64,000 bases of DNA. Origin: Herbiconiux sp. SALV-R1. GTDB lineage: Bacteria; Actinomycetota; Actinomycetes; Actinomycetales; Microbacteriaceae. The DNA lies in contig NZ_CP053344.1 of NCBI RefSeq assembly GCF_013113715.1, positions 2,852,001-2,916,000 on the forward strand. The letters run 5' to 3'. Shown piece after piece: positions 1-64,000 of the stretch (the stretch's first letter is position 1; each line of letters starts with the position of its first letter). The notes below the pieces were generated by a model, which was not told where the DNA came from, searched no databases, and was given only the letters and a program-made list of their open reading frames with translations. A program made the translations under genes and the position numbers.

Positions 1-1358
1 AGGGCACCCACGTCATCGGGCGCAAGGGTGTACGTCTCCGCGGTGGCTCCGGCGATCGGCTCGCCGTCCTTGAACCACTGGTACTCCCAGACCCACTCCC
101 ACCGCGGGGAGTACAAGGCTTCGACCTCGGCCTCCTCGCCGGGAACCCAGTCCTTCGGATCGATCGCGAGTCGGGCTCCGAAAACCGCCCCGGGAACATA
201 CTGCTCACGGAGGGCAGCGGTCGCTCCGTCTGCGTCGCACCCGAGGTCGAGCGCGAACAACCGGCCTGCCGAGGTGATCGCATACAGTTCGGCGGGATTC
301 TGACGAGACCGACGACTGTCGATGGGGAACCCCGCCAGGTCGACAAGCGAATCCCCGGCCGGTATGCCGTTCACCCGGGCCACCGAGAACGGCTCCGGCA
401 GGTCGCAGCGCCCGCCCACCCAGACCTGCCCATTGGTATCCACCGCTGCAGTGACCCCGATGTTCGAGGTCGAAGGCGCGGCTCCGAGCACGAGCTCCTC
501 GAAGGCGCCCGAGCGCTCCGACAGCGTGAACGTCCGTCCGTCGGTCGTGAGCACGGAGAGCTGACTGTCTCGGCTGGTCGGGTACGACGGCAGATACCTG
601 AGTTCTGCGGCGGCCGGTCCGCCGGGGAGTGGGAGCGCCATGGCCGGGCCGTCCGGCTCGGCCGGAGCGGTTCCAGTCGGATTCCAGCCGTCGGTGTAGC
701 GCCAGGTATAGATCGCGCCCGACCGGGTCGCGGCGTACGCCTCTCCGCCGCCGGCGACCTCCACGACGGGATCGTCGGCCGGCACTCCCTCGACGACGAC
801 CGGCCCGGTGAAGATGGCGTACGTCAATCCCTCGGTCTTGAAGACCCACGACCAAGAGAGCACGGCTCCGGATTCCGTGACACCCAGCACGACGCCGCCT
901 GCACTCGAGATCGAGACGAGCGGGCCGGTCTCCGCGGTGTCGTAGGGAACGCGGGTCGGCGACTCCCAACGCTGCGAGGGATATTGCGGGCCGGACCATT
1001 CCTCGCAGTTGGGAGCCCCCCAGGCCCAGAGGGTCCCGTCTCCGCCGAGCGCCGCCGACGACTCGGATCCGGCCGCGATCTCGATGATCGTCTGACCCTC
1101 GTCGAGATCGAAATCGACCTCCTGCGGAGAGTACTCGGTGGGAATGCTCGTGTAGCAGCTGCCCCGATCCTGAGTCAGCCCGTTCACGAACACGCGGGAG
1201 TCGTCCGTCAAAGCGAGCGAGTGCTGACTGCCCGACACGACCTGAGTGAAGACGAGGTCGGCCTCCGGTGCCACGGCCGACGCAGCCGGCGCAGCGGACA
1301 GCGACATCCCCGCCAGTGCGGTCGCTGCCAGAACGGCACCCAGAACCTTGGTGATCAT
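1..1358 (-). CDS. secreted RCC1-repeat protein, 3' end cut by window
   Basis: About 452 codons are visible and the C-terminus lies outside the window. The ATG at 1358 opens a Sec signal peptide of about 24 residues ending in AAPAASA, which implies export. The mature part carries RCC1-like blade motifs (SGSQHSLAL, AAGSESSAALGGDGTLWAWG and AGGGEAYAATRSGAIYTW), the mark of a seven-bladed beta-propeller. The last visible residues (YQWFKDGEPIAGATAETY) resemble the Ig-like repeats common at the C-termini of actinobacterial surface proteins. RCC1 folds mediate binding; no enzyme site is visible. It is divergent from the CBM/beta-helix protein, so both may be surface proteins expressed with the polysaccharide locus. 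The family is fairly secure; the ligand is unknown. Confidence 0.8.
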   Translation of the reverse strand, partial: MITKVLGAVLAATALAGMSLSAAPAASAVAPEADLVFTQVVSGSQHSLALTDDSRVFVNGLTQDRGSCYTSIPTEYSPQEVDFDLDEGQTIIEIAAGSESSAALGGDGTLWAWGAPNCEEWSGPQYPSQRWESPTRVPYDTAETGPLVSISSAGGVVLGVTESGAVLSWSWVFKTEGLTYAIFTGPVVVEGVPADDPVVEVAGGGEAYAATRSGAIYTWRYTDGWNPTGTAPAEPDGPAMALPLPGGPAAAELRYLPSYPTSRDSQLSVLTTDGRTFTLSERSGAFEELVLGAAPSTSNIGVTAAVDTNGQVWVGGRCDLPEPFSVARVNGIPAGDSLVDLAGFPIDSRRSRQNPAELYAITSAGRLFALDLGCDADGATAALREQYVPGAVFGARLAIDPKDWVPGEEAEVEALYSPRWEWVWEYQWFKDGEPIAGATAETYTLAPDDVGA

Positions 1359-1384
1359 GCTGCGCCCCCCGCACGTCGTCTGAA

Positions 1385-1397
1385 TGTGATTGTCACA
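1385..1397. promoter_or_regulatory. short perfect palindrome in divergent promoter region
   Basis: TGTGA and TCACA half-sites separated by 3 nt lie between the divergent RCC1 and beta-helix genes. The half-sites match CRP boxes, but CRP sites use a 6-nt spacer, so a different dimeric regulator or chance is more likely. Confidence 0.25.
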
Positions 1398-1533
1398 GCA
1401 AGCGGCCGGATGCGCCAGCTCGGCGAGCCTGCCCGACGCGACCCTGCTAGGGTTGATAGCGTTCACGGTTCGGCAATTGGGAGTCGAACACGGCGAGGGG
1501 TCGCCAGGTGTGGGCATACGAATTGGGTGACGT

Positions 1534-4500
1534 ATGTACGTTCGACGTACTTGGAATTGGGTCAGTGCAGTAGCCGTCTTGGGTTTGGCGGTGGGCGCAC
1601 TGGTCGCGACGGCTGCTTCGCCTGCCTCGGCGGCGGAGGCCTCAGGGCCCGGCACGTACGAGAACGACAGCCCGGCCATCGAGTACTTCGGCACATGGTC
1701 GACCGTCACCTCGATCCGAGACAGCGGCGGCAGCCACAACAACAGCAATGCGCCTACGGCGACCGCCAGCTTCACCTTCTCCGGGCCGAGCGTTCAATGG
1801 CTGAGCCGCAAGACGGCAGCGGGCGGCATCAATGAAGTCTACGTCGACGATGCGCTCGTGCAGACGGTGGACCGCTACGACCCCGTCGGCGCCTTCCAGC
1901 AGGTCATGTACCGGGCCGACGACCTGGGCCCGGGCACCCACACCATCGTCGTGAAGGCGACCGGCACGAAGAACAGCGCCGCCACTGGCTCGACGACGAC
2001 GATCGACGCGTTCATCGTGCCCGAGCCCGCGCTGACCACCGGCCTCACCGGCCTGCCCTCCGCGACCGGTCCCTCGCTCTCCTGGAACGCCACCCCCTCG
2101 GCCGATGGCTACCGGGTGTATCGCTCCGAGGGCGGAGGCGAGCCGGTGCTCCTGACGGAGCCGCCGGTAGCCGAACCATCCTTCGTCGACACCACAGCCT
2201 CTCCGGCGACCGCGTACAACTACACCGTCCGCTCGATCGTCGGAGACCTTGAGGGGCCCGACTCCGACGCCGTGACGGTCGCCTCCGCCGCAGGTCCGGG
2301 CGTCTACGAGAACGATCACCCCGCGATCAGGTATTCGGGCACGTGGAGCACGCCGACATCCTCCAACGACAGCGGCGGTTCCTTCGCCTCGAGCAATTCT
2401 CCGACGGCGAGCGCCTCTTTCTCCTTCACCGGATCAAGCATCGCCTGGACCTCACGGCTGACCGGGGCCTCCGGAATCAACGACGTCTACCTCGACGGCA
2501 CGAAGGTCGACACCGTCGATCGGTATAGCGCCACCGGCAAGTACCAGCAGACCGTCTTCACGAACGACGAACTGACCGACGACATGCACACCATCACGAT
2601 CATGGCGACGGGCACCAAGAACCCGGACGCGACAGGGTCGCAGACCATCATCGACACCTTCGTCGTGCCCGACACCCGGATCGTCACGGGCCTGACCGCA
2701 GCACCGGCCGAGGGATCGGTGTCGCTGGAATGGCATCCCGTGCCCGGCGCCACCGGCTACAACATCTACCGGCAGCCCTCCGGAGCAGCCGACCGATCGG
2801 CGCCGGGCGTCATCAACGGGTCTCCGGTCGGCGATGTGCGCTACCTGGACGGCGCGGTCGAGGCCGGCTCGGTGTACACCTACTCGGTCGCCGCCATCAT
2901 CGACGGCTCCGAGGCCCCCGCCGGAATGACGGCTCAGGTTGCCGCCGCTGCCGGAGTGGGCACCTACGAGAACACTCACTCCGCCATCACGTACTCCGGC
3001 ACCTGGACGACTGCGTCATCCAGCAACGACAGCGGCGGCTCGTACGCCACGTCGAACTCGCCGACGGCGACGGCGTCGTTCACCTTCACGGGCACCGCGA
3101 TCCAGTGGATCTCGCGCAAGACCGGGGCCTCCGGCATCAACGACGTCTACCTCGACGGTACGAAGGTCGCGAGCATCGACCGTTACAGCGCGACCGGAAA
3201 GTTCCAGCAGGTGGTCTATCAGAACACCTCGCTGACCGCCGGCACGCACACGATCACGATCAAGGCCACGGGCAAGAAGAACGCCTCGGCCAACGGCTCG
3301 ATGACCATCCTCGACGCCTTCGTGGTGCCGGACACCCGGATCGTGAAGTCCCTCGAGGGCAAAGCCACGACCTCGGGGATCTCCCTCACCTGGGAAGCCG
3401 TGAGCAACGCGGCCGGCTACAACGTCTACCGCTCGAGCAACGGCACCGCGTCGACCCCGGTGAACTCCGCGGCGGTGACCGCCGCGAAGTTCACCGACAC
3501 CGGCGTCACGGCCGGCATCGCCTACACCTACAAGGTGCGCGCAATCGTGAACGGCAGTGAAGGGCCGGCTTCTGACCCGGTCACCGTGACGACGGCGGCA
3601 GGGCCCGGCACCTACGAGAACGACCACCAGGCCATCCGGTACACCGGCACCTGGACGACGCCGACCTCGTCGAACGACAGCGGGGGTTCGTACGCCACGA
3701 GCAACTCGCCCGCGGCGACGGCCTCGTTCACCTTCACGGGCACGAGCATCGTCTGGACCTCGCGTAGGACAGGCGCCTCCGGCATCAACGACGTGTACAT
3801 CGATGGCACGAAGGTGGCGAGCATCGACCGCTACAGCGCCACCGGCCAGTACAAGGTCGAGGTCTATCGCAACACCTCGCTGTCAGCCGGTGTGCACACG
3901 ATAATGATCAAAGGGACGGGAACGAAGAACTCGGCGGCCAACGGCTCATCCACAATCGTGGACTCTTTCCGGGTGCCGAAGCCGGAGGCACCCGCGAAGT
4001 TATCGGGCGTACGAGCGGCGGCGGTCGACAACGGGGTGACTGTGTCATGGAAATCGAGCGGCGACGCCGATGTAACCGGCTACAAGGTCTATCGCGGCAC
4101 AGCGACCAGTGGGGAACTCTCGCTGATCGCGACCGTTCCGGCGAGCGAGACCGAGTTCATCAACGTCGACGTCAAGGGCACAAAGACCTACCGCTACTAC
4201 GTTCGAGCAGTCGACTATATCGGTCGCCTCTCCCCCACGTGGACCTCGGCTTCGGTCCGGGTCTCGGCCTACGCCGGTTACGACTATCTCGGCTATGACG
4301 ATTGTCCCGCTGCGACCGTCACGGCCACCTCGACGACAACATTGAAGGCGGCGCTCGCGGCGGCCGAGCCGGGCGACGTCATCCGGCTGCGGGCGGGAAC
4401 GTACAACAACCGCTTCGAGATCTCGGCGAAAGCTCCGGCCAACAATCCGATATGGATCTGCGGCAGCCCGCAGGCGATCCTGAAGGGCTACGGCATAACG

Positions 4501-5190
4501 GGCGGTAACGGCTTCGAGATCAAGGACTCCACAAACATCATTCTCTCGGGTATGACCGTTACCGAGAGCCTCAAGGCGGTCATGGTCACCCGGAGCAGCC
4601 ATATCACCGTCTCCGATGTCACCGTGCACACCGTCGGTCAGGAGGGCATTCACCTGAGGCAGAACACCACCGACTCGATCGTCGCCGGCAACAACGTGAG
4701 CAAGACAGGTCTAGTCGCCCCTGAGTACGGCGAGGGCATCTACATCGGGCTACACCCCGACAATTGGTGCTCGCAGAACGATTGCGAGCCCGATGAGTCG
4801 GATCGCAACGCGATCGTCGACAACACTGTCTTCGATACCGCAGCCGAGGCAGTGGATGCCAAGGAGGGCTCGTCGGACGGCTGGATCATGGGCAACACTG
4901 TCGATGCTTCGGGAACTACAGCTACCTCTCGATGGATCGTCATCCGAGGCAACGGCTGGTTCGTCGCAGATAACAAGGGAACCGGACGAAACCTCACCGA
5001 CGGCATCCTGGTCGACGCCCCACCACTGCCCGGCTACGGCACGGGCAACGTGATTGTTCGCAATACGGCGACGATGAATTCCGACGGCTACGCGGTGCGA
5101 GTCAACAAACAGGGAAACATCGTCGGATGTGCGACGAATACCTTCTCCGGTAGTGCCAGGGCACTCACCAACGTGACCTGCCAGAAGTGA
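1534..5190 (+). CDS. secreted multidomain protein: four CBM-like/FN3 repeats plus beta-helix
   Basis: The 1218-residue protein begins with a signal peptide (about residues 1-34, ending PASAA). Four near-identical modules follow: a roughly 125-residue beta-sandwich (GTYEN...GTW...DSGGS...GINDVYLDGTKV...HTI.IKATGTKN) alternating with fibronectin type III-like domains, from about residue 40 to 905. The last 300 residues form a right-handed parallel beta-helix of the NosD/pectate-lyase type, with rungs such as GFEIKDSTNIILSGMTV. The modules look like carbohydrate-binding domains and the helix like a polysaccharide-binding or cleaving domain. It lies just upstream of the Wzy-like gene on the same strand, so it may bind, trim or display the polymer made here. 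Catalytic residues cannot be assigned. A weak GGGTGA precedes the ATG. Confidence 0.85.
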   Translation: MYVRRTWNWVSAVAVLGLAVGALVATAASPASAAEASGPGTYENDSPAIEYFGTWSTVTSIRDSGGSHNNSNAPTATASFTFSGPSVQWLSRKTAAGGINEVYVDDALVQTVDRYDPVGAFQQVMYRADDLGPGTHTIVVKATGTKNSAATGSTTTIDAFIVPEPALTTGLTGLPSATGPSLSWNATPSADGYRVYRSEGGGEPVLLTEPPVAEPSFVDTTASPATAYNYTVRSIVGDLEGPDSDAVTVASAAGPGVYENDHPAIRYSGTWSTPTSSNDSGGSFASSNSPTASASFSFTGSSIAWTSRLTGASGINDVYLDGTKVDTVDRYSATGKYQQTVFTNDELTDDMHTITIMATGTKNPDATGSQTIIDTFVVPDTRIVTGLTAAPAEGSVSLEWHPVPGATGYNIYRQPSGAADRSAPGVINGSPVGDVRYLDGAVEAGSVYTYSVAAIIDGSEAPAGMTAQVAAAAGVGTYENTHSAITYSGTWTTASSSNDSGGSYATSNSPTATASFTFTGTAIQWISRKTGASGINDVYLDGTKVASIDRYSATGKFQQVVYQNTSLTAGTHTITIKATGKKNASANGSMTILDAFVVPDTRIVKSLEGKATTSGISLTWEAVSNAAGYNVYRSSNGTASTPVNSAAVTAAKFTDTGVTAGIAYTYKVRAIVNGSEGPASDPVTVTTAAGPGTYENDHQAIRYTGTWTTPTSSNDSGGSYATSNSPAATASFTFTGTSIVWTSRRTGASGINDVYIDGTKVASIDRYSATGQYKVEVYRNTSLSAGVHTIMIKGTGTKNSAANGSSTIVDSFRVPKPEAPAKLSGVRAAAVDNGVTVSWKSSGDADVTGYKVYRGTATSGELSLIATVPASETEFINVDVKGTKTYRYYVRAVDYIGRLSPTWTSASVRVSAYAGYDYLGYDDCPAATVTATSTTTLKAALAAAEPGDVIRLRAGTYNNRFEISAKAPANNPIWICGSPQAILKGYGITGGNGFEIKDSTNIILSGMTVTESLKAVMVTRSSHITVSDVTVHTVGQEGIHLRQNTTDSIVAGNNVSKTGLVAPEYGEGIYIGLHPDNWCSQNDCEPDESDRNAIVDNTVFDTAAEAVDAKEGSSDGWIMGNTVDASGTTATSRWIVIRGNGWFVADNKGTGRNLTDGILVDAPPLPGYGTGNVIVRNTATMNSDGYAVRVNKQGNIVGCATNTFSGSARALTNVTCQK
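1648..3978 (+). repeat. four in-gene repeats coding CBM-like modules
   Basis: Units begin near 1648, 2293, 2953 and 3602, each with a G.GTYEN or GVYEN start. Each codes about 125 residues of the same beta-sandwich. Units 3 and 4 are the most alike at DNA level, pointing to recent internal duplication. Confidence 0.8.
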
Positions 5191-5230
5191 TGACGGCGGA
5201 CTGGAATGAGAGCTGCCGCAACCATGCCGG

Positions 5231-5236
5231 TAGTCT
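5231..5236 (+). promoter_or_regulatory. -10 box TAGTCT, 6 nt before an ATG
   Basis: TAGTCT followed by exactly 6 nt and the ATG at 5243 matches the leaderless-promoter layout seen at about 15 genes here. It would start a transcript at a 10-codon leader ORF just ahead of the Wzy-like gene. Confidence 0.45.
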
Positions 5237-5242
5237 TGCTGC

Positions 5243-5275
5243 ATGAGTGACGAGCGATCGGGCGAGACGTGCTGA
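5243..5275 (+). CDS. possible 10-residue leader peptide ahead of wzy-like gene
   Basis: The ATG at 5243 opens the ORF MSDERSGETC and its TGA stop overlaps the GTG start at 5269 of the polymerase gene in another frame. The ATG sits 6 nt after a TAGTCT -10 box, as expected of a leaderless mRNA. Termination-reinitiation could then load ribosomes onto the polymerase gene. No homologue is known to me; the interpretation rests on position only. Confidence 0.3.
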   Translation: MSDERSGETC

Positions 5276-6627
5276 GTTCCGCAGTCGCGGTACTCGGAGG
5301 AGGCGGCGGTTCGGCCGGACTGATTCTGATCGCCGTGGTGGTCGGAGGGGCCGCTCTCATCATGCTGATGGCCATCCCCATTCACACCCTGCCGGCCATC
5401 GCGTTCGTCGTGATGGTACTCGCACCCGACCGGCTCCTCTTCGTGAGCGCACTCGAGCTTTTCCCCCCTGAAGCAATCATTATGGCGATCTGGGCGGCGC
5501 GTAAGATCGTCGAGTTCTCCCTCAAACGAAATACGGAAAGCACGCAACGCGGACGTGGACTGCTTGTCGTGACCCTTCTGCTTTCGATCGTCTGGTTCGT
5601 GATCGTCATGCTGAGCAACAATCCGTCCCGGTCAGTGGTCTGGATGATCGGATTTATCCTCCTCATCGCGGTGCCGACCCTGATCGTTGAGAAGACTCGC
5701 GAGGTCGCGCTATTGGTGCGGGTGTGGCCATGGACGGGGGCAATTGTCGCCGCTTATGCCTGCGTGCAGGTGCTACTCCAGTCCAACCCGATCTACGACC
5801 TTCTCTACGGCGTTCTCGGCCTTCCTCCAATCCAGCACTGGTCCGTTTACCGGGCGGACGCATCGCTGGCCCACCCGCTCACTGCGGGAATGTTCTTTGC
5901 CATGACTTTCGCGTTCTGCGTCGGTCAATGGCTGAATACGAACCGGCGCGTCTTCGCCCTGCTGGCGCTCGTCAACGGGCTCGGTGTCATCTCGACCGTC
6001 TCCCGCGGGTCGTACGTCGCCGCCGGCATCGGTGTGGCCGTCGTGCTTGTTTTCGCCTTCCTGGCCGGCCGTCGCTTCGGACGCGGCCGCGTCATCCTCG
6101 TGCTGGCGGCTTTCGCAGTCTTTGCGTTCTTCGCGGTTCGTTCCGACGCCTTCGTCGAAAGGTCGAACAGCGTGGACGGGCTCGGCTCAGCTTCGTCCCG
6201 TGAGGATCTCTGGACCATCACCGAGGCGACGGCGAATGCCTACGGCTGGCTGGGATCCGGCCCCGGCACCTCAGAAGGCTCGTCTCTGCCCTTCAACTGG
6301 AAGGGGCTCCCCATTGAGAACTCCTACTTCCAGCTGATCATCAGCGTGGGTATCCCCGGGGTCATAGCCCTGGGATTGTTCATACTCGCGGCTTATCGCA
6401 TCGCCCTTTTGAACCGGAATCTGCCCGCGGTAGGCGGGCTGTCGGCCATTCTGGTCGCCATAGCGGGTTACGCGGCGATCGACGGGCCGAGGACAGCGCT
6501 CGGCCTCCTCGCCTTCATGCTAATGATCGCAACGACAACTCTGACGCCGATAAACAGCGCCGTGCCCCCACCACCGAGTGCTGCCACGCGAGGCTCCCTG
6601 TACGCACCCAAATCCACCAAACTCTGA
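5269..6627 (+). CDS. Wzy-like / O-antigen ligase family membrane protein
   Basis: The 452-residue protein consists almost entirely of hydrophobic helices (roughly 10-12), with a larger outside loop around residues 285-350 (GSGPGTSEGSSLPFNWKGLPIENSYFQLIISVGIPG), the signature of O-antigen polymerase/ligase (PF04932-type) proteins. Other typical blocks are SLAHPLTAGMFFAMTFAF and STVSRGSYVAAGIGV. The family polymerises or ligates undecaprenyl-linked repeat units on the outer face of the membrane. It lies upstream of a glycosyltransferase and a flippase in one transcription unit, which fits a Wzx/Wzy pathway. The start is a GTG overlapping a possible leader ORF; an in-frame later start cannot be excluded. 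Confidence 0.85.
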   Translation: MLSSAVAVLGGGGGSAGLILIAVVVGGAALIMLMAIPIHTLPAIAFVVMVLAPDRLLFVSALELFPPEAIIMAIWAARKIVEFSLKRNTESTQRGRGLLVVTLLLSIVWFVIVMLSNNPSRSVVWMIGFILLIAVPTLIVEKTREVALLVRVWPWTGAIVAAYACVQVLLQSNPIYDLLYGVLGLPPIQHWSVYRADASLAHPLTAGMFFAMTFAFCVGQWLNTNRRVFALLALVNGLGVISTVSRGSYVAAGIGVAVVLVFAFLAGRRFGRGRVILVLAAFAVFAFFAVRSDAFVERSNSVDGLGSASSREDLWTITEATANAYGWLGSGPGTSEGSSLPFNWKGLPIENSYFQLIISVGIPGVIALGLFILAAYRIALLNRNLPAVGGLSAILVAIAGYAAIDGPRTALGLLAFMLMIATTTLTPINSAVPPPPSAATRGSLYAPKSTKL

Positions 6628-6640
6628 TCGAGGGAGCCCT

Positions 6641-8119
6641 TTGACACAGGAAAGCCCTGTCTCAACCGCCGTATCCTGCATCATTCCGACGCACGGCCGA
6701 CCCGAATACCTGGCCGAAGCGGTTCGATCCGTCTTGGCTCAGCAGTCACTCCCGGGCGAGGTAATCATCGTCTCCGACGATGACAACGGTGCGACCGCCG
6801 CCGTCATCGAGGATCTAGCCAGGTTTGCGACAGTGCCGGTGATCTTCGTCCGGCGCACCACGGGCGCGCCCGGCGCATCCGCCTCTCGGAACCTCGGCGC
6901 TCGCACGGCCACGGGCAGCCTTCTCGCCTTCCTCGACGACGACGACCTGTGGGAGCCCGGATACCTCACGCTCGCGCTGAAGCGCCTGGCGGAGCGTGCG
7001 ACCGATGCCGTGGTGACGTCGTTCTACCGCTTCACAGATTCGGAGCGTTCCGGGGAGACCCGGCCCCCGGAGGCTCTGACTCCGCGTGATGCGTTCATCA
7101 AGAGCCCAGGAGTCACTGGAAGTACACTCCTGATCAGCCGTGAGGCCTTCGAGAACCTCGGCGGGTACGACGACTCACTGCCCGTCATGAACGACACCGA
7201 CTTCTTCCTGCGTTTTCTTCTCGCCGAGCGCAGCTACGCCGTCTGCGACGAGCTGCTCGTCGGAGTACGCAAGCACGGCGACGGTCAGCTGACCGACAAC
7301 TCCCCCCGCCGTGTCGCCGGCGGCTGGGTGTTCCTTGCCAAGCACCGGGGCTCGTTCGATCGGGGCGCCGCCCGACCTCGCCTCTACTGGCAGTACCGCA
7401 TGCTATGGCGCATCCCTGGCGCGGGCCCCGTCAGCAAGGCCAGAGCTTTGCTGGGAATGGCTTGGTATCACTCCGCCTCGATGGATGCTCCGACCGGTTC
7501 CACCACCTCCCGAATCCGCAATCGGGCCGATCTCCATGAGTTCTTCGCCGCAGATCTGGTTGCCCAGAACGCGTCGGGGATGAGTCGTCTAAGGCAGCGC
7601 ACCAAGCCAACGATCAGATTCTTGAGGGCTCTCCGGGTCGCCGAATATTATCGCCGGCCCGGAGCATCCGGCCTGAGCCGCGTGCTGCGCGTCGTGGCCA
7701 ATCGGCGTCTCAGTCGTCTGGCCGTGCTCACCGGCATCTCCATTCCTCCCGGAGCATTCGGCAAAGGCCTCGGCCTCCCGCATTACGGGAGCATCGTGGT
7801 GCACACGAAGGCGCGCTTCGGTGACTGGTGCTGCATCCAGAACAACGTGAACATCGGAGTCAGCGCAGGTGGCATACCCCGCGGCGGAGACTTCATCTAC
7901 ATCGCGCCGGGAGCCGTCATCTACGGAGACATTACTATCGGTTCACGGTCGGTCATCGGCGCGAACTCCGTGGTGGGCCGGGATGTCGAGCCGGGGACGA
8001 CCTGGGCAGGCGCGCCTGCGCGCAAGATCTCCGACACCGACTCGACGAACCAGATGGTGGCCGGCGTGGCTGCCCTCATGCGTGCGGCCGACCAAGAGAT
8101 TGCGGACCAGGCCCGATGA
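6641..8119 (+). CDS. GT2 glycosyltransferase fused to a hexapeptide-repeat acetyltransferase
   Basis: The start is taken as TTG 6641, 7 nt after GAGGGAG; an upstream ATG at 6578 would overlap the previous gene and lacks this site. Residues 7-200 are a GT-A family 2 domain (VSCIIPTHGRPEYLAEAVRS, FLDDDDLW with the metal-binding DxD near residue 98). A helical linker follows. Residues about 370-465 form a left-handed beta-helix like serine acetyltransferase (GLGLPHYGSIVVH, FIYIAPGAVIYGDITIG, GANSVVGRDV, AGAPARKI). The protein may add a sugar and O-acetylate the growing unit. Its stop overlaps the flippase start by 4 bp, implying translational coupling. Both domains are clear; substrates are unknown. 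Confidence 0.88.
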   Translation: MTQESPVSTAVSCIIPTHGRPEYLAEAVRSVLAQQSLPGEVIIVSDDDNGATAAVIEDLARFATVPVIFVRRTTGAPGASASRNLGARTATGSLLAFLDDDDLWEPGYLTLALKRLAERATDAVVTSFYRFTDSERSGETRPPEALTPRDAFIKSPGVTGSTLLISREAFENLGGYDDSLPVMNDTDFFLRFLLAERSYAVCDELLVGVRKHGDGQLTDNSPRRVAGGWVFLAKHRGSFDRGAARPRLYWQYRMLWRIPGAGPVSKARALLGMAWYHSASMDAPTGSTTSRIRNRADLHEFFAADLVAQNASGMSRLRQRTKPTIRFLRALRVAEYYRRPGASGLSRVLRVVANRRLSRLAVLTGISIPPGAFGKGLGLPHYGSIVVHTKARFGDWCCIQNNVNIGVSAGGIPRGGDFIYIAPGAVIYGDITIGSRSVIGANSVVGRDVEPGTTWAGAPARKISDTDSTNQMVAGVAALMRAADQEIADQAR

Positions 8120-9303
8120 AGCAGCAGTTTCTCTTCATCTTGATCTCTCGGGGCCTCGCCAGCGTTCTGAATGCGCTCGCATTCGTTTGGCTCGGGCGCC
8201 TCGTGGGCGTAGAGCTGGTCGGTGTGCTCGGCATCGTCACCAGCGTCACCTCATTCGTTTTCCTCATCGCCGACTTCGGGATGGCGACGTTCATCTCGCG
8301 GGAACGAGCTCGGGGAAACGAAGACCTGGTCATTGGCGCGCTCCGGTTCAATACCACGTCGACCATTGCCTTCGGCTTTTTGCTGACGATCGCCCTCGCC
8401 GTCTTCGCGCTTCTCGGCGTGGTTCCCTACGCCGTGATTCTTCTGGGGCTGGCGGCCGCCCTGGAGAAGAACACTGAAACCACCCTGAGCGTACCGATTG
8501 CGGACAAGAAAAAATTCGTACCGGCGTTCAACGTGCTGCTTCGTCGCGCCCTAGCACTCGTCGCCTTCGGCGCCGCCGTACTCGTCGGCATCGACGCCGT
8601 GCTGGCCTTCTGTTTCGGCACCGCCGCAGCGGCCCTCGCCGGGCAGATCCAGATCAGGAGCTGGATGCGCGGCAAGGTGTCGCACGAGACCCCTTTCACG
8701 GCGGGGCAGCTGAAAGACGTCGCACAGCGAGCCTGGCCGTTCTGGATCAGCAATGTCACAGCCGGCGCACGACAGCTGGACATACCGATCGTCGGACTCT
8801 TCGCATCCGCCTACTCGGCCGGTCTGTACTCGGCGTCGTCCAAAATCATGAACCCCTTCCGCCTCATTCCTTCGACGCTCACTTCACTAGTAGTACCCCA
8901 CGTGGCTCGCCAGAGCTCCACGACCGCGCGGCGTACCGCCCTCAAGCTCACAGCACTGTTCATGGCGACACTGATTGTCCTTATCCCGGCGTCGTTTCTT
9001 AGTGAGACGCTCGTGGTGTTTCTGATGGGACCCGAGTTCGCCGGCGGAGGCACCATCTTCGCTCTGATGCTGGTGGGACTGCCGTTCGTAGCTCTGGCTC
9101 CGCCACTCGGATCTGTCCTGCAGAGTCAGGGCCAGGAGAGGTTCGTCGGCTTCAACGGGACGGTCTTCGCCGTACTGACAATTGTTCTCGTAGCCCTCGG
9201 GGCGATCGTCGCCGGAGGCGAGGGGGCAGCAGCAGGATTGGCCGTGTCGTACCTGCTGAAGTGCGTCTCGCTGCATGTGCGCATCCTCCGCGTGCTGAAG
9301 TAG
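8116..9303 (+). CDS. Wzx-type oligosaccharide flippase
   Basis: The 395-residue protein has about 12 hydrophobic helices beginning MKQQFLFILISRGLASVLNA, as in polysaccharide biosynthesis/MOP flippases (PF01943/PF13440). It would move undecaprenyl-linked repeat units across the membrane for the Wzy-like polymerase. ATG 8116 overlaps the stop of the upstream GT2 fusion (ATGA), so it closes a wzy-GT-wzx operon. The charged loop GADKK-type patch (SVPIADKKKFVPAFNVLLRR) and the ordered TM pattern are typical. It is followed by a perfect palindrome that also serves the convergent GT4 gene. Confidence 0.87.
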   Translation: MKQQFLFILISRGLASVLNALAFVWLGRLVGVELVGVLGIVTSVTSFVFLIADFGMATFISRERARGNEDLVIGALRFNTTSTIAFGFLLTIALAVFALLGVVPYAVILLGLAAALEKNTETTLSVPIADKKKFVPAFNVLLRRALALVAFGAAVLVGIDAVLAFCFGTAAAALAGQIQIRSWMRGKVSHETPFTAGQLKDVAQRAWPFWISNVTAGARQLDIPIVGLFASAYSAGLYSASSKIMNPFRLIPSTLTSLVVPHVARQSSTTARRTALKLTALFMATLIVLIPASFLSETLVVFLMGPEFAGGGTIFALMLVGLPFVALAPPLGSVLQSQGQERFVGFNGTVFAVLTIVLVALGAIVAGGEGAAAGLAVSYLLKCVSLHVRILRVLK

Positions 9304-9330
9304 TCCGCGCGGCCGCGCGGACTACTTCAG
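9295..9330. terminator. perfect 36-bp palindrome between convergent genes
   Basis: Two 18-nt arms (CTGAAGTAGTCCGCGCGG and its exact complement) meet without a loop. Each arm holds the last codons and TAG stop of one of the two convergent genes. It is a GC-rich bidirectional hairpin with no T-tract, most likely a shared terminator. Confidence 0.65.
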
Positions 9331-10395
9331 GGAGTCGACGAGACGGAGTAGGAGCTCGACGCTGTTCTCGGCCGAGAACTCGTGGAGCCACCCCTCCGGG
9401 GCCGCTCTGGGTAGTTCTACGGCGCGGCGGACCGCGTCGACATACTCGTCGACCGAGTCGGCGCGCGCAAAGTAACCGGTCACGCCGGGCACGATCGCGT
9501 CGGCGCTTCCGAAGGCCGTCGAGCCGACAACGGAAGGCACCCCGCGGGCGGCCGCCTCGGGCAGGACGTTGCCGAACCCCTCGACCGCAGAGGGCAGTAG
9601 AACGACACCGTTCGCGGGGATGTGATCGAACCAGTTCTCGATGCGGCCCATCAGCTCGATCGGGTAGTCGCGTTCGACGGCACCGACCGTGTCGGAGAGC
9701 TCCCCCACCCCGAAGTACTGCACAGAGACGTCGACGTCGGCGGCGAGCCGGTCGGCGATCTCGATCGCGAGAAGAGGGCGTTTCTTCGCTACCACCCGAG
9801 CCGGCACGACCAGCGTGACCGATCCCTTGACCGGCGCCGGATCGGCGGGCAGTTCGATGCCTGACTTCGCGATGGCCGGGTTCGGGATGACCCAGACCCG
9901 CTCACGCTTCAGACGGGCGGCGTACTGGAAGACCGCGCCCACCGGATGGGAGATCGCGATGAACGCGTCGGCCTTGGAGTAGAGCCGGCGGTACGCAGTA
10001 TCGCGCACGAACACGTGGAGGGCGCTGTGGTGCGCTTCGGCGAACGGGATGTTGCGCTCGCTGATCACCACCTTCGGGCGCTGCCGGCGCGGCAGAGAGC
10101 GAACGACCGAGAGCAGCTGGAAATTGGCTCTCGTCATCATGCCGATCGCCACGTCGGGCTTGGTGCTCGACAGATAATCGCGCAGGGCCTTCATCTCACC
10201 GGCACGACCTGCTCCGGCGCTCGCCAAAGGCTTGATGCTGACACCGTCGATCGTCGGCTCGCCCTCGCGTGACCGCAGCAGCACGACTTCGACGCGGTCG
10301 CCGCGAGCGGCAACCTCCTGCGCCCACATCTTGGTGACGAACTCTGCGCCACCGCCCACCAGGGAGGGGAGCACGAAGACGATCGTGCGGCTCAC
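9322..10395 (-). CDS. family 4 glycosyltransferase
   Basis: The 357-residue GT-B protein starts MSRTIVFVLPSLVGGGAEFV, with the glycine-rich acceptor loop of GT4 enzymes. The C-terminal half has the nucleotide-sugar motif EGFGNVLPE (EX7E), preceded by VVPARVVAKKRPLLAIEIAD. It would transfer a sugar from a nucleotide donor to the lipid-linked intermediate at the cytoplasmic membrane face. It overlaps the upstream GT4 gene by 4 bp, giving a two-enzyme operon convergent to the flippase. Donor and linkage are not predictable. Confidence 0.87.
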   Translation of the reverse strand: MSRTIVFVLPSLVGGGAEFVTKMWAQEVAARGDRVEVVLLRSREGEPTIDGVSIKPLASAGAGRAGEMKALRDYLSSTKPDVAIGMMTRANFQLLSVVRSLPRRQRPKVVISERNIPFAEAHHSALHVFVRDTAYRRLYSKADAFIAISHPVGAVFQYAARLKRERVWVIPNPAIAKSGIELPADPAPVKGSVTLVVPARVVAKKRPLLAIEIADRLAADVDVSVQYFGVGELSDTVGAVERDYPIELMGRIENWFDHIPANGVVLLPSAVEGFGNVLPEAAARGVPSVVGSTAFGSADAIVPGVTGYFARADSVDEYVDAVRRAVELPRAAPEGWLHEFSAENSVELLLRLVDSLK

Positions 10396-11525
10396 CGCAA
10401 TTCCTCCATCGCGGGCGTCTCGCGGCCCAGAACGAAGGGCACGAGGATTGTGGCCTTGAGCAGCTCGACGGAGGCGATCGCATCAGCCGATGCGACGTCG
10501 TTGACGCGACGCACCGCATCCGCCGTGCTGGCCGGCGTGCGCTCGGCGATACGCGTGCCGTTGACACCCTCGACCACGAGCCCGTTCGGTTCCCCACCCG
10601 CCGTGGTGACGACGGGCAGCCCACAGGCGAGCGACTCGACCACCGCCCGCGGGAAGCCCTCGTGGTGCGAGGTCATCAGCAGCGCCGAGTGGCGGCGGAG
10701 GTAGTCGGAGACGCTCCGCTTCTCGACCGGACCCACCACATCGATCCGGTCTGAGATGCCCAGCTCCGAGGCGAGGTCCTTGGTTTTCTGCAGGAGCGAC
10801 CCGCCGCCGAGCATGGTCAGCGTGTAGTCGGGGCCGGCTTCACTCAGGGCGCGGACGGCGAGAAGGGGATCCTTCGTCTCCTCGAACCGTCCCACCCAGA
10901 GCAGGTCGGTGCGCTTGCTTTCGGCACTCGATTCGGCTGGGTAGAAGTACTCGTCGTCATACCAGGTCGGCGAGAACCGCACCGTGTCACCCCACTGGCT
11001 GAGGCGCTTCGCCGCAGCACTGTTGAAGATGACGACATCAGAGCACTCGCGAACCGCGCGCTTCTCGAGAAAGCGGAACAGACCGGTGAACTTCTTGAAG
11101 TACGACTCGTTGCCCAGCTTGATGCTGTCGTCGCCGTCGTTGTGGATGAACTGCACGTGATTCGGCTTGCGGAAGAAACGCCGTACCGCGAACCCCGTGG
11201 TTATGCGGTGGGTCTGCAGAGTGTCGGGTTTGATCTTCTTGCGGTACTTCCAGACCCCCCAGACGAGCTGGGCGATGTGCGGCACCCTGGGGCGCATGAC
11301 GGTGTTGTCGGCGCGGTAGACGGGCAGGAACTGCACGCTGCGGCCGTCGAGCATCTCGGTTCGCCACTCGCCGATGATTGCGTCGCCAACCGCGTCCACT
11401 CCCACGATGAAGAGGTCCATGTCGTCGGGCCGATACTTGATCAGACCCCGGATGCAGGTGTCGACGCCCCCGGGCTTCGACCTCCGTGGGTCGATCGGCT
11501 CGATCAGCACGCGATTCTCATTCAC
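10392..11525 (-). CDS. family 4 glycosyltransferase
   Basis: The 377-residue GT-B protein has N-terminal RRSKPGGVDTCIRGL and a C-terminal half with LLWVGRFEETKDPLLAVRAL and the EX7E motif EGFPRAVVE (HHEGFPRAVVESLACGLP). GTG 11525 is chosen because GGAGA lies 7 nt upstream; an in-frame upstream ATG at 11579 has no such site. It is the first gene of a coupled pair with the next GT4 and probably adds an earlier or later sugar of the same repeat unit. Function is secure at family level only. Confidence 0.85.
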   Translation of the reverse strand: MNENRVLIEPIDPRRSKPGGVDTCIRGLIKYRPDDMDLFIVGVDAVGDAIIGEWRTEMLDGRSVQFLPVYRADNTVMRPRVPHIAQLVWGVWKYRKKIKPDTLQTHRITTGFAVRRFFRKPNHVQFIHNDGDDSIKLGNESYFKKFTGLFRFLEKRAVRECSDVVIFNSAAAKRLSQWGDTVRFSPTWYDDEYFYPAESSAESKRTDLLWVGRFEETKDPLLAVRALSEAGPDYTLTMLGGGSLLQKTKDLASELGISDRIDVVGPVEKRSVSDYLRRHSALLMTSHHEGFPRAVVESLACGLPVVTTAGGEPNGLVVEGVNGTRIAERTPASTADAVRRVNDVASADAIASVELLKATILVPFVLGRETPAMEELR

Positions 11526-11623
11526 GAGACAGTCTCCATTCTTGGCTTCGTGATGGAGATCCCGGCCGTCTCCGACCATCCCCGTCGGTCGTCGACAGGC
11601 AACATCCTACCGGCCCACCGTCG

Positions 11624-12559
11624 TCAACGTCGTTGGCCCCGACCCGTGATCATGCGCAAGACATCCCCGGCCCCAGTGACGATCCGACGCGCACGATCGC
11701 GGAAGAGCGCCCAGGTCGAGTCCGGCATGGAGGGATGCTCCTGCATGTAGAGGTCGCGCGGCGGCCAGATAACGAGAGCAAGTTCCTTCGGCCACAGGTA
11801 CCACGGCACGTCTTCGAGGTAGGTTAGCCACTGGCCGGCTCGCGACGAGCCAGTTCCCCTCCAGCGCCACGCCCGCAGGCGCTTCGGCGACACCGGTAGG
11901 CCGCTAACCCGTGGAGCAGCGAGGGACTCCAGCAAGGGGCCAAGCGTCTGCGTGCTTCCCGTTGCCGCTGCGACGCGGGCCAGGGAATCGATGACCTCCA
12001 CCCGGCCGCGCAGACGGTCACTCAGGTAGGCGAGTTCGCTGATGTTGCGAGGATTGTCGGGTTTACGGAGCGAGTGCAGACCGAGGATGGCGGAGCTGCC
12101 CACCTCGTCGGCGGCAACGACATCAACGCCCGCGATTGATAGCTCGGTGCGTCGGCGCCAGAGCTCCTCGAACACGACGTCGTCATCGGCGAGAAAACCG
12201 GGGAAGCGCACATGCACGTCGATGTCGCAGGGCCAGTCGTCGTGGATGAGGGTCAGCGAGTGCACACTGATCTTCTTATAGACCCACACCGGTCCGCGTT
12301 CATGCCAGCCTGCCGAGGCGAGTTCCGTGAGCAGGTCGGCGAATCGCGAGCTTTCGACAAGGACGTCGACATCAGCATAAATGCGCGGGGCACGGATGCC
12401 GTGAAGCTCGGCAACAACCCCCTTAATTACAAGTAGCCTAATGTCAAGGCGACGGGCACGCGAGCTTACTAACGCAGCCGCCAGCGGAACCGCGGCCGCG
12501 CTCGATAAGGCGGCAGCAGCTAGCCCGCCTCCTTGCCGCGCGGCGTCGTCCGAGCTCAT
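11624..12559 (-). CDS. nucleotidyltransferase family protein (NTP_transf_5-like)
   Basis: The 311-residue protein has a nucleotidyltransferase-fold core with GIRAPRIYADVDVLVE (DxD metal site near residue 64) and IDVHVRFPG as the third-acid strand. Length and the C-terminal helices fit the uncharacterised nucleotidyltransferase family PF14907. These proteins recur in exopolysaccharide loci beside PqqD-like and HprK-like genes, as here. The enzymatic target is unknown; transfer of NMP to a protein or sugar is conceivable. The start is supported by TAGCCT 6 nt upstream. Third codon positions are less GC-rich than in flanking genes. Confidence 0.8.
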   Translation of the reverse strand: MSSDDAARQGGGLAAAALSSAAAVPLAAALVSSRARRLDIRLLVIKGVVAELHGIRAPRIYADVDVLVESSRFADLLTELASAGWHERGPVWVYKKISVHSLTLIHDDWPCDIDVHVRFPGFLADDDVVFEELWRRRTELSIAGVDVVAADEVGSSAILGLHSLRKPDNPRNISELAYLSDRLRGRVEVIDSLARVAAATGSTQTLGPLLESLAAPRVSGLPVSPKRLRAWRWRGTGSSRAGQWLTYLEDVPWYLWPKELALVIWPPRDLYMQEHPSMPDSTWALFRDRARRIVTGAGDVLRMITGRGQRR

Positions 12560-12565
12560 GGGGCA

Positions 12566-12571
12566 AGGCTA
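12566..12571 (-). promoter_or_regulatory. -10 box TAGCCT for nucleotidyltransferase gene
   Basis: TAGCCT lies 6 nt before the ATG at 12559, predicting a leaderless mRNA. It shares a 58-bp divergent promoter region with the PqqD-like gene. Confidence 0.5.
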
Positions 12572-12605
12572 TCGCACCCAAAATCTGCCACATCCGATGC
12601 CCTGC

Positions 12606-12611
12606 TAACCT
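12606..12611 (+). promoter_or_regulatory. -10 box TAACCT for PqqD-like gene
   Basis: TAACCT lies 6 nt before the ATG at 12618, mirroring the opposite-strand box and suggesting coordinated leaderless divergent transcription. Confidence 0.5.
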
Positions 12612-12617
12612 TGCCGC

Positions 12618-12914
12618 ATGGCAGCGGATCTCCCCTCGAGCGATTCTGCCGTGTGGTGCCGGAGGTCCGATATCGCGTTCGTGGAAGAAGCCAGCGGGGT
12701 GGTTGTGCTGCCGCTGTCTGCTGGCAATCCTGTGCCGCTGAGTTTGGAGAACTCTGCATGGGAAATTTGGAAATGCATCGATGGGGTTAGTCCGCTGAGA
12801 GATATCCTGCGCGACCTTGCACATTTGTACGGCACCAGCACTGCTGCTCTTCAGCCCCAAGTGACCGGATTTCTGGTCGACTTAGAACGTCGGGGCCTCG
12901 TTAGGCGGCTCTAA
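12618..12914 (+). CDS. PqqD-like peptide-binding protein
   Basis: The 98-residue protein has the PqqD winged-helix pattern: VVVLPLS strand, LENSAWEIWKCIDG helix, then VSPLRDILRDLAHLYG and LQPQVTGFLVDLERRGLV. PqqD proteins bind peptides (RiPP recognition elements), but a subfamily lives in polysaccharide loci with HprK-like kinases and nucleotidyltransferases, without a peptide substrate. Its divergent neighbour is such a nucleotidyltransferase, and an HprK-PqqD fusion lies at 22.4 kb. No radical-SAM enzyme or precursor peptide is visible nearby, so a RiPP role is unlikely. Confidence 0.82.
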   Translation: MAADLPSSDSAVWCRRSDIAFVEEASGVVVLPLSAGNPVPLSLENSAWEIWKCIDGVSPLRDILRDLAHLYGTSTAALQPQVTGFLVDLERRGLVRRL

Positions 12915-13000
12915 CAATTTCCAATGGGCGGACGAGCTTCAGTACGTCAGAGTGTTGGACTTTAGGCAAGTCGCTGCCTCTGCACCATACCGGCGCCGGG

Positions 13001-14155
13001 CTACGACCGCTTCGCCTCAGCGGGCCGACGCCTCAGCGCGGCCGGGAACGCGAGGAGCGAGGAGCCGTGCGACTGCGCAGCAGCTTTGACAGGGAGCGAA
13101 AGACTGATCTCTACCGGCTTCCGGCCCACACTCGTGTTGCGACGAGGCGCCATTCCGGTGTCGAACCGCGCTTCAGGCTTTCGCGTCTCCATGGTGCGGG
13201 ACCTTCCGCCGCGAAGCACATCGGTAAGGTCAGTTCCCCTCACGCCGGCACTGCTACGGGATCGCTCCTGCGTCATTCTGTTCGTCATTGGCAGATCGAA
13301 CCGATGCGCACTGGACGCCGAATTTAGTGATTCTTCTCTCCGCGGCAAACTCAGAAGCAGGGATTCGGCCATCGGCCGCTTCCGCGACTTCGCCGTCGCC
13401 CTTTCCGCTAAGAGAGCCGAGATATCGAGAGCGTGCGGCGTGGCATGATCGCGCCGGCCGTTGCCGCTCGCCACTGATAAATTCTCCCGGCGTTCTGTAT
13501 GGCTGATCGACCACCGTAGCCGAGCCGTCCTCCATCGAGAAACGACAAAGGAGGAAATCGCGGCCAGGACCACGAGACCGGCTGCAGATCCACCGAGGAC
13601 CAGCGGCATAAGGTCACGAGCCGCGCCACTGGATGGCGGGTAAAATGGAGCGAATATATCTACAGCTGGAATCGGGGTGGGGCTCGGCGTCGGCGTGATA
13701 GTCGGGGTCGGGGCGACAGGAATGACTACTTCCTCTTCCTGCTCCGAGTCGTCGACGAACCCATCGTCCACGAATTCATCCGGGTCTTCGACTACGGGCG
13801 GCGCAGGCTCCTCCACTGGCGGAACTTCCGGCTGTGGATCCGTGGTTGGGACCGGCTCGGGTTGGGGTTCGGTAGTCGGTTCCGGCTCCGGCTCCGGTTC
13901 CGGTTCCGGCACCGTCGTCGGCTCCGGCTCAGGCTGGGGATCAGGGTCCGTGACCACCGGCGGGAGCGGGATTGGCTCAATAGGGATGCCTGGCGGCTCG
14001 ACTGACGAGAGAGAGATGGCGCTTGCGAAAGGTTGCGCAATAAACTCGCCATCGCTGCTGTCGGTGTTCGCGTAGGCGGGAACCGGTGGGACGGCACCGA
14101 GCGCTATCGCCCCCGCGGCTACTGCAATAAAGCAAAGCGCTAGCACAGCCTTCAT
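13001..14155 (-). CDS. proline/glutamate-rich single-pass membrane protein
   Basis: I do not recognise this 384-residue protein. It has a signal peptide (residues 1-28, ending PPVPAYA), then an outside region of about 150 residues rich in PEPEPEPEPTT repeats, then acidic DEFVDDGFVDDSEQEEE. One membrane helix follows (around 185-208, LVLGGSAAGLVVLAAISSFVV), then a basic, serine/arginine-rich cytoplasmic tail of about 175 residues. The Pro-Glu stretch should be an extended spacer through the wall. The tail has many Ser/Thr/Arg and could contact the divergent tyrosine kinase, but that is inference. A GGGGG run precedes the ATG, with TAGAAT about 35 nt further upstream. Confidence 0.7.
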   Translation of the reverse strand: MKAVLALCFIAVAAGAIALGAVPPVPAYANTDSSDGEFIAQPFASAISLSSVEPPGIPIEPIPLPPVVTDPDPQPEPEPTTVPEPEPEPEPEPTTEPQPEPVPTTDPQPEVPPVEEPAPPVVEDPDEFVDDGFVDDSEQEEEVVIPVAPTPTITPTPSPTPIPAVDIFAPFYPPSSGAARDLMPLVLGGSAAGLVVLAAISSFVVSRWRTARLRWSISHTERRENLSVASGNGRRDHATPHALDISALLAERATAKSRKRPMAESLLLSLPRREESLNSASSAHRFDLPMTNRMTQERSRSSAGVRGTDLTDVLRGGRSRTMETRKPEARFDTGMAPRRNTSVGRKPVEISLSLPVKAAAQSHGSSLLAFPAALRRRPAEAKRS

Positions 14156-14412
14156 TTAGCCCCCGTAGAAGAAACGTCCGCGTCATTCTACGCGCGGTCT
14201 AGGGATCAGAGCCTACAAGAGACGGGCGAGAGAACGGCGCTTTTCGTCGTTAGATCACGACGCACGAGGGTGGTAGTCGATCGCAGGGCATGACGTTTGA
14301 TTCGAGCCAGCCTGATGAGTATGAAACAATCAGCCTGGGGGTACCGGCTCAGCGCCCTTGGCGAAGCCGAGTCGTTCCGCCAAACCCGGTCGGCAACGAG
14401 AGGCATTCAAGC

Positions 14413-15831
14413 GTGACGCTACAAGACTACATTCGCGTTCTCCGCAAGGGCTGGGTCCTGATAGTCGTTGGGCTCCTGCTTGGAATCGCGTTGGGGTCCG
14501 CACTTGCTATCATCGCCACCCCCAAGTATCAGTCGCAGACCAAGATCTTTGTTTCGGTTCAGACCACAGATTCGACTAGCACGGGCGAGCTGGTGCAGGG
14601 CAACAGCTACGCGCAGCAGAAGGTGCAGTCGTACTTGGCCGTGGTGACCAGCCCCTCCGTTCTCGACCCCGTCATCGACGAACTCGGCCTCGATACCACA
14701 GCTGCATCACTTGAGAATCAGATCTCCGCATCCTCAACTACCGGAACGGTAATCATTTCCATAACGGCAACCGATCCAGATCCTCAGCAGGCAGCGAACA
14801 TCGCCAACGCTACGGCTAATAGTTTCCAGAACGTCGTGGTGGACGAACTGGAAAGACCGTCTGATGGCGGCCCCAGCCTGGTAAAGGTGCAGACAATTCA
14901 GCCTGCAGAGCCGTCGTCGCAACCGTCGAGCCCCAATCTTGCGCTGAACATCGGCATTGGCGCCGTTCTGGGTTTGATCATCGGAGTGGGCGGAGCGGTC
15001 CTGCGATCCACACTGGACACGCGGGTGCACGGTCGCCATGACATCGAAGCACTGACAGATGTGCCAATCTTGGGCGGCACCACGTACGACGCGGAGTCGA
15101 CTAAGCACCCGCTCATCGTTCACACCGACCCTCGCAACCCGCGCGCTGAGTCCTTCCGGGGGCTGCGCACGAATTTACGGTTTGTGAACGTTGACCAAGA
15201 TAACCGTGCGTTTGTGGTCACTTCATCCATTCCGGGCGAAGGAAAGAGCACTACCACGGCGAATCTGGCGCTCGCCCTCGCCGAGACCGGCGCTCGTGTG
15301 GTCCTCGTTGACGCAGATCTTCGCCTCCCGAAGCTTGCCGAGTACATGGGGCTTGAAGGAGCAGTGGGCCTCACCGACGTCTTGATCGGTCGAGCGGCGC
15401 TGGCGGACGTCCTTCAGCGATGGGGCAATAAAGACCTCTTTGTACTCCCAGCTGGCCAGGTGCCTCCCAACCCGAGTGAGCTACTCGGGTCCGAGGCGAT
15501 GGTGGGTCTGCTAGCGGCCCTCAACGAGCAGGTCGATTACGTGCTGCTCGACTCTCCTCCGTTGCTGCCCGTAACGGATGCTGCGGTGCTGAGCAACCTT
15601 ACGGCGGGCGCGATCGTTGTTGCCGCTGCCGGCAAAGTCAAGAAAACGGAGGTGGTTGGCGCAATCCGCAACTTGAATCAGACCAATAGCAAGGTCATTG
15701 GCATTGTGCTCACGATGCTTCCGAGCAAGGGTCCGGATGCCTATGGCGGAACCGAATATAGCTACTACGGAGGAAGCCATGAGCCGGCCGAGGTGATGCC
15801 GAAGTCTCGCCCCCGTCGCGGCCGTAAATAG
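14413..15831 (+). CDS. polysaccharide co-polymerase/tyrosine autokinase (Wzz-BY-kinase)
   Basis: Residues 1-190 are a Wzz chain-length domain with two membrane helices (LQDYIRVLRKGWVLIVVGLL and NLALNIGIGAVLGLIIGVGG). The rest is a bacterial tyrosine kinase with Walker A SSIPGEGKSTT (near residue 274), Walker A' VVLVDADLRLP, Walker B VLLDSPPLLPVTDA and a C-terminal tyrosine cluster YGGTEYSYYGG. Such kinases cycle between phosphorylated and dephosphorylated forms to control polymer length. GTG 14413 is preferred (GAGAGG, 9-nt spacing); ATG 14290 would add 41 residues with a poorly placed ribosome site. A second kinase lies at 19.6 kb, and phosphatases at 18.9 and 21.4 kb could reverse the modification. 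Confidence 0.85.
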   Translation: MTLQDYIRVLRKGWVLIVVGLLLGIALGSALAIIATPKYQSQTKIFVSVQTTDSTSTGELVQGNSYAQQKVQSYLAVVTSPSVLDPVIDELGLDTTAASLENQISASSTTGTVIISITATDPDPQQAANIANATANSFQNVVVDELERPSDGGPSLVKVQTIQPAEPSSQPSSPNLALNIGIGAVLGLIIGVGGAVLRSTLDTRVHGRHDIEALTDVPILGGTTYDAESTKHPLIVHTDPRNPRAESFRGLRTNLRFVNVDQDNRAFVVTSSIPGEGKSTTTANLALALAETGARVVLVDADLRLPKLAEYMGLEGAVGLTDVLIGRAALADVLQRWGNKDLFVLPAGQVPPNPSELLGSEAMVGLLAALNEQVDYVLLDSPPLLPVTDAAVLSNLTAGAIVVAAAGKVKKTEVVGAIRNLNQTNSKVIGIVLTMLPSKGPDAYGGTEYSYYGGSHEPAEVMPKSRPRRGRK

Positions 15832-15873
15832 TGGTGCCCTTCGTGACCTCGCATCGACGAATCGGACGTCGAA

Positions 15874-16824
15874 GTGGCAAAAAGCACTAACCCGAACTCG
15901 GCGCGGACTATGAGGCGCGTGCTGGCCGCCATCGCTATCGGATCGTTTCTCGTTGTCGATGCTGTCTTGATAGTGACTGCCGCGTCCGTCGGATCAGACA
16001 CTCCGGCCTCCTCTGTTGCTCCGTTTGGCGGGCCCACGCGTTCTCCGGTTCCCTCGGCAAACGCTGACGGCTTACAGACCCCGCTCAAACCCGCGACCCG
16101 GTTGATTACGGTTTTCGACGACCAGTCGGCGTGGCGCGCATCCGTCGCAGGCTGCCCGCGAGCGGACGTCCTGGTCGAGCACTCCGTCGACGGAGGCGGA
16201 AGTTGGGATGGCTTTGATCTCGGGACTGCAGGTGGATTGTCTTCGCCCTTATCGCTCGAGTCAACCGCCGATCCCTCAACAGTATTCATGATCGCCCGCG
16301 ACAAGACCGACTGCCGCGCGACATGGGTGGGGACAACGGACGGTGGGGCAGCCTGGGCCGCCTACCCCGATAGGACGGCTACGGCCTGGTTCATCGAGCC
16401 AACTAACAACGCCGCCGTGAACACACCTGCGGGAATCAGAACGTCGCCTTGCGCACAGGCTGTCAGTTTGGCTTCACGCAATGATTCATCAGCTGCGGTG
16501 CTTTGCTCCGATGGTTCAATTCATACGACTACCGACGTCGGCGCGACATGGACTCAAGGGCCGTCTGTGGCTCGAGCCGAGGCAATCGGCGCGGGTCTGG
16601 ATGGCTATCTGATTGCTGGAAGGTCTGATGAAGCAGCATGCACGGGTGTGTTCATCTCGGGAATCGACGAACAGCCTGGAGGGCCCGCGAGTCCGGTGTC
16701 GACTTGTGTTGAAACTGGTAATAGCAGCACCGAGATTGCGCTATCAGGTAAGGGGTCGGTGATTTGGCTGTGGGCCGGAGCAACTGTACTTCGCTCGACA
16801 GACAGTGGCGCGACCTGGGGCTGA
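15874..16824 (+). CDS. membrane-anchored Asp-box (BNR) beta-propeller protein
   Basis: The 316-residue protein has an N-terminal membrane anchor or signal (RRVLAAIAIGSFLVVDAVLIV) and a Pro/Ser spacer. Four Asp-box motifs follow: SVDGGGSW, TTDGGAAW, TTDVGATW and STDSGATW, with seven or so short beta segments between them. Asp-boxes mark sialidase/sortilin-type propellers, but the catalytic arginine triad of sialidases is not evident, so a binding role is more likely. Six cysteines in the outside part may form disulfides. It starts 42 bp after the first tyrosine kinase gene and is probably cotranscribed with it. An ATG at 15910 is an alternative start. Confidence 0.7.
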   Translation: MAKSTNPNSARTMRRVLAAIAIGSFLVVDAVLIVTAASVGSDTPASSVAPFGGPTRSPVPSANADGLQTPLKPATRLITVFDDQSAWRASVAGCPRADVLVEHSVDGGGSWDGFDLGTAGGLSSPLSLESTADPSTVFMIARDKTDCRATWVGTTDGGAAWAAYPDRTATAWFIEPTNNAAVNTPAGIRTSPCAQAVSLASRNDSSAAVLCSDGSIHTTTDVGATWTQGPSVARAEAIGAGLDGYLIAGRSDEAACTGVFISGIDEQPGGPASPVSTCVETGNSSTEIALSGKGSVIWLWAGATVLRSTDSGATWG

Positions 16825-17319
16825 TTTTCATCGCGAAAGTGGGAAGCGAGACGCGCCTATCACGTAGCCCGGTTGTCAGGACTTGGGTGGGTCGGATTCG
16901 GCAAACACCTTTCGCTTCCCAATGACGACCCCCCATTCATCCCTCCTTTGGGCCCGTTCGCGTTCGGCCCGCATCCTCGACGAATACATGCACCGCAGCC
17001 ACATATGCTGACGGCCGACTTGGATATAAATGAATCGCTGGTGGACCTGACCGGCGATGATCATTAGACGTTGCTACTCGCGGGACGAGACTTCGTCTCC
17101 AAGATCTCGCTTGCCGACGTCCTCGCGAAATCGAACGGTCGCACCGCGCACGAAGAGACTCCTGTCGACCATTTCCCCTTAGCGAGATGCGCGGCCGCGG
17201 TGTCGTGACTGAATCCATTGGGCGCGAGCAGTTTCCGCGCGTTCGAGCTGTTGGGGGAGGCAGCTCCAGCTACATTCGGCGACGCTTCCTTACACGGAGG
17301 ACGACCTGGGTCAGTACAA
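16825..17319. other. 495-bp gene-free gap between convergent genes
   Basis: No ORF here has convincing codon bias. A frame from about 17,069 reads protein-like (LLLAGRDFVSKISLADVLAK) but meets a stop near 17,207 and then continues into GASSFRAFELLGEAAPATFG, so it may be a decayed coding segment. A 9-bp inverted repeat (GGGAAGCGA/TCGCTTCCC) flanks about 60 bp near 16,845-16,920. Base composition is lower in GC than the flanks of the locus. Confidence 0.4.
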
Positions 17320-18795
17320 CTAGTACGCGCCGCTACTGGCAAACACTGCCCGAACCGTGCGGAGCAGAATAATGAAGTCACCTACCATCGACCAGTTTTC
17401 TACGTAATAAAGATCCAGGCGAACCGAGTCCTCCCATGAGAGGTCGGAACGACCACTGACTTGCCATAGGCCCGTGATGCCGGGCTTCATCAGGAACCGT
17501 CGGTGTACGTGCGACTCATACAGGTCGACCTCCCGCTGTAGCGGCGGCCGTGGCCCAATCAACGACATGTCACCCCGCAGAACGTTGAATAGTTGCGGCA
17601 GCTCATCGAGGCTGAACTTTCGGAGCACACGGCCTACGGCCGTCACGCGCGGATCGTCCTTCATTTTGAAAAGCACCGCGTTGCCTTCGGTGCGATTCGA
17701 GTGCTCAAGGTCTTTGATGAGAGCGTCCGCGTCGGTCACCATGGAACGAAACTTCAACATACGGAACGGTGACCCGTTTAGGCCGACGCGTTCTTGTTTG
17801 AACAGCACGGGCCCCGGGGTGCTAAGTCTCACGACCACAGCGATGGTTAGGAGGACTGGCGCCGACAAGACGATCAACAGCGCCGAGGCCACGATGTCGA
17901 AAATGCGCTTTTGATAACGTTTGAACCCTTCGTAGCGGGGTGTTTCGACGTGGATGAGAGGCAACCCGGCCACCGGTCTGGTGTGGATGCGGGGCCCCCC
18001 GATATCCGTCAGACTAGGTGCCACAACGAGATGCTGCCGGCCTGGCTCAAGAGACCAGCTGAGCTCCCGAATTTTGTCAGGCGATAGTTCGTCAGAGCTA
18101 GTGATCACGATGGTGTCGGCGCCCGTTGCCTCTATGGCAAAACCCACTCGGTCGACGCTGCCCGCGACCGGGATGTTCGTTCCAGGAATGTAGTCGGCGA
18201 CACGACCGCTCGGCACACATGCTCCCACCACGTGGTACCCGGCTTGGGGGTGCCGGGCCAGTTCCGTTGCAGTGTGGAGGACTGACACTTCCGATCCGAC
18301 AAGTAGCACCTGGGCTGAGTACTCCCCACGCGCCCGTCGCCGATTCAACCATTGCCGCCAGCCCCATCTCGCCGCCAGAAGTGCGAGGGTTCCGAGTGGA
18401 AGGGCCACGATGAAGTAGCCACGACTGAAGTCGATCTTGAGAAGGAACGCCACAATTGCGAGTACTCCGAAGATACGCAGGCTGGCATCAACCACCGACC
18501 TGTACTCTGCGGTCCCGGTCCCAACGAGTCGATCACTGCGAGAGCCATAGATCCCGAGGATTGCGGTCCAACAGACTGTGAGAATGACAGAAACGACCGT
18601 GTAACTAATGGCGAGGAAGTCCAGGTTACCGCGGAAAGCAACTCCGTCCGCCGAGGCACCGAACCACAGCACTTGAGTCGCGGTCACCGCAATGGCGATG
18701 ACAACGAAGTCTGTTAATGCCAATCGCCTGCTGTAGGCCAACCGCCAGTCATGCTCGGCCACCACTGTCTCAGGCCGACGAGTCTCAGCCGTCAT
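17320..18795 (-). CDS. undecaprenyl-phosphate glycosylphosphotransferase (priming enzyme)
   Basis: The 491-residue protein has four to five N-terminal membrane helices, a central Rossmann-like CoA-binding domain, and a C-terminal bacterial sugar transferase domain (PF02397): KRIFDIVASALLIVLSAP, PGPVLFKQERVGLNG, MLKFRSM, RKFSLDELPQLFNVLRGDMS, LIGPRPPL, KPGITGLWQVSGRSDLSWE. It transfers a sugar-1-phosphate to undecaprenyl phosphate, the first committed step for the repeat unit extended by the GT4 and GT2 enzymes and flipped by the Wzx-like protein. ATG 18795 is chosen over GTG 18798 for 6-nt spacing from GGGGGAG. A phosphatase gene lies 63 bp upstream on the same strand. Confidence 0.92.
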   Translation of the reverse strand: MTAETRRPETVVAEHDWRLAYSRRLALTDFVVIAIAVTATQVLWFGASADGVAFRGNLDFLAISYTVVSVILTVCWTAILGIYGSRSDRLVGTGTAEYRSVVDASLRIFGVLAIVAFLLKIDFSRGYFIVALPLGTLALLAARWGWRQWLNRRRARGEYSAQVLLVGSEVSVLHTATELARHPQAGYHVVGACVPSGRVADYIPGTNIPVAGSVDRVGFAIEATGADTIVITSSDELSPDKIRELSWSLEPGRQHLVVAPSLTDIGGPRIHTRPVAGLPLIHVETPRYEGFKRYQKRIFDIVASALLIVLSAPVLLTIAVVVRLSTPGPVLFKQERVGLNGSPFRMLKFRSMVTDADALIKDLEHSNRTEGNAVLFKMKDDPRVTAVGRVLRKFSLDELPQLFNVLRGDMSLIGPRPPLQREVDLYESHVHRRFLMKPGITGLWQVSGRSDLSWEDSVRLDLYYVENWSMVGDFIILLRTVRAVFASSGAY

Positions 18796-18858
18796 CACAA
18801 GCTCCCCCTAAGCGCTTCACCAATGCCACAAACCGTTGATTCTCAGGCGAGAGCCTCA

Positions 18859-19467
18859 TCACTTCACGAGGGCACCCGCGGGATTTGCAATGAGACGCAA
18901 GGCACGAACGACCTGCGCCACGGCGGGGGCGATCTCTGCACCCGATTGCTGGTATGTAGCCTCATCGCGCCGATAGGGGTCGATGACGTCGTCATCATCG
19001 GCTAACGCGGGAGGCCCGATCACGGCTTTCTGCGCCATCAACCGCTGTAAGACCCCATCCAGTCGATCTCGGAGGGAATCGCCCACGGCCGCGGCGCGGA
19101 TCTCATCGTCGGGAAGCGTCTCCGCCAGCCGCGCGAATTCCCGAATGGTGAAGGCTCTCCGAATTTTCGACGGGGCGAGCTGCACGGCTTGACTGCGATG
19201 CGACCGCGACAGAGCAAGAACTAGGTCAGTTTCGTCAACGATGGGCTCAGTGAGGTAGCGAGCTTGGTGGGAACCAGGATCCACGCCGAACTGATGCGCG
19301 AGCGCCTGGGCCGGTTCCGGCATAGGGTCGCCGTCGCGCGCCACCGTCCCAGCGCTAGACACCGAGATCCCAGGAATGTCCTGCACGCCTTCGGCGATCA
19401 TCAGCTCGGCGAGAGGAGAGCGGCAGATGTTCCCGGAACAAACCGTGAGCACTCGAATCTGATCCAT
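18859..19467 (-). CDS. low-molecular-weight protein-tyrosine phosphatase
   Basis: The 202-residue protein has the P-loop VCSGNICRSPLAEL (C-x5-R-S) near residue 10 and the distal general-acid motif DPYRRDE near residue 170. It should dephosphorylate the tyrosine cluster of the BY-kinases and allow their cycling. ATG 19467 follows GGGAG by about 7 nt. The DDDDVIDPYRR segment is more acidic than usual. It leads an operon with the priming transferase and is divergent from the second kinase across 176 bp, a layout that couples kinase and phosphatase expression. Confidence 0.9.
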   Translation of the reverse strand: MDQIRVLTVCSGNICRSPLAELMIAEGVQDIPGISVSSAGTVARDGDPMPEPAQALAHQFGVDPGSHQARYLTEPIVDETDLVLALSRSHRSQAVQLAPSKIRRAFTIREFARLAETLPDDEIRAAAVGDSLRDRLDGVLQRLMAQKAVIGPPALADDDDVIDPYRRDEATYQQSGAEIAPAVAQVVRALRLIANPAGALVK

Positions 19468-19643
19468 GCTGTTCGCTCCCAACCACATTGGTTCGTCGAC
19501 GAGATTCTACGTGACGCGACAGCAAGCAACTGACGTCGATAACCACCAGATCGCCCCGGCCCGTAGAATAAGGCGAATCGCACGGTACTCCGCGCGTGTC
19601 ATGGGGAATACGGGAGACTCGCTCCTGACGAATCGAGGATTAG

Positions 19644-21392
19644 ATGGAGCTTCGCTCGTATCTTCCAGTGCTGCGAGCGCACTGGCTTGCAATCGTGCTG
19701 ATCACACTCCTTGGCGGGGCCGTAGCCTTCGGGTGGACGTTGCTGCAGCCGAAGATTTACTCCGCCGATTCGAGCGGGTACGTCACTGCGGGCTCAAATT
19801 CTGATACCGGCAACGCTCTCGTGGGCGACAATCTTGCTCAGTCGAAGGTGAAGTCGTACATCGATATTGGAACTTCGCGTGCCGTGGCACAGTCGGCAAT
19901 CGACGAACTCGGCCTCACGGGAGTCACCCCGGAGGGCCTTGTCAACCGGATCACGGTTACAAATCCGGCCGAAACCGTGCTGATCAAAGTCACTGCCACC
20001 GGCCCGAGCCCAACAGATGCTCGCGATCTCGCCGAAGCTTGGCTCAGGGGAATGGCCACACAGATATCTGCCATCGAGGGTGGATCGGACGCGGGCACGG
20101 AAAGCATCGTGCAGCTCGTTGCCCTCGATTCTGCAGTGCTTCCGACGTCACCGACGTCTCCGAATACGAGGCTCGCCATCGGTATTGGTCTCCTGGCCGG
20201 CCTTGTGCTCGGCTTGGTGTATGCGTTCATTAGACATGCGCTCGACCGCCGAATTCGAACGGTGGAAGCGGTGGAACGAGAATTCGAGGTCTCCGTCGTC
20301 GGCAGCATTCCCGTCGATAAACGATTCACTGATGAGGATCGCCTCGTCGCAATGGATGGCGCGACCGATTACTCACGAGATGACGACGATGATGTCGCTG
20401 TTGCCGAGTCTTTGCGGGAACTCCGCACGAATTTGCAGTACATGAACGTCGATAACCCCCCGCGAGTCATCGTTGTGACAAGCCCACTGCCAGGTGACGG
20501 TAAGTCGACCACGATCGCAAACCTTGCAATCGCGCTAGCCGCCGGAGGGCAAGCCGTCGTCCTAGTGGATGCAGATCTGCGCCGACCAACGGTGTCGAAG
20601 ACATTCAATCTTGTTGGCGGCGCCGGTCTCACCGAGGTACTCGCGGGTCGGTCTGACGTCGCTGACGTACTTCAGCCCTGGGGCACGTCAGGCAAACTAC
20701 TGATCCTTGCCGCTGGGAAGACCCCGCCCAATCCGAGCGAACTTCTCGGATCCGAGCGTATGCACACGTTGTTGCAAGAACTGTCTGAACATGCCGTAGT
20801 GCTCATTGATGCTCCGCCTCTCATCCCGGTGACTGATGCCGCGATTTTGACCCACAACACGGATGGGGCACTCGTCGTCGCGAGTATCGGAAAGACGACG
20901 TTTGAAGCACTTTCAAAGGCACTGCAAAACCTCGAGCGAGCGAATGGACAGGCCCTGGGCATCATCCTGAATCGTGTTCCGCGACGCGGAGTGGGTTCGA
21001 ATTACGGATATTACGGGTACAAAGGGGACTATCGTAGCCGTCCGGATTCCGAGCCAGACCACGCCGACCACCTGTCTGGTGCGAGTCCTTCGGCTGACAT
21101 CGAACCGGCTGTCACTCCGCCACACTCGTCGCAGACAAATCCGATAGCGGCTGCATCTATCGATGCAGCGGCCAACCCCTTACTGGTTACCCTCCCACCT
21201 CTTCCCCACCCCGCTGATGGCGGCACGGCTGCCGACGGTTCCTCCGCTTCAACATTCGACGACATTCTTGCTGGCGCAGGTATTGATCAAATTTCAGGAT
21301 CGGAGACTGTGGACACTGACGCGTCTCAAGAGGAGAAACCACGTCCTGCAGCAACGCGTCGTGAACTCCGGTCTCGCGCCCGGGGCCTGTGA
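19644..21392 (+). CDS. second Wzz-BY-kinase
   Basis: The 582-residue protein starts MELRSYLPVLRAHWLAIVLI after GAGG at good spacing. It has a Wzz domain with a second helix LAIGIGLLAGLVLGLVYAFI, Walker A SPLPGDGKSTT near residue 282, Walker A' VVLVDADLRRPTVSKTF, Walker B VVLIDAPPLIPVTDA and tyrosine cluster NYGYYGYKGDY. It differs from the 14.4-kb kinase by a 110-residue Pro/Ser/Asp-rich tail after the tyrosines, ending in basic RRELRSRARGL. The next gene, another phosphatase, starts 2 bp after its stop. Two kinases may control two polymers or act at different stages. Confidence 0.9.
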   Translation: MELRSYLPVLRAHWLAIVLITLLGGAVAFGWTLLQPKIYSADSSGYVTAGSNSDTGNALVGDNLAQSKVKSYIDIGTSRAVAQSAIDELGLTGVTPEGLVNRITVTNPAETVLIKVTATGPSPTDARDLAEAWLRGMATQISAIEGGSDAGTESIVQLVALDSAVLPTSPTSPNTRLAIGIGLLAGLVLGLVYAFIRHALDRRIRTVEAVEREFEVSVVGSIPVDKRFTDEDRLVAMDGATDYSRDDDDDVAVAESLRELRTNLQYMNVDNPPRVIVVTSPLPGDGKSTTIANLAIALAAGGQAVVLVDADLRRPTVSKTFNLVGGAGLTEVLAGRSDVADVLQPWGTSGKLLILAAGKTPPNPSELLGSERMHTLLQELSEHAVVLIDAPPLIPVTDAAILTHNTDGALVVASIGKTTFEALSKALQNLERANGQALGIILNRVPRRGVGSNYGYYGYKGDYRSRPDSEPDHADHLSGASPSADIEPAVTPPHSSQTNPIAAASIDAAANPLLVTLPPLPHPADGGTAADGSSASTFDDILAGAGIDQISGSETVDTDASQEEKPRPAATRRELRSRARGL

Positions 21393-21393
21393 G

Positions 21394-22014
21394 ATGTTTG
21401 GCAATCCTTTCGCTCGGCAAGCTCCGCCGCCCGGCCCGTCCACGTTGCTTTTTGTGTGCACTGGGAACATCTGCAGATCGCCCCTCGCTGAAAAAGTGTT
21501 ACGCAGTCGATTAAACGCTGATGCCGCTGCGCCTCGATTTCAAGTGATGAGCGCGGGCCTTCACGCGGTGGTCGGTTCACCCATGGATACAATCCCCGCA
21601 ACAATCGCCGCCCGCGCGGGGGCTGACCCAGAACATGCCGGCACTCAGATCTCTCGATCTCATGTCGAAGTCTCGTCTCTCATCATCACCATGACGCGCG
21701 ATCAGCTCGATGAACTTGTGCTTGAATATCCGATCGCCATGAAGCGAACATTCACACTCACGGAGATCGTCAGGATCCTCGAAGAGCTACCTAGCGAAGT
21801 TCCAGCGCCGGGTTCGGCTCCGAGTCGCACTATTTTCGACGTCGCTACGGATGCCTCCCGTAGTCGCTCACTGTTGACGAAGCGGGGGACGATTGACGTT
21901 GAAGACCCCTTTCGACGCTCACTTGCCACTCACGAACGAGTGGGAGCCCAGATTATAGATCTGACAAATCGACTTGCGGACGCTCTGACATCATCGCCGA
22001 GCTACGGTAATTAA
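21394..22014 (+). CDS. low-molecular-weight protein-tyrosine phosphatase, paired with kinase 2
   Basis: The 206-residue protein carries LLFVCTGNICRSPLAEK (P-loop C-x5-R-S, near residue 22) and the acid loop DVEDPFRRS near residue 175. A 20-residue N-terminal extension rich in Ala/Pro precedes the catalytic domain. ATG 21394 lies 1 nt after the kinase stop, so translation is probably coupled. The sequence is divergent from the 18.9-kb phosphatase, so this is not a recent tandem copy. Third positions are noticeably A/T-richer than in housekeeping genes of the window. Confidence 0.88.
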   Translation: MFGNPFARQAPPPGPSTLLFVCTGNICRSPLAEKVLRSRLNADAAAPRFQVMSAGLHAVVGSPMDTIPATIAARAGADPEHAGTQISRSHVEVSSLIITMTRDQLDELVLEYPIAMKRTFTLTEIVRILEELPSEVPAPGSAPSRTIFDVATDASRSRSLLTKRGTIDVEDPFRRSLATHERVGAQIIDLTNRLADALTSSPSYGN

Positions 22015-22107
22015 CGACAGTAGCCCTGACGGCCGCATCCCGCGATGCTCGGGGCAGCTTCGCGGCGGCGACAGTTCGCAGAACCACGTCGGGGGAGGGC
22101 AAGGACC

Positions 22108-22245
22108 TCATTCCATCCCTTCGAACGCGGTTCCGATTTGATAACCGCAATTCGGACATGTCCACACACCGATCAATGCGATCTCATTCTCTTCTCGCTC
22201 AGCCTCATCGACAGAACCGCACCGAGGGCAGGAGAATGCGTCCAT
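22108..22245 (-). CDS. 45-residue zinc-ribbon protein
   Basis: MDAFSCPRCGSVDEAEREENE followed by WTCPNCGYQIGTAFEGME gives two CPxCG knuckles 22 residues apart, a classic zinc ribbon. Such miniproteins bind nucleic acid or protein partners; no specific family is assigned. The ATG at 22245 is preferred over an upstream start at 22341 because TACGCT lies 7 nt before it, the leaderless layout used by its divergent neighbour. It lies in the gap between the phosphatase and HprK-PqqD genes. Confidence 0.55.
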   Translation of the reverse strand: MDAFSCPRCGSVDEAEREENEIALIGVWTCPNCGYQIGTAFEGME

Positions 22246-22252
22246 ATCCGCC

Positions 22253-22258
22253 AGCGTA
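22253..22258 (-). promoter_or_regulatory. -10 box TACGCT for zinc-ribbon gene
   Basis: TACGCT stands 7 nt before the ATG at 22245 and decides the short start over the longer ORF. Confidence 0.4.
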
Positions 22259-22346
22259 GCCCGGCCAGGCGGAGTAGGCCAGAGAAGCGGCCGAAGCGTC
22301 AGGCCGCGGGCTTGATGCAGTACCGCATTCGCGACGAGCAATGCAC

Positions 22347-22352
22347 TAGCCT
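22347..22352 (+). promoter_or_regulatory. -10 box TAGCCT for HprK-PqqD gene
   Basis: TAGCCT is 6 nt before the ATG at 22359; no Shine-Dalgarno sequence is present, consistent with a leaderless mRNA. The hexamer and spacing equal those of the nucleotidyltransferase gene. Confidence 0.5.
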
Positions 22353-22358
22353 TTCCCC

Positions 22359-23462
22359 ATGAGTGCCGCCATACGAATCAGCGCTCTGGGAACTGCAATC
22401 GGCATCACGCTTGACGACACCATCTCGCCGGATGCCAGCTTGCATGTGGCGCAGATCTGGGAATCGGCATCCATCGATGGTGACTTGCCCGTCGAAGCGA
22501 CATTGTCCGCCGGGCTGGCGCCTCGCCCTAGTGATGCTAGCGCGGTCACTGCGAGCGACGTGGAGTCGCTGGCCGCCATGCTCTCGACGCGGGTGACCCT
22601 CGCCGCGATCGAGAAGAGGAAATCCGAGCTCGTCATGCTGCACGCCTGCGGAGTCGCATTGCCCGACGGCGGGGTCGTCGCCTTCGTCGGCCCCTCGGGT
22701 CGAGGTAAGACGACGCTTGCGCGCAATGTAGCTCAGCACTTCTCCTACATCACGGATGAGACAGTGGGCATCGACATCAGCGGTGGCGTGCATCCGTATC
22801 GCAAGCCACTCTCCGTCATCACCGACGAGACGAAGCCCCACATCAAGACGCAGATCCCACCCGAACAACTGGGCCTCTTGCCCTTGGGTTCCGAGCCGCT
22901 GCGCATCGCGGCAATCGTGCTGCTCGAGCGCGACGCCGAGCACGAAGGCCCCCCCACCGCAGAGCCGGTGTCATTACGGGACGCCATCCTCGGTGTCGTT
23001 CCAGAGCTCAGCTACCTTCCCGAGCTCCCCCAGCCGCTTCAGCGCCTAGCGGGGCTGCTCGATCAGGTCGGCGGTGTGTCCCGGCTGCACTACCGTGAGG
23101 CAGCCGACGTTGCAGACGTCGTTCCCCAGCTTGTGAAGCAGCCGGCGCAGAGCGGCTGGACGGTGGTTCCCACCGTCGACCTTGATGAGCACGTGCCGAC
23201 CGGAGACTACGCTCGCGCGGCCACCCTCGACGTGCTCGATCTCGGGGCCGAATACCTCTTTCTCAGCGGGCGCAACGTGCATGTGCTTGACGGCATCGGC
23301 CCTGCTATCTGGGACGCGCTCGACGAGCCCAAGGACCTGTCGCGGGTGACGGATGCGGTGGTCGCGAGACACGGAGCACCGGAAGGTGCGCATCCTGAAG
23401 CCCTGGTCGAGGCAGCACTGAACGCGCTCAGCACCGAGGGCCTAGTGCGGCGCGGTTCCTGA
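22359..23462 (+). CDS. HPr kinase-like P-loop protein fused to a PqqD-like domain
   Basis: Residues 80-240 resemble HprK-related kinases: LHACGVALPDGGVVAFVGPSGRGKTTLA (Walker A near residue 112) followed by YITDETVGID, the acidic motif of this family. Residues about 285-367 resemble PqqD (YLFLSGRNVHVLDGIGPAIWDALD, VEAALNALSTEGLVRRG). In proteobacterial exopolysaccharide loci, separate HprK-related, PqqD-related and nucleotidyltransferase proteins form an uncharacterised module; here kinase and PqqD are one chain. No HPr protein is encoded nearby, so the substrate is probably not HPr. A free PqqD-like protein and the nucleotidyltransferase lie 10 kb away. Confidence 0.78.
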   Translation: MSAAIRISALGTAIGITLDDTISPDASLHVAQIWESASIDGDLPVEATLSAGLAPRPSDASAVTASDVESLAAMLSTRVTLAAIEKRKSELVMLHACGVALPDGGVVAFVGPSGRGKTTLARNVAQHFSYITDETVGIDISGGVHPYRKPLSVITDETKPHIKTQIPPEQLGLLPLGSEPLRIAAIVLLERDAEHEGPPTAEPVSLRDAILGVVPELSYLPELPQPLQRLAGLLDQVGGVSRLHYREAADVADVVPQLVKQPAQSGWTVVPTVDLDEHVPTGDYARAATLDVLDLGAEYLFLSGRNVHVLDGIGPAIWDALDEPKDLSRVTDAVVARHGAPEGAHPEALVEAALNALSTEGLVRRGS

Positions 23463-23496
23463 GCACCGCCCGACGCGAGTGCCCAACACAAGGCGA

Positions 23497-23530
23497 AAGC
23501 CCCGCCGCGAGACTGCGACGGGGCTTCCTT
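23497..23530. terminator. bidirectional hairpin terminator
   Basis: AAGCCCCG (23497-23504) pairs with CGGGGCTT (23519-23526), followed by CCTT on the plus strand; the inner CGC/GCG can extend the stem. It separates the convergent HprK-PqqD and Tat-substrate genes. Confidence 0.8.
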
Positions 23531-23542
23531 CAGACCGCTCGA

Positions 23543-24241
23543 TCAGCCGACCGGCGGGGCGTACGGGTCGGACGGGAAGGTGCCCGTTGCGCCGCCGCCG
23601 CCTGCGACGTTGCCCGCCGAGACGACGTACGACGCCGAGTACACAGGCCACTGGCCCTCGTCGTCCTGCTCCCAGGTGCCGTTGTAGGTGGCCTTCACCG
23701 TGAACGCCGGGGCGGGGAAGGTGACCGGGCCGGGGGCCGCGACGCTCTGCGAAGGCGAGGTCAGGGTGAGGAGGGTGCTCGAGGAGGCCGTGACGGTCCA
23801 CACGATACCGCCGGCGACGTAGGTGCGGCCGATGGCCGAGGCGCCGGTGGGAACGGTGGCACCGTTCTGGTCGACGATCGAGCGCGCGGTCGACGTGCCA
23901 CCGGCGGCGTTGTTGATGTCGAGGCGGAGGATGCCGGTGTCCCAGGTGCCGATGATGTTGCTGATCTGCAGGTAGCCGTTGGTGAAGGCCGAGGTGACCT
24001 GCACGCCCGGGTACTCACCGGGGACGACCGTCGACGGGTTGGTGCTGACCGTCGAGGTGGCGCCGGAGATCGAGGTGGCGTCGGACGGTCCGCCACCGCT
24101 GGCAGCGGCAAGCGGCGTAGCAGCGGCGAGCGCGATGACGGGCGCGGCCCAGGCGGCGCCGACGGCGACCTGCCGGCGGGTGAGACCGCGGGTCTGGGTC
24201 TCGGCGTCGGTGCTCGGGAAGTCAGGAGTGTTCTGAGTCAT
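23543..24241 (-). CDS. Tat-exported beta-rich surface protein (family member 1)
   Basis: The 232-residue protein begins with a hydrophilic 20 residues, then a Tat signal TRRQVAVGAAWAAPVIALA ending TPLAAAS. The mature region is low-charge, Thr/Ser/Gly/Val-rich and cysteine-free, ending GGGGATGTFPSDPYAPPVG. No enzyme motif is seen; it is probably a structural surface protein. ATG 24241 has GGGGGAT 6 nt upstream. It shares its signal with the proteins at 25,529 and 32,737 and is divergent from a signal peptidase I gene, which suggests dedicated processing. The function of the family is unknown to me. Confidence 0.78.
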   Translation of the reverse strand: MTQNTPDFPSTDAETQTRGLTRRQVAVGAAWAAPVIALAAATPLAAASGGGPSDATSISGATSTVSTNPSTVVPGEYPGVQVTSAFTNGYLQISNIIGTWDTGILRLDINNAAGGTSTARSIVDQNGATVPTGASAIGRTYVAGGIVWTVTASSSTLLTLTSPSQSVAAPGPVTFPAPAFTVKATYNGTWEQDDEGQWPVYSASYVVSAGNVAGGGGATGTFPSDPYAPPVG

Positions 24242-24328
24242 AGGTGTATCCCCCGTGGGTAGTGGGCTTGTCGCGAACGTCATCGAAGACGTCGCAAAAC
24301 CGACGCTAGGGGTCGTTCTCCACACCCC

Positions 24329-24358
24329 CTTATAGAAGGAATACTTTTCACCCTGCAA
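24329..24358 (-). promoter_or_regulatory. promoter for Tat-substrate gene 1
   Basis: TTGCAG and TATAAG hexamers spaced by 18 nt on the minus strand, about 88 nt upstream of ATG 24241. The gene thus has a normal leader and ribosome site, unlike the leaderless genes nearby, fitting strong expression of a structural protein. Confidence 0.45.
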
Positions 24359-24390
24359 TTCACCTTCCAGGATTGCGAGCGCCGATCGGC

Positions 24391-24396
24391 TAGCGT
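24391..24396 (+). promoter_or_regulatory. -10 box TAGCGT for signal peptidase gene
   Basis: TAGCGT lies 6 nt before GTG 24403, supporting that start and a leaderless transcript. Confidence 0.5.
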
Positions 24397-24402
24397 TCTC
24401 GT

Positions 24403-25110
24403 GTGAGCTCGACGACTGCGACGCGACCCGGCCTGCTCAGGCGGCTGGCCCGTAACCCCTTCGTGAATCTCGTCGCGGCGTTCATCGTGCTCGCGCTGGT
24501 GCAGAACTTTCTCGTGCGCCTCTACTACGTGCCGTCGGGGTCGATGGAGCAGACCCTCGAGGTCGGCGACCGCATCCTCGTCAATCGGCTCGCCTACCTC
24601 GGCTCCGAGCCGACCACCGGCGATGTGATCGTCTTCGACGCCTCCGAGGCATGGGACGGCGAGGCGGCACCCGAGACCAATCCGCTCAAGGCCGCGGTGC
24701 GGTGGCTCGGCGGAGTGGTGGGCATCGGCCCATCTGATCGGCACACGCTGGTGAAGCGAGTGATAGCCGGGCCCGGGCAGACGGTGTCGTGCTGCGATGC
24801 CGAGGGGCGCATCCTGGTCGACGGCGAGCCCCTCGACGAACCCTACGTGTTCGAGAATCTGCCGTTCGAGGCCGGAACGCTCGACTGCGACTCCACCCCC
24901 GCATCCCTCCGCTGCTTCGGCGAATACACCGTGCCCGAAGGCGAATACTTCGTGCTCGGAGACCATCGCTCGGCCTCGAGCGACTCCATCGCGCTGTGCC
25001 GAGGGGCACCCGCGACGACCGACGGATGCGTGCGGCTGGTCGAGCGGTCGGGTGTCGTGGGCAAGGTGTTCCAGGTGGTGTTCCCGTTCGGCAGTTTCAG
25101 ATCTCTCTGA
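24403..25110 (+). CDS. lepB: signal peptidase I
   Basis: The 235-residue protein has one N-terminal membrane helix (FVNLVAAFIVLALVQNFLV), the catalytic serine in YYVPSGSMEQTL (near residue 47), the general-base lysine in HTLVKRVIAGPGQTV (near 118) and the conserved GDHRSASSDS box near residue 187. It cleaves Sec and Tat signal peptides outside the membrane. An extra disulfide-prone segment (SCCDAEG, DCDSTPASLRC) is present. Gene order (Tat substrate / lepB, tatA, Tat substrate) suggests that it matures these proteins; a general housekeeping copy probably exists elsewhere. Confidence 0.93.
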   Translation: MSSTTATRPGLLRRLARNPFVNLVAAFIVLALVQNFLVRLYYVPSGSMEQTLEVGDRILVNRLAYLGSEPTTGDVIVFDASEAWDGEAAPETNPLKAAVRWLGGVVGIGPSDRHTLVKRVIAGPGQTVSCCDAEGRILVDGEPLDEPYVFENLPFEAGTLDCDSTPASLRCFGEYTVPEGEYFVLGDHRSASSDSIALCRGAPATTDGCVRLVERSGVVGKVFQVVFPFGSFRSL

Positions 25111-25172
25111 CCCTGCAAAGGTGCCTCGGGTAGACTTCGACGACCTGAGGACCAACGGAAAGGGTGGATCCG

Positions 25173-25532
25173 ATGCTCGGCAACCTCAACGGATGGCACT
25201 TGATCATCGTTCTGGTGGTGATTCTGCTGCTTTTCGGAGCGACGAGGCTCCCGGCGCTCAGCAAGAGTCTCGGCCAGTCGATGCGCATCTTCAAGAACGA
25301 GACGAAGGCGATGAAGGAGGAGAACGCGGAGCCGTCGGCTTCCGACACTCCCCCGACGGCGGCGACGCCGGCCCCGGCGGTTGCGGCGACGCCTGCGCCG
25401 GCTGCGGCTCCTGCGGCGGCTCCGGCTGAGACGCCGGCGCCTGCAGCGGCGGCACCTGTCGCGGCACCTGCCGAGCCGGTCGCGACTCCGGTGACCACGC
25501 CTGCTTCGCCGACGGGCGAGAGCAAGTCGTGA
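25173..25532 (+). CDS. tatA: TatA-family translocase subunit
   Basis: The 119-residue protein has the TatA layout: a short N-terminus, the helix WHLIIVLVVILLLFG, the FGATRLPAL hinge, and an amphipathic helix SKSLGQSMRIFKNETKAMKE. About 70 residues of Ala/Pro repeats follow. TatA oligomers form the pore for folded Tat substrates. ATG 25173 has GGAAAGG 9 nt upstream; the in-frame GTG at 25164 has no spacing. The gene follows lepB by 62 bp and its stop overlaps the start of a Tat substrate (GTGA). No tatC is in the window, so it must use TatC encoded elsewhere. Confidence 0.9.
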   Translation: MLGNLNGWHLIIVLVVILLLFGATRLPALSKSLGQSMRIFKNETKAMKEENAEPSASDTPPTAATPAPAVAATPAPAAAPAAAPAETPAPAAAAPVAAPAEPVATPVTTPASPTGESKS

Positions 25533-26101
25533 CCGGAGAGCTCGATCGCCGCACCGTCTTGCAGGGTGCGGCTTGGTCAGTGCCCGTCGTGGCACTCGCG
25601 GTCGGCACGCCCCTGGCGGCGGCGTCGGGAGCGAGGGTCACCGTCGACTTCGCCGCGGCGTTCATCGCGCTGCGCACCTCCGACATCGTCACGGGGGTGA
25701 TCGCGATCACCAACACCTCTGGGCAGGCCATCTCAGGCGAGACGCTCTCGATCGTGCTGGCAGCGGAGCCCACGCCGGAAAGCGATGACGTCGACCCGAG
25801 CCAGTCGTTCCTCGTCACACTCCCCACCGCGTCCGAGGCGGAGACGTCGAACGGCGAACTGGGAGACGTCGTCAACGATGACTTCGCCTTCAGCACCAAC
25901 TTCGCCGGATCGAGCCTGAATCTCACCGGGCCACTCACGGTGGGGGCCGGTGGGACTGTGGTCATCGCGCTCTACTTCCGGTGGGCGGCTGTCAACCCTC
26001 GGCGTGCCGCCTTCCTCATCGCGGGAAGCTTCACTATCGGCGGTCAGACGACACCACTCGGTTCGGCACTCCAAGTCACGGTCGAGCCCCCCGTCGAATA
26101 G
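25529..26101 (+). CDS. Tat-exported beta-rich surface protein (family member 2)
   Basis: The 190-residue protein starts at a GTG overlapping the tatA stop by 4 bp. Its signal DRRTVLQGAAWSVPVVALA ending TPLAAAS is the same kind as in members 1 and 3. The mature part is acidic, cysteine-free and beta-rich, with ITNTSGQAISGETLSIVLAAE resembling a DUF11/pilin-like sandwich strand pattern. Translational coupling of a Tat substrate to tatA is unusual and suggests that the TatA protein is made in proportion to this cargo. No catalytic motif is evident. Confidence 0.75.
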   Translation: MTGELDRRTVLQGAAWSVPVVALAVGTPLAAASGARVTVDFAAAFIALRTSDIVTGVIAITNTSGQAISGETLSIVLAAEPTPESDDVDPSQSFLVTLPTASEAETSNGELGDVVNDDFAFSTNFAGSSLNLTGPLTVGAGGTVVIALYFRWAAVNPRRAAFLIAGSFTIGGQTTPLGSALQVTVEPPVE

Positions 26102-26248
26102 CGGGTGACGCGAGGGGTGAAAAAGCACTCTTCTCGTCGATCGTCGATTATGCGGCCGATAGGTTTCTTCTGTCGGACCCGATGACGTCACAAGGTCTCG
26201 ACCGTGTCGCGACCTGACGGAGCACCCACTCCGTGGCGCAGATGCATC

Positions 26249-26294
26249 GCCCCCTCGTCGGCCTGGCCCCAAACAGTCCCGGCGAGGGGGCCTT
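26249..26294 (+). terminator. hairpin terminator downstream of Tat cassette
   Basis: GCCCCCTCG (26249-26257) pairs with CGAGGGGGC (26283-26291), followed by CCTTTC. The loop is 25 nt and T-tract short, so efficiency is uncertain. Confidence 0.55.
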
Positions 26295-26425
26295 TCGCGT
26301 TCCCCGGCCTGCCGCAGGCGTCGCAGCGGCCCCGGCCCACCCCGCGCGCCACGATTCCGACGCGGCCTTCGGCCATGACCGCACACATCTCCGTCGCAGG
26401 GGTGTGCGGTGCAGGCAGCCGGTCG

Positions 26426-26431
26426 TAGGGT
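26426..26431 (+). promoter_or_regulatory. -10 box TAGGGT
   Basis: TAGGGT is 7 nt before ATG 26439 and supports that start over an in-frame upstream ATG at 26409. Confidence 0.4.
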
Positions 26432-26438
26432 CCAGGGC

Positions 26439-26726
26439 ATGGGGGTCGGTAGGCGCAACCGGTACTGGGATCGTGGGTTCACGTCACGAGGCCTAGCGGG
26501 GTCGGCCGTAGTCAATGGGGTCTTGGCTGTGGGGGCCGTGGGGCTGTGGGTGCTCGACCGCGAGGGCCGGTCATGGGGTTGGCTGCTGGCGATAGGGTTC
26601 GCGGTTGTCGCGGCTTACTTCGCGTGGCAGGCGGTACGACTGCGGACGTTCGAGCGGGCCCAGAGCATCCCCGAACCGAACGTGGCGGTGCCGACTAGGC
26701 AGGGGGGCGACTCACATGGCGAGTGA
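26439..26726 (+). CDS. small two-helix membrane protein
   Basis: This 95-residue protein is not recognised. After a basic start (MGVGRRNRYW) it has two membrane helices (AGSAVVNGVLAVGAVGLWVL and WLLAIGFAVVAAYFAWQAV) and a short polar C-terminus. Its end overlaps the next membrane-protein gene by 11 bp, so the two are probably co-translated and may form a complex. Confidence 0.65.
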   Translation: MGVGRRNRYWDRGFTSRGLAGSAVVNGVLAVGAVGLWVLDREGRSWGWLLAIGFAVVAAYFAWQAVRLRTFERAQSIPEPNVAVPTRQGGDSHGE

Positions 26727-27192
26727 CGAATCGAACACGACCAGCCCCACCGGGGCGGTGGCTGAGCGGGTGAGTCCGCGGGCCGCCGGGTGGATAGCCG
26801 TGGGAGTGGCGGTGGTGATCGCGGTGGGCGGGGGCGTGTTGCTGGCGCACCCGCCGTGGAGCATTACGGGGGCGGTGGTGCTGGTGGGGGCGAGCATCCT
26901 GTTGCCGGTGGGGGCGGTGTGGATGCTTCGGCGCTCGTGGAGCGAGCCGTGGCCACCCGATCTCACCCCGTCGGTGCAGAAGCAGCTGAGGTGGCTGCGA
27001 GTAGGTCGGATCGCGAGCGCTGTGATGCTCGTGGGGGTGATCGCATTGGCGATCTACGCGGTTGCGCGGCAGAACTGGTGGCAGCTGGCGTGGGCCGGTG
27101 TCTTGGGTGCCATGGGCCTCAGCAACCTGAGCGTCAATCGCGCGACGCTGCGGCGGCTGCTCGAGAGTCGGGCAGCGACTGACGGCGAGTGA
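26716..27192 (+). CDS. four-helix membrane protein of unknown function
   Basis: The 158-residue protein has helices at about 25-45 (AGWIAVGVAVVIAVGGGVLL), 50-70, 97-117 (IASAVMLVGVIALAIYAVA) and 120-140, with a loop PWPPDLTPSVQKQLRW. I know no named family. ATG 26716 is inside the preceding gene's last codons and is preceded by AGGGGGGCGA. The pair likely forms a small operon without clear link to the Tat cassette. Confidence 0.65.
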   Translation: MASDESNTTSPTGAVAERVSPRAAGWIAVGVAVVIAVGGGVLLAHPPWSITGAVVLVGASILLPVGAVWMLRRSWSEPWPPDLTPSVQKQLRWLRVGRIASAVMLVGVIALAIYAVARQNWWQLAWAGVLGAMGLSNLSVNRATLRRLLESRAATDGE

Positions 27193-27201
27193 GTGCGAGT
27201 G

Positions 27202-27759
27202 CTATTCCGTGCAGGACCAGCCGCGGATGCTGGCACCGCGGCATTCTGGGGCCTCGCCCCAGACGCGGGCGGTGAACTCGTCGGTGGGGTCGGGCTCGGC
27301 GGTCTTGAGGATGGTGATGGTGGGCACCTCGACCTCTCGCGCGCTCGAGGCGAGCTCGGGGCCGGTGAACTCGGCGCCGCGGTCGGAGACCGACACGACG
27401 CGCCAGCCACCGTCGAGCACGTCGTCGACGACGAGGCCGTGGGCGAGGAAGCCCTCCGCCCAGCGCAGTGACATGCGGAGGGGTCCGGAGGACGGGCCGA
27501 GGCCGCCGCCGCTCAGCCGCACCCGGCCGTTGCCGAGGGTGACGCTGACGATGCCCGCGTTCGCATTGACGGCGAAATCGGCTGCGAACGAGAGCGGGCT
27601 GACGATGCCGGGGAGCGGCGGTCGTTGCGGGTCGGGTACGCGGGCGACGACGCGGGACATCCAGGAGGCGGCGTCGCGCATCCGGTGCTCTTCTGTCGTG
27701 GGAGGCTCGAAGTCGTCGGGCTCGTCCGAAGGTGCTTGCGGGCCTGAGGGCTGGGTCAT
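27202..27759 (-). CDS. hypothetical cytoplasmic protein
   Basis: The 185-residue protein has no membrane segment. A Pro/Glu-rich start leads to MRDAASWMSRVVARVPDP and a beta-rich core (GIVSVTLGNGRVRLSGGG, WRVVSVSDRGAEF), ending in SIRGWSCTE. ATG 27759 has GGAG 7 nt upstream. It is convergent with the membrane pair, leaving 9 bp. Codon bias indicates a real gene; function unknown. Confidence 0.6.
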   Translation of the reverse strand: MTQPSGPQAPSDEPDDFEPPTTEEHRMRDAASWMSRVVARVPDPQRPPLPGIVSPLSFAADFAVNANAGIVSVTLGNGRVRLSGGGLGPSSGPLRMSLRWAEGFLAHGLVVDDVLDGGWRVVSVSDRGAEFTGPELASSAREVEVPTITILKTAEPDPTDEFTARVWGEAPECRGASIRGWSCTE

Positions 27760-28013
27760 CGGTTCGTCTCCGTATCGGCCAGCGGTTGTCGAAAGTACGT
27801 CTCACTACTCGACACGTGCACAATAGGTACACGGGAATCGCTGGGCGTTCACCCAGCATGCACTTAATTCACCCGGTGCCACAGCGATATCCAGACTGTC
27901 GCTGGAATCGGTCGGCATTCTCGCAGCGATCGGACGTTTTGCGGATAATCGCGGCGTCTGAGAGGGGCCAGACGAAGCGTATCGTTGACACCACGATTTT
28001 CATGAGGTGATAC

Positions 28014-28328
28014 GTGACAGACGACGCTCACATTCCCCGGCTCGGTGCCACCGCCGCGCGGGTACTGCTCGACGCGGTCATCTCGCAGAGCAGCGGTCAG
28101 TCGATGGAGGCCAACATCTCGGCGATGGCCGTTGCGCTCGAGGCGCTGACGCAGGGTGCCGGGGGTGACGGCAGCGGCGCCGAACAGCCCGAGGCGAGCG
28201 ATGTGGTGGGCGCGGCGGTGGTGTGCATCTCGTGGCTCGCGGCGCACCTCGCGGCGGAGAAGGAGGTCGACCTCGAAGACGTCGTGGCCGACCTGCGGGG
28301 GTTCATCGAGGACGTGTCGGAGAGGTAG
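28014..28328 (+). CDS. hypothetical small helical protein
   Basis: The 104-residue protein is mostly helical: TAARVLLDAVISQS, MEANISAMAVALEALT, GAAVVCISWLAAHLAAEKE, LEDVVADLRGFIEDV. It has no membrane span or known motif. GTG 28014 follows AGGTGA at 4 nt. The gene's 3' end overlaps the convergent membrane-protein gene by 26 bp. Confidence 0.6.
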   Translation: MTDDAHIPRLGATAARVLLDAVISQSSGQSMEANISAMAVALEALTQGAGGDGSGAEQPEASDVVGAAVVCISWLAAHLAAEKEVDLEDVVADLRGFIEDVSER

Positions 28329-28707
28329 GTGCCGCGCTTCGGCGGGGGCCGATCTTGACGAAGATGACGTAGAAGATGGTCCAGAGCACGAGGCCCGCAG
28401 CCAAGAACGTCGCGATGACGGCGAGGTAGCCCCACACGGTGTCGAGCGGGAACCATCCGCTGAGCAGCAGCGCCGGCAGCACGGTCACCACCATGATTCC
28501 GAAGTGCACCAGGGTCTGCGTACGCAGGCTCCACCGCTCGACCTGATAGACGACGGATGCGCCGGCCGTTGCCGCGACGATCACCCCGACGGCGAGGGTC
28601 GCCCGCCCGTCTTCGTGCTCGCCCTGGGCGAGGAGTGCGATGCCGATGGCCGTCATGATGACGAGGGGGATGCCGGCCAGCAACGTCGCTTTGATGGGCA
28701 GCCTCAT
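28303..28707 (-). CDS. DUF3021-like four-helix membrane protein
   Basis: The 134-residue protein has four predicted helices (ATLLAGIPLVIMTAIGIALL, ATLAVGVIVAATAGASVVY, LVHFGIMVVTVLPALLLSGW, GYLAVIATFLAAGLVLWTIFYVIF). The LVHFG...TVLPALLL block resembles DUF3021 proteins, small integral membrane proteins of unknown role. The start is supported by TAGGCT 6 nt upstream. Confidence 0.65.
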   Translation of the reverse strand: MRLPIKATLLAGIPLVIMTAIGIALLAQGEHEDGRATLAVGVIVAATAGASVVYQVERWSLRTQTLVHFGIMVVTVLPALLLSGWFPLDTVWGYLAVIATFLAAGLVLWTIFYVIFVKIGPRRSAAPTSPTRPR

Positions 28708-28713
28708 CGGGCC

Positions 28714-28719
28714 AGCCTA
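28714..28719 (-). promoter_or_regulatory. -10 box TAGGCT for DUF3021-like gene
   Basis: TAGGCT lies 6 nt before ATG 28707, with no ribosome site between them, predicting a leaderless mRNA. Confidence 0.5.
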
Positions 28720-28788
28720 CAGACGGTTCTCGGCGCGCCGTCTGGAACGGCGAGGCGGCCAGTTCTTCGGGTGCGACGGGTGGGCCGG

Positions 28789-30510
28789 TCACGCGGGGCG
28801 GAGGAGGTTGCGGGCGAGGACGGCTTGGAGGGAGAGGACTTTGTAGCCCTGGGTGGGGAAGTAGGCGGTGAGGCGGTCGCCGTCGAGGGAGACGATCTGG
28901 CCGGGGCCCCAGGTGGCGTGCACGACGTCGTCGCCGTCGGCGAACGGCGGCGTGGCGACCGTGGTGGGAAAAGCAGCGGATGCGTCGTCGGTCATGCCCG
29001 TGTGCGAATCCGTGCCGCCCGCGCCCCAGCCGCGGTGGGTGCAGACGTCGCAGTTGCCGCAGGGGGTGGTGAGGTCGTCGCCGAAGTAGGAGAGGAGGAA
29101 CTGGCGGCGGCAGCCGCGGGTTTCGGCGTAGCCCTGCATGAGGGAGATGCGGGAAGTGTCGATGCGCTCCTGGCGCTCGCGGGCCGCCGTGACGGCGGCG
29201 AACGCCACCTCCTGGGTGACGGCGGCCGCGAGCACGACTCCCCCACCCTCCTCGGTGAGGTGCCCCGTCTCGACGAGCAGGTTCACGATGTTCTCGACGG
29301 CACGCTCGGGCAGGCCGGTCGCGGCGACGAGCTCAGACACGTTATGAACAGCAGGCCCGCCCGCAACCAACGCCCCCACCACATCCTCGACTCGCTCCTC
29401 CGACACCCGCCCGCCGGCGAAGAACCGCCGCAGCCCGAGGTCTTCTGCCCGATAGTGCAGCGTCGCAAGCGCGGGCCCTCCGTCGCGGCCCGCCCGCCCG
29501 AGCTCTTGGTAGTAGCTGTCGAGCGATTCCGTGACGTCGCCGTGCACGACGAACCGCACATCCGCCTTGTCGATGCCCATGCCGAACGCCGAGGTCGCCA
29601 CCACCACGTCGAGCCCGCCCGCCTGGAACAGCTCGTGCACCTCCGTGCGCTCGCGCGCACCGAGCCCGCCGTGGTAGGCGGCAGCCCGCAGACCGAGGTC
29701 GCCGAGCGCGCGGGCCACCCGCTCGGTGTCGGCCCGCGTCGCGAGGTACACCAGCCCGGGCGGCGTGAGCGCCGCCACCTGCTCAAGCACCGCGCGCTCC
29801 TTCTCATGCTCGCTCTCGTGCCGTTCGACGGCGAGCCGGATGTTCGGCCGATCGAACCCGTGCACGAACACCTCCGGGTCGCGCAGGCCGAGCCGCTCGA
29901 CGATCTCGTCGCGCACGGGCGCCGACCCGGTGGCGGTGAGCGCCAGGATGCGCGGCCCACCCAGCCGGCGGATGACCGACCCCAGACGCAGATACGCCGG
30001 CCGGAAGTCGCGCCCCCACGCCGTGACGCAGTGCGCCTCGTCGACCACGAACAGACTCACCCCGAGATCGCGCAGCCGCTCGACCACCTTGTCGCGCGCC
30101 AGCTGCTCCGGCGCGAGGAAGACGAACTCCGTCGCCCCGTTCGCCACCGACACCCACGCTTCGTCGTTGGCCCGCTTCGAGCGACCAGAGTTCACGGCGA
30201 CGGCCTCGTGCTCGTCGCCAGTGCGGGAACGGATGCTGCGCACCTGATCGACCTGCAACGAGATGAGCGGAGACACGACGACTGTGGGCCCGTCGAGCAG
30301 GTGCCCCGCGAGCTGGTAAATGGCCGACTTGCCGTACCCGGTCGGCATCACGGCGAGCGCGTCATGCCCCTGCACCACGGCCCGCACCGCGATGAGCTGC
30401 CCCGGCCGGAGCGCCTCCCAGCCGAACACGTCGCGTGCCACCGCGGCGATCCGCTCGTCGATCGCCGCCGTGTCGGCGCTGCCGCCGCCGTCACCCCGGG
30501 TCTCCCCCAC
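28789..30510 (-). CDS. recQ: RecQ-family DNA helicase with C-terminal Tudor-like tail
   Basis: The 573-residue protein has superfamily 2 motifs in order: I MPTGYGKSAIYQLAG, Ia VVSPLISLQVDQV, II VVDEAHCVTAWGRDFRP, III LALTATG, V DVVVATSAFGMGIDKADVR, VI YYQELGRAGRDG. The zinc-binding part (CRRQFLLSYFGDD, CGNCDVC) follows. It unwinds DNA 3' to 5' in repair. Unlike E. coli RecQ there is no HRDC domain; the last 55 residues (VVHATWGPGQIVSLDGDRL, AYFPTQGYKVLSL) look like the small Tudor-type tail of UvrD/PcrA, which in that family binds RNA polymerase. GTG 30510 is 6 nt after TACCCT. Confidence 0.92.
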   Translation of the reverse strand: MGETRGDGGGSADTAAIDERIAAVARDVFGWEALRPGQLIAVRAVVQGHDALAVMPTGYGKSAIYQLAGHLLDGPTVVVSPLISLQVDQVRSIRSRTGDEHEAVAVNSGRSKRANDEAWVSVANGATEFVFLAPEQLARDKVVERLRDLGVSLFVVDEAHCVTAWGRDFRPAYLRLGSVIRRLGGPRILALTATGSAPVRDEIVERLGLRDPEVFVHGFDRPNIRLAVERHESEHEKERAVLEQVAALTPPGLVYLATRADTERVARALGDLGLRAAAYHGGLGARERTEVHELFQAGGLDVVVATSAFGMGIDKADVRFVVHGDVTESLDSYYQELGRAGRDGGPALATLHYRAEDLGLRRFFAGGRVSEERVEDVVGALVAGGPAVHNVSELVAATGLPERAVENIVNLLVETGHLTEEGGGVVLAAAVTQEVAFAAVTAARERQERIDTSRISLMQGYAETRGCRRQFLLSYFGDDLTTPCGNCDVCTHRGWGAGGTDSHTGMTDDASAAFPTTVATPPFADGDDVVHATWGPGQIVSLDGDRLTAYFPTQGYKVLSLQAVLARNLLRPA

Positions 30511-30516
30511 GCGCCG

Positions 30517-30522
30517 AGGGTA
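30517..30522 (-). promoter_or_regulatory. -10 box TACCCT for recQ
   Basis: TACCCT stands 6 nt before GTG 30510 and fixes that start; no ribosome site fits in the gap. Confidence 0.5.
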
Positions 30523-30533
30523 CCGCGTGAAGG

Positions 30534-31397
30534 TCAGGCCCCGCGAGCCCGCAATTGGGAGGGGGTGCAGTACCCCAGCGCCTCGAACGCGCGGCGCAGA
30601 TCGGCCGCGTCGGCGAAGCCGCTGTGGTGGGCGACCTGGGTGATGTTGAGCACCCGGAACGCGGGGTTCTTCAGCATCGAGACGGCGAGCTCGGCACGGT
30701 GCCGGCGGATCTCGCGCGACGGCGTCGACCCGATGCTCGAGAAGATGCGCTGCAGCTGCCGCATCGAGATGCTAAGGCTCTGCGCGAGCACCGTCGGCGT
30801 GAGGCTCTGGTCGGTGCGGTAGGCGGCGATCTGCGCCATCGCACGATCGAGCAGCCCGGGTGCGGGCGCGGCGATGCCCCCGGCCCCACGGTTCTCCAGG
30901 AGCAGCGACGCCGTCATCTCCCACAGCAGCTTCTCGAGGAAGTACGCCGACAGTCGCTCGAGCTCGCCCGGCGTCTCCATCACACCGGCGAGGAACTTCT
31001 TGACCGGCCCCAGCACCGCCGAATCGCGGATGATCGTCGACCGCCCCGTATCCGTCACGTACTCGTCGACCGCCAGTTGCGGAACCGTCACCGCGATCGC
31101 TACCGAGCGCTGCGCCGAGAACACCGCGTAGCGGCGGGCGCCGATCAGCACGAGCGCCTCGTCGGCGCGCACCGCGCTCTCCTCCCTCTCCTCGTCGCGC
31201 ACCACGATCGTGGTGTCGAGCGGGAACACGATCTCGATCGAGGTGGGCGTGGTGCGGCAGATCTTGCGCAGCGGCGTACCGCCGGCCGGAATCTCGAGCA
31301 GCGACACCTCGGTGTCGCCGATCTTGATGGTGCCGCGCATCGACGGCCTGGGGAGGTCGGTCACCGCTCTTCTGAGCTGTGAGTCAGTCGTACTCAT
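30534..31397 (-). CDS. AraC-family transcriptional regulator
   Basis: The 287-residue protein has a C-terminal AraC HTH pair: SLTPTVLAQSLSISMRQLQRIFSSIG and FRVLNITQVAHHSGFADAADLRRAFEALGYCTPSQLR. The N-terminal 180 residues resemble the AraC-binding-like (PF14525) sensory domain, with no metabolic clue. ATG 31397 has GGGG upstream. It lies between recQ (24 bp away) and the MauE-thioredoxin gene on the same strand; no target is obvious. Confidence 0.87.
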   Translation of the reverse strand: MSTTDSQLRRAVTDLPRPSMRGTIKIGDTEVSLLEIPAGGTPLRKICRTTPTSIEIVFPLDTTIVVRDEEREESAVRADEALVLIGARRYAVFSAQRSVAIAVTVPQLAVDEYVTDTGRSTIIRDSAVLGPVKKFLAGVMETPGELERLSAYFLEKLLWEMTASLLLENRGAGGIAAPAPGLLDRAMAQIAAYRTDQSLTPTVLAQSLSISMRQLQRIFSSIGSTPSREIRRHRAELAVSMLKNPAFRVLNITQVAHHSGFADAADLRRAFEALGYCTPSQLRARGA

Positions 31398-31504
31398 GAA
31401 TTACCCCGTTCATGAACCCGTGGAACTCTATCGTTCCCTCTGCTGCTGTGCACATGTGGTTTCCGGGGAGCCCCGGGAGCCGACGCCTGGCGTCAATCTG
31501 ATCA

Positions 31505-32623
31505 TCAGGTGGCGATTTCATGGTGTGAAACCGGTAATTCGTCGGTATTGACTCCGATGACACGGCCGATCACCCTCAGCAATTCCCCCACCTCCTCGCT
31601 CCCCTGAGCAGGCCCCGCGGCCACCGTGCGCGCCGGCGTGAGCAGCAGCGCGGCCGGGTAACCGGCGATCTCCCCCGCCCTCATCAGCGACCTGGCCCCG
31701 TAGAAGACCGGCGCTGCGAGGTGCGGGTAGCGGTCGGCGAACACCTGCGGCTCGGCAGAGGTGAGCACCGCGACACCGACGGATGCGCCCACCGCCTCGC
31801 TCCACCCGTCGAGCCGAGCGGCGATCGTCGCGCAGGGGGCACAGTCGGCCGAGAGCAGCACGAGCAGCGTCGGGCGGGCAGCCGCGATCGACGCGAGCTC
31901 CACGGCCCGGCCTCGCGGGTCGGTGACCTCGAGATCGGGTACGGGCCACTCGGCGCCGTCGCGGCCGGGTGCCAGGCCCGCCGACGCCAGACCCGGCGCG
32001 GAGCCCGACGTCGGCCCCAAGCCCGAGCCCGAGCCCGAGCCCGACGAGGCGGTCACCCCCGCCCCGCGGCGCGCCTGCGCCGGGTTCGAGCCTCGGCCAC
32101 CCCGGGCACGCCCCACGACTGCCACCACGGCCACCACCGCGAGCACCAGTGTGGTGGTGCCGAAGAACGCTGCCCACTGCGCGGGCGAGAACACGACGAG
32201 AGCTGGCACGACCGCGCCACCTCCCAACCCCAGCGCTCCCGCCGCGACGACGACGAGCGCACCGTTTCGCGCGAGGGTGGCCCCCGTGACGGGCGCCGCC
32301 GACGCAGCCCCGAAGCAGTTGCAGTGCACCGCCTCGCCGGCGCGGATGACTCGCAGCACGGCCGCCGAGAACACCACGAGCAGCCCGACCGCGCCGACGG
32401 CAGCGGCGACGAACACGAGACCGGGAGCGGCGAGCAGCAGCACCGCGATCGCGCACTCGACGATCGGCACCGCCCACGCACCCCACGCGACGGCACTCCT
32501 CGGCACCCCGAAAGCCACGAGCGCTTCCCTCGTCGCCGCGGGCGAGCGCAGCTTCGCCACGCCGCTCCACGCGAAGGTGACGGCGATCACGAGCGCGAGC
32601 GCGGTGCCGACGGCGGTGGTCAT
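31505..32623 (-). CDS. MauE-like membrane protein fused to a thioredoxin-like domain
   Basis: Residues 1-130 form a four-helix DoxX/MauE bundle with the redox motif VHCNCFGA near residue 100; more helices follow to about 185. A Gly/Ser linker (SSGSGSGSGLGPTSG) leads to a thioredoxin-fold domain (about 230-360) with CAPC in LLSADCAPCATIAARLD. MauE and MauD (a thioredoxin-like protein) jointly form disulfides in exported methylamine dehydrogenase; here both activities are one chain. ATG 32623 follows GGAGAG. The gene lies after a Tat-substrate gene whose product has exactly two mature cysteines, the likely client. Confidence 0.82.
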   Translation of the reverse strand: MTTAVGTALALVIAVTFAWSGVAKLRSPAATREALVAFGVPRSAVAWGAWAVPIVECAIAVLLLAAPGLVFVAAAVGAVGLLVVFSAAVLRVIRAGEAVHCNCFGAASAAPVTGATLARNGALVVVAAGALGLGGGAVVPALVVFSPAQWAAFFGTTTLVLAVVAVVAVVGRARGGRGSNPAQARRGAGVTASSGSGSGSGLGPTSGSAPGLASAGLAPGRDGAEWPVPDLEVTDPRGRAVELASIAAARPTLLVLLSADCAPCATIAARLDGWSEAVGASVGVAVLTSAEPQVFADRYPHLAAPVFYGARSLMRAGEIAGYPAALLLTPARTVAAGPAQGSEEVGELLRVIGRVIGVNTDELPVSHHEIAT

Positions 32624-32680
32624 GGGGGTCTCTCCTGGAGTCGACCGCGGGAGCGGGCACGGTTCGCGGGGCCGGAGACG

Positions 32681-32723
32681 GCCGTGGCCGCCGACGATCA
32701 TGACGATCGCGGGCGGCCACGGC
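32681..32723 (-). terminator. strong hairpin between Tat substrate 3 and MauE fusion
   Basis: GCCGTGGCCGCC (32681-32692) pairs perfectly with GGCGGCCACGGC (32712-32723) around a 19-nt loop. No T-tract follows, so it may be a partial terminator or mRNA 3'-end stabiliser that lets the structural gene be expressed above the maturation gene. Confidence 0.55.
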
Positions 32724-32736
32724 GTTCTGGCGCTGA

Positions 32737-33255
32737 TCAGGTGGTGGAGCAGAGCACCAGGGTCGAGGTGACCGAACCGGCCGGCTTGCCACCCGTGCCG
32801 ACGTAGCCGGTGGGAAGGGTCGCCGTTCCGTTCAGGGTGAACGCGACGGTGATCGACAGCGTGGTGCGGAACGCGATGGTGGCGCCCGCGGGCACGGCCG
32901 AGGTGAGGGTGATGAGACGGCTGGTGCCGCTCAGCACCGCCACGTTCGCGGTGCCGCCCGAGACCGAGAAGACGCCGATGTTGGCGACGCCGGTGCCGTT
33001 GACGAGCACCGTGGTGCCGGCCGGGATGGGCGCCGTGGCGCTGGCCGTCAGCGTGAAGCCGGGGCCGAGCACGCCGAGCGTGCCGCAGGAGCCGTTGAGG
33101 GCGAACGCGCCGATGTCGGTGGTGCCCGACGCCGAAGCGGCAGGAGTCGCCACGGCGAGGGCGATGACGGGAAGCGACCAGGCGGCTCCCTTCATCACGG
33201 TGCGGCGGTCGACGCCGCTCTTCAGGTCGGTGCCGGTGGGCTCGAGTTCAGTCAT
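32737..33255 (-). CDS. Tat-exported beta-rich surface protein (family member 3)
   Basis: The 172-residue protein has the Tat signal DRRTVMKGAAWSLPVIALA ending TPAASAS. The mature part is about 125 residues, nearly without charged residues, with repeated Thr/Val/Gly/Ala strands. It has two cysteines, one near the mature start (LNGSCGTLG) and one four residues from the end (LVLCSTT). ATG 33255 follows AGGGGA. The adjacent MauE-thioredoxin gene suggests that the two cysteines form a terminal-clamping disulfide. Function unknown; a wall or fibre structural role is my inference. Confidence 0.75.
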   Translation of the reverse strand: MTELEPTGTDLKSGVDRRTVMKGAAWSLPVIALAVATPAASASGTTDIGAFALNGSCGTLGVLGPGFTLTASATAPIPAGTTVLVNGTGVANIGVFSVSGGTANVAVLSGTSRLITLTSAVPAGATIAFRTTLSITVAFTLNGTATLPTGYVGTGGKPAGSVTSTLVLCSTT

Positions 33256-33506
33256 GGATTCCCCTGAGATCAAACGGATGTGTCGGGCTGGTCGGCGGTC
33301 GTTCCACCGCCTGGTGCACCAGCCTCACCGCGACCCCGCAGGCACCTGAATGCGAGCCGAGAACCACGTCGTTCTCGTGATGTCATGTGTCGTTAAACCG
33401 AGCATCCGGTGCATCACGGGGAATCACGTTCCCGCCCCAACGCGCCTCCCGCCCTCGCTACGATCGAGTGCGCAGCGATGCGCGACACAGGGGGAATGGA
33501 CACGAG

Positions 33507-35765
33507 ATGACCGACTCGACCGGCGCCGGGGCGCGCCGTTCACGCCGCGGGGTGCTCGGCACCGCCGCCACCGCACTGGGCCTCGGCCTTCTGCTCACGG
33601 CCGCCGGCGCGGCCCCCGCGTTCGCGACGACCACGCCGCCCGCCCCCGCGCCCGCGCCACAGGTCGAGGTGCTCGCGCAGAGCCTCGCCCTGCTCGCCGA
33701 CGAGGCCGCGGGCACCGAAGGCGCTGGCGAGGGCGTCGCGACGAGTGCGACGCTCGACCCCACCCTCGGCCTCACCTTCGACGACCAGGGCCGCACCCCG
33801 GTCTCCGTGCTGTTCGCGAGCGCCGATGCGCTCGACGCAGCTCAGGATGCGGTGGCCGGCCTCGGCGAGATCCTCACCGTCACGACCTCGCAGCCCACCA
33901 TCGTCGTCACCGCCGCACCGACGGCGTTCGAGCAGCTCGCCGCCCTGCCCGGCGTGATCTCGGTCAGCCCTGTGCGGCAGGCCGTGCTCGGCCACTCGGC
34001 GAGCGCGACGATCGCCTCCACCCCGGCCTCGTCCGGCAACACGGCCTGCAACCCGCTGGTCGTCGAGGCCGACGCACCCGGCGCCCTCAACTCCGCCGCC
34101 GCCCGCGAGCGCTTCGGCGTCGACGGCACCGGGGTGAAGGTCGGCATCATCTCCGACTCCTTCGCCGTCGTCGCCCACCCCTACCGCACGATGGCGGAGG
34201 ACATCGCCGCCGGTGCACTGCCCGGCAGCGCCAACCCCTGCGGGTACACCACCGACATCGACATCATCGAAGACGGCAACCCGAAGCTGCCCACCAACAC
34301 CGACGAAGGCCGGGCCATGGCCCAGCTGGTGCACGGCGTGGCACCGGGCGCCGAGCTCCTGTTCGCGACGGCGGGGGCCAACGAGGCGGCCTACGTTGAC
34401 AACATCCGGCGGCTGGTGAAAGCGGGCGCCGACATCATCGTCGACGACGCCATGTTCCCCGACGAGCCGCTCTACCAGGAGGGCGTGGTGGGCACGGCCG
34501 CGCGCGAGGCCTATGAGCAGGGCGTGCTCTACCTCTCGGCGGCGCAGAACCAGTCGAGCATCGGCCAGGCCAGCCAGGGCACCGAGCCCGGCTTCGTTCA
34601 GAACCAGAGCACCGGGTCGTGGACGACGAAGGTCTCGAGCTTCGGCTCGTGCCCCGAGATCGTCGCCGCGGAGGCGCGGGCGGTCGTGCAGCAGCCCGAG
34701 CTCGTCGTCGACTGCCAGAACTTCGCCCGCGAGGGCTACAACCCGCTGCTGAGCGCCACGATGGGCCTCCCGCTGACACCGCAGGGCACCCTGGAGGGCA
34801 CGATCAAGGCGCAGTGGGCCGAGCCGGTCTGGGGTGTCGAGACGGTCTTCCTGATCATCGCCCTCAACGAAGACGGCACCGCCCTGGTGCCGCAGAACCC
34901 GGGGGCAGAGACCACCACCCCCTACGCCACGACCGTGTTCACACCGGATGCGGGCCTCGAGAACCCGGTCGGCTTCCAGTTCGCGTTGGTGAGACTGCAC
35001 CTCGCGGGCTACGACCCCGGCACACCTGAGGTGCGCATCCAGTTCATGCTCGACGACGGAGCGGTGTCGAGCCTCGGCGACGGCCAGGGCTGGGCCGACG
35101 GAGTGACCATCGGCCCCACCATCTGGGGTCACGCGGCCGTCGAGTCGGTGCTGACCGTGGGCGCGGCCTCGGTGCTGACCCCCGACACCATCGAGGACTA
35201 CTCCGGCGTCGGCCCCGTGCGCTACCTCTGGGAGCCCGCGACGGGCACGAAGTCGACCCCGGTGCCGATCGCCGACCCGGTCACGCGGTCGAAGCCCGAC
35301 GTGGTGTCGGTCGACCAGTCGCTCACCACCTTCTTCCCCGACCCCGCCGCCGGCGACTTCCGCTTCGGCGGCACCTCGGCCGCGACGCCGAACGCCGGCG
35401 CGGTCGCAGCACTGGGCCTCGAGTACTCCCCCGCCGCCACCGCGGAGCAGCTGCGCCACGCGCTGGTCTCGACGGCGACGGCGATGCCCGAGCAGCCCAT
35501 CCGCAACGTCTCGCACGAGAACGTGACCGGCACCGGCCGGGTCGAGGCGGTGAACGCGCTCGCCGCGCTCCCCGTTCCCGCACCCGCTCACACCCCGACT
35601 CCCACTCCCGACGCCGGCGGCGACAACCGTCTCGCCGACACCGGTGCCGACGGGGCAGGCGCCACCGGAGGCCTGATCGGCATGGCCGTCGTGATCGCCG
35701 CGGGCGTCGCGCTCGTGATCGTCGGCCGGGCGACCGCGCGCGGTCGTCGGAGCCGGCAGGGCTGA
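33507..35765 (+). CDS. cell-wall-anchored S8-like serine peptidase
   Basis: The 752-residue protein has a Tat-like signal (RRSRRGVLGTAATALGLGLLL), a propeptide-like domain (PVSVLFASADALDAAQDAVA, LAALPGVISVSPVRQAVLG), then a subtilisin-type fold. Asp is in VKVGIISDSF (near residue 216) and Ser in FGGTSAATPNAGAVAAL (near 622). The usual HGTHVAG block is replaced by TNTDEGRAMAQLVHGVAPGA. The C-terminus has LADTG (near 710), a membrane helix and RGRRSRQG, so a class E-type sortase should attach it to the wall. ATG 33507 has GGGGGA upstream. An insert around 440-540 has no assigned fold. Activity is uncertain. Confidence 0.85.
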   Translation: MTDSTGAGARRSRRGVLGTAATALGLGLLLTAAGAAPAFATTTPPAPAPAPQVEVLAQSLALLADEAAGTEGAGEGVATSATLDPTLGLTFDDQGRTPVSVLFASADALDAAQDAVAGLGEILTVTTSQPTIVVTAAPTAFEQLAALPGVISVSPVRQAVLGHSASATIASTPASSGNTACNPLVVEADAPGALNSAAARERFGVDGTGVKVGIISDSFAVVAHPYRTMAEDIAAGALPGSANPCGYTTDIDIIEDGNPKLPTNTDEGRAMAQLVHGVAPGAELLFATAGANEAAYVDNIRRLVKAGADIIVDDAMFPDEPLYQEGVVGTAAREAYEQGVLYLSAAQNQSSIGQASQGTEPGFVQNQSTGSWTTKVSSFGSCPEIVAAEARAVVQQPELVVDCQNFAREGYNPLLSATMGLPLTPQGTLEGTIKAQWAEPVWGVETVFLIIALNEDGTALVPQNPGAETTTPYATTVFTPDAGLENPVGFQFALVRLHLAGYDPGTPEVRIQFMLDDGAVSSLGDGQGWADGVTIGPTIWGHAAVESVLTVGAASVLTPDTIEDYSGVGPVRYLWEPATGTKSTPVPIADPVTRSKPDVVSVDQSLTTFFPDPAAGDFRFGGTSAATPNAGAVAALGLEYSPAATAEQLRHALVSTATAMPEQPIRNVSHENVTGTGRVEAVNALAALPVPAPAHTPTPTPDAGGDNRLADTGADGAGATGGLIGMAVVIAAGVALVIVGRATARGRRSRQG

Positions 35766-35800
35766 GCGTCCTCCCGGGCCGGTAAGGGGAGGGAGCCTGC

Positions 35801-36967
35801 ATGGGCCTCGACTACCCGGTGTTGCTGGCGGTGATGAGCTTCACGATCATCCCGCTGGCCACCGTGTTCTTCGTCGACAAACTGCGGCGACCCGCCGAAG
35901 ACGCGGGGCGCTACTGGGCGCTCACCTTCGTCTCGGCGGTGCTCTGCTCGGTCGCCTACTACGTGTCGGGCAGCAGCCACGACATCTGGTGGTCGGTCGC
36001 CGTCGGCAACGCGGCCATGGTGTTCACGCTGGGCTCGGTCTGGATGGGCTGCCGCGCCTTCAACCGACGACGGCCCTTCGCGCTCGGGGTCGGCGCCGTC
36101 ACCCTCCTCGTGGGCGTCGTCTCGGCCCTGCCCTCCCTCGACGGGTCGAAGTGGGCGGGCGCCCCCGAGAAGATGCTCGCGCTCGCGCTGTTCTCGGTGC
36201 TCATCGTGGTGGAGTCGCTCCGCCCGCGGCTGCGCCGCTTCGCCGGCGCGTGGGTGCTCGCCGCGACCCTCGCCGTGCACACCGTCTACGTGGTGCTGCG
36301 CAGCCTCGCCTACCTCGCGACCGGGCCCGAGCATCCGCTGTTCGAGAACGTCTTCGGCAGCGCGGGGGCCACCAGCATCAATCTCGTGCTGGTGCTCCTC
36401 GGCGGCGGGAGCATCATCGCCATCAGGGTGCAGGATGAGCGGCACGGCCTCACCCGACGCGACGCGAGCGGCGCACGGGAGCGGGTGCTGGGCGCGAAGG
36501 CCTTCGAGCAGCTCGCCCGGCAGCGGCTCACCGAACTCCCCCGCGCGGCGCTCCTGGTGGGAACGATCGACCTGCTCGGCCCCTTGCGCGGCGCCTACGG
36601 CGTCGCCCACGGCCGCGGTCTGCAGCGCACTCTCACGCGCATCGTGGTTCGCCACGCTCCCCCGGGCGCCCTGATCGGCGTCGACGGCGACCGCTGGATG
36701 CTGCTGTTCGGCACTGACGACGGCACGGAAGGGCTCGAACCCCTTCTCGCCACCGCCCACGCGCTCGCCACCGCCCTGCACCGCGAGTACGAGACGGCGA
36801 CGGCCGAGGTCGAAGACGCATCGTCGGTGAGCTTCGGCGTGGTCGTGGCCGCGGGGGCGCCCTACGAGGAGCTGCTCGCCGCCGCGTCAGCCGCGCTCGT
36901 GCGCGACGCCGACTCCGTGCGCGGGCGGGTCGCCGTCGGGGCCGTCGGAGCTCGCGCTCTGGCCTGA
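35801..36967 (+). CDS. membrane protein with degenerate GGDEF domain (copy 1)
   Basis: The 388-residue protein has about seven membrane helices to residue 215, then a GGDEF-fold region (LLVGTIDLLGPLRGAYGVAHG, LTRIVVRHAPPGALIGVDGDRWMLLFG). The signature loop reads VDGDR in place of GGDEF, and the substrate Asp/Asn positions are altered, so no diguanylate cyclase activity is expected. Architecture matches the gene at 43,611. It starts 35 bp after the peptidase gene, with GGGAGGGAG upstream. A c-di-GMP or GTP receptor or scaffold role is possible. Its end overlaps the convergent TetR gene by 81 bp. Confidence 0.75.
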   Translation: MGLDYPVLLAVMSFTIIPLATVFFVDKLRRPAEDAGRYWALTFVSAVLCSVAYYVSGSSHDIWWSVAVGNAAMVFTLGSVWMGCRAFNRRRPFALGVGAVTLLVGVVSALPSLDGSKWAGAPEKMLALALFSVLIVVESLRPRLRRFAGAWVLAATLAVHTVYVVLRSLAYLATGPEHPLFENVFGSAGATSINLVLVLLGGGSIIAIRVQDERHGLTRRDASGARERVLGAKAFEQLARQRLTELPRAALLVGTIDLLGPLRGAYGVAHGRGLQRTLTRIVVRHAPPGALIGVDGDRWMLLFGTDDGTEGLEPLLATAHALATALHREYETATAEVEDASSVSFGVVVAAGAPYEELLAAASAALVRDADSVRGRVAVGAVGARALA

Positions 36968-37951
36968 GCCGACGGCGGGCTGCGCCTCCGCGCCCTCCCC
37001 CTGCGCCTCCGCGCCGTCGCGCTGCGCCTCCGCGCCCTCGGGCTGCACCTCCGCGTCGGACTCGGAGCCGCCCGGGATGCCGGTGACCGCCCCCGTCTCC
37101 CGCTGCGCCTTCATCGCCTCGAGCAGCGCCACGGTGGCCTCGACGTCGTAGTCGGGGTCTTGCTCGAGGAAGCGCTCGAGAATGGCCACCAGCGCGATGG
37201 CCGGCAGGGCCCACTCCGGGTCGTCGGAGGCGATGGTCGCCGGGCCGCGGTAGGTGGCGTCGACGAGCTGGGGGTTGCCGAGGTGGCGGAGGCCGAGGCC
37301 CTCGACGACCGCCGAGATGACCACGGCGTAGGGGCGGTAGTCGCCCTCCCACTCGGCCTTCAGCCGATACCCGAGGATTCCCGAGAACCAGCCATGGAAC
37401 TCGGCCATCCGGTCGATGAAGTCAGAGCTGCCCGACCGCAGCGCCTGCTCGATGTCGTGCCGTGCCGACGACTCCATCTGACTGAGCAGCGTGGCCGAGA
37501 GGCCCACGTACGACTGCCACGGCACCGACTCGATGACGGCCCGATAGTTGTGCTCGAGGGCGACCCTGATCACCTCGTACATCACGCGCACGCGGTCGTC
37601 GGCGCTGCGCAACCGGTCGATGTTGGCGAACAGGATGCCCTCGCTGATGGCGAGGGTCTCGTTGTCGGCGAGCTTGTTCGAGGTCTCCGACGCGATCTCG
37701 ACCAGCAGGTCGGCGACGAACGCCTCCTTCGAGTCCCAGAGCCGATACGTCGAGCTGCGGGGAACCCCCGCTTCGCGGATGAGATCGTCCATGACGATGT
37801 GCTCGAACCCGATGGTGAGCCCGATGCCCTCCACCCGCTCCAGAGCGACGTCGAGCACCCGTCGACGAACCTCGGATGCTCGGATGCGCGCTCGCCGCTG
37901 CTGAGCGTAGCCGGCACCCCCGTCGCTGTGGGTCGAGAAGACATCACCCAT
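36887..37951 (-). CDS. TetR-family regulator with repetitive acidic tail
   Basis: The 354-residue protein has a TetR HTH (FEHIVMDDLIREAGVPRSST, YRLWDSKEAFVADLL) near residues 45-85. The ligand domain follows to about 285. The C-terminal 60 residues are low complexity, including heptads of the type GAEAQ(R/G)(D/E) coded by a 21-bp tandem repeat, and continue opposite the end of the degenerate GGDEF gene. ATG 37951 has GGAGG upstream. TetR regulators are usually near 200-230 residues, so both the ligand domain and tail are long. Target genes are unknown. Confidence 0.8.
   Translation of the reverse strand: MGDVFSTHSDGGAGYAQQRRARIRASEVRRRVLDVALERVEGIGLTIGFEHIVMDDLIREAGVPRSSTYRLWDSKEAFVADLLVEIASETSNKLADNETLAISEGILFANIDRLRSADDRVRVMYEVIRVALEHNYRAVIESVPWQSYVGLSATLLSQMESSARHDIEQALRSGSSDFIDRMAEFHGWFSGILGYRLKAEWEGDYRPYAVVISAVVEGLGLRHLGNPQLVDATYRGPATIASDDPEWALPAIALVAILERFLEQDPDYDVEATVALLEAMKAQRETGAVTGIPGGSESDAEVQPEGAEAQRDGAEAQGEGAEAQPAVGSGQSASSDGPDGDPPAHGVGVAHERG
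36980..37063. repeat. 21-bp tandem repeat, four units
   Basis: Units start at 36980, 37001, 37022 and 37043 with CTGCGCCTCCGCGCC (the last diverged as CTGCACCTCCGCGTC). In the TetR frame each unit adds seven residues to the tail, so copy number can change without shifting frame. Confidence 0.85.
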
Positions 37952-38169
37952 GGGCTGGACCTCCAGAACACTGTGGCGCCGGGATCGGATCCCCCGACTA
38001 CACGTGTCGCTAGCGTAGTGAATACCTCGCCGATTCGCGGGAGGACGACGGGGAATCCCCCGGCCCGGCAGTACCAAATCCGACCGAATTTCGTCAACCC
38101 CAAGATTCTTTGCCAACTACTAGTTAGGCTATCTAGTAATCACTTACCACGCGACGAGAGGCGGCAGTC

Positions 38170-38427
38170 ATGAACACCATGAAACTCATCTCCAACGGCG
38201 AGACCTACACGGTCGCCCGCCTCGACTCGGGTGTCTACCAGGTGCTGTGCGGTGAGCGGTTCCTCGGCTTCGTCGAGCGCGCCGGCTCCATCTACGTCGC
38301 CCTCTCGGGCACGCGGTACGACCGCGCTGTCGAGGCCGGCCAGGCGCTCAGCCTCGGCAAGGCCGCCGCCCTCCTCCGGGCTCCGTTCGAGAGCACCGTT
38401 CCCGCCGATCTGCTCGCCGTCGCGTAG
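38170..38427 (+). CDS. hypothetical 85-residue protein
   Basis: MNTMKLISNGETYTVARLDSG begins a small mixed alpha/beta protein with no cysteines after YQVLCGERFLGFVERAG and no membrane span. GAGAGGCGG lies upstream of ATG 38170; ATG 38179 is an alternative. It precedes the tandem MarR genes by 34 bp but these have their own -10 box, so linkage is loose. The fold resembles short proteins widespread in Microbacteriaceae; function unknown. Confidence 0.65.
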   Translation: MNTMKLISNGETYTVARLDSGVYQVLCGERFLGFVERAGSIYVALSGTRYDRAVEAGQALSLGKAAALLRAPFESTVPADLLAVA

Positions 38428-38449
38428 TCCGTTCCAGAACGAGTTGGTT

Positions 38450-38455
38450 TAGAAT
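38450..38455 (+). promoter_or_regulatory. -10 box TAGAAT for MarR pair
   Basis: TAGAAT, the closest match to consensus among the leaderless-type boxes here, stands 6 nt before ATG 38462. Confidence 0.55.
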
Positions 38456-38461
38456 CGCAGG

Positions 38462-38989
38462 ATGACCACCGACCGCCCCGAGTCGGCCAACCACTACTGG
38501 TACGCCGACGATGCCGGACACCAGCGCGGAATCGACGTGCTGGAGGCGATGCGCAGCTACCGCGCCGCCGAGTCCGCCATGCGACGTCGCTCCCAAGCGT
38601 CGATGGGAATGGGCGAGAACGATCTCATCGCCATGCGCTACCTGCTGCGGGCCACCGCGGAGGGCAAGGCGGTGGGCCCGAAAGAACTCGCGCAGTACCT
38701 CGGCATCACGAGTGCGTCGATCACCGTTCTGCTCGACCGCCTCGAGAAGAACGGTCACCTCACCCGTCAGCCCAGTCCCTTCGACAGACGCGCGCTCATC
38801 ATCGTGCCCAGCACCCCGAGCAGCGAGCTCGAGGCGGCGACGCTCGGCGACGCCCGGCCCGAACTCCTGCAGATCATCGAAGGTCTCTCCGACGACGACG
38901 CCGAGACCGTCGTGGCGTTCCTCACGCGCATGAGAGATGCGGTCGATCAGGTCGACTCGCACGTCTTCGATCGCGATGAGCGACGCTGA
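38462..38989 (+). CDS. MarR-family regulator 1
   Basis: The 175-residue winged-helix protein has AVGPKELAQYLGITSASITVLLDRL as recognition HTH and DRRALIIVPS as wing. The N-terminus HYWYADDAGHQRGIDVLEA is longer than in its downstream paralogue. The two share (Y/R)RAAE(S/E)AMRRR and MGENDL blocks, indicating tandem duplication. Its stop lies inside the next gene, so both are translated from one mRNA and may heterodimerise. The ligand is unknown. Confidence 0.85.
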   Translation: MTTDRPESANHYWYADDAGHQRGIDVLEAMRSYRAAESAMRRRSQASMGMGENDLIAMRYLLRATAEGKAVGPKELAQYLGITSASITVLLDRLEKNGHLTRQPSPFDRRALIIVPSTPSSELEAATLGDARPELLQIIEGLSDDDAETVVAFLTRMRDAVDQVDSHVFDRDERR

Positions 38990-39437
38990 GCGACCGGCCT
39001 CGAGGCGCAGCTTGGAGGTCTTGACCGAGCTGCGCGCCTATCGGGCGGCCGAGGAGGCGATGCGTCGCCGCACCCGCGAGTCGATGAAGATGGGCGAGAA
39101 CGATCTCACCGCCCTGCGCTTTCTGCTCAAGGCCCAGCGCGAAGGGCGAGTCGTGACACCCGGAGCACTGGCCGAGCACCTGGGTATGAAGTCGGCCTCC
39201 GTCACCGTGATGCTCGACCGCCTCACCCGGTCGGGGCACCTGTCGCGTGAGCCGCACCCCACCGATCGCCGCTCGCTCGCCGTGACGGCGACCCCGGGCT
39301 CCGACGAGGAAGTGCGCCAGACCCTCGGCGAGATGCACCGCCGCATGATGGCCGTCGCCACCGGTCTCGACGCCCGCGCCGCCCTCGTGGTGCGCACCTT
39401 CCTGCTCGACATGGCGAAGGCGTCGGCCGCGGAGTAA
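38976..39437 (+). CDS. MarR-family regulator 2
   Basis: The 153-residue paralogue of the preceding gene has VVTPGALAEHLGMKSASVTVMLDRL and wing PTDRRSLAVTATPG. ATG 38976 overlaps the first gene's end by 14 bp. MarR proteins bind DNA as dimers; the shared dimer helices make a mixed dimer plausible. No efflux or redox gene is adjacent, so regulation of the pair itself or distant targets is expected. Confidence 0.83.
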   Translation: MSDAERPASRRSLEVLTELRAYRAAEEAMRRRTRESMKMGENDLTALRFLLKAQREGRVVTPGALAEHLGMKSASVTVMLDRLTRSGHLSREPHPTDRRSLAVTATPGSDEEVRQTLGEMHRRMMAVATGLDARAALVVRTFLLDMAKASAAE

Positions 39438-39470
39438 GGCTCCCGCTTCGCGCCGGCACGCGCCGCCCTC

Positions 39471-40616
39471 TCAGGCGACGCGGTCGATGTCGAACTGCAC
39501 CAGCATCTCCTCGCCCTGCACCTCCTCGGAGGTCGAGCGCAGCATCAGCCGGGTCATCCTGATGAACGGGAGCACGTCGGAGCGAAGCGCGCGCACGTCG
39601 GGGCTCGCGCAGCGCACCATGCCGAAGCGGTCCTCCTCCCCCTCCACCAGCTCGAGGATGAGCGAGCCCGGCCTGGTGTGCTGCGACGACCGCAGCGCCA
39701 CGAGCAGCGCCCGCAGCGTGGCGCGGTCGTCTTCGTGCAGTCGCGGCGAGAGCCCGCTCTCGTCGATCAGCACGTCGACGTGGTCCCCCAGGGAGTCGAG
39801 CTGCTGCGTCTGGGCGATGGCCGCCTGCAGGTTCTTGGCGAGCTCGCCCGCCCTCGCACGGTCGTCTGCGCTGAGGGTTCCCGAGAGACGGATGCGCGCG
39901 AGGAACGGCACGATCTCCTCGCGCAACCCGCCCATCTCGCCCATCAGGTCGTCGTCGATGAAGCGGCTGCGCACCTCCTCGTACTGCTGCTCGCGCTGCT
40001 CGGCCTGCGTGAGCCGCTCGGCGTAGATGCCGCGCAGCAGGGTCTGCGCGTAGGCGATCGACCCGAGGCCGAGCGCGAGCGCCGGCGCCACGGCGACCAC
40101 CACGATCACCGCCACCGGCAGGGAGTTCTCGAAGCTCAAGAAGTAGTGGAGGGCCGCGAGAACGGTGCAGAGGACGGTGGAGACGATGGTGTACCCGGTG
40201 AGTTCGGCCGAGGTGCGGAAGGGGGCGGCCGCCATCATGGCGAGCCCGATGGTGAGCAGACCCCAGTCGTCTCTGATGTACAGGTTCGTGCCGATGCAGC
40301 TCAGCGAGCTGAGCACGGTGGCGATGGCGATGAGCGCGAAGGCCGTGGCGAACCGGTCGTTCGTGACACCGAGGTCGACGCGGAACGCGCTGCGGATGAA
40401 CCAGGCGTAGCCCCCCGCCAAGGCGACGAGCGCCGCGATGGCCAGCGGCCACGACGAGACCTGATCGGCGGCGACGACGGTGAGCCCCACCGCCGTCAGC
40501 AGTGAGACCGCCGTCACCACGAGGAGGAAGCCGCGCGCACTGATGGAGGCGAGCGGGTCGAGCTGCAGGGCCGTGGTGCCCGCCGGGGGGCGGAGCGCCG
40601 CCTCGCGCACGTTCAC
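39471..40616 (-). CDS. membrane protein paired with sensor kinase
   Basis: The 381-residue protein has about six helices (residues 28-215), a coiled-coil stretch (IYAERLTQAEQREQQYEEVR) and a cytoplasmic C-terminus ending LVQFDIDRVA. The C-terminal layout (helical LSADDRARAGELAKNLQAAIA, then SPRLHEDDRATLRALLVALR) recalls a histidine-kinase dimer/ATPase region, but the N and G boxes are not visible, so it looks like a pseudo-kinase. GTG 40616 overlaps the upstream kinase gene by 4 bp, pointing to a complex with it. Confidence 0.65.
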   Translation of the reverse strand: MNVREAALRPPAGTTALQLDPLASISARGFLLVVTAVSLLTAVGLTVVAADQVSSWPLAIAALVALAGGYAWFIRSAFRVDLGVTNDRFATAFALIAIATVLSSLSCIGTNLYIRDDWGLLTIGLAMMAAAPFRTSAELTGYTIVSTVLCTVLAALHYFLSFENSLPVAVIVVVAVAPALALGLGSIAYAQTLLRGIYAERLTQAEQREQQYEEVRSRFIDDDLMGEMGGLREEIVPFLARIRLSGTLSADDRARAGELAKNLQAAIAQTQQLDSLGDHVDVLIDESGLSPRLHEDDRATLRALLVALRSSQHTRPGSLILELVEGEEDRFGMVRCASPDVRALRSDVLPFIRMTRLMLRSTSEEVQGEEMLVQFDIDRVA

Positions 40617-41812
40617 GCGGCACCCCCCGGCACCGTGACGAACACGGCGGTGCCGGCACCCGGCCGAGACCAGATCTGCACCGAACCGCCGACCTCGACG
40701 ATGGTGTCGACCACGGTCATGCGAAGGCCCACCGTGTCGTCGGCGGTGGTATCGACGTCGAAGCCCACCCCCGCATCCGACACCATGATGCTGAGCTCCG
40801 GCGGGCTCGACATGACGGCGATCTCGGCCTCCTCCACTCCCGAGTGCGCCCGCACGTTGTCGAGGCACTCGCCGACCGCCCGCTCGACGGCACGGCCCAC
40901 CGAGACGCTCAGGGCGTTGACGGCGTCGATGTCTCCGGTGACCCGCACCGCGAGACCCATCTGCTCGGCGGCACGCACGAGGCCGACCAGCAGCGGAACT
41001 TTGGCGAGCTTGCGCGAGGAGCCCACCGGTCGCTGACCCTCGAGAATGACGCGCACGTCGGCGAGGTTGGCCAGGTCGCGGTCGATGGCCTGCATCTGAG
41101 CGGGCGGGATGGCCCCGGGGGCGCTCGCGGCGAGCGCCCGCAGGTCGGTGAGCACGGTGTCGTGCAGCCAGGTGGAGGCGCGGGCGGTGAAGCGGGCCAT
41201 CGCGACGTCGCGCTCTTCGGCGAGCGCCGCATCCGACATCATGGCCGTGCCGCGGGCGGCGTCTCGGCGGCCGATCCACAGGGCGGAGACGAACAACCCG
41301 AGTGCCACGTAGGCGGCCAGCACCGGCACGTCGACGGCGAGCGGCATGCTCTGCTGCCACGCGGCGACCTGCACGAACCCGGGGCCGGCGACGAAGGCGA
41401 CGCTGCCCAGCACGATCGACCTCGCGAGCGAGCGGGCAGCGATGCCCACGACGAGCACGGCGAGCTCGGGCATCGAGAGCAGCACGTAGTCGCTCGACGG
41501 CGGGTTCGACGACAGGGCCACAGTCACGCCCGTGGCCAGCAGCGCGTAGAGGTACAGGCCGGCGCAGGCGGCGATCGTGTACGCCACCGCCCGGAGGAAG
41601 GAGTGCGTGAGAAGCGCCGCGATGACGCCGCCGGCCGTCACCAGCAGGCCGACGATGGCGAGCGACAGCTCCCAGTGGCCGGTGACGGGGATGAACAGGG
41701 CCGTGAGAGCGAGGGTCGCACCGAGGAAGACCGACGACAGCCAGACTCCCGCCCGGCCGAGGGCTCGGCTGGTGACGACGCCGTCGACGTCGGCGACGAT
41801 CTGCAACGTCAT
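40613..41812 (-). CDS. NarL-type sensor histidine kinase-like protein
   Basis: The 399-residue protein has about seven helices up to residue 195. A HisKA_3-like helix with TWLHDTVLTDLRAL (candidate phospho-histidine) follows, then an ATPase domain with N box VGECLDNVRAHSG, G box VSDAGVGFD and VGLRMTVVDTIVEVGG. NarL-type kinases phosphorylate LuxR-type regulators, but none lies nearby; the partner at 39,471 is co-translated instead. It is divergent from the PAS kinase at 41,927. The signal is unknown. Confidence 0.78.
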   Translation of the reverse strand: MTLQIVADVDGVVTSRALGRAGVWLSSVFLGATLALTALFIPVTGHWELSLAIVGLLVTAGGVIAALLTHSFLRAVAYTIAACAGLYLYALLATGVTVALSSNPPSSDYVLLSMPELAVLVVGIAARSLARSIVLGSVAFVAGPGFVQVAAWQQSMPLAVDVPVLAAYVALGLFVSALWIGRRDAARGTAMMSDAALAEERDVAMARFTARASTWLHDTVLTDLRALAASAPGAIPPAQMQAIDRDLANLADVRVILEGQRPVGSSRKLAKVPLLVGLVRAAEQMGLAVRVTGDIDAVNALSVSVGRAVERAVGECLDNVRAHSGVEEAEIAVMSSPPELSIMVSDAGVGFDVDTTADDTVGLRMTVVDTIVEVGGSVQIWSRPGAGTAVFVTVPGGAA

Positions 41813-41914
41813 CGCGCAGTCACCCTCTGCGCATCCGAACCGTTCACGGCAGCCCCCCGCACACGAGGATATCCGGCGTGCCGAAAGGTCGCCAATCGCC
41901 GCCGCCCGTGCCTG

Positions 41915-41920
41915 TACCCT
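41915..41920 (+). promoter_or_regulatory. -10 box TACCCT for PAS kinase
   Basis: TACCCT is 6 nt before ATG 41927 and selects that start from a very long open frame upstream. Confidence 0.5.
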
Positions 41921-41926
41921 CGGATC

Positions 41927-43561
41927 ATGAGTGCGGGGAACGGGGACAGGGAAACGGAGCGCCGTTCCCGATTCGACCGCGCCGTGTTCCAGTCGCAGCT
42001 GCTCCTCGCGGCGGCACTGCTCCTGCTGGTGTGCGCCGCCTACATATTCCAGCCGTCGTCGGTGCTCGACGTGCGGTTCTTCGGCGGGGTCGCCATCGTC
42101 TTCGTGCTCACCGGGGCTGCGGCGCTCGTGCCGTGGTCGAAGATCCCGCGCGTGTGGGCCGCAGCACTGCCCCTCATCGACATCTTCGCCATCATGCTCG
42201 TGCGCGAGGGCAACCTGCAGCTCGGCGTGGGGCTGCTGCTCGTCTTCCCCGTGATCTGGCTGTCGAGCTACTTCGGGCTGGTCGGCGCCGTGGTGAGCGT
42301 GGTCACCTCGGCCGTGCTCATCTGGCTGAGCGCCGTCATCGGCGACCTGCCGATCACCGTCGCCAACATCGGTTCGCTGCTCGTGCTGCCCATCACCCTC
42401 GCGTTCATCGCCACCACGACGCTCGCCACCTCGAGTCGCACGGCCGCGCAGCGAGGGCTGCTGCGCCAGCAGGCCGACCTGCTCGAGGTCGCGCTGCGCC
42501 GCGCCCGGCGCCAGGAGCAGACGCTCGACGAGGTGCTGAACGCGGTGACCTTCGGAGTCGTCGCCTTCGGCCGAGACGGCAAGCAGACCCTCGTCAACCG
42601 CGCCCACCGCAACTACCAGACCGAGTTCGGCCTCCCCGAGACCAGCATCGAGCATCCGGTGATGTACCGCGCCGACCGCGTGACCCCCTACGACGACAAC
42701 GAGCGGCCCTTCGGCCGGGCCACCCGCGGCGAGCGCTTCGACGACATGGTGGTGTGGCTCGGCCAGCCGGGCGAGCACCGCATCGCGCTCTCGGTGAGCT
42801 CACGCCCGCTCACCGCGCCCGACGGCGAGCTCGACGGCGGCGTGATGATCTCGCGCGACGTCACGAGCGAGATCAACGCCATCCGCGCCCGCGACGACCT
42901 GGTCGCCTCGGTGTCGCACGAGCTGCGCACACCCCTCACCTCGATTCTCGGCTACCTCGAGCTGGCGCTCGACGACGAGACGCTCGATCCCTCGACCCGG
43001 TCGATGCTCGAGGTCGCCTCGGCGAACTCCGACCGGCTGCTCGCCCTCGTCGCCGACCTGCTCACGGCGGCCAGCGAGAAGGAGCAGCAGATCGTGATGT
43101 CGTTCAGCCAGTGCGACCTCTCCGAGATCGTCGCCCAGGCCATCCAGGGGCAGACCATCGCCGCGGACGAGCGCGGCATCGAGATCGACAACCGCGTGGC
43201 CGGCCCGATGCCGCTCGAGGCCGACGGCTTCCGGCTGCGCCAGGTGGTCGACAACCTGCTCTCGAACGCCATCAAGTACAACGTCGAAGGCGGCAGGGTC
43301 GACGTGTCGGTGTCGGCCGACGCGGGCAGCATCGACCTGGTCGTCAGCGACACCGGCATCGGTCTCACCGAGCTCGAGCAGTCGAAGCTGTTCGAGCGCT
43401 ACTTCCGCGCCGAAGGGGTGCGGCAGTCGACCATCCACGGCTCGGGGCTCGGCCTCACCATCAGCCGCGACATCGTCCGCAGGCACGGCGGAGACCTCAC
43501 CGTGTCGAGCGCGATCGGCGTCGGGACCACGTTCACGGCGACGATCCCGCGCGCGCGATAA
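41927..43561 (+). CDS. PAS-domain sensor histidine kinase
   Basis: The 544-residue protein has six helices (about 25-180), a coiled coil (QQADLLEVALRRARRQEQTL), a PAS domain (NAVTFGVVAFGRDGKQTLVN), a HisKA box (VASVSHELRTPLTSILGYLE, phospho-His near 331) and HATPase motifs DNLLSNAIKYN, VSDTGIGL, FERYF and GSGLGL. It should phosphorylate an OmpR/PhoB-type regulator; the one at 47.4-48.3 kb is the nearest candidate. A dead-GGDEF membrane protein follows 49 bp downstream on the same strand, so sensing and that protein are probably linked. Confidence 0.9.
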   Translation: MSAGNGDRETERRSRFDRAVFQSQLLLAAALLLLVCAAYIFQPSSVLDVRFFGGVAIVFVLTGAAALVPWSKIPRVWAAALPLIDIFAIMLVREGNLQLGVGLLLVFPVIWLSSYFGLVGAVVSVVTSAVLIWLSAVIGDLPITVANIGSLLVLPITLAFIATTTLATSSRTAAQRGLLRQQADLLEVALRRARRQEQTLDEVLNAVTFGVVAFGRDGKQTLVNRAHRNYQTEFGLPETSIEHPVMYRADRVTPYDDNERPFGRATRGERFDDMVVWLGQPGEHRIALSVSSRPLTAPDGELDGGVMISRDVTSEINAIRARDDLVASVSHELRTPLTSILGYLELALDDETLDPSTRSMLEVASANSDRLLALVADLLTAASEKEQQIVMSFSQCDLSEIVAQAIQGQTIAADERGIEIDNRVAGPMPLEADGFRLRQVVDNLLSNAIKYNVEGGRVDVSVSADAGSIDLVVSDTGIGLTELEQSKLFERYFRAEGVRQSTIHGSGLGLTISRDIVRRHGGDLTVSSAIGVGTTFTATIPRAR

Positions 43562-43610
43562 ACTCCGATCATCGCCGAAGGATGAGCGACGGATCAGGAG
43601 GTCTCACGTC

Positions 43611-44786
43611 ATGACACTCGACCTCGAGACCCTCCTCGTCGCCAGCGGCCTCATCATCATCCTCTGCGGAATCGCCTTCATCCTCAACACCGCCATGCGG
43701 CGCAACGACGCCTCGGGCCGGCTCTGGAGCATCGGCTTCATCGCGGCGATGCTCACCTCCCTGTCATTCTCGATCTGGAGCATCGCCGACGAGCTGTGGT
43801 GGGTGCTGGCCATCGGCAACACCGCCTACGTCATCTCGATCGGCGCCATCTGGTCGGGCGCCCGGGTCTTCAACGGGCGGCCCTCGCTCATCTGGGTGGT
43901 GCTCGCCGGAGGCGGGCTCGTCGCGCTCTTCACGGCGATCGAGGGGCCGGGCGGCGGGTTGTGGACGGGCTCGGCGGGGCTGTTCGCGGGCGTCGCGGTG
44001 TTCGCGGGCCTCGGCGGCGCCGAGACCATGCGCTCCCGCATGCGGCGCAACCTGAACGCCCGCATCATGAGCTTCGCGCTCTGGACGGTGTGTGCGTACT
44101 ACGTCGCCCGCACCGGCATCTTCGTGAGCCTCGGGCCCGACAGCTCGACCTTCCAGCAGTACTTCAGCTCGGAGCTCACCGTCATCCTCACCATCGTCGT
44201 GGTGCTGCTCGGCACCATCTCGATGTCGATCCTGCAGGCCGAGCGGTCGGGTGCCCGGGCGCTCGGCGACGTCACGGTCGGCGTGCACTCGGTGGTGGGG
44301 GTGCTCTCGGCGGCCCCCTTCATGCAGCAGTGGGCCGACTGGGTCGAACGCGCATCCTTCCACGGCGACCGGCTCGCCATGATCGCCATGGACGTCGACA
44401 ACCTGCCGCAGATGAACACGGCGTTCGGGCGCACCTTCGGCGACACCGCCATCCGCTCGGTCGCGCAGATCGTGCGGCACCACGCGCCCACGACGGCGCT
44501 GCTCGGCCACACCGGGGCGGGCCGCTTCGTCATCGTCGTGGTCACCCAGAACGTGGTCGACGCCGAGCAGCTCGCCATCCGCCTGCAGACCGCGCTGGTC
44601 GACGAGCCGATCGACCCGCAGCAGTCGCTGCGTGCCACCGCCAGCTTCGGGGTCGTCGACACCGACGGCTACGGGTACGGGCTGCCGGTGCTGCGCCGCG
44701 CGCTCGACGACGCCACGCACGCGGCGCGCGAGGCGGGCGGCAACAGCATCGTCGTGGGGCGCGGCATCGCGCAGCCCGGGGCGTGA
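43611..44786 (+). CDS. membrane protein with degenerate GGDEF domain (copy 2)
   Basis: The 391-residue protein has about seven helices to residue 215 and a GGDEF-fold C-terminus (LAMIAMDVDNLPQMNTAFGRTFGD, LLGHTGAGRFVIVVV, ASFGVVDTDGYG). The first metal Asp and substrate Asn-like residues look kept, but the signature is TGAGR, so catalysis is unlikely. It shares the layout, the WW(S/V)(V/L)A(V/I)GN segment and size with the gene at 35,801. GGAGG lies 10 nt before ATG 43611. It is probably an operon partner of the PAS kinase. Convergent with the lipoprotein gene 6 bp away. Confidence 0.77.
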   Translation: MTLDLETLLVASGLIIILCGIAFILNTAMRRNDASGRLWSIGFIAAMLTSLSFSIWSIADELWWVLAIGNTAYVISIGAIWSGARVFNGRPSLIWVVLAGGGLVALFTAIEGPGGGLWTGSAGLFAGVAVFAGLGGAETMRSRMRRNLNARIMSFALWTVCAYYVARTGIFVSLGPDSSTFQQYFSSELTVILTIVVVLLGTISMSILQAERSGARALGDVTVGVHSVVGVLSAAPFMQQWADWVERASFHGDRLAMIAMDVDNLPQMNTAFGRTFGDTAIRSVAQIVRHHAPTTALLGHTGAGRFVIVVVTQNVVDAEQLAIRLQTALVDEPIDPQQSLRATASFGVVDTDGYGYGLPVLRRALDDATHAAREAGGNSIVVGRGIAQPGA

Positions 44787-44792
44787 CGGGGG

Positions 44793-45464
44793 CTAGTTGT
44801 CGTCGTCGGACGAGCCCGAGCCCGAGCCCGAGTCGGGCGTCTGCGCGATCGCCACAGTGAGCTGGTCGGTGGCGGTCTGCTTGGCGTAGTCGTTCGAACC
44901 GGGCGCCGTCTGCAGCAGGATCTCGTAGGTGAACGAGAGCGTCACCGAGGTGGCCGCCGGGTCGAGCGCGGGCAGGATGAAGGTCTGGCTGTAGCTGTAG
45001 GGCGACTTGATGTAGTACCCCGGCTGCACGGCGGCCTGGTCGGTGATGGCGGCGGGGGCGGGCAGCGAGCCCGTCGGCCCGTCGACAGCGGGGGTGAGGG
45101 TCACCCGTGAGAGGTAGAAGCTCTGACCATCGTCGGTGCCGAGGGCACCGGTGAGCGAGAAGGTGATGGGCTTGTTCGCCTCGGCCGTCCATTGGTCCAT
45201 GCTGAGGGTCGAGTAGTAGTCGACGGTCATGGCGATGTCGCCGGCCTGCAGCAGGTGCTTCGCGCTGCCGGTGGCGAGCTCGTTCACCACGGGGGTGATG
45301 GTGGGCCGGGCCGTCGGGGTCGCGGCGGCCGTCGACGACGTCTCGGGCGCATCCGTGTTGAAGCGCGACTGGTCCCACGGGGCGGTGCCGCAGGCGCTCA
45401 CGCCGGCCACGGTGGCGAGCGCGAGGGCACCCGCCGCGATGCCCCTGAACAGCCTGCCTGCCAT
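44793..45464 (-). CDS. lipoprotein of unknown function
   Basis: The 223-residue protein has a lipoprotein signal ending VAGVSACG, with lipidated Cys25 predicted. The linker STAAATPTARPTITP leads to a beta-rich domain (ITFSLTGALGTDDGQ, VTLSFTYEILLQTAPG) and an acidic SGSGSGSSDDDN tail. GAGAGGG precedes ATG 45464. No family is recognised. It is divergent from the glycosyltransferase gene by 105 bp and could be an outer-face partner of the glucan machinery, on position alone. Confidence 0.72.
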   Translation of the reverse strand: MAGRLFRGIAAGALALATVAGVSACGTAPWDQSRFNTDAPETSSTAAATPTARPTITPVVNELATGSAKHLLQAGDIAMTVDYYSTLSMDQWTAEANKPITFSLTGALGTDDGQSFYLSRVTLTPAVDGPTGSLPAPAAITDQAAVQPGYYIKSPYSYSQTFILPALDPAATSVTLSFTYEILLQTAPGSNDYAKQTATDQLTVAIAQTPDSGSGSGSSDDDN

Positions 45465-45569
45465 CGAAACGCCCTCTCCCGTACCGCCTGATGCAATCTT
45501 AAGGTTTTCCTGACCGGACCCTAGCGCATTCAGGTGCGAACCCTGTGGGTCATACCGCAGACTTGAGCC

Positions 45570-47012
45570 ATGTCAGAGATCAACCCGTACGTGACCGACC
45601 GCACCGAACTCGGTGAGTCGGGCGAGTTCCAGAACGACTTCATCGAGTCGGTGGAGTCGCTGCCCTCGTACCGCCCCACGATCGGGTGCATCATCCCGGC
45701 CTACAACGAGGCGGAGTCGATCGGCGACGTGCTGGAGTCGCTGCTCAACCAGACGCGCCTTCCCGACGTCATCCACGTCGTGGTGAACAACACCACCGAC
45801 GACACGGTGAAGATCGCCGCGCAGTACGCCGGCCCGCACCTCAAGGAGGTCGACGGGGTCGAGCAGTTCACCGAGGTCTACGTTCACGACATCGGCAAGA
45901 ACAAAGACAAGAAGGTGGGCGCGCTCAACTACGGCTACCAGCTGGTCGAGGGCTGCGACTTCCTGCTCGGTGTCGACGGCGACACCACGGCGGCTCCGGA
46001 TGCTGTGGAGCGTCTCGCAGAAGAGATCACCTCCGACTCGCGCATCGGCGGCATCTCCGCCATCTTCTCGATCGACGACGCCCCCATCAAGGGCTTCATC
46101 GCCAAGTTCCTCATCACCGGCCAGCGCTTCCAGTTCGCGGCCTTCAACATGCAGAACATGCTGCGCGGCCGCAACATGGCGGTGCTCGGCGGGCAGTTCT
46201 CCATCTTCTCCACCAAGGCGCTCCGCCAGATCATGGTCGAGAACCACCAGAACACCCCGTGGGTCAAAGACTCCGAGGTCGAGGACTCGCTGCTCTCGCT
46301 CCAGATCAAGAGCGCCGGCTACCTCACCAAGATCTCGGCGCAGGCCCGCGCCGACGTGGGCGGCATGACCACCCTCCGCGGCCTCGACGCCCAGCAGGTG
46401 AAGTGGAACTTCGGCGCCATCGAGCTCATGTGGCCCGGGCAGCGCGGCGACACGAAGGGGCAGCCCTTCCACCCGAACCTCCGCCTGCGCTGGCTCGAGA
46501 ACCTCTCGATGCTCACGAACCTCGTCACCCGCGTGCTGTTCTTCATCCTGCTGTTCGCGTCGCTGTCGATCAACGCGTTCGTGTTCTCCCCCGTCTGGCT
46601 CATCCCGCCGGTGGTCGCCATCTTGCTCAACCTCCGCACGGCGCTGTCGATGAAGAACCGCAACGGGCGCGACATCTTCTTCGCGCTGGCCCTCTTCCCC
46701 GCCGAGATCTACATGTGGGTGAGACTCGGGCACTTCCTCCGGGCCTGGACCAAGTTCCTGAGCCGCAAGCAGACCGACAACTGGGCTGCGCAGGCCAAGG
46801 CCGAGCGCGGTCGCGGCAACGGGTACCTCGTTCCGCTCGTCATCCTCGTGCTCGTCGTGGCCGTGATGGTGCTGGTCTGGTTCCAGCTCACCCCGTTCGT
46901 GCAGTCGACCATCCTCTGGATCGGCTGGCCGGTGCTCGGCATCATCACGATCATCCAGACCCTCGGCATGGTCATCAAGGTGCTCCGCCGCTACCGCGGG
47001 TACAAGGTTTGA
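45570..47012 (+). CDS. processive family 2 glycosyltransferase (beta-glycan synthase-like)
   Basis: The 480-residue protein has a cytosolic GT2 domain: CIIPAYNEAESIGDVLESLL, the DxD motif in LGVDGDTTAAPDAV (near residue 135), the acceptor-side acidic motif KDSEVEDSLLS (near 233), and QQVKW in place of QxxRW. Two or three membrane helices flank the C-terminal part (VLFFILLFASLSINAFVFSP, VPLVILVLVVAVMVLVW). The layout matches PgaC, CslA-type and hyaluronan-type synthases. No PilZ domain is present. A GH6 gene and a GGDEF-EAL gene lie within 7 kb, hence a beta-1,4-linked glucan is my best guess. It overlaps the next gene by 4 bp. Confidence 0.87.
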   Translation: MSEINPYVTDRTELGESGEFQNDFIESVESLPSYRPTIGCIIPAYNEAESIGDVLESLLNQTRLPDVIHVVVNNTTDDTVKIAAQYAGPHLKEVDGVEQFTEVYVHDIGKNKDKKVGALNYGYQLVEGCDFLLGVDGDTTAAPDAVERLAEEITSDSRIGGISAIFSIDDAPIKGFIAKFLITGQRFQFAAFNMQNMLRGRNMAVLGGQFSIFSTKALRQIMVENHQNTPWVKDSEVEDSLLSLQIKSAGYLTKISAQARADVGGMTTLRGLDAQQVKWNFGAIELMWPGQRGDTKGQPFHPNLRLRWLENLSMLTNLVTRVLFFILLFASLSINAFVFSPVWLIPPVVAILLNLRTALSMKNRNGRDIFFALALFPAEIYMWVRLGHFLRAWTKFLSRKQTDNWAAQAKAERGRGNGYLVPLVILVLVVAVMVLVWFQLTPFVQSTILWIGWPVLGIITIIQTLGMVIKVLRRYRGYKV

Positions 47013-47404
47013 CCCGGTTCGTCGACCGCGAGGCGGCCCTCGGCCTCCTCAGCGCCGTCGGAGACGACGAGCACCGCGGCCGCTTCGTCCACGACTTCAT
47101 CAACCTCTGGGAGACCCGATCCCAGAGGTTGATGAAAGCACTCGGCATCCGCGACTTCGAGGATGCCGATGTCGTGTGTCTGAGCATCCGCTCGTCGAGC
47201 ACCATGCTCGGGGCGTGGCCGCTCGAGGCGATCGCCGGCATGGTGCACACCGCCGTGAAACAGCAAGACCTCGCCGGATGCATGACCCACCTCGCGAGGC
47301 TGCACGAGGTGGGGCGGCACACCTGCGCCGAGCTGCTCGAGCTGCTCGAGTCGCTGAAGCCTGCGGGTTCGGGTCAGTCGTCTTCGGAGGCGGCGAGGCG
47401 GTAG
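47009..47404 (+). CDS. Hpt-like protein lacking the phospho-histidine
   Basis: The 131-residue protein is helical and follows the Hpt bundle pattern: LGLLSAVGDDEHRGRFVHDF, helix 3 DADVVCLSIRSSSTMLGAW, helix 4 LEAIAGMVHTAVKQQDL, and AELLELLESLK. In true Hpt domains helix 3 reads HxLKSSSxxLGA; here Leu stands where His is expected (CLSIRSSS). It could not relay phosphate but might still bind a receiver domain. The TTG start at 47009 overlaps the glycosyltransferase stop (TTGA), implying a 1:1 partner of that synthase. Its end overlaps the convergent response-regulator gene by 31 bp. Confidence 0.62.
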   Translation: MTRFVDREAALGLLSAVGDDEHRGRFVHDFINLWETRSQRLMKALGIRDFEDADVVCLSIRSSSTMLGAWPLEAIAGMVHTAVKQQDLAGCMTHLARLHEVGRHTCAELLELLESLKPAGSGQSSSEAARR

Positions 47405-48333
47405 CCGACACCGCGCACGGTCTCGATCCAGCGCGGGGTGGTGATGCTGTCGGCGAGCTTGCGGCGCAGGTTCGCCATGTGCACCTCGATGGCGCGCTTG
47501 TCGGCCTCGCTCACGAAGTGGGCGGTGACGTAGCTCTCGCCGCGGAGGAGCAGCGCGAGGTCGGCCTTGCTGCGCACGCGGCGCTGGCTCTCCATGAGCG
47601 CGTTCAGCAGGTCGAACTCGCTGCGGGTGAGGTCGATCGCCTTGCCGTCTTTCTCGGCGAGACGCATCTCGGAGTTCACGAACAGGCTGTTGTGCTCGAG
47701 CCAGCCGTCTTCGCGCGAGTAGCTCTTCGGCGCAGCCGGCTCGGGGGCGGCGGCGGCCGGGGCGAGGGGCGCAGCGGAGCCCGCTGCGGCGTCGGGGGCG
47801 GGTGCAGCCGCGGCGTATGCGGCGGCCGGAGCGGCTGCCGGCGCCTGCGGCGCGTACTGCGCGGCGGGGGCCTGAGCCACCGGCACCGGTGCGGGGGCGG
47901 CGGCGGGCGCGGCGATCGGAGCGACCGGGCCCGAGCCGTCGACCGCGTTCACCTGGCGCGGCCGGCGCATCATCGCCTCGACCCGCGCGCGCAGCTCGCG
48001 CGGCCGGAAGGGCTTCGTGAGGTAGTCGTCGGCACCCGCCTCGAGGCCCTGCAGGGTGTCGATCTCCTCGTCGCGCGCCGTCAGCATGACGAGGTACGTG
48101 TTGCTGAACGCCCGGATGCGCTTCGCCGCCTCGAACCCGTCGATGCCGGGCATGCTCACGTCGAGCGTGGTGACCATCGGGTCGTAGGCCCGCACCGCCT
48201 GCACGCCGTCGAGACCGTTGCCGGTCGCCACGACCTCGAAGCCGGCCTGGCTCAGCACCGTCTCGAGAAGGTGCCTGATGTCGGCGTCATCCTCGATGAT
48301 GACGGCGACCCTACGTTCCCCATGCGTGTCCAT
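47374..48333 (-). CDS. OmpR/PhoB-type response regulator with long Ala/Pro linker
   Basis: The 319-residue protein has a receiver domain (VAVIIEDDADIRHLLETVLS, phospho-Asp in TTLDVSMPGIDGF, Thr in MLTARD, Lys in YLTKPF) and a C-terminal winged helix (IDLTRSEFDLLNALMESQ, VEVHMANLRRKL-type, IETVRGVGYRL). The two are joined by about 75 residues of Ala/Pro (APAAAPAPVPVAQAPAAQYA and so on), against about 10-20 in typical OmpR proteins. ATG 48333 is chosen since TACGAT lies 7 nt upstream; ATG 48339 is the alternative. It is convergent with the pseudo-Hpt gene and may control the glucan genes. Confidence 0.87.
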   Translation of the reverse strand: MDTHGERRVAVIIEDDADIRHLLETVLSQAGFEVVATGNGLDGVQAVRAYDPMVTTLDVSMPGIDGFEAAKRIRAFSNTYLVMLTARDEEIDTLQGLEAGADDYLTKPFRPRELRARVEAMMRRPRQVNAVDGSGPVAPIAAPAAAPAPVPVAQAPAAQYAPQAPAAAPAAAYAAAAPAPDAAAGSAAPLAPAAAAPEPAAPKSYSREDGWLEHNSLFVNSEMRLAEKDGKAIDLTRSEFDLLNALMESQRRVRSKADLALLLRGESYVTAHFVSEADKRAIEVHMANLRRKLADSITTPRWIETVRGVGYRLAASEDD

Positions 48334-48340
48334 TGCCATG

Positions 48341-48346
48341 ATCGTA
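48341..48346 (-). promoter_or_regulatory. -10 box TACGAT for response regulator
   Basis: TACGAT is 7 nt before ATG 48333 and only 1 nt before ATG 48339, so it favours the shorter protein. Confidence 0.45.
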
Positions 48347-48420
48347 GCAAGGGATGACGGCGCCCGGCACTGGGCCGACCAGAGCGCGCCTCGCTTGTGG
48401 GAGCCTGGCGCGCATCCGCT

Positions 48421-49410
48421 CTACCAGCCGGCGTTCGCCGCCAGCTCGAGCGCGTTCTCGTTCCACCACTCGCCTGCTACCGGCCCGCCGTTGCACTCGC
48501 CGTCGCTCTCGCCCGGGGGCTTCACCCAGAGGGTGGCGTCTTGCGCCGAACCCGACTTCGCGGGCTCGGGGGTCGAGCCGAGGGCGCGGCCGGGCGGGTT
48601 GCACCACTCGCCGTTCGACCCGGCACCGTTGCGGCCCGTGTCGATGACGTAGTGCGCGCCGTTCGTGAGCGCCGAGATGGAGTTCGCGTAGTACTGCTCG
48701 CGGTCGGTGGTGTTGTAGTTCGACACGTTCGTCGAGAAGCCGCGCGCCCGCTCGACGCCCGCCCGGTTGAGCAGGTCGGCCATCTCGGCGGCCGGGCCCC
48801 AGTTCGAGTGCCCGGCGTCGATGTACACGGTGAGGCCCGCCGCCACGAGCGTGTCGACCGAGTCGCCCACCTGCACGAGTCGCTCGTCGACGTTGTCGCA
48901 CTCGTCGGCCAGGGCCAGCGCGTCGGGCTCGAGAATGACCACGGAGCCGCTGCCCTCGAGGCCGTCGGCGATCTCCTTCACCCACACGGGGTAGTCGTCG
49001 TTCGAGAGCCCGCCCGCCGACTGGTTGCCGCAGTCGCGGTTCGGGATGCCGTAGACCACGAACACGGGCGTCGCCTTGAGCTTCGCCGCCTCGTCGACGA
49101 GGCCTCCGACGTAGTCGCCCACGTCGCCGATGGTGTGCTTCTCGGGCGTCAGCCAGATGGCTGTCGGAACCTCGGCGATGCGCGTGAAGACCGCGGCATC
49201 GTCGTCGTCGCCCGCCTTCTTCTCGTCGGCGGCGGCAGTGGCGGCCTTCGACGCCGGGTCGACGAAGAGCGTCTTGCCGGCGAAGGGGTTGTCGCTCGCG
49301 ACCCCGCCCTGCGAGAGGATGCCTCCGACGCCGATCACCATGGCCGCCAGAACGCCGACGATCGCGACGATCGCCACGGCGAGGCCGATGCGGGGCAGAA
49401 CTCGTGGCAC
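48421..49410 (-). CDS. glycoside hydrolase family 6 protein
   Basis: The 329-residue protein has an N-terminal membrane helix (IGLAVAIVAIVGVLAAMVIGVG) that anchors or exports it. GH6 hallmarks follow: VFVVYGIPNRDCGNQSAGG, VVILEPDALALADEC (catalytic Asp near 165), VYIDAGHSNWG, FSTNVSNYN, DTGRNGAG and ATLWVKPPGESDGEC. GH6 enzymes cleave beta-1,4-glucan from within or from the non-reducing end. In streptomycetes a GH6 enzyme sits with the CslA glucan synthase, and the same pairing here suggests editing or release of the polymer made by the 45.6-kb synthase. GAAGGAG precedes GTG 49410. Confidence 0.9.
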   Translation of the reverse strand: MPRVLPRIGLAVAIVAIVGVLAAMVIGVGGILSQGGVASDNPFAGKTLFVDPASKAATAAADEKKAGDDDDAAVFTRIAEVPTAIWLTPEKHTIGDVGDYVGGLVDEAAKLKATPVFVVYGIPNRDCGNQSAGGLSNDDYPVWVKEIADGLEGSGSVVILEPDALALADECDNVDERLVQVGDSVDTLVAAGLTVYIDAGHSNWGPAAEMADLLNRAGVERARGFSTNVSNYNTTDREQYYANSISALTNGAHYVIDTGRNGAGSNGEWCNPPGRALGSTPEPAKSGSAQDATLWVKPPGESDGECNGGPVAGEWWNENALELAANAGW

Positions 49411-49461
49411 GGAGCTCCTTCTTCCTGTCGCGGGTCTCGGCTCAACTCTATCCCGCCCGCC

Positions 49462-51966
49462 CTATCCGGCCTCTCGGGCGCGGTCCCGTGTGCGGTCGCG
49501 GTCGCGGTCGCTGCGGTCAGCGCGGTCGGCGCGGTCTCGGCCGGGTGTTCCCGCCGCGCCGTTCGCCTTCAGCCGGGCCATGGTCTGGTTGAACGGCATC
49601 GGGCGCCCGTAGAAGAAGCCCTGGGCGTGCTTCACGCCGATGCCCGCCAAGATGTCCACAGCATCCTGGGTCTCGACCCCCTCGATGATGGTCGAGTAGT
49701 CGAACGCGTCGCCGAAGCCCTGCAGGGCGCGCACGACCTCGCGCTGACGGGTGTCGTCGAGATTGTCGACCAGGGAGCGGTCGATCTTCAGGATGTCCAT
49801 CGGGATGCGCACCAGGGCGCCCACGGAGGAGGCCTCCGAACCGTAGTCGTCGAGGGCGATGAGCATGCCGAGCTCGCGGAAGTGCTCGGCCTGGCGGCGC
49901 AGGTCGTCGTCGATGTCCTTCACGGAGCGCTCGTTGAGCTCGAGGCAGAGCGTGACCTCGGGGTACTTCGGCACGATCTCCTTGAGGAACGCGCCGACGT
50001 GCTCGTCGCGGATCTGCTCCACCTCGAGGTTGATGGTCATCGTCGCGATGCCGGGAACCACCTTGTGGAACTCGCGGGCCGACTTCAGAGAGGCGGCGAT
50101 GACCTGCTTGGTGAGCTGGTCCATGCGGCCGAGGCCCTTGGCCTTCTCGATGAGCGACGAGGTCGAGATGCGGCCGAGCTCGGGATGCGTGTACCGCACC
50201 AGCGACTCGAACGCCCAGATCTCGTCGTCGACCGTGTTCACGATGGGCTGGTAGACGACGTTGAGCACGCCGTCGTCGATGGCCTTCGCCACGATCTCGT
50301 TGATGCGGCTCGAGCGGTGCGGCGAGATGCCGATGCTCGACTCGAACGCCGGGCCGCCCTGCCGGCGCGACTTCTTGATGGCGAGCATCGAGTGGTCGGC
50401 GTCGACCACGATCGACTGCGGGTCGGTCTCCTGGTGGCCGGAGTAGGCGAGGCCCACGCTCACCAGCGGGCGGTACTCGCGCCCGCCGAGGGTGGCGGGG
50501 GCGCCGACGTTGGCCACGATGTGGTCGGCCACCTGCTTCGACTCGGCCAGCGACTGCAGTTTGGTGAGGATGACGACGAACTCGTCGCCGCCCACCCGCG
50601 CCACGAAGTCGTGCGAGCGCACGCTCGCGCGGAGCCGGGTGGCCACCACCGAGAGCACCTCGTCGCCGATGTGGTGCCCCTCGGAGTCGTTGATGCGCTT
50701 GAACTGGTCGAGGTCGATGAAGAGCACCGCGATGCCGGAGGCGTAGGTACGGTCTTCGTTGAGGCGGGCGAGCGAGCGCTGGAAGGCGTTGTAGTTGGGC
50801 AGGCCGGTGAGCGAGTCGCGGTCGACCTGATCGAGCAGCGTGTCGTAGGCGCCGCGCACGCGGGCGGTCTCGGAGGCCATGTGCCCGATGGCGTCGAGGG
50901 CCAGCTCGTCGTCGGCGGTGAACGGGGAGCCGCCGCTCTTGCGGCTCGCGATGAGGTACTCGGGCGGCTGCACGGCGTCTTGCTGGTGCTCCTGCGAGAC
51001 CCCGTCTTCGGCCTCGGAGAACGACTCGGGGTTCAGCTGCGGGTCGGTCGAGTCGATCTCGGAGAACCGCGTGCCGATCTCGTTGCGGCCCGGAGGGGTG
51101 CGGCGGATCTCGAAGTCGGTGGCGTCGATGGCGCGGCGCGCGAAGTCGACCATCGTCTCCTTCGGGTCTTGCTCGGTGCTCCACGGCAGCGCACGGGCCG
51201 CGTCGACCACGCCGCTCAGCCGGCGCTCGCTGCTCCGGGTCTGCCGGCGCTTCGCCGCCCCGTAGAACACCATGGAGACCAACAGCAGCGGGATGGTCTC
51301 GCGGGCGATCTGCAGCTCCTCCTCGGGGCCGTCGACGAGACGGAGCATGCCCGTCGTCGTCACGAAGACGGCGAGCGCCACCAGAGCGCTCAGCCCCAGC
51401 ACCCCGCCGAGGCGCCACAGGCTCAGGCCGCTGAAGCCGAAGGTGCTGTCGACGCTCCAGCGGCCACGCTCGCGCACGAACTCGATGACGAGCACGACGA
51501 GCACGTAGAGCACGACGCCCACGACGATGGCGGCGAGGTCGCTCACACCGAGGCCGATCAGCCAGCGCGACGAGGCGACGAAGGCGATGGCGCCGACCGT
51601 GGCCACGCCCGACCACTGCGCGGAGAGGTACAGCGAGCGCGTGCTGAAGGCGCGGGAGACGAAGTACGCGAGCACCCACATGCCCACGTCGAACACGGGG
51701 TTCGTGCCGGCCGTGCCCACCACGAGCAGGGCACTCGCCACACCGATCGGCGGGAGGCCCGCGGCGCGGCCGATCGGCAGCTGGAAGACGGCGGTGACGC
51801 CGACGCTGAGGAGGAAGACGATGCACGAGATCCAGCTGCGCGGCGGGTCGGCGATGCCCGCCGCGACACCGAAGGCGACAGTCGCCGCGGCGATCGCCAT
51901 GAGCACGAACGACGTCGCCGCCGAGGTGGGCTGACGCTGTCGCTGCTCGAGCCGCACGGATGCCAT
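49462..51966 (-). CDS. membrane GGDEF-EAL protein (c-di-GMP turnover)
   Basis: The 834-residue protein has about eight to nine helices (20-225), a GAF-like region, an intact GGDEF domain (VLFIDLDQFKRIND, FVARVGGDEFVVI) and an EAL domain. In the EAL part YQPIV, INLEVEQ, LCLELNE, LDDY, LKIDRSLV, EGVET and AQGFFYGRP are kept, but the signature is ESL not EAL and loop 6 is DDYGSEASS instead of DDFGTGYSS. Cyclase activity is likely, phosphodiesterase possible. It ends in an RD-rich tail (RDRADRADRSDRDRDRTRDR). TAGGCT lies 6 nt before ATG 51966. Confidence 0.92.
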   Translation of the reverse strand: MASVRLEQRQRQPTSAATSFVLMAIAAATVAFGVAAGIADPPRSWISCIVFLLSVGVTAVFQLPIGRAAGLPPIGVASALLVVGTAGTNPVFDVGMWVLAYFVSRAFSTRSLYLSAQWSGVATVGAIAFVASSRWLIGLGVSDLAAIVVGVVLYVLVVLVIEFVRERGRWSVDSTFGFSGLSLWRLGGVLGLSALVALAVFVTTTGMLRLVDGPEEELQIARETIPLLLVSMVFYGAAKRRQTRSSERRLSGVVDAARALPWSTEQDPKETMVDFARRAIDATDFEIRRTPPGRNEIGTRFSEIDSTDPQLNPESFSEAEDGVSQEHQQDAVQPPEYLIASRKSGGSPFTADDELALDAIGHMASETARVRGAYDTLLDQVDRDSLTGLPNYNAFQRSLARLNEDRTYASGIAVLFIDLDQFKRINDSEGHHIGDEVLSVVATRLRASVRSHDFVARVGGDEFVVILTKLQSLAESKQVADHIVANVGAPATLGGREYRPLVSVGLAYSGHQETDPQSIVVDADHSMLAIKKSRRQGGPAFESSIGISPHRSSRINEIVAKAIDDGVLNVVYQPIVNTVDDEIWAFESLVRYTHPELGRISTSSLIEKAKGLGRMDQLTKQVIAASLKSAREFHKVVPGIATMTINLEVEQIRDEHVGAFLKEIVPKYPEVTLCLELNERSVKDIDDDLRRQAEHFRELGMLIALDDYGSEASSVGALVRIPMDILKIDRSLVDNLDDTRQREVVRALQGFGDAFDYSTIIEGVETQDAVDILAGIGVKHAQGFFYGRPMPFNQTMARLKANGAAGTPGRDRADRADRSDRDRDRTRDRAREAG

Positions 51967-51972
51967 GCGGTG

Positions 51973-51978
51973 AGCCTA
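51973..51978 (-). promoter_or_regulatory. -10 box TAGGCT for GGDEF-EAL gene
   Basis: TAGGCT stands 6 nt before ATG 51966. The 58-bp palindromic repeat copy 1 lies about 33 bp further upstream, where a -35 region or activator site would be. Confidence 0.5.
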
Positions 51979-52010
51979 CCGCCGCGGGCGGGTGGGGGCG
52001 GGTCGGCACG

Positions 52011-52068
52011 GTTCTCCCCGACAAAGTCCGTGATGACTGCGGTCATCACGGACTTTGTGCGGGAGAAC
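52011..52068. repeat. 58-bp palindromic repeat, copy 1
   Basis: Two 27-nt arms around a TGCG loop pair with two mismatches; the core is GACAAAGTCCG and its complement. It lies between the SGNH hydrolase stop and the GGDEF-EAL start and is the most diverged of the four copies. Confidence 0.85.
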
Positions 52069-52119
52069 GTTGGGGGGCGTCGCGCCCGGGTCGGGCTCGG
52101 GTTCTGGGGTGGGCTCGGG

Positions 52120-52866
52120 TCAGAGGCCGAGGCGGGCGAGCTCCTCGTTCATGCGGGTGGCCATCGCGGCGTAGCCGGCGTCGTTGGGGTGGAGGCCGTC
52201 GGCGGCCATCCACTCGGGGTGGCCCTCGATCCAGTGCGAGGCGCCCGCGATGTAGTCGGCGCCGATGGCGTCGGCCTCGTCGTGCACCCAACCGATGATC
52301 TGTTCGACCGAGTCGGGGCGCGCATCCGTGTACCAGAACGGCTCGACGACGACGATGCGGGCCTCGGGCAGCTCGGTGCGCAGCGTGCTGAAGTCGGTGC
52401 GGATGGCCGACCTGATGTCGTCGGCCCGCTGCGGCATCGAGAAGTTGTCGTTGAGCCCCATCGTGATGAAGACGATGTCGGGGTCGGCGGCGATGACCTG
52501 GCTCACCTCGTCGGAGGCGGAGTAGTCGGGCGGGGTGCTGGCGCGGTTGTTCACGAAGCCGAGGCCGTTGACGCTGGGGTTGAACTCGTTCCAGCCGCGC
52601 TCGGCGCTGATGACGCTCGACCAGCGCAGGGCGGGGTCGGATGCGCCGGTTCCGAGAGTGTAGGAGTCGCCGTAGAAGGCGACGACCGGGGCGTTCGGGT
52701 CGAGCGGCGCGGTGGAGGGGCCGCTCTGGGGCCCGGAGCCGGCGGCGGTGCCGGTGTCGGCCCTCAGGGTGGGGGTCGGGGCGATGGCCGCGAAGGCGAT
52801 GGCGACGAGCACCGCCGCGGCCGCCGCCACGGCGACGAGCACGACGAGGATCAGGGGCTTGCGCAC
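52120..52866 (-). CDS. SGNH/GDSL-family hydrolase
   Basis: The 248-residue protein has an N-terminal membrane helix, then block I VVAFYGDSYTLGTG (Ser near residue 67), block III ITMGLNDNFS and block V DGLHPNDAGY (Asp/His). SGNH enzymes hydrolyse esters, often removing or adding acetyl groups on wall or exopolysaccharide sugars. Location outside the membrane next to the GH6 and GGDEF-EAL genes makes a polysaccharide esterase role plausible. The start is GTG 52866; no -10 box or ribosome site is convincing. Confidence 0.87.
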   Translation of the reverse strand: MRKPLILVVLVAVAAAAAVLVAIAFAAIAPTPTLRADTGTAAGSGPQSGPSTAPLDPNAPVVAFYGDSYTLGTGASDPALRWSSVISAERGWNEFNPSVNGLGFVNNRASTPPDYSASDEVSQVIAADPDIVFITMGLNDNFSMPQRADDIRSAIRTDFSTLRTELPEARIVVVEPFWYTDARPDSVEQIIGWVHDEADAIGADYIAGASHWIEGHPEWMAADGLHPNDAGYAAMATRMNEELARLGL

Positions 52867-52904
52867 ATCCGTCGTTCGGAGCCGACGGTGGATGCGGTTT
52901 GTCG

Positions 52905-52962
52905 GTTCTTACGGACAAAGTCCGTCACAACGCGAGTTATGACGGACTTTGTCCGCAAGAAA
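52905..52962. repeat. 58-bp palindromic repeat, copy 2
   Basis: 27-nt arms around GCGA pair with two internal mismatches and one at the end. The core is CGGACAAAGTCCG in the left arm and its complement in the right. It ends 10 bp from the asd stop codon and could act as its terminator. Confidence 0.9.
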
Positions 52963-52972
52963 GTGGCTCGGG

Positions 52973-55480
<2,508 letters not shown>

Positions 55481-55528
55481 GGGCACTCCTGGGGGGGTCG
55501 TTGCACGGGTGGTGGAACCCGACTGTCG

Positions 55529-55534
55529 AGTATA
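55529..55534 (-). promoter_or_regulatory. -10 box TATACT for lysC-asd
   Basis: TATACT on the minus strand, about 49 nt upstream of GTG 55480. No matching -35 hexamer is seen, as is common in actinobacteria. The leader is long enough for the AGGAG ribosome site. Confidence 0.4.
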
Positions 55535-55640
55535 TCGTGCGGGTGTATTCCGGGGGGTGAATGTGGGGTGGGGGTGGGCGTCTTGGCGGGGTCGGGGCGT
55601 TCTCGCAGCATCCGTTTACTCGGGGTTCATGCGGCGGGCT

Positions 55641-55646
55641 TAGCGT
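55641..55646 (+). promoter_or_regulatory. -10 box TAGCGT
   Basis: TAGCGT lies 6 nt before ATG 55653 and supports the small ORF as a real leaderless gene. Confidence 0.45.
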
Positions 55647-55652
55647 CGCCGT

Positions 55653-55859
55653 ATGAGCACCAGCAAGTGGACCGAGCAGGCGCTGCGCGCGCGGCTCCGG
55701 GCCGATGTCGCCGTCACTGCCGCCGGGCGTCACGTGAGCGCGGCGGATGCCGCGCGACGCCTCGAGTACCTCCGCATCGTCGCGGGGGTCGACGCCGGGG
55801 CGATCTCGCCCGACGCCGGGGCAGCGCTGTTCGACGAGATGTCGATCGCCCGCGGGTGA
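55653..55859 (+). CDS. hypothetical 68-residue protein
   Basis: MSTSKWTEQALRARLRADVAV begins a short, Ala/Arg-rich helical protein ending FDEMSIARG. G/C dominates its third positions and it has the standard leaderless -10 box, which together argue for a true gene. It ends 19 bp before repeat copy 3. I know of no homologous family. Confidence 0.55.
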   Translation: MSTSKWTEQALRARLRADVAVTAAGRHVSAADAARRLEYLRIVAGVDAGAISPDAGAALFDEMSIARG

Positions 55860-55878
55860 CGCGGGCCGTCGCGCTCAC

Positions 55879-55936
55879 TTTCTTGCGGACAAAGTCCGTC
55901 TGAACCCACGTTGTGACGGACTTTGTCCGTAAGAAC
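55879..55936. repeat. 58-bp palindromic repeat, copy 3
   Basis: 27-nt arms around CCAC, starting TTTCTTGCGGACAAAGTCCG and ending in the matching complement. It fills the 91-bp gap between convergent genes, so it may terminate both. Confidence 0.9.
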
Positions 55937-55950
55937 GTCGGATGCGCGTG

Positions 55951-57990
55951 CTACTTGGCCTTGTCGTAGCTGTCGACGACGGCGACCGTCACGGGGAACT
56001 GCACCGGCGCATCCCCGAAGATGAGGCGGCCCGCTTCGGCGGCGGCCTCGCGCAGGTGCGTCGAGACCGCGTCGGCGTGCTGCTCGGGGGTGTGGATGAG
56101 CAGCTCGTCGTGGAGAAAGAACGCCAGGTGCGGCCTTGTGGAGAAGACGGATGCGCGGAGCGCGGCTGTGGAGGACTCACCGGCGCCGGCGGCCCGCTCT
56201 GTGGACAGTGACGGGATCGTCCACAGGCGGCGACGCAGGGAGCTGATCCAGCACAGGGCCCACTCCGCGGCCGTGCCCTGCACCACGAAGTTGCGGGTGA
56301 ATCGGCCCCAGCTGCGCGCGGCCGAGCGCGCCCGCGCGCGGGCCGCCTCGGTGGCGCCGTCGGAGGCCGCAGCATCCTGAAGGTCTTGCCACGCGTCGTC
56401 CGGGCGGGGTGAGCTGCGGCCGAGCCGGGTGGTGACGACGTTGCCCGCCTCGCCGGCGCGGGCGGCGTCTTCGACGAACGCGATCGCCGCGGGGTAGGCG
56501 CGCGCCAGCCGTGGGAGCATGCGACCGCTCTCGCCGGTGGTGCCGCCGTACATGGCGCCGAGCATCCCGAGCTTGGCGTGCGCGCGGGTGTCGACGGCGC
56601 CGGAGGCGACGATGCCGTCGTAGAGGTCGCGGCCGAAGCCGGCGGCGGCCATGGCGCGGTCGCCCGAGAGGGCGGTGAGGATGCGCGGCTCGAGCTGGGC
56701 GGCGTCGGCGACGACGAACACGTGGCCGGGGTCGGCGACGACGGCGGAGCGCACGAGCTTCGGGAGCTGAAGCGCTCCCCCGCCCTCCGACGCCCACCGG
56801 CCGGTGACGACGCCGCCGGGGAGATAGGTGGGGTGGAAGCGGTCGTCGACGACCCAGGTGTCGAGCCAGTTCCAGCCGTTCGCGGTCAGGAGCCGGGCGA
56901 GCTTCTTGTACTCGAGCAGCGGGGGGATGGCCGGGTGACGGATGTTCTCGAGCTCCCATTGGCGGGTGCTGGAGACGTCGAGTCCGGCGCGGCGGAGCGA
57001 CTTGACGAGCTCGACCGGGGAATCGGGGTTGGCGGTGGGGTCGCCGAGGGCGTCACGGATGCGCGTCAGCAGCTCCTCGAGCTTGGCCGGGCGGGTGCCG
57101 GGCACGGTGGGGCGGGGGCCGAGCGCGTTCTCGAGCAGGGAGTTGTGGCGGGCCGAGCTCCACGGGAGGCCGGCGTGCTGCATCTCGACGGCGGCGAGGC
57201 TGCCCGCCGACTCCGCGGCCAGGAGCAGCGCGATGCGCGAGGGGTCGGTGGCGGTGGTGGCGGCGCGCCGCTGGCGGCGGAACTCGAGGAGTTCGGGGGG
57301 TGCGGGGCGGCTGGGGTTCTCGGGGGTGCCCGCGAGGGCGGCCGGGGTGCTCTGCGGCACGGGGGCGGCCGGGGTGGCCGCGGGGACGGCGGGCTGCCGG
57401 TGTGCAGCCGACACGGAGCGTGTCTCCTGAGAGCGAAGCGACGGGCCGGATTCGGGTACGAGGGTGAGGTGATCGAAGAGGGTCGGGCCCTGGGAAATGG
57501 CGGGTTCGGGCACGTGGTGGGGTGCACCTGCAGCGGTCGGCATGGTCGCCCACGATTCGCGCGGGGCACGGGCGAGCTCGGATGCCGCCGTCAGGGTGGA
57601 GGCTCGCAGGATCGCATGGCAGAGCCTCAAGTCGACGCACCGTTCGACCCGTACCCCCGCGGCCAGGAGTCGCGGGTACCACGCGGCGGTGTCGTTCCAC
57701 ACCCACCGGGGGTGGGCGGCCTCGAGCAGACGCGCAACCTCGACGAACTCGGCTTCCGTCAGCGGGAGCGGCTCGCCCGTCGCCGGTTCTTGCGGACAAA
57801 GTCCGTTCAAAACGAGGTTTGGACGGACTTTGTCCGTAAGAAATGTGGGAAAGGTGCCAGGTTGTCCGGAGTCGTCGACGGGGTGGAGGGTGACCATGCC
57901 GGGGCTTGGTGCCGACACCACGATGTGGGTGGCGGGTGCAGCATCCGATGGTGGGGTGGCCGCCGGGTGAGGGGCGGCCGGGGTGGGCAT
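55951..57990 (-). CDS. PolA-like exonuclease/DNA polymerase with in-frame repeat insertion
   Basis: The 679-residue protein matches the actinobacterial bifunctional 3'-5' exonuclease/DNA polymerase family (usually near 550-600 residues). The N-terminal exonuclease-like part has HPRWVWNDTAAWYPRLLAAG and VERCVDLRLCHAILR but few acidic catalytic residues. Family A motifs are A (VFVVADAAQLEPRILTAL), B (HAKLGMLGAMYGGTTGE) and C (FFLHDELLIH). Residues 50-68 (FLTDKVRPN...GLCPQE) are coded by palindromic repeat copy 4. An extra Pro/Ala region (about 175-230) also adds length. ATG 57990 lies 2 bp after the recR stop. Role in repair or primer removal is likely, not proven. Confidence 0.87.
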   Translation of the reverse strand: MPTPAAPHPAATPPSDAAPATHIVVSAPSPGMVTLHPVDDSGQPGTFPTFLTDKVRPNLVLNGLCPQEPATGEPLPLTEAEFVEVARLLEAAHPRWVWNDTAAWYPRLLAAGVRVERCVDLRLCHAILRASTLTAASELARAPRESWATMPTAAGAPHHVPEPAISQGPTLFDHLTLVPESGPSLRSQETRSVSAAHRQPAVPAATPAAPVPQSTPAALAGTPENPSRPAPPELLEFRRQRRAATTATDPSRIALLLAAESAGSLAAVEMQHAGLPWSSARHNSLLENALGPRPTVPGTRPAKLEELLTRIRDALGDPTANPDSPVELVKSLRRAGLDVSSTRQWELENIRHPAIPPLLEYKKLARLLTANGWNWLDTWVVDDRFHPTYLPGGVVTGRWASEGGGALQLPKLVRSAVVADPGHVFVVADAAQLEPRILTALSGDRAMAAAGFGRDLYDGIVASGAVDTRAHAKLGMLGAMYGGTTGESGRMLPRLARAYPAAIAFVEDAARAGEAGNVVTTRLGRSSPRPDDAWQDLQDAAASDGATEAARARARSAARSWGRFTRNFVVQGTAAEWALCWISSLRRRLWTIPSLSTERAAGAGESSTAALRASVFSTRPHLAFFLHDELLIHTPEQHADAVSTHLREAAAEAGRLIFGDAPVQFPVTVAVVDSYDKAK
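57786..57843. repeat. 58-bp palindromic repeat, copy 4, inside a coding region
   Basis: 27-nt arms around CGAG. It lies within the PolA-like gene and is read through without a stop on the gene's strand: the arm gives CCGCAAGAA (Pro-Gln-Glu), whereas the opposite strand gives CCGTAAGAA with a stop. It adds about 20 residues in a probable loop near the N-terminus. Confidence 0.9.
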
Positions 57991-57992
57991 GG

Positions 57993-58592
57993 TCAGTTCT
58001 CGACGAGGCGGCGGCCCTCGAATGCGCGGCCGAGGGTGACTTCGTCGGCGTATTCGAGGTCGCCTCCGACGGGGAGGCCGGAGGCGAGGCGGGTCACGCG
58101 GATCTCGAGCGTGGTGAGCAGCCGCGACAGGTACGTGGCGGTCGCCTCACCCTCGAGGTTGGGGTCGGTGGCGATGATGACCTCGGTGACCTCGCCGTCG
58201 GCGAGGCGCTGCATGAGCTCGCGGATGCGGAGGTTGTCGGGGCCGATGCCGTCGATCGGGCTGATGGCGCCGCCGAGCACGTGGTACAGGCCGCGGAATT
58301 CGCGGGTGCGTTCGATGGCGACGACGTCTTTCGCTTCCTCGACCACGCAGATGAGGGCGCGGTTGCGGCGCGGGTCGCGGCAGATGCCGCACGTCTCCTG
58401 CTCGGAGACGTTGCCGCAGATCTGACAGAAGTGCACCTTCTCGCGCACGTCAGTGAGGATCTGCGCGAGGCGGCTCACGTCGAACGACTCGGTCTGCACG
58501 ATGTGGAAGGCGATGCGCTGGGCGGACTTCGGTCCGATTCCGGGGAGGCGGCCGAGTTCGTCGATGAGGTCTTGGACGATTCCTTCGTACAT
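57993..58592 (-). CDS. recR: recombination mediator RecR
   Basis: The 199-residue protein has the HhH segment [18 protein letters not shown], a four-cysteine zinc finger ([19 protein letters not shown]), a Toprim domain ([29 protein letters not shown]) and the C-terminal [15 protein letters not shown]. It loads RecA with RecO/RecF at gaps. It lies between dnaX (116 bp upstream) and the PolA-like gene (2 bp downstream); the insertion of that polymerase and a small ORF separates it from lysC. Confidence 0.97.
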
Positions 58593-58708
58593 GTCGTTCT
58601 CTTCTCCGCTCGTGCGGTGGTGTTCTCGGCTGCGCTGGAGCGGTGGGGGCGGCCTAGCTTGGGTGCGGGATGCGCGTCACGGTTCGCGGGTCGGCTCGGG
58701 TCGGCTGG

Positions 58709-61700
58709 TTAGCCCTCGCCGAGGGGGCGGGGGTCGCGGCTCGGGAGGGGCTGCTCCTCGATGAAGTTGGCTCCGAGGATCTCGCGGACGACCGCCTCCC
58801 CGTAGCGCGCGCGGCCGGATGCGGTGGTGGCGACAGGCGCCGGCGGCGCGGAGGCCGGGGCGGTGTCGGGGCCGGGCTCGAAGCGGAGGGCGCCGGGGCG
58901 GCGCTCCGAACCGGATGCGGGGGCGGACGCGGACGCTCCGGATGCGGTCGTCGGGGCACCGGGGCGGTTCGGCTGTGCGCCATCGCGGGCTGCGCCTGCG
59001 TCGCCCGGTCGGATGGGCGTCGCCGGCGTCGCACGGGTGTACGGGTCGGGCATGGCGTCGGCGCGATCGGCGGGCAGCTCGGGCTCGTCGCTCGGCATCG
59101 GCTCGTCGAAGAACGGCGGCTCGTCATCGTCGGATGCGGACGATGACGGGATCGCGACGACATCCCAGCTGGTGGTGGGTGATGCGTTCCTTGTCGGCGC
59201 GGGGCCCCGCTGGGGTTCGGGTCGCCGCTCAGTGGCCGGACGCTGAGCCTCGGCCGCTCGGTCGACAGCGGGAGCGGGCCGCTGCGCCTGCCCACCCGCC
59301 TGCCCCGACGGCTGAGCCGGACGCTGAGCCGGCCCACCCGCTGACTCGGGGCGCGAGGCCGACCCCTGGGCGGGCCCACCCGCTGGCTCGGGACGCTCGT
59401 GCGTCGGCGGTCCCGCTTGTGCAGGTGGCTGTGAGGGGGAAGCCGCGGCCTGGGGGCCGTCGACGCCGGCCGGGCCGGCAGGTGTCCCGGCTGCAGGGGT
59501 CACCGGAGCCGCGGGGGGCGGAGGGGTGGGTTCCTCGAAGGAAGATCCGCCGAGGTCGGAGACGCCAGGAGTCGACCACTCTGACGCAGGCACGGGAGCG
59601 GGGGTTCGCCGCGCGGGGATCGTCATCCCCGCGACCTGGGTGGGAGCCGACGCAGACGACGCCGGCGCGGGTGGCGTGGAGTGCTGGGCGGGCGAGGTCG
59701 CTGCGGAAGCACCCGCTTCGCGGGTCGCGCCTGCAGGCTGTTCCGCCGGAGACGGGGCGGCCGCGTTCGTCGGCGCCGCGGGTGCAGGCGAGAGGTCCGC
59801 GGGCGCTTGGCTCGATGCAGCAGCAGCGGGTGTGGGCGCCTGATCGGCGGGCTGTGCGTTCGGTGCCACGGCGGGAGGAGCGCTCGGCGCTGCACTTGGC
59901 GCGGGTGACCGATCGGTGGGAGCAGCGCTCGCGCTCGGGGCGCCGCCCTCCGGGGCGTCGTGGGGGCGGAGGGAGGTGTCGACGCGGGCGATGTACTTGA
60001 CGCGGAGGCCGAGGACGTCGACGATCGCCTGGCGGAGGTATTCGCTGACGCCCTGGCCGGGGGCGGAGCGTTCCTTGAAGCTGGCGACGTCGTTCTCGCT
60101 GGGGAAGGCGAGGGTGAGCACGTCGCCGTCGAGGGAGCGCACCTGGGCGGTGAAGACGACGAGCCAGGCAGTCATCTTCGCCTTCTGGACGCGGTCGAGG
60201 ATCTCGGGCCACGCATCTTTCAGCTGCTGCACCGACACGGTGCCGGGCTCGACGGGCTCGGAGAGCGGGGCTGCCGACGGTGGGGTCGCCACGACATCGG
60301 GAGTGTTGACCGCGGATGCGGCCGGGACGGCCGGCGGAGTGGGCGCGGTGGGTGGGGTCGCAGGAGCATCCCCGGGGGCGTGAGACGCGGGATCGCCAGA
60401 ACCCGACGACGGCACCGCCTGCGAAGACGTGGGCTCGGCCGAGCGCGTCGGAGCGGTTCCCGAACCCGGCGCGGTGACGGCCCAACCACCCGCCGCACTC
60501 TCGGGCGAGGCAGACGGGGCGTTGCCGCCCGACAGCGGCGAGCTCGGCGCTGCGGGCGGGGCCGATGGGGGTGCCACAGCCGAGGAGGCTGCCGCGCTCG
60601 ACGCAGGCCCAGCATCCGCTCCTCCCCCGTCGACCCCGATGCGCCGCTCGAGCCGCTCCACCCGCGCCAGCGCGCCGCGCTGCGTGTCGTCGACCGACGG
60701 CACGAGGGTGCGCGCCACCATCAGCTCGAGGTGCAGCCGCGGCGAGGTCGCCCCCGTCATCTCCGACAGCGCGGTGTTCACGATGTCGGCGACGCGCGAG
60801 AGCTCGGCGTGACCGAACAGGGCCGCCTGACGGCGCATCACCTCGATCTCGTCGGCCGGAACTCCGCGCAGCACCGACGGCGCCTGCTCGCGCGTGGCCT
60901 CGACGACGATGATGTCGCGCAGGCGCTCGAGCAGGTCTTCGACGAAGCGCCGGGGGTCTTGGCCGGTCTGGATGACGCGGTCGACCGCGTCGAAGGCCGC
61001 CGCCCCGTCGTGCGTGCCGAGCGCGTCGATGGCCTCGGAGAGGAGCGCCCCGTGCGTGTACCCGAGCAGCGCGACGGCGCGCTCGTACTCGACCCGGTTG
61101 CCCTCCGAGCCCGCGATGAGCTGGTCGAGCAGCGACAGGGTGTCGCGCGCCGAGCCGCCGCCAGCGCGCACGACGAGCGGCAGCACTCCGGGTGCCACCT
61201 CGACGCCCTCGGAGTCGCACAGCTGCTGCACGTACTCGAGCAGCTGCGCCGGCGGGATGAGCCGGAACGGGTAGTGGTGCGTGCGCGACCGAATGGTGCC
61301 GATGACCTTGTCGGGCTCGGTCGTGGCGAAGATGAACTTCACGTGCTCCGGCGGCTCTTCGACGATCTTGAGCAGCGCGTTGAAGCCGCCCGAGGTCACC
61401 ATGTGCGCCTCGTCGATGATGAAGATCTTGTACCGGTCGCGCGCGGGCGCGAAGATGGCCCGCTCACGCAGGTCGCGTGCGTCGTCGACACCACCGTGGC
61501 TGGCGGCGTCGATCTCGACCACGTCGAGCGAGCCCATGCCGTCTCGGCTCAGCTCGACACAGCTCGGGCAGACCCCGCACGGCGTGTCTGTCGGCCCCTC
61601 GGCACAGTTGAGGCAGCGGGCCAGGATGCGCGCCGACGTCGTCTTGCCACAGCCTCGCGGGCCGCTGAAGAGATAGGCGTGATTGACCCGGTTCGTGCGC

Positions 61701-61792
61701 AGTGCCGTCATGAGCGGATCGGTCACCTGGGACTGCCCGATCATCTCGGCGAAGTTCTCTGGCCGGTAACGGCGATACAGGGCGGTGACCAC
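58709..61792 (-). CDS. dnaX: DNA polymerase III subunit gamma/tau
   Basis: The 1027-residue protein has an AAA+ clamp-loader module: YRRYRPENFAEMIGQSQV, Walker A FSGPRGCGKTTSARILA, zinc cysteines CLNC/CGVCPSC, Walker B IFIIDEAHM, and the IRSRTHHYPFRL sensor. Domain III and the tau-like C-terminal region (VQQLKDAWPEILDRVQKAKM) reach about residue 640. The last 380 residues are Pro/Ala/Ser/Gly-rich low complexity with repeats such as GGPAQ, ending in a conserved-looking ARYGEAVVREILGANFIEE segment. GTG 61792 stands 6 nt after TAGTCT. No A-rich slippery site for a gamma form was seen. Confidence 0.96.
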   Translation of the reverse strand: MVTALYRRYRPENFAEMIGQSQVTDPLMTALRTNRVNHAYLFSGPRGCGKTTSARILARCLNCAEGPTDTPCGVCPSCVELSRDGMGSLDVVEIDAASHGGVDDARDLRERAIFAPARDRYKIFIIDEAHMVTSGGFNALLKIVEEPPEHVKFIFATTEPDKVIGTIRSRTHHYPFRLIPPAQLLEYVQQLCDSEGVEVAPGVLPLVVRAGGGSARDTLSLLDQLIAGSEGNRVEYERAVALLGYTHGALLSEAIDALGTHDGAAAFDAVDRVIQTGQDPRRFVEDLLERLRDIIVVEATREQAPSVLRGVPADEIEVMRRQAALFGHAELSRVADIVNTALSEMTGATSPRLHLELMVARTLVPSVDDTQRGALARVERLERRIGVDGGGADAGPASSAAASSAVAPPSAPPAAPSSPLSGGNAPSASPESAAGGWAVTAPGSGTAPTRSAEPTSSQAVPSSGSGDPASHAPGDAPATPPTAPTPPAVPAASAVNTPDVVATPPSAAPLSEPVEPGTVSVQQLKDAWPEILDRVQKAKMTAWLVVFTAQVRSLDGDVLTLAFPSENDVASFKERSAPGQGVSEYLRQAIVDVLGLRVKYIARVDTSLRPHDAPEGGAPSASAAPTDRSPAPSAAPSAPPAVAPNAQPADQAPTPAAAASSQAPADLSPAPAAPTNAAAPSPAEQPAGATREAGASAATSPAQHSTPPAPASSASAPTQVAGMTIPARRTPAPVPASEWSTPGVSDLGGSSFEEPTPPPPAAPVTPAAGTPAGPAGVDGPQAAASPSQPPAQAGPPTHERPEPAGGPAQGSASRPESAGGPAQRPAQPSGQAGGQAQRPAPAVDRAAEAQRPATERRPEPQRGPAPTRNASPTTSWDVVAIPSSSASDDDEPPFFDEPMPSDEPELPADRADAMPDPYTRATPATPIRPGDAGAARDGAQPNRPGAPTTASGASASAPASGSERRPGALRFEPGPDTAPASAPPAPVATTASGRARYGEAVVREILGANFIEEQPLPSRDPRPLGEG

Positions 61793-61798
61793 GCGACA

Positions 61799-61804
61799 AG
61801 ACTA
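61799..61804 (-). promoter_or_regulatory. -10 box TAGTCT for dnaX
   Basis: TAGTCT is 6 nt before GTG 61792, predicting a leaderless dnaX mRNA and confirming the start. Confidence 0.5.
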
Positions 61805-61881
61805 CCTGCGGCCTCCGACACCGGGGTCGCTCCCGGCGAGCTGGGGACAACCGACGGATGCGCGCCGGAGGCCCGAGGACC

Positions 61882-62394
61882 TCACCCTTCCAGGTCGCGG
61901 GCGTAACAGACCGAGATATCGGAGCCGATGTAGGCGCCGAAGGCGGGAATGCGCGAGTACCCCTCCCGCTCGTAGAACCGCATCGCGTCGGGTTGCGCCG
62001 TGCCGGTCTCGAGCAGCAAGCGGGTCACGCCGAGGGCCCGCGCCTCGTCTTCGAGCGCGCGGAGCACCGCCGTCGCGACGCCCGTTCCGCGCGCCTCAGG
62101 CCGCACGAACATGCGCTTCACCTCGACCTCGCCGTCGCCGAGCGGGCGCAACCCACCGCATCCGAGTGCCGTACCGTCGGCGTCGCGGGCCACCAGGAAC
62201 ACCGGTACCGAGTCGGCCGTCGGCACCTCGCCCGGCTCGTGGTCGTCGGAGCCGTAGCGGGCGTCGAGCTCAGCGCGCTGCGCGGCGCGCAGGGAGGCAG
62301 CGTCGGGGTGGTCGTAGGGAACGCGCTCGAGGGTGAAGGAGACGGATGCGCGGTGCGGCTTCGGCGGCTCGGCCGGTATCGAGGACGGGTGCAT
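61882..62394 (-). CDS. GNAT-family N-acetyltransferase
   Basis: The 170-residue protein has GNAT motifs VEVKRMFVRPEARGTGVATAV (acetyl-CoA pyrophosphate loop RGTGVA near residue 107) and LLLETGTAQPDAMRFYEREGY. It transfers an acetyl group from acetyl-CoA to an unknown amine. AGGA lies about 9 nt before ATG 62394. It is divergent from a TetR-GNAT fusion and shares the palindromic operator, so the fusion's TetR part probably represses it. Confidence 0.88.
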   Translation of the reverse strand: MHPSSIPAEPPKPHRASVSFTLERVPYDHPDAASLRAAQRAELDARYGSDDHEPGEVPTADSVPVFLVARDADGTALGCGGLRPLGDGEVEVKRMFVRPEARGTGVATAVLRALEDEARALGVTRLLLETGTAQPDAMRFYEREGYSRIPAFGAYIGSDISVCYARDLEG

Positions 62395-62407
62395 GGCTCA
62401 GGATCCT

Positions 62408-62442
62408 TTCGTAACATACATTACGGTAACGTATGTTACGAA
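62408..62442. promoter_or_regulatory. palindromic TetR-type operator
   Basis: TTCGTAACATAC (62408-62419) pairs exactly with GTATGTTACGAA (62431-62442) around ATTACGGTAAC. The right half is itself a palindrome (GTAAC-GTAT-GTTAC) and the left nearly so (GTAAC/CATTAC), so two overlapping dimers could bind. It lies in the 97-bp gap between the GNAT and TetR-GNAT genes. Confidence 0.8.
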
Positions 62443-62491
62443 GTCCGGAGGGCCGGCCGGCCGCTGAGATGTCGAGGAAGGGTGGGGCTGC

Positions 62492-63895
62492 ATGGCTCGC
62501 AGGCGGGATCTGGCTGACCAGAGGGAGCGTCTCTCGGAAGCGACCTGGTCGGTGCTCACCGAGCGTGGGCTCGCGGGGCTCACCATCCGCGCGGTCGCCG
62601 AGCGCGCCGGGTGCACGACCGGGCTGGTGATGCACGCTTTCCCGAGCAAGGAGGCGCTGCTGCTGCACGCGCGGGAGCTGCTGCACGAGCGCACGCGAGT
62701 GCGGGCGGATGCGGTGGAGGCGGAGCGGGAGGGGCGGGATCCGGCGGAGACGTTGCTCGCCGTGCTGCTCAACGGCGCGGCGCTCGATGACACCGGGGTC
62801 GATGAGGCGCGTGTGTGGGTGAGCTACCTCGCGGCCTCGCTCGCCGACGACGGGCTCGCCGAGCGGCACGTGGCCGGCAACCGCAGCTTCATCGGGCGGG
62901 TCGGACGGTGGGTGGCGCTGTGCCGTCCTGACCGCTCTGCCGAGTCGAACTCGACGGATGCGCTCGCCCTCGTCGCCCTCGTCGAGGGCCTCAACGCCCT
63001 CAGCTCCGCCGACCCGGAGAGCTACTCCCCCGCCGTGCAGCGCCGCGTGCTCTCCGCCGCAGTAGCGCGCCTCGTCGCCGCGGGCCCCGCGGCGGGCGCG
63101 GGTGCGGCGGGCGCGGGTGCCGCTGCGGTGAGCGCGGCTGCAGCGGGTGCCGTGGGTGCGGGCGCTCTCGGCGTGGGTGCCGCGGAGTCGACGGGTGCGG
63201 GTGCGCTGGGCGCGGGCCCAGCGGGCCCAGCGGGCCCGGCGGGCGCAGGTGCGGCGCGTGAGGTGGGCGCGGGCGCGGATGCGGTGGGCGCGGGTGCGGC
63301 GGCCACCGCCGGGGTGGGCGACACTCGCCCTCACGTCGAGGAGCCAGCTGGCGGGGAGGGGGCCGCGGATGGCGGGACGGATCTTGGGGGCGGTGGGGCC
63401 GCATCCGCTCTGCGTGGGCTGGGGCGAGGGCGGAGGGTGCGGGTGCGGCCGTATGAGGTGGGGGATGACGAGGGGATCGTGGGGTTGTGGGAGGAGTGTG
63501 GGTTGACGCGGGCGTGGAATGATCCGCGGCGGGACATCGCGCGGAAGAAGACGGTGCAGCCGGAGTTGTTCCTGGTGGGGGAAGCTGTCGATGAGGAGGG
63601 GCGGGCGTTGCGGGACGGTGCGGGTGGTCCGGTCGTGGTGGCGACGGCGATGATCGGGTACGACGGGCATCGGGGGTGGGTGAACTACCTGGCGGTGTCG
63701 CCCGGGATGCAGGGGCACGGGGTCGGCGGCGCGCTGATGCGGCAGGCGGAGGAGCTGTTGCGGGAGAGGGGGTGCCCGAAGCTGAATCTGCAGATCAGGG
63801 CGGGGAACGAGGGCGTGATGGCGTTCTACCGGTCGCTCGGGTACGAGCCCGACGGCGCCGTGGGGTTCGGCAAGCGGCTCATCGCCGACGCCTGA
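62492..63895 (+). CDS. TetR regulator fused to a YpeA-type GNAT acetyltransferase
   Basis: The 467-residue protein has a TetR domain (residues 1-195; HTH LTIRAVAERAGCTTGLVMHAF with FPSKEALLLHARELL). A roughly 110-residue Ala/Gly linker follows (GAGAAGAGAAAVSAAAAGAV and similar). The C-terminal GNAT domain (about 310-467) is close to YpeA: YEVGDDEGIVGLWEECGLTR, AWNDPRRDIARKK, GYDGHRGWVNYLAVSPG, QGHGVGGALM. Acetyl-CoA or the acetylated substrate might signal to the DNA-binding half. GGAAGGG precedes ATG 62492. No stop interrupts the linker, so a genuine fusion is likely, though frame errors in such sequence are possible. Confidence 0.82.
   Translation: MARRRDLADQRERLSEATWSVLTERGLAGLTIRAVAERAGCTTGLVMHAFPSKEALLLHARELLHERTRVRADAVEAEREGRDPAETLLAVLLNGAALDDTGVDEARVWVSYLAASLADDGLAERHVAGNRSFIGRVGRWVALCRPDRSAESNSTDALALVALVEGLNALSSADPESYSPAVQRRVLSAAVARLVAAGPAAGAGAAGAGAAAVSAAAAGAVGAGALGVGAAESTGAGALGAGPAGPAGPAGAGAAREVGAGADAVGAGAAATAGVGDTRPHVEEPAGGEGAADGGTDLGGGGAASALRGLGRGRRVRVRPYEVGDDEGIVGLWEECGLTRAWNDPRRDIARKKTVQPELFLVGEAVDEEGRALRDGAGGPVVVATAMIGYDGHRGWVNYLAVSPGMQGHGVGGALMRQAEELLRERGCPKLNLQIRAGNEGVMAFYRSLGYEPDGAVGFGKRLIADA
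63075..63330 (+). repeat. GCGGGTGC-type low-complexity repeat coding Ala/Gly linker
   Basis: Short imperfect repeats of GCGGGTGC and GGGCGCG code the linker between the TetR and GNAT halves. Such tracts change length easily and mark the probable fusion joint. Confidence 0.6.
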
Positions 63896-64000
63896 GTCGG
63901 CGGTGCGGTGGCGCGGTGGTGCGTGCCGTCGCACCATGGGGCCTGCGGCAGCGAAGCGCGGTAGCGGGAGAGCGACGGACGTGCGCGGGCACGGTGGTGC

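Follow-up and report, generated by a model that had tools for sequence, protein, structure and literature searches.

Four palindromes near and within a DNA polymerase gene

The window, a 64,000-nucleotide stretch of Herbiconiux sp. SALV-R1 (G000) DNA, contains four 58-bp palindromes, to which no strand is assigned, and both the positions and the loops (TGCG, GCGA, CCAC, and CGAG) described for them in the original prediction were confirmed. Copy 1 (52011–52068), which is of a diverged sub-type (GTTCTCCCCGACAAAGTCCG...GTGCGGGAGAAC), is flanked by two minus-strand genes. Copy 2 (52905–52962) lies between what we take to be an SGNH-type gene and asd. Copy 3 (55879–55936) lies between a small plus-strand ORF, which was set by hand, and the 3′ end of a polymerase A gene convergent with it. 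Copy 4 (57786–57843) is located in the coding region of this gene (55951–57990, minus strand), which encodes a 679-aa DNA polymerase A family protein (PF00476, E = 9.4e-18); here the palindrome forms an in-frame part of PTFLTDKVRPNLVLNGLCPQEPA. Three copies are intergenic and one is in a coding region, as had been proposed.

Copy 2 illustrates the parts of the element. Its first arm includes a 13-bp core, CGGACAAAGTCCG (52912–52924, plus strand), which is followed by an 18-nt centre (52925–52942, no strand) and by the core of the second arm (52943–52955, minus strand), 31 bp from the first core measured centre to centre. Across the family, the centre is nearly constant in length, changes fast in sequence, and is sometimes inverted. 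With up to one mismatch allowed, the 13-mer has eight matches in the window, a number that none of 100 shuffles reached; all eight fall within the four elements.

The pairing of the arms is imperfect. The predicted RNA folds of the copies revealed that (i) copies 1–3 had two internal mismatches each; (ii) copy 4 had a 6-nt loop; and (iii) the outermost position of copies 2–4 was unpaired. The alternative folding into two side hairpins is weaker than claimed: the mini-hairpin CGGAC-AAA-GTCCG is intact in 129 of 194 arms and broken in the other 65, whereas AAAGTCCG is nearly invariant. Selection on the small side hairpins is unsupported. Of the 93 positions at which the mini-hairpin is disrupted, 56 disrupt the long stem too, a point against the reading favoured below.

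A family of two sister species

Far from being limited to the four window copies, the family has 51 copies in G000 and, in its sister species G015, a further 46, of which 46 and 43 were found by a pattern search allowing up to three mismatches and 5 and 3 are more diverged copies from the examined stretches, so that diverged copies outside these stretches are missed by the counts. No copy was detected in any of the other 14 genus genomes; in the model searches, up to 150 candidates were scored for each genome (up to 40 in one search). The proposal of an interspersed family held, with copies genome-wide, a REPIN-like anatomy, and some presence/absence differences, in a family found only in two sister species. 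All 70 exact strand matches of the 13-mer lie within palindromes, and the exact core is absent outside palindromes in G000. The copies are clustered, with 17 adjacent pairs within 3 kb compared with 1.7 expected. Of the 51 G000 copies, 10 are flanked by divergent genes and 3 are located within predicted genes, according to rough calls from an in-house gene finder that were corrected by hand within the window; one of the "inside gene" cases (L090) probably arises from a gene call that is fused.

A scan of 84,980 species with a 34-bp pattern returned 102 stretches. Each of the best 80 has a single site; their median GC content is 0.44, none comes closer than 3 mismatches over the 26 bases of the cores, and only 3 of the 80 match the centre motif, compared with 68 of the 97 true copies. 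For these reasons we read the listed stretches as chance hairpins and reject the sharing of the element with distant bacteria. A viral, phage, or plasmid origin was also rejected for want of matches: the half-element had none in viral contigs and copy 2 had none in phage or plasmid records.

Other palindromes occur in the genus. A second family, of 75 bp, has matches in all 16 genus genomes. In some species, the same intergenic places contain palindromes that differ in sequence, as the place of copy 2 does in 4 of the 14 other genomes.

Most positions shared by descent

Among the 49 G000 copies that could be anchored, 41 (35 distinct places) correspond to a copy in the orthologous G015 gap, and only 26 of these 41 gaps count as tight, measuring no more than 150 bp in G015. 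In the reverse comparison, the orthologous G000 gap contains a partner for 43 of the 44 G015 copies that were anchored. Within the window, the gap orthologous to that of copy 1 lacks the element in G015, the gaps of copies 2 and 3 are occupied (with 10 of 18 centre bases differing in copy 3), and copy 4 has a strongly different G015 copy at the same place. Partnerless copies number 8 of 49 in G000 and 1 of 44 in G015. Sites that lack the element in one species show indels nearby as well, there is no clean empty site carrying a target duplication, and the presence/absence differences may be losses.

With 41 partnered copies, the family is not a recent burst, and a mainly recent mobilisation is unsupported; simple recent transposition is hard to square with the orthology of both positions and centres. 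Fixation at the same positions in relatives is largely observed for G015 but does not extend to the 14 genomes in which the family was not found.

Conserved cores and fast-changing centres

Divergence was compared at 26 one-to-one sites, the remaining 15 of the 41 occupied G000 copies being excluded because copy numbers were unequal or partners were shared. Differences affect 30 of 676 positions (4.4%) in the two 13-bp cores, 157 of 468 (33.5%) in the 18-nt centre, 87 of 364 in the outer seven positions, and 530 of 1,040 in the flanks (51%, an ungapped figure that includes indels). Fourfold codon sites differ between G000 and G015 at 168 of 890 (18.9%), far more than the core (Fisher p = 5e-19), although copies are recognised through the core and its conservation is flattered accordingly. 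The core constraint could in part be ectopic conversion. As outlined in PMC8604942, non-coding regions of proteobacteria with short inverted repeats are more conserved than their surroundings; part of the core effect may therefore belong to inverted repeats as such, which lowers our confidence in the reading favoured below.

Length hardly varies: in a model that permits indels, 190 of 194 strand matches span exactly 64 positions and the other 4 span 63. Covariation in the pairing of the arms exceeds that of shuffles, with 120 two-sided changes compared with a mean of 63 (54 copies). The centres are locus-specific, orthologous ones being closer to each other than shuffled ones (0 of 5,000 shuffles as low). 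By a margin of at least three differences, 11 sites favour the same orientation of the centre in both species and 5 favour the inverted one, including a site with 0 differences once flipped. Spacer inversion and arm homogenisation are among the effects of template switching described in PMC8604942. One centre is common to five G000 sites, which points to some copying; G015 does not have any repeated centre.

Relationship to REPINs and the missing RAYT

The original prediction proposed looking for a REP-associated tyrosine transposase (RAYT) gene, and no match to Y1_Tnp (PF01797) was found in G000 or G015. The domain was not found in 15 of 16 genus genomes by a search that was positive in 5 of 14 control genomes, including Escherichia coli. 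The only positive genus genome is G004, and its 3.3-kb locus (L032) does not have a long palindrome. A Pfam search of ten proteins (the polymerase and nine encoded beside or between the copies) revealed no transposase and one weak nuclease match.

The element has two inverted conserved units at a fixed distance with a variable, pairing spacer, as REPINs do. However, the GTAG tag of REPINs (as GTAG or CTAC) occurs in only 7 of 97 copies, and the REP hairpin expected in each half is not constant, as noted above for the mini-hairpin. With neither a RAYT found nor a GTAG tag, the element works like a REPIN but is not a member of that class. We consider it unlikely that this is nevertheless a classical REPIN family whose mobilising RAYT was lost or has diverged beyond detection, leaving the copies as remnants. 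Such an origin would suit the clustering of copies, the anatomy of conserved inverted ends around a compensating variable spacer of fixed length (PMC3116915), and the ability of head-to-head REP dimers to form one large hairpin (PMC3733652). It is opposed by the domain search and the scarce tag, and also by the slow loss of the core, since remnants are expected to lose it at the neutral rate. The REP singlets that PMC8049555 describes as decaying REPIN remnants have no counterpart among the exact 13-mers.

A candidate mechanism and its competitors

The reading that we favour, and to which we give roughly even credence, is a lineage-specific, REPIN-like, non-autonomous DNA palindrome family without a detected RAYT, the arms of which would be the recognition site of a putative protein. 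The element consists of a conserved arm, TTCTTRCGGACAAAGTCCG, in two inverted copies that flank an 18-nt centre with fixed spacing, and the arms would be recognised as DNA by a trans-acting protein. A recognition site of this kind would account for the locus-by-locus constraint and for the fixed 31-bp spacing, which is about three helical turns. Template switching by a polymerase at the hairpin may match the arms to each other and flip the centre, and the family may be seeded and homogenised by infrequent copying, either to new sites or to existing ones.

Alternatively, the palindromes could be without any present mobility, as fixed binding sites that spread anciently and persist by selection only, bound by a protein with a DNA-organising or maintenance role. 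Positions mostly common by descent, the strong core constraint, and the constant spacing are consistent with such sites; we nevertheless find them doubtful in view of the single-species copies, though these are possibly losses, and of the copying to which the five identical G000 centres point. Transcription terminators or mRNA-stabilising hairpins at gene ends are very unlikely, although the folds are very stable (z from −7.8 to −10.1) and the 38 copies between tandem or convergent genes lie a median of 23 bp from a 3′ gene end. On the sense strand, the stems contain 25 G-U and 22 A-C pairs in G000 (29 copies) and 13 and 16 in G015 (17 copies); G-U is no commoner than A-C on the transcribed strand, so that RNA structure is not visibly selected, and on this test we reject RNA function as the main constraint. 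Moreover, copies between tandem genes show no significant bias towards the 3′ end (P = 0.15, with a mean relative position of 0.44), a T tract is lacking (the terminator scan lists none of the four window copies), some copies lie between divergent genes or inside predicted ones, and terminators do not need a shared 13-bp sequence. A known RNA of Rfam 15 was rejected as well: the best score in 51500–58100 of the window was 25.8 bits, whereas the gathering cut-off is 83. A MITE composed of terminal inverted repeats from an ordinary DDE insertion sequence would also suit the inverted ends and the multiple copies, and the G000 copy at 634429 has, by eye, a flanking 10-base direct repeat, 10 being the longest in the repeat test. 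Overall, direct repeats between the flanks are in weak excess (mean best 1.21 compared with 0.91; 5 of 200 shuffles as high), and a MITE is highly improbable given that the exact core never occurs outside palindromes in G000, where no longer element has these ends, and that viral, phage, and plasmid records gave no match.

A bolder extension of the favoured DNA-recognition reading, which we hold tentatively and regard as improbable, is that each species of the genus keeps its own palindrome dialect, partly at the same intergenic places, recognised by a putative host protein that evolves rapidly and would copy or maintain the sites. If true, Microbacteriaceae would have a REPIN-like, RAYT-independent system of genome maintenance or chromosome organisation. 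REPINs are explained by RAYT transposases; here, REPIN anatomy is combined with positional inheritance and strong sequence constraint without a detectable RAYT. Among the matches listed from the open-licence literature, none describes a palindrome family for Microbacteriaceae. The two sister genomes offer dozens of locus-by-locus comparisons that separate arm constraint, template-switch correction, and centre inversion, and they open a testable question, namely, what besides RAYT copies or preserves such palindromes.

Comparison with known systems

REPINs, in the description of Bertels and Rainey 2011 (PMC3116915), have conserved ends and a spacer constrained in length and pairing. Like them, the present elements are short non-autonomous palindromes with inverted conserved ends at a fixed distance, a compensating variable spacer, and many copies per genome; unlike them, they come without a detected RAYT gene or a GTAG tag, are shorter (56–58 bp), have AAAGTCCG as the most conserved block, and often have the small hairpin of the arm broken. 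REP/BIME and CGTC-tagged repeats are likewise intergenic palindrome families, some of which, in the account given by PMC3733652, occur in genes of DNA synthesis and repair, including DNA polymerase I. Rickettsia palindromic elements (PMC3733652) resemble copy 4 in lying within protein genes, but their host and sequence are unrelated, and the window has only one clear intragenic site. The CGTC-tagged families apparently do not have a dedicated transposase either, but their 8–9 bp stems have CGTC at one end, together with a 3-bp tail (PMC3733652). In our family, CGTC or GACG occurs in 65 of 97 copies and is not constant, which sets it apart from CGTC-tagged REPs. The matS sites of MatP-type systems are DNA palindromes that are 13 bp long, follow a 5+3+5 design, and are dispersed. 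The 13-bp core shares this dispersal and design, but here the sites are paired, 31 bp apart.

Anatomy and distribution of the 58-bp palindromes

The four palindromes of the original prediction were confirmed at their positions (copies 1 to 4 at 52011–52068, 52905–52962, 55879–55936, and 57786–57843). At up to 1 mismatch, the 13-mer CGGACAAAGTCCG had 8 matches in the window versus 0.17 expected, and all 8 were located inside the four elements. When 54 copies, of which the source genome (G000) supplied 51 and its sister species (G015) 3, were aligned over 64 bp, the consensus was CAC-GTTCTTN-CGGACAAAGTCCG-(18 nt)-CGGACTTTGTCCG-NAAGAAC-GTG.

Across the 4.5 Mb of G000, of which the window covers C1:2852001-2916000, the exact 13-mer occurs 35 times per strand, always within palindromes and never outside them (reversed control, 0). 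Core pairs with 18-nt spacing and at most 3 mismatches yielded 46 copies in G000, 43 in G015, and 0 in the 14 remaining genomes of the genus. A covariance model, scoring up to 150 candidates per genome, gave 104 strand matches in G000 (~52 sites), 94 in G015 (~47 sites), and none in any of the 14 further genomes. Of 398 Microbacteriaceae genomes, 2 contained the inner pattern AAAGTCCGT-N16-ACGGACTTT. Within the fetched stretches, 51 copies were read in G000 and 46 in G015; the copies are clustered, with 17 adjacent pairs no more than 3 kb apart versus 1.7 expected.

Descent, constraint, and copying

Anchoring of the flanks in G015 succeeded for 49 of the 51 G000 copies; the orthologous gap there contained a copy for 41 of them (35 distinct places) and no copy for 8. 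In the reverse direction, a partner was found for 43 of the 44 anchored G015 copies. The gaps measure up to ~1 kb, and 26 of the 41 are 150 bp or shorter in G015; none of the 8 unmatched G000 sites was a textbook empty site. Copy number is sometimes unequal, as at G015 2805405–2805812, which has three successive copies against one in G000. The three similar copies in this stretch (L249, G015:C1:2805405-2805855) perhaps arose by local duplication of the element and its flank. Opposite window positions 52000–52130, G015 (L096) has, instead of copy 1, short tandem repeats in which GGCCGAGG and GGTGGCTCGTC occur, and opposite the 58-bp element at G000:C1:53748 it has two other long palindromes of the GGTCGCACGAAGTGCTCTC...GAGAGCACTTTGCGCGACC type (L256).

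At 26 one-to-one G000/G015 sites, the mismatch fraction was 30/676 in the cores, 87/364 in the seven bases outside each core, 157/468 in the centres, and 530/1040 in the ungapped 20-bp flanks; across four stretches of genes in the same region, fourfold sites differed at 168/890 (Fisher p 5e-19). No shuffle of the pairs among 5000 brought the centres as low as 157 differences, and the copies at each place therefore share one ancestor. In the 18 pairs with both copies within 1 change of the core, 7/468 core bases differed and 12 pairs were identical; for AAAGTCCG, both arms of all 26 pairs differed at 12/416 bases.

We read the low core rate as purifying constraint, because, by our own reasoning, unbiased arm-to-arm copying would not reduce it. 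Alternatively, the low rate may come from ectopic conversion. The reading as constraint is weakened by PMC8604942, which reports that, in proteobacteria, non-coding regions with short inverted repeats are more conserved than their surroundings. The same paper describes template switching between inverted repeats, which homogenises arms and inverts spacers, and PMC8794818 makes a similar case for RNA hairpins; such switching could yield arm covariation without structural selection. The centres clearly favoured the same orientation at 11 sites and the inverted one at 5, and the centre at G000 95165 equals that of its G015 orthologue exactly once inverted. One identical centre is common to five G000 sites; it is present once in G015, at the place orthologous to 95165, and no centre is repeated within G015, which suggests some copying within G000.

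Selection on RNA pairing is expected to favour G-U pairs. Sense-strand stems contained 25 G-U, 22 A-C, and 78 other mismatches in G000 (29 tandem or predicted intragenic copies), and 13, 16, and 55, respectively, in G015 (17 copies). A T tract was absent from all four window copies. By rough gene calls, the 51 G000 copies comprise 12 between convergent, 26 between tandem, and 10 between divergent genes and 3 inside predicted genes, and on these calls the tandem-gene copies showed no significant shift towards the 3′ end (P 0.15). On these results, we prefer a role at the DNA level.

Other palindrome families and candidate machinery

Palindromes of ~40–78 bp with different sequences are present in other species of the genus. 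Identified partly by eye, such palindromes occupy the place of copy 2 in 4 of 14 genomes (G010, G005, G001, and G009) and that of copy 3 in 3 of 14 (G005, G001, and G002). A 75-bp family (consensus CTCCTCGCGAGCCGTCAAAATTCGCCCT...AGGGCGAATTTTGACGGGTCGCGAGGAG), modelled on eight elements from five genomes, matched every one of the 16 genomes (between 10 and 103 strand matches each), and 20 of 120 genomes and 17 of 85 genera in the wider family at E 1e-6, although some weak matches may be unrelated hairpins. Because the genus has these other palindromes, including the genus-wide 75-bp family, the 58-bp family of the window is one of several dialects. The arms of the 75-bp family vary yet match, its centre is often AAAA/TTTT or TCCC/GGGA, and it is genus-wide with species dialects (examples in L269, L270, L272, and L276, the last at G000:C1:3477785). 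One member lies in G004 (L211:5528-5599), in the region corresponding to the polymerase A gene of copy 4.

No PF01797 transposase was found in G000 or G015 by a search that was positive in 5 of 14 control genomes (E. coli and four others), and no viral-contig, phage, or plasmid matches were found. The sole Y1 transposase match in the 16 genomes of the genus (L032, G004:C11:24558-24878) lies in a 3.3-kb locus without a long palindrome. For a 310-residue protein of G000 (L085:3071-4003, C1 ~2734870-2735802), the match to PF18741 (REase_MTES_1575), a nuclease family, is weak and below the cut-off; its gene has an element copy on either side, and both copies are partnered in G015.

Comparison with known repeat systems

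Among the open-licence papers listed, none described Microbacteriaceae or actinobacterial palindrome families. Two papers reportedly contain parts of the core; the one that was listed concerns PCR detection of respiratory pathogens. Part of a table in PMC12306157 covers Actinomycetota, and a term search of the paper returned neither RAYT nor Microbacteriaceae.

The element differs from REPINs, the palindromic repeats copied by RAYT, in three tested features: RAYT itself was not found, no GTAG tag marks the element, and the side hairpin is not constant. We do not class it as a REPIN. The anatomy is nevertheless common to both, including a spacer whose length and pairing are constrained, as PMC3116915 describes for REPINs. 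In addition, copy 4 sits in a polymerase A family gene, comparable to the REPs known inside DNA synthesis and repair genes, DNA polymerase I among them, according to PMC3733652. The element is REPIN-like in its working.
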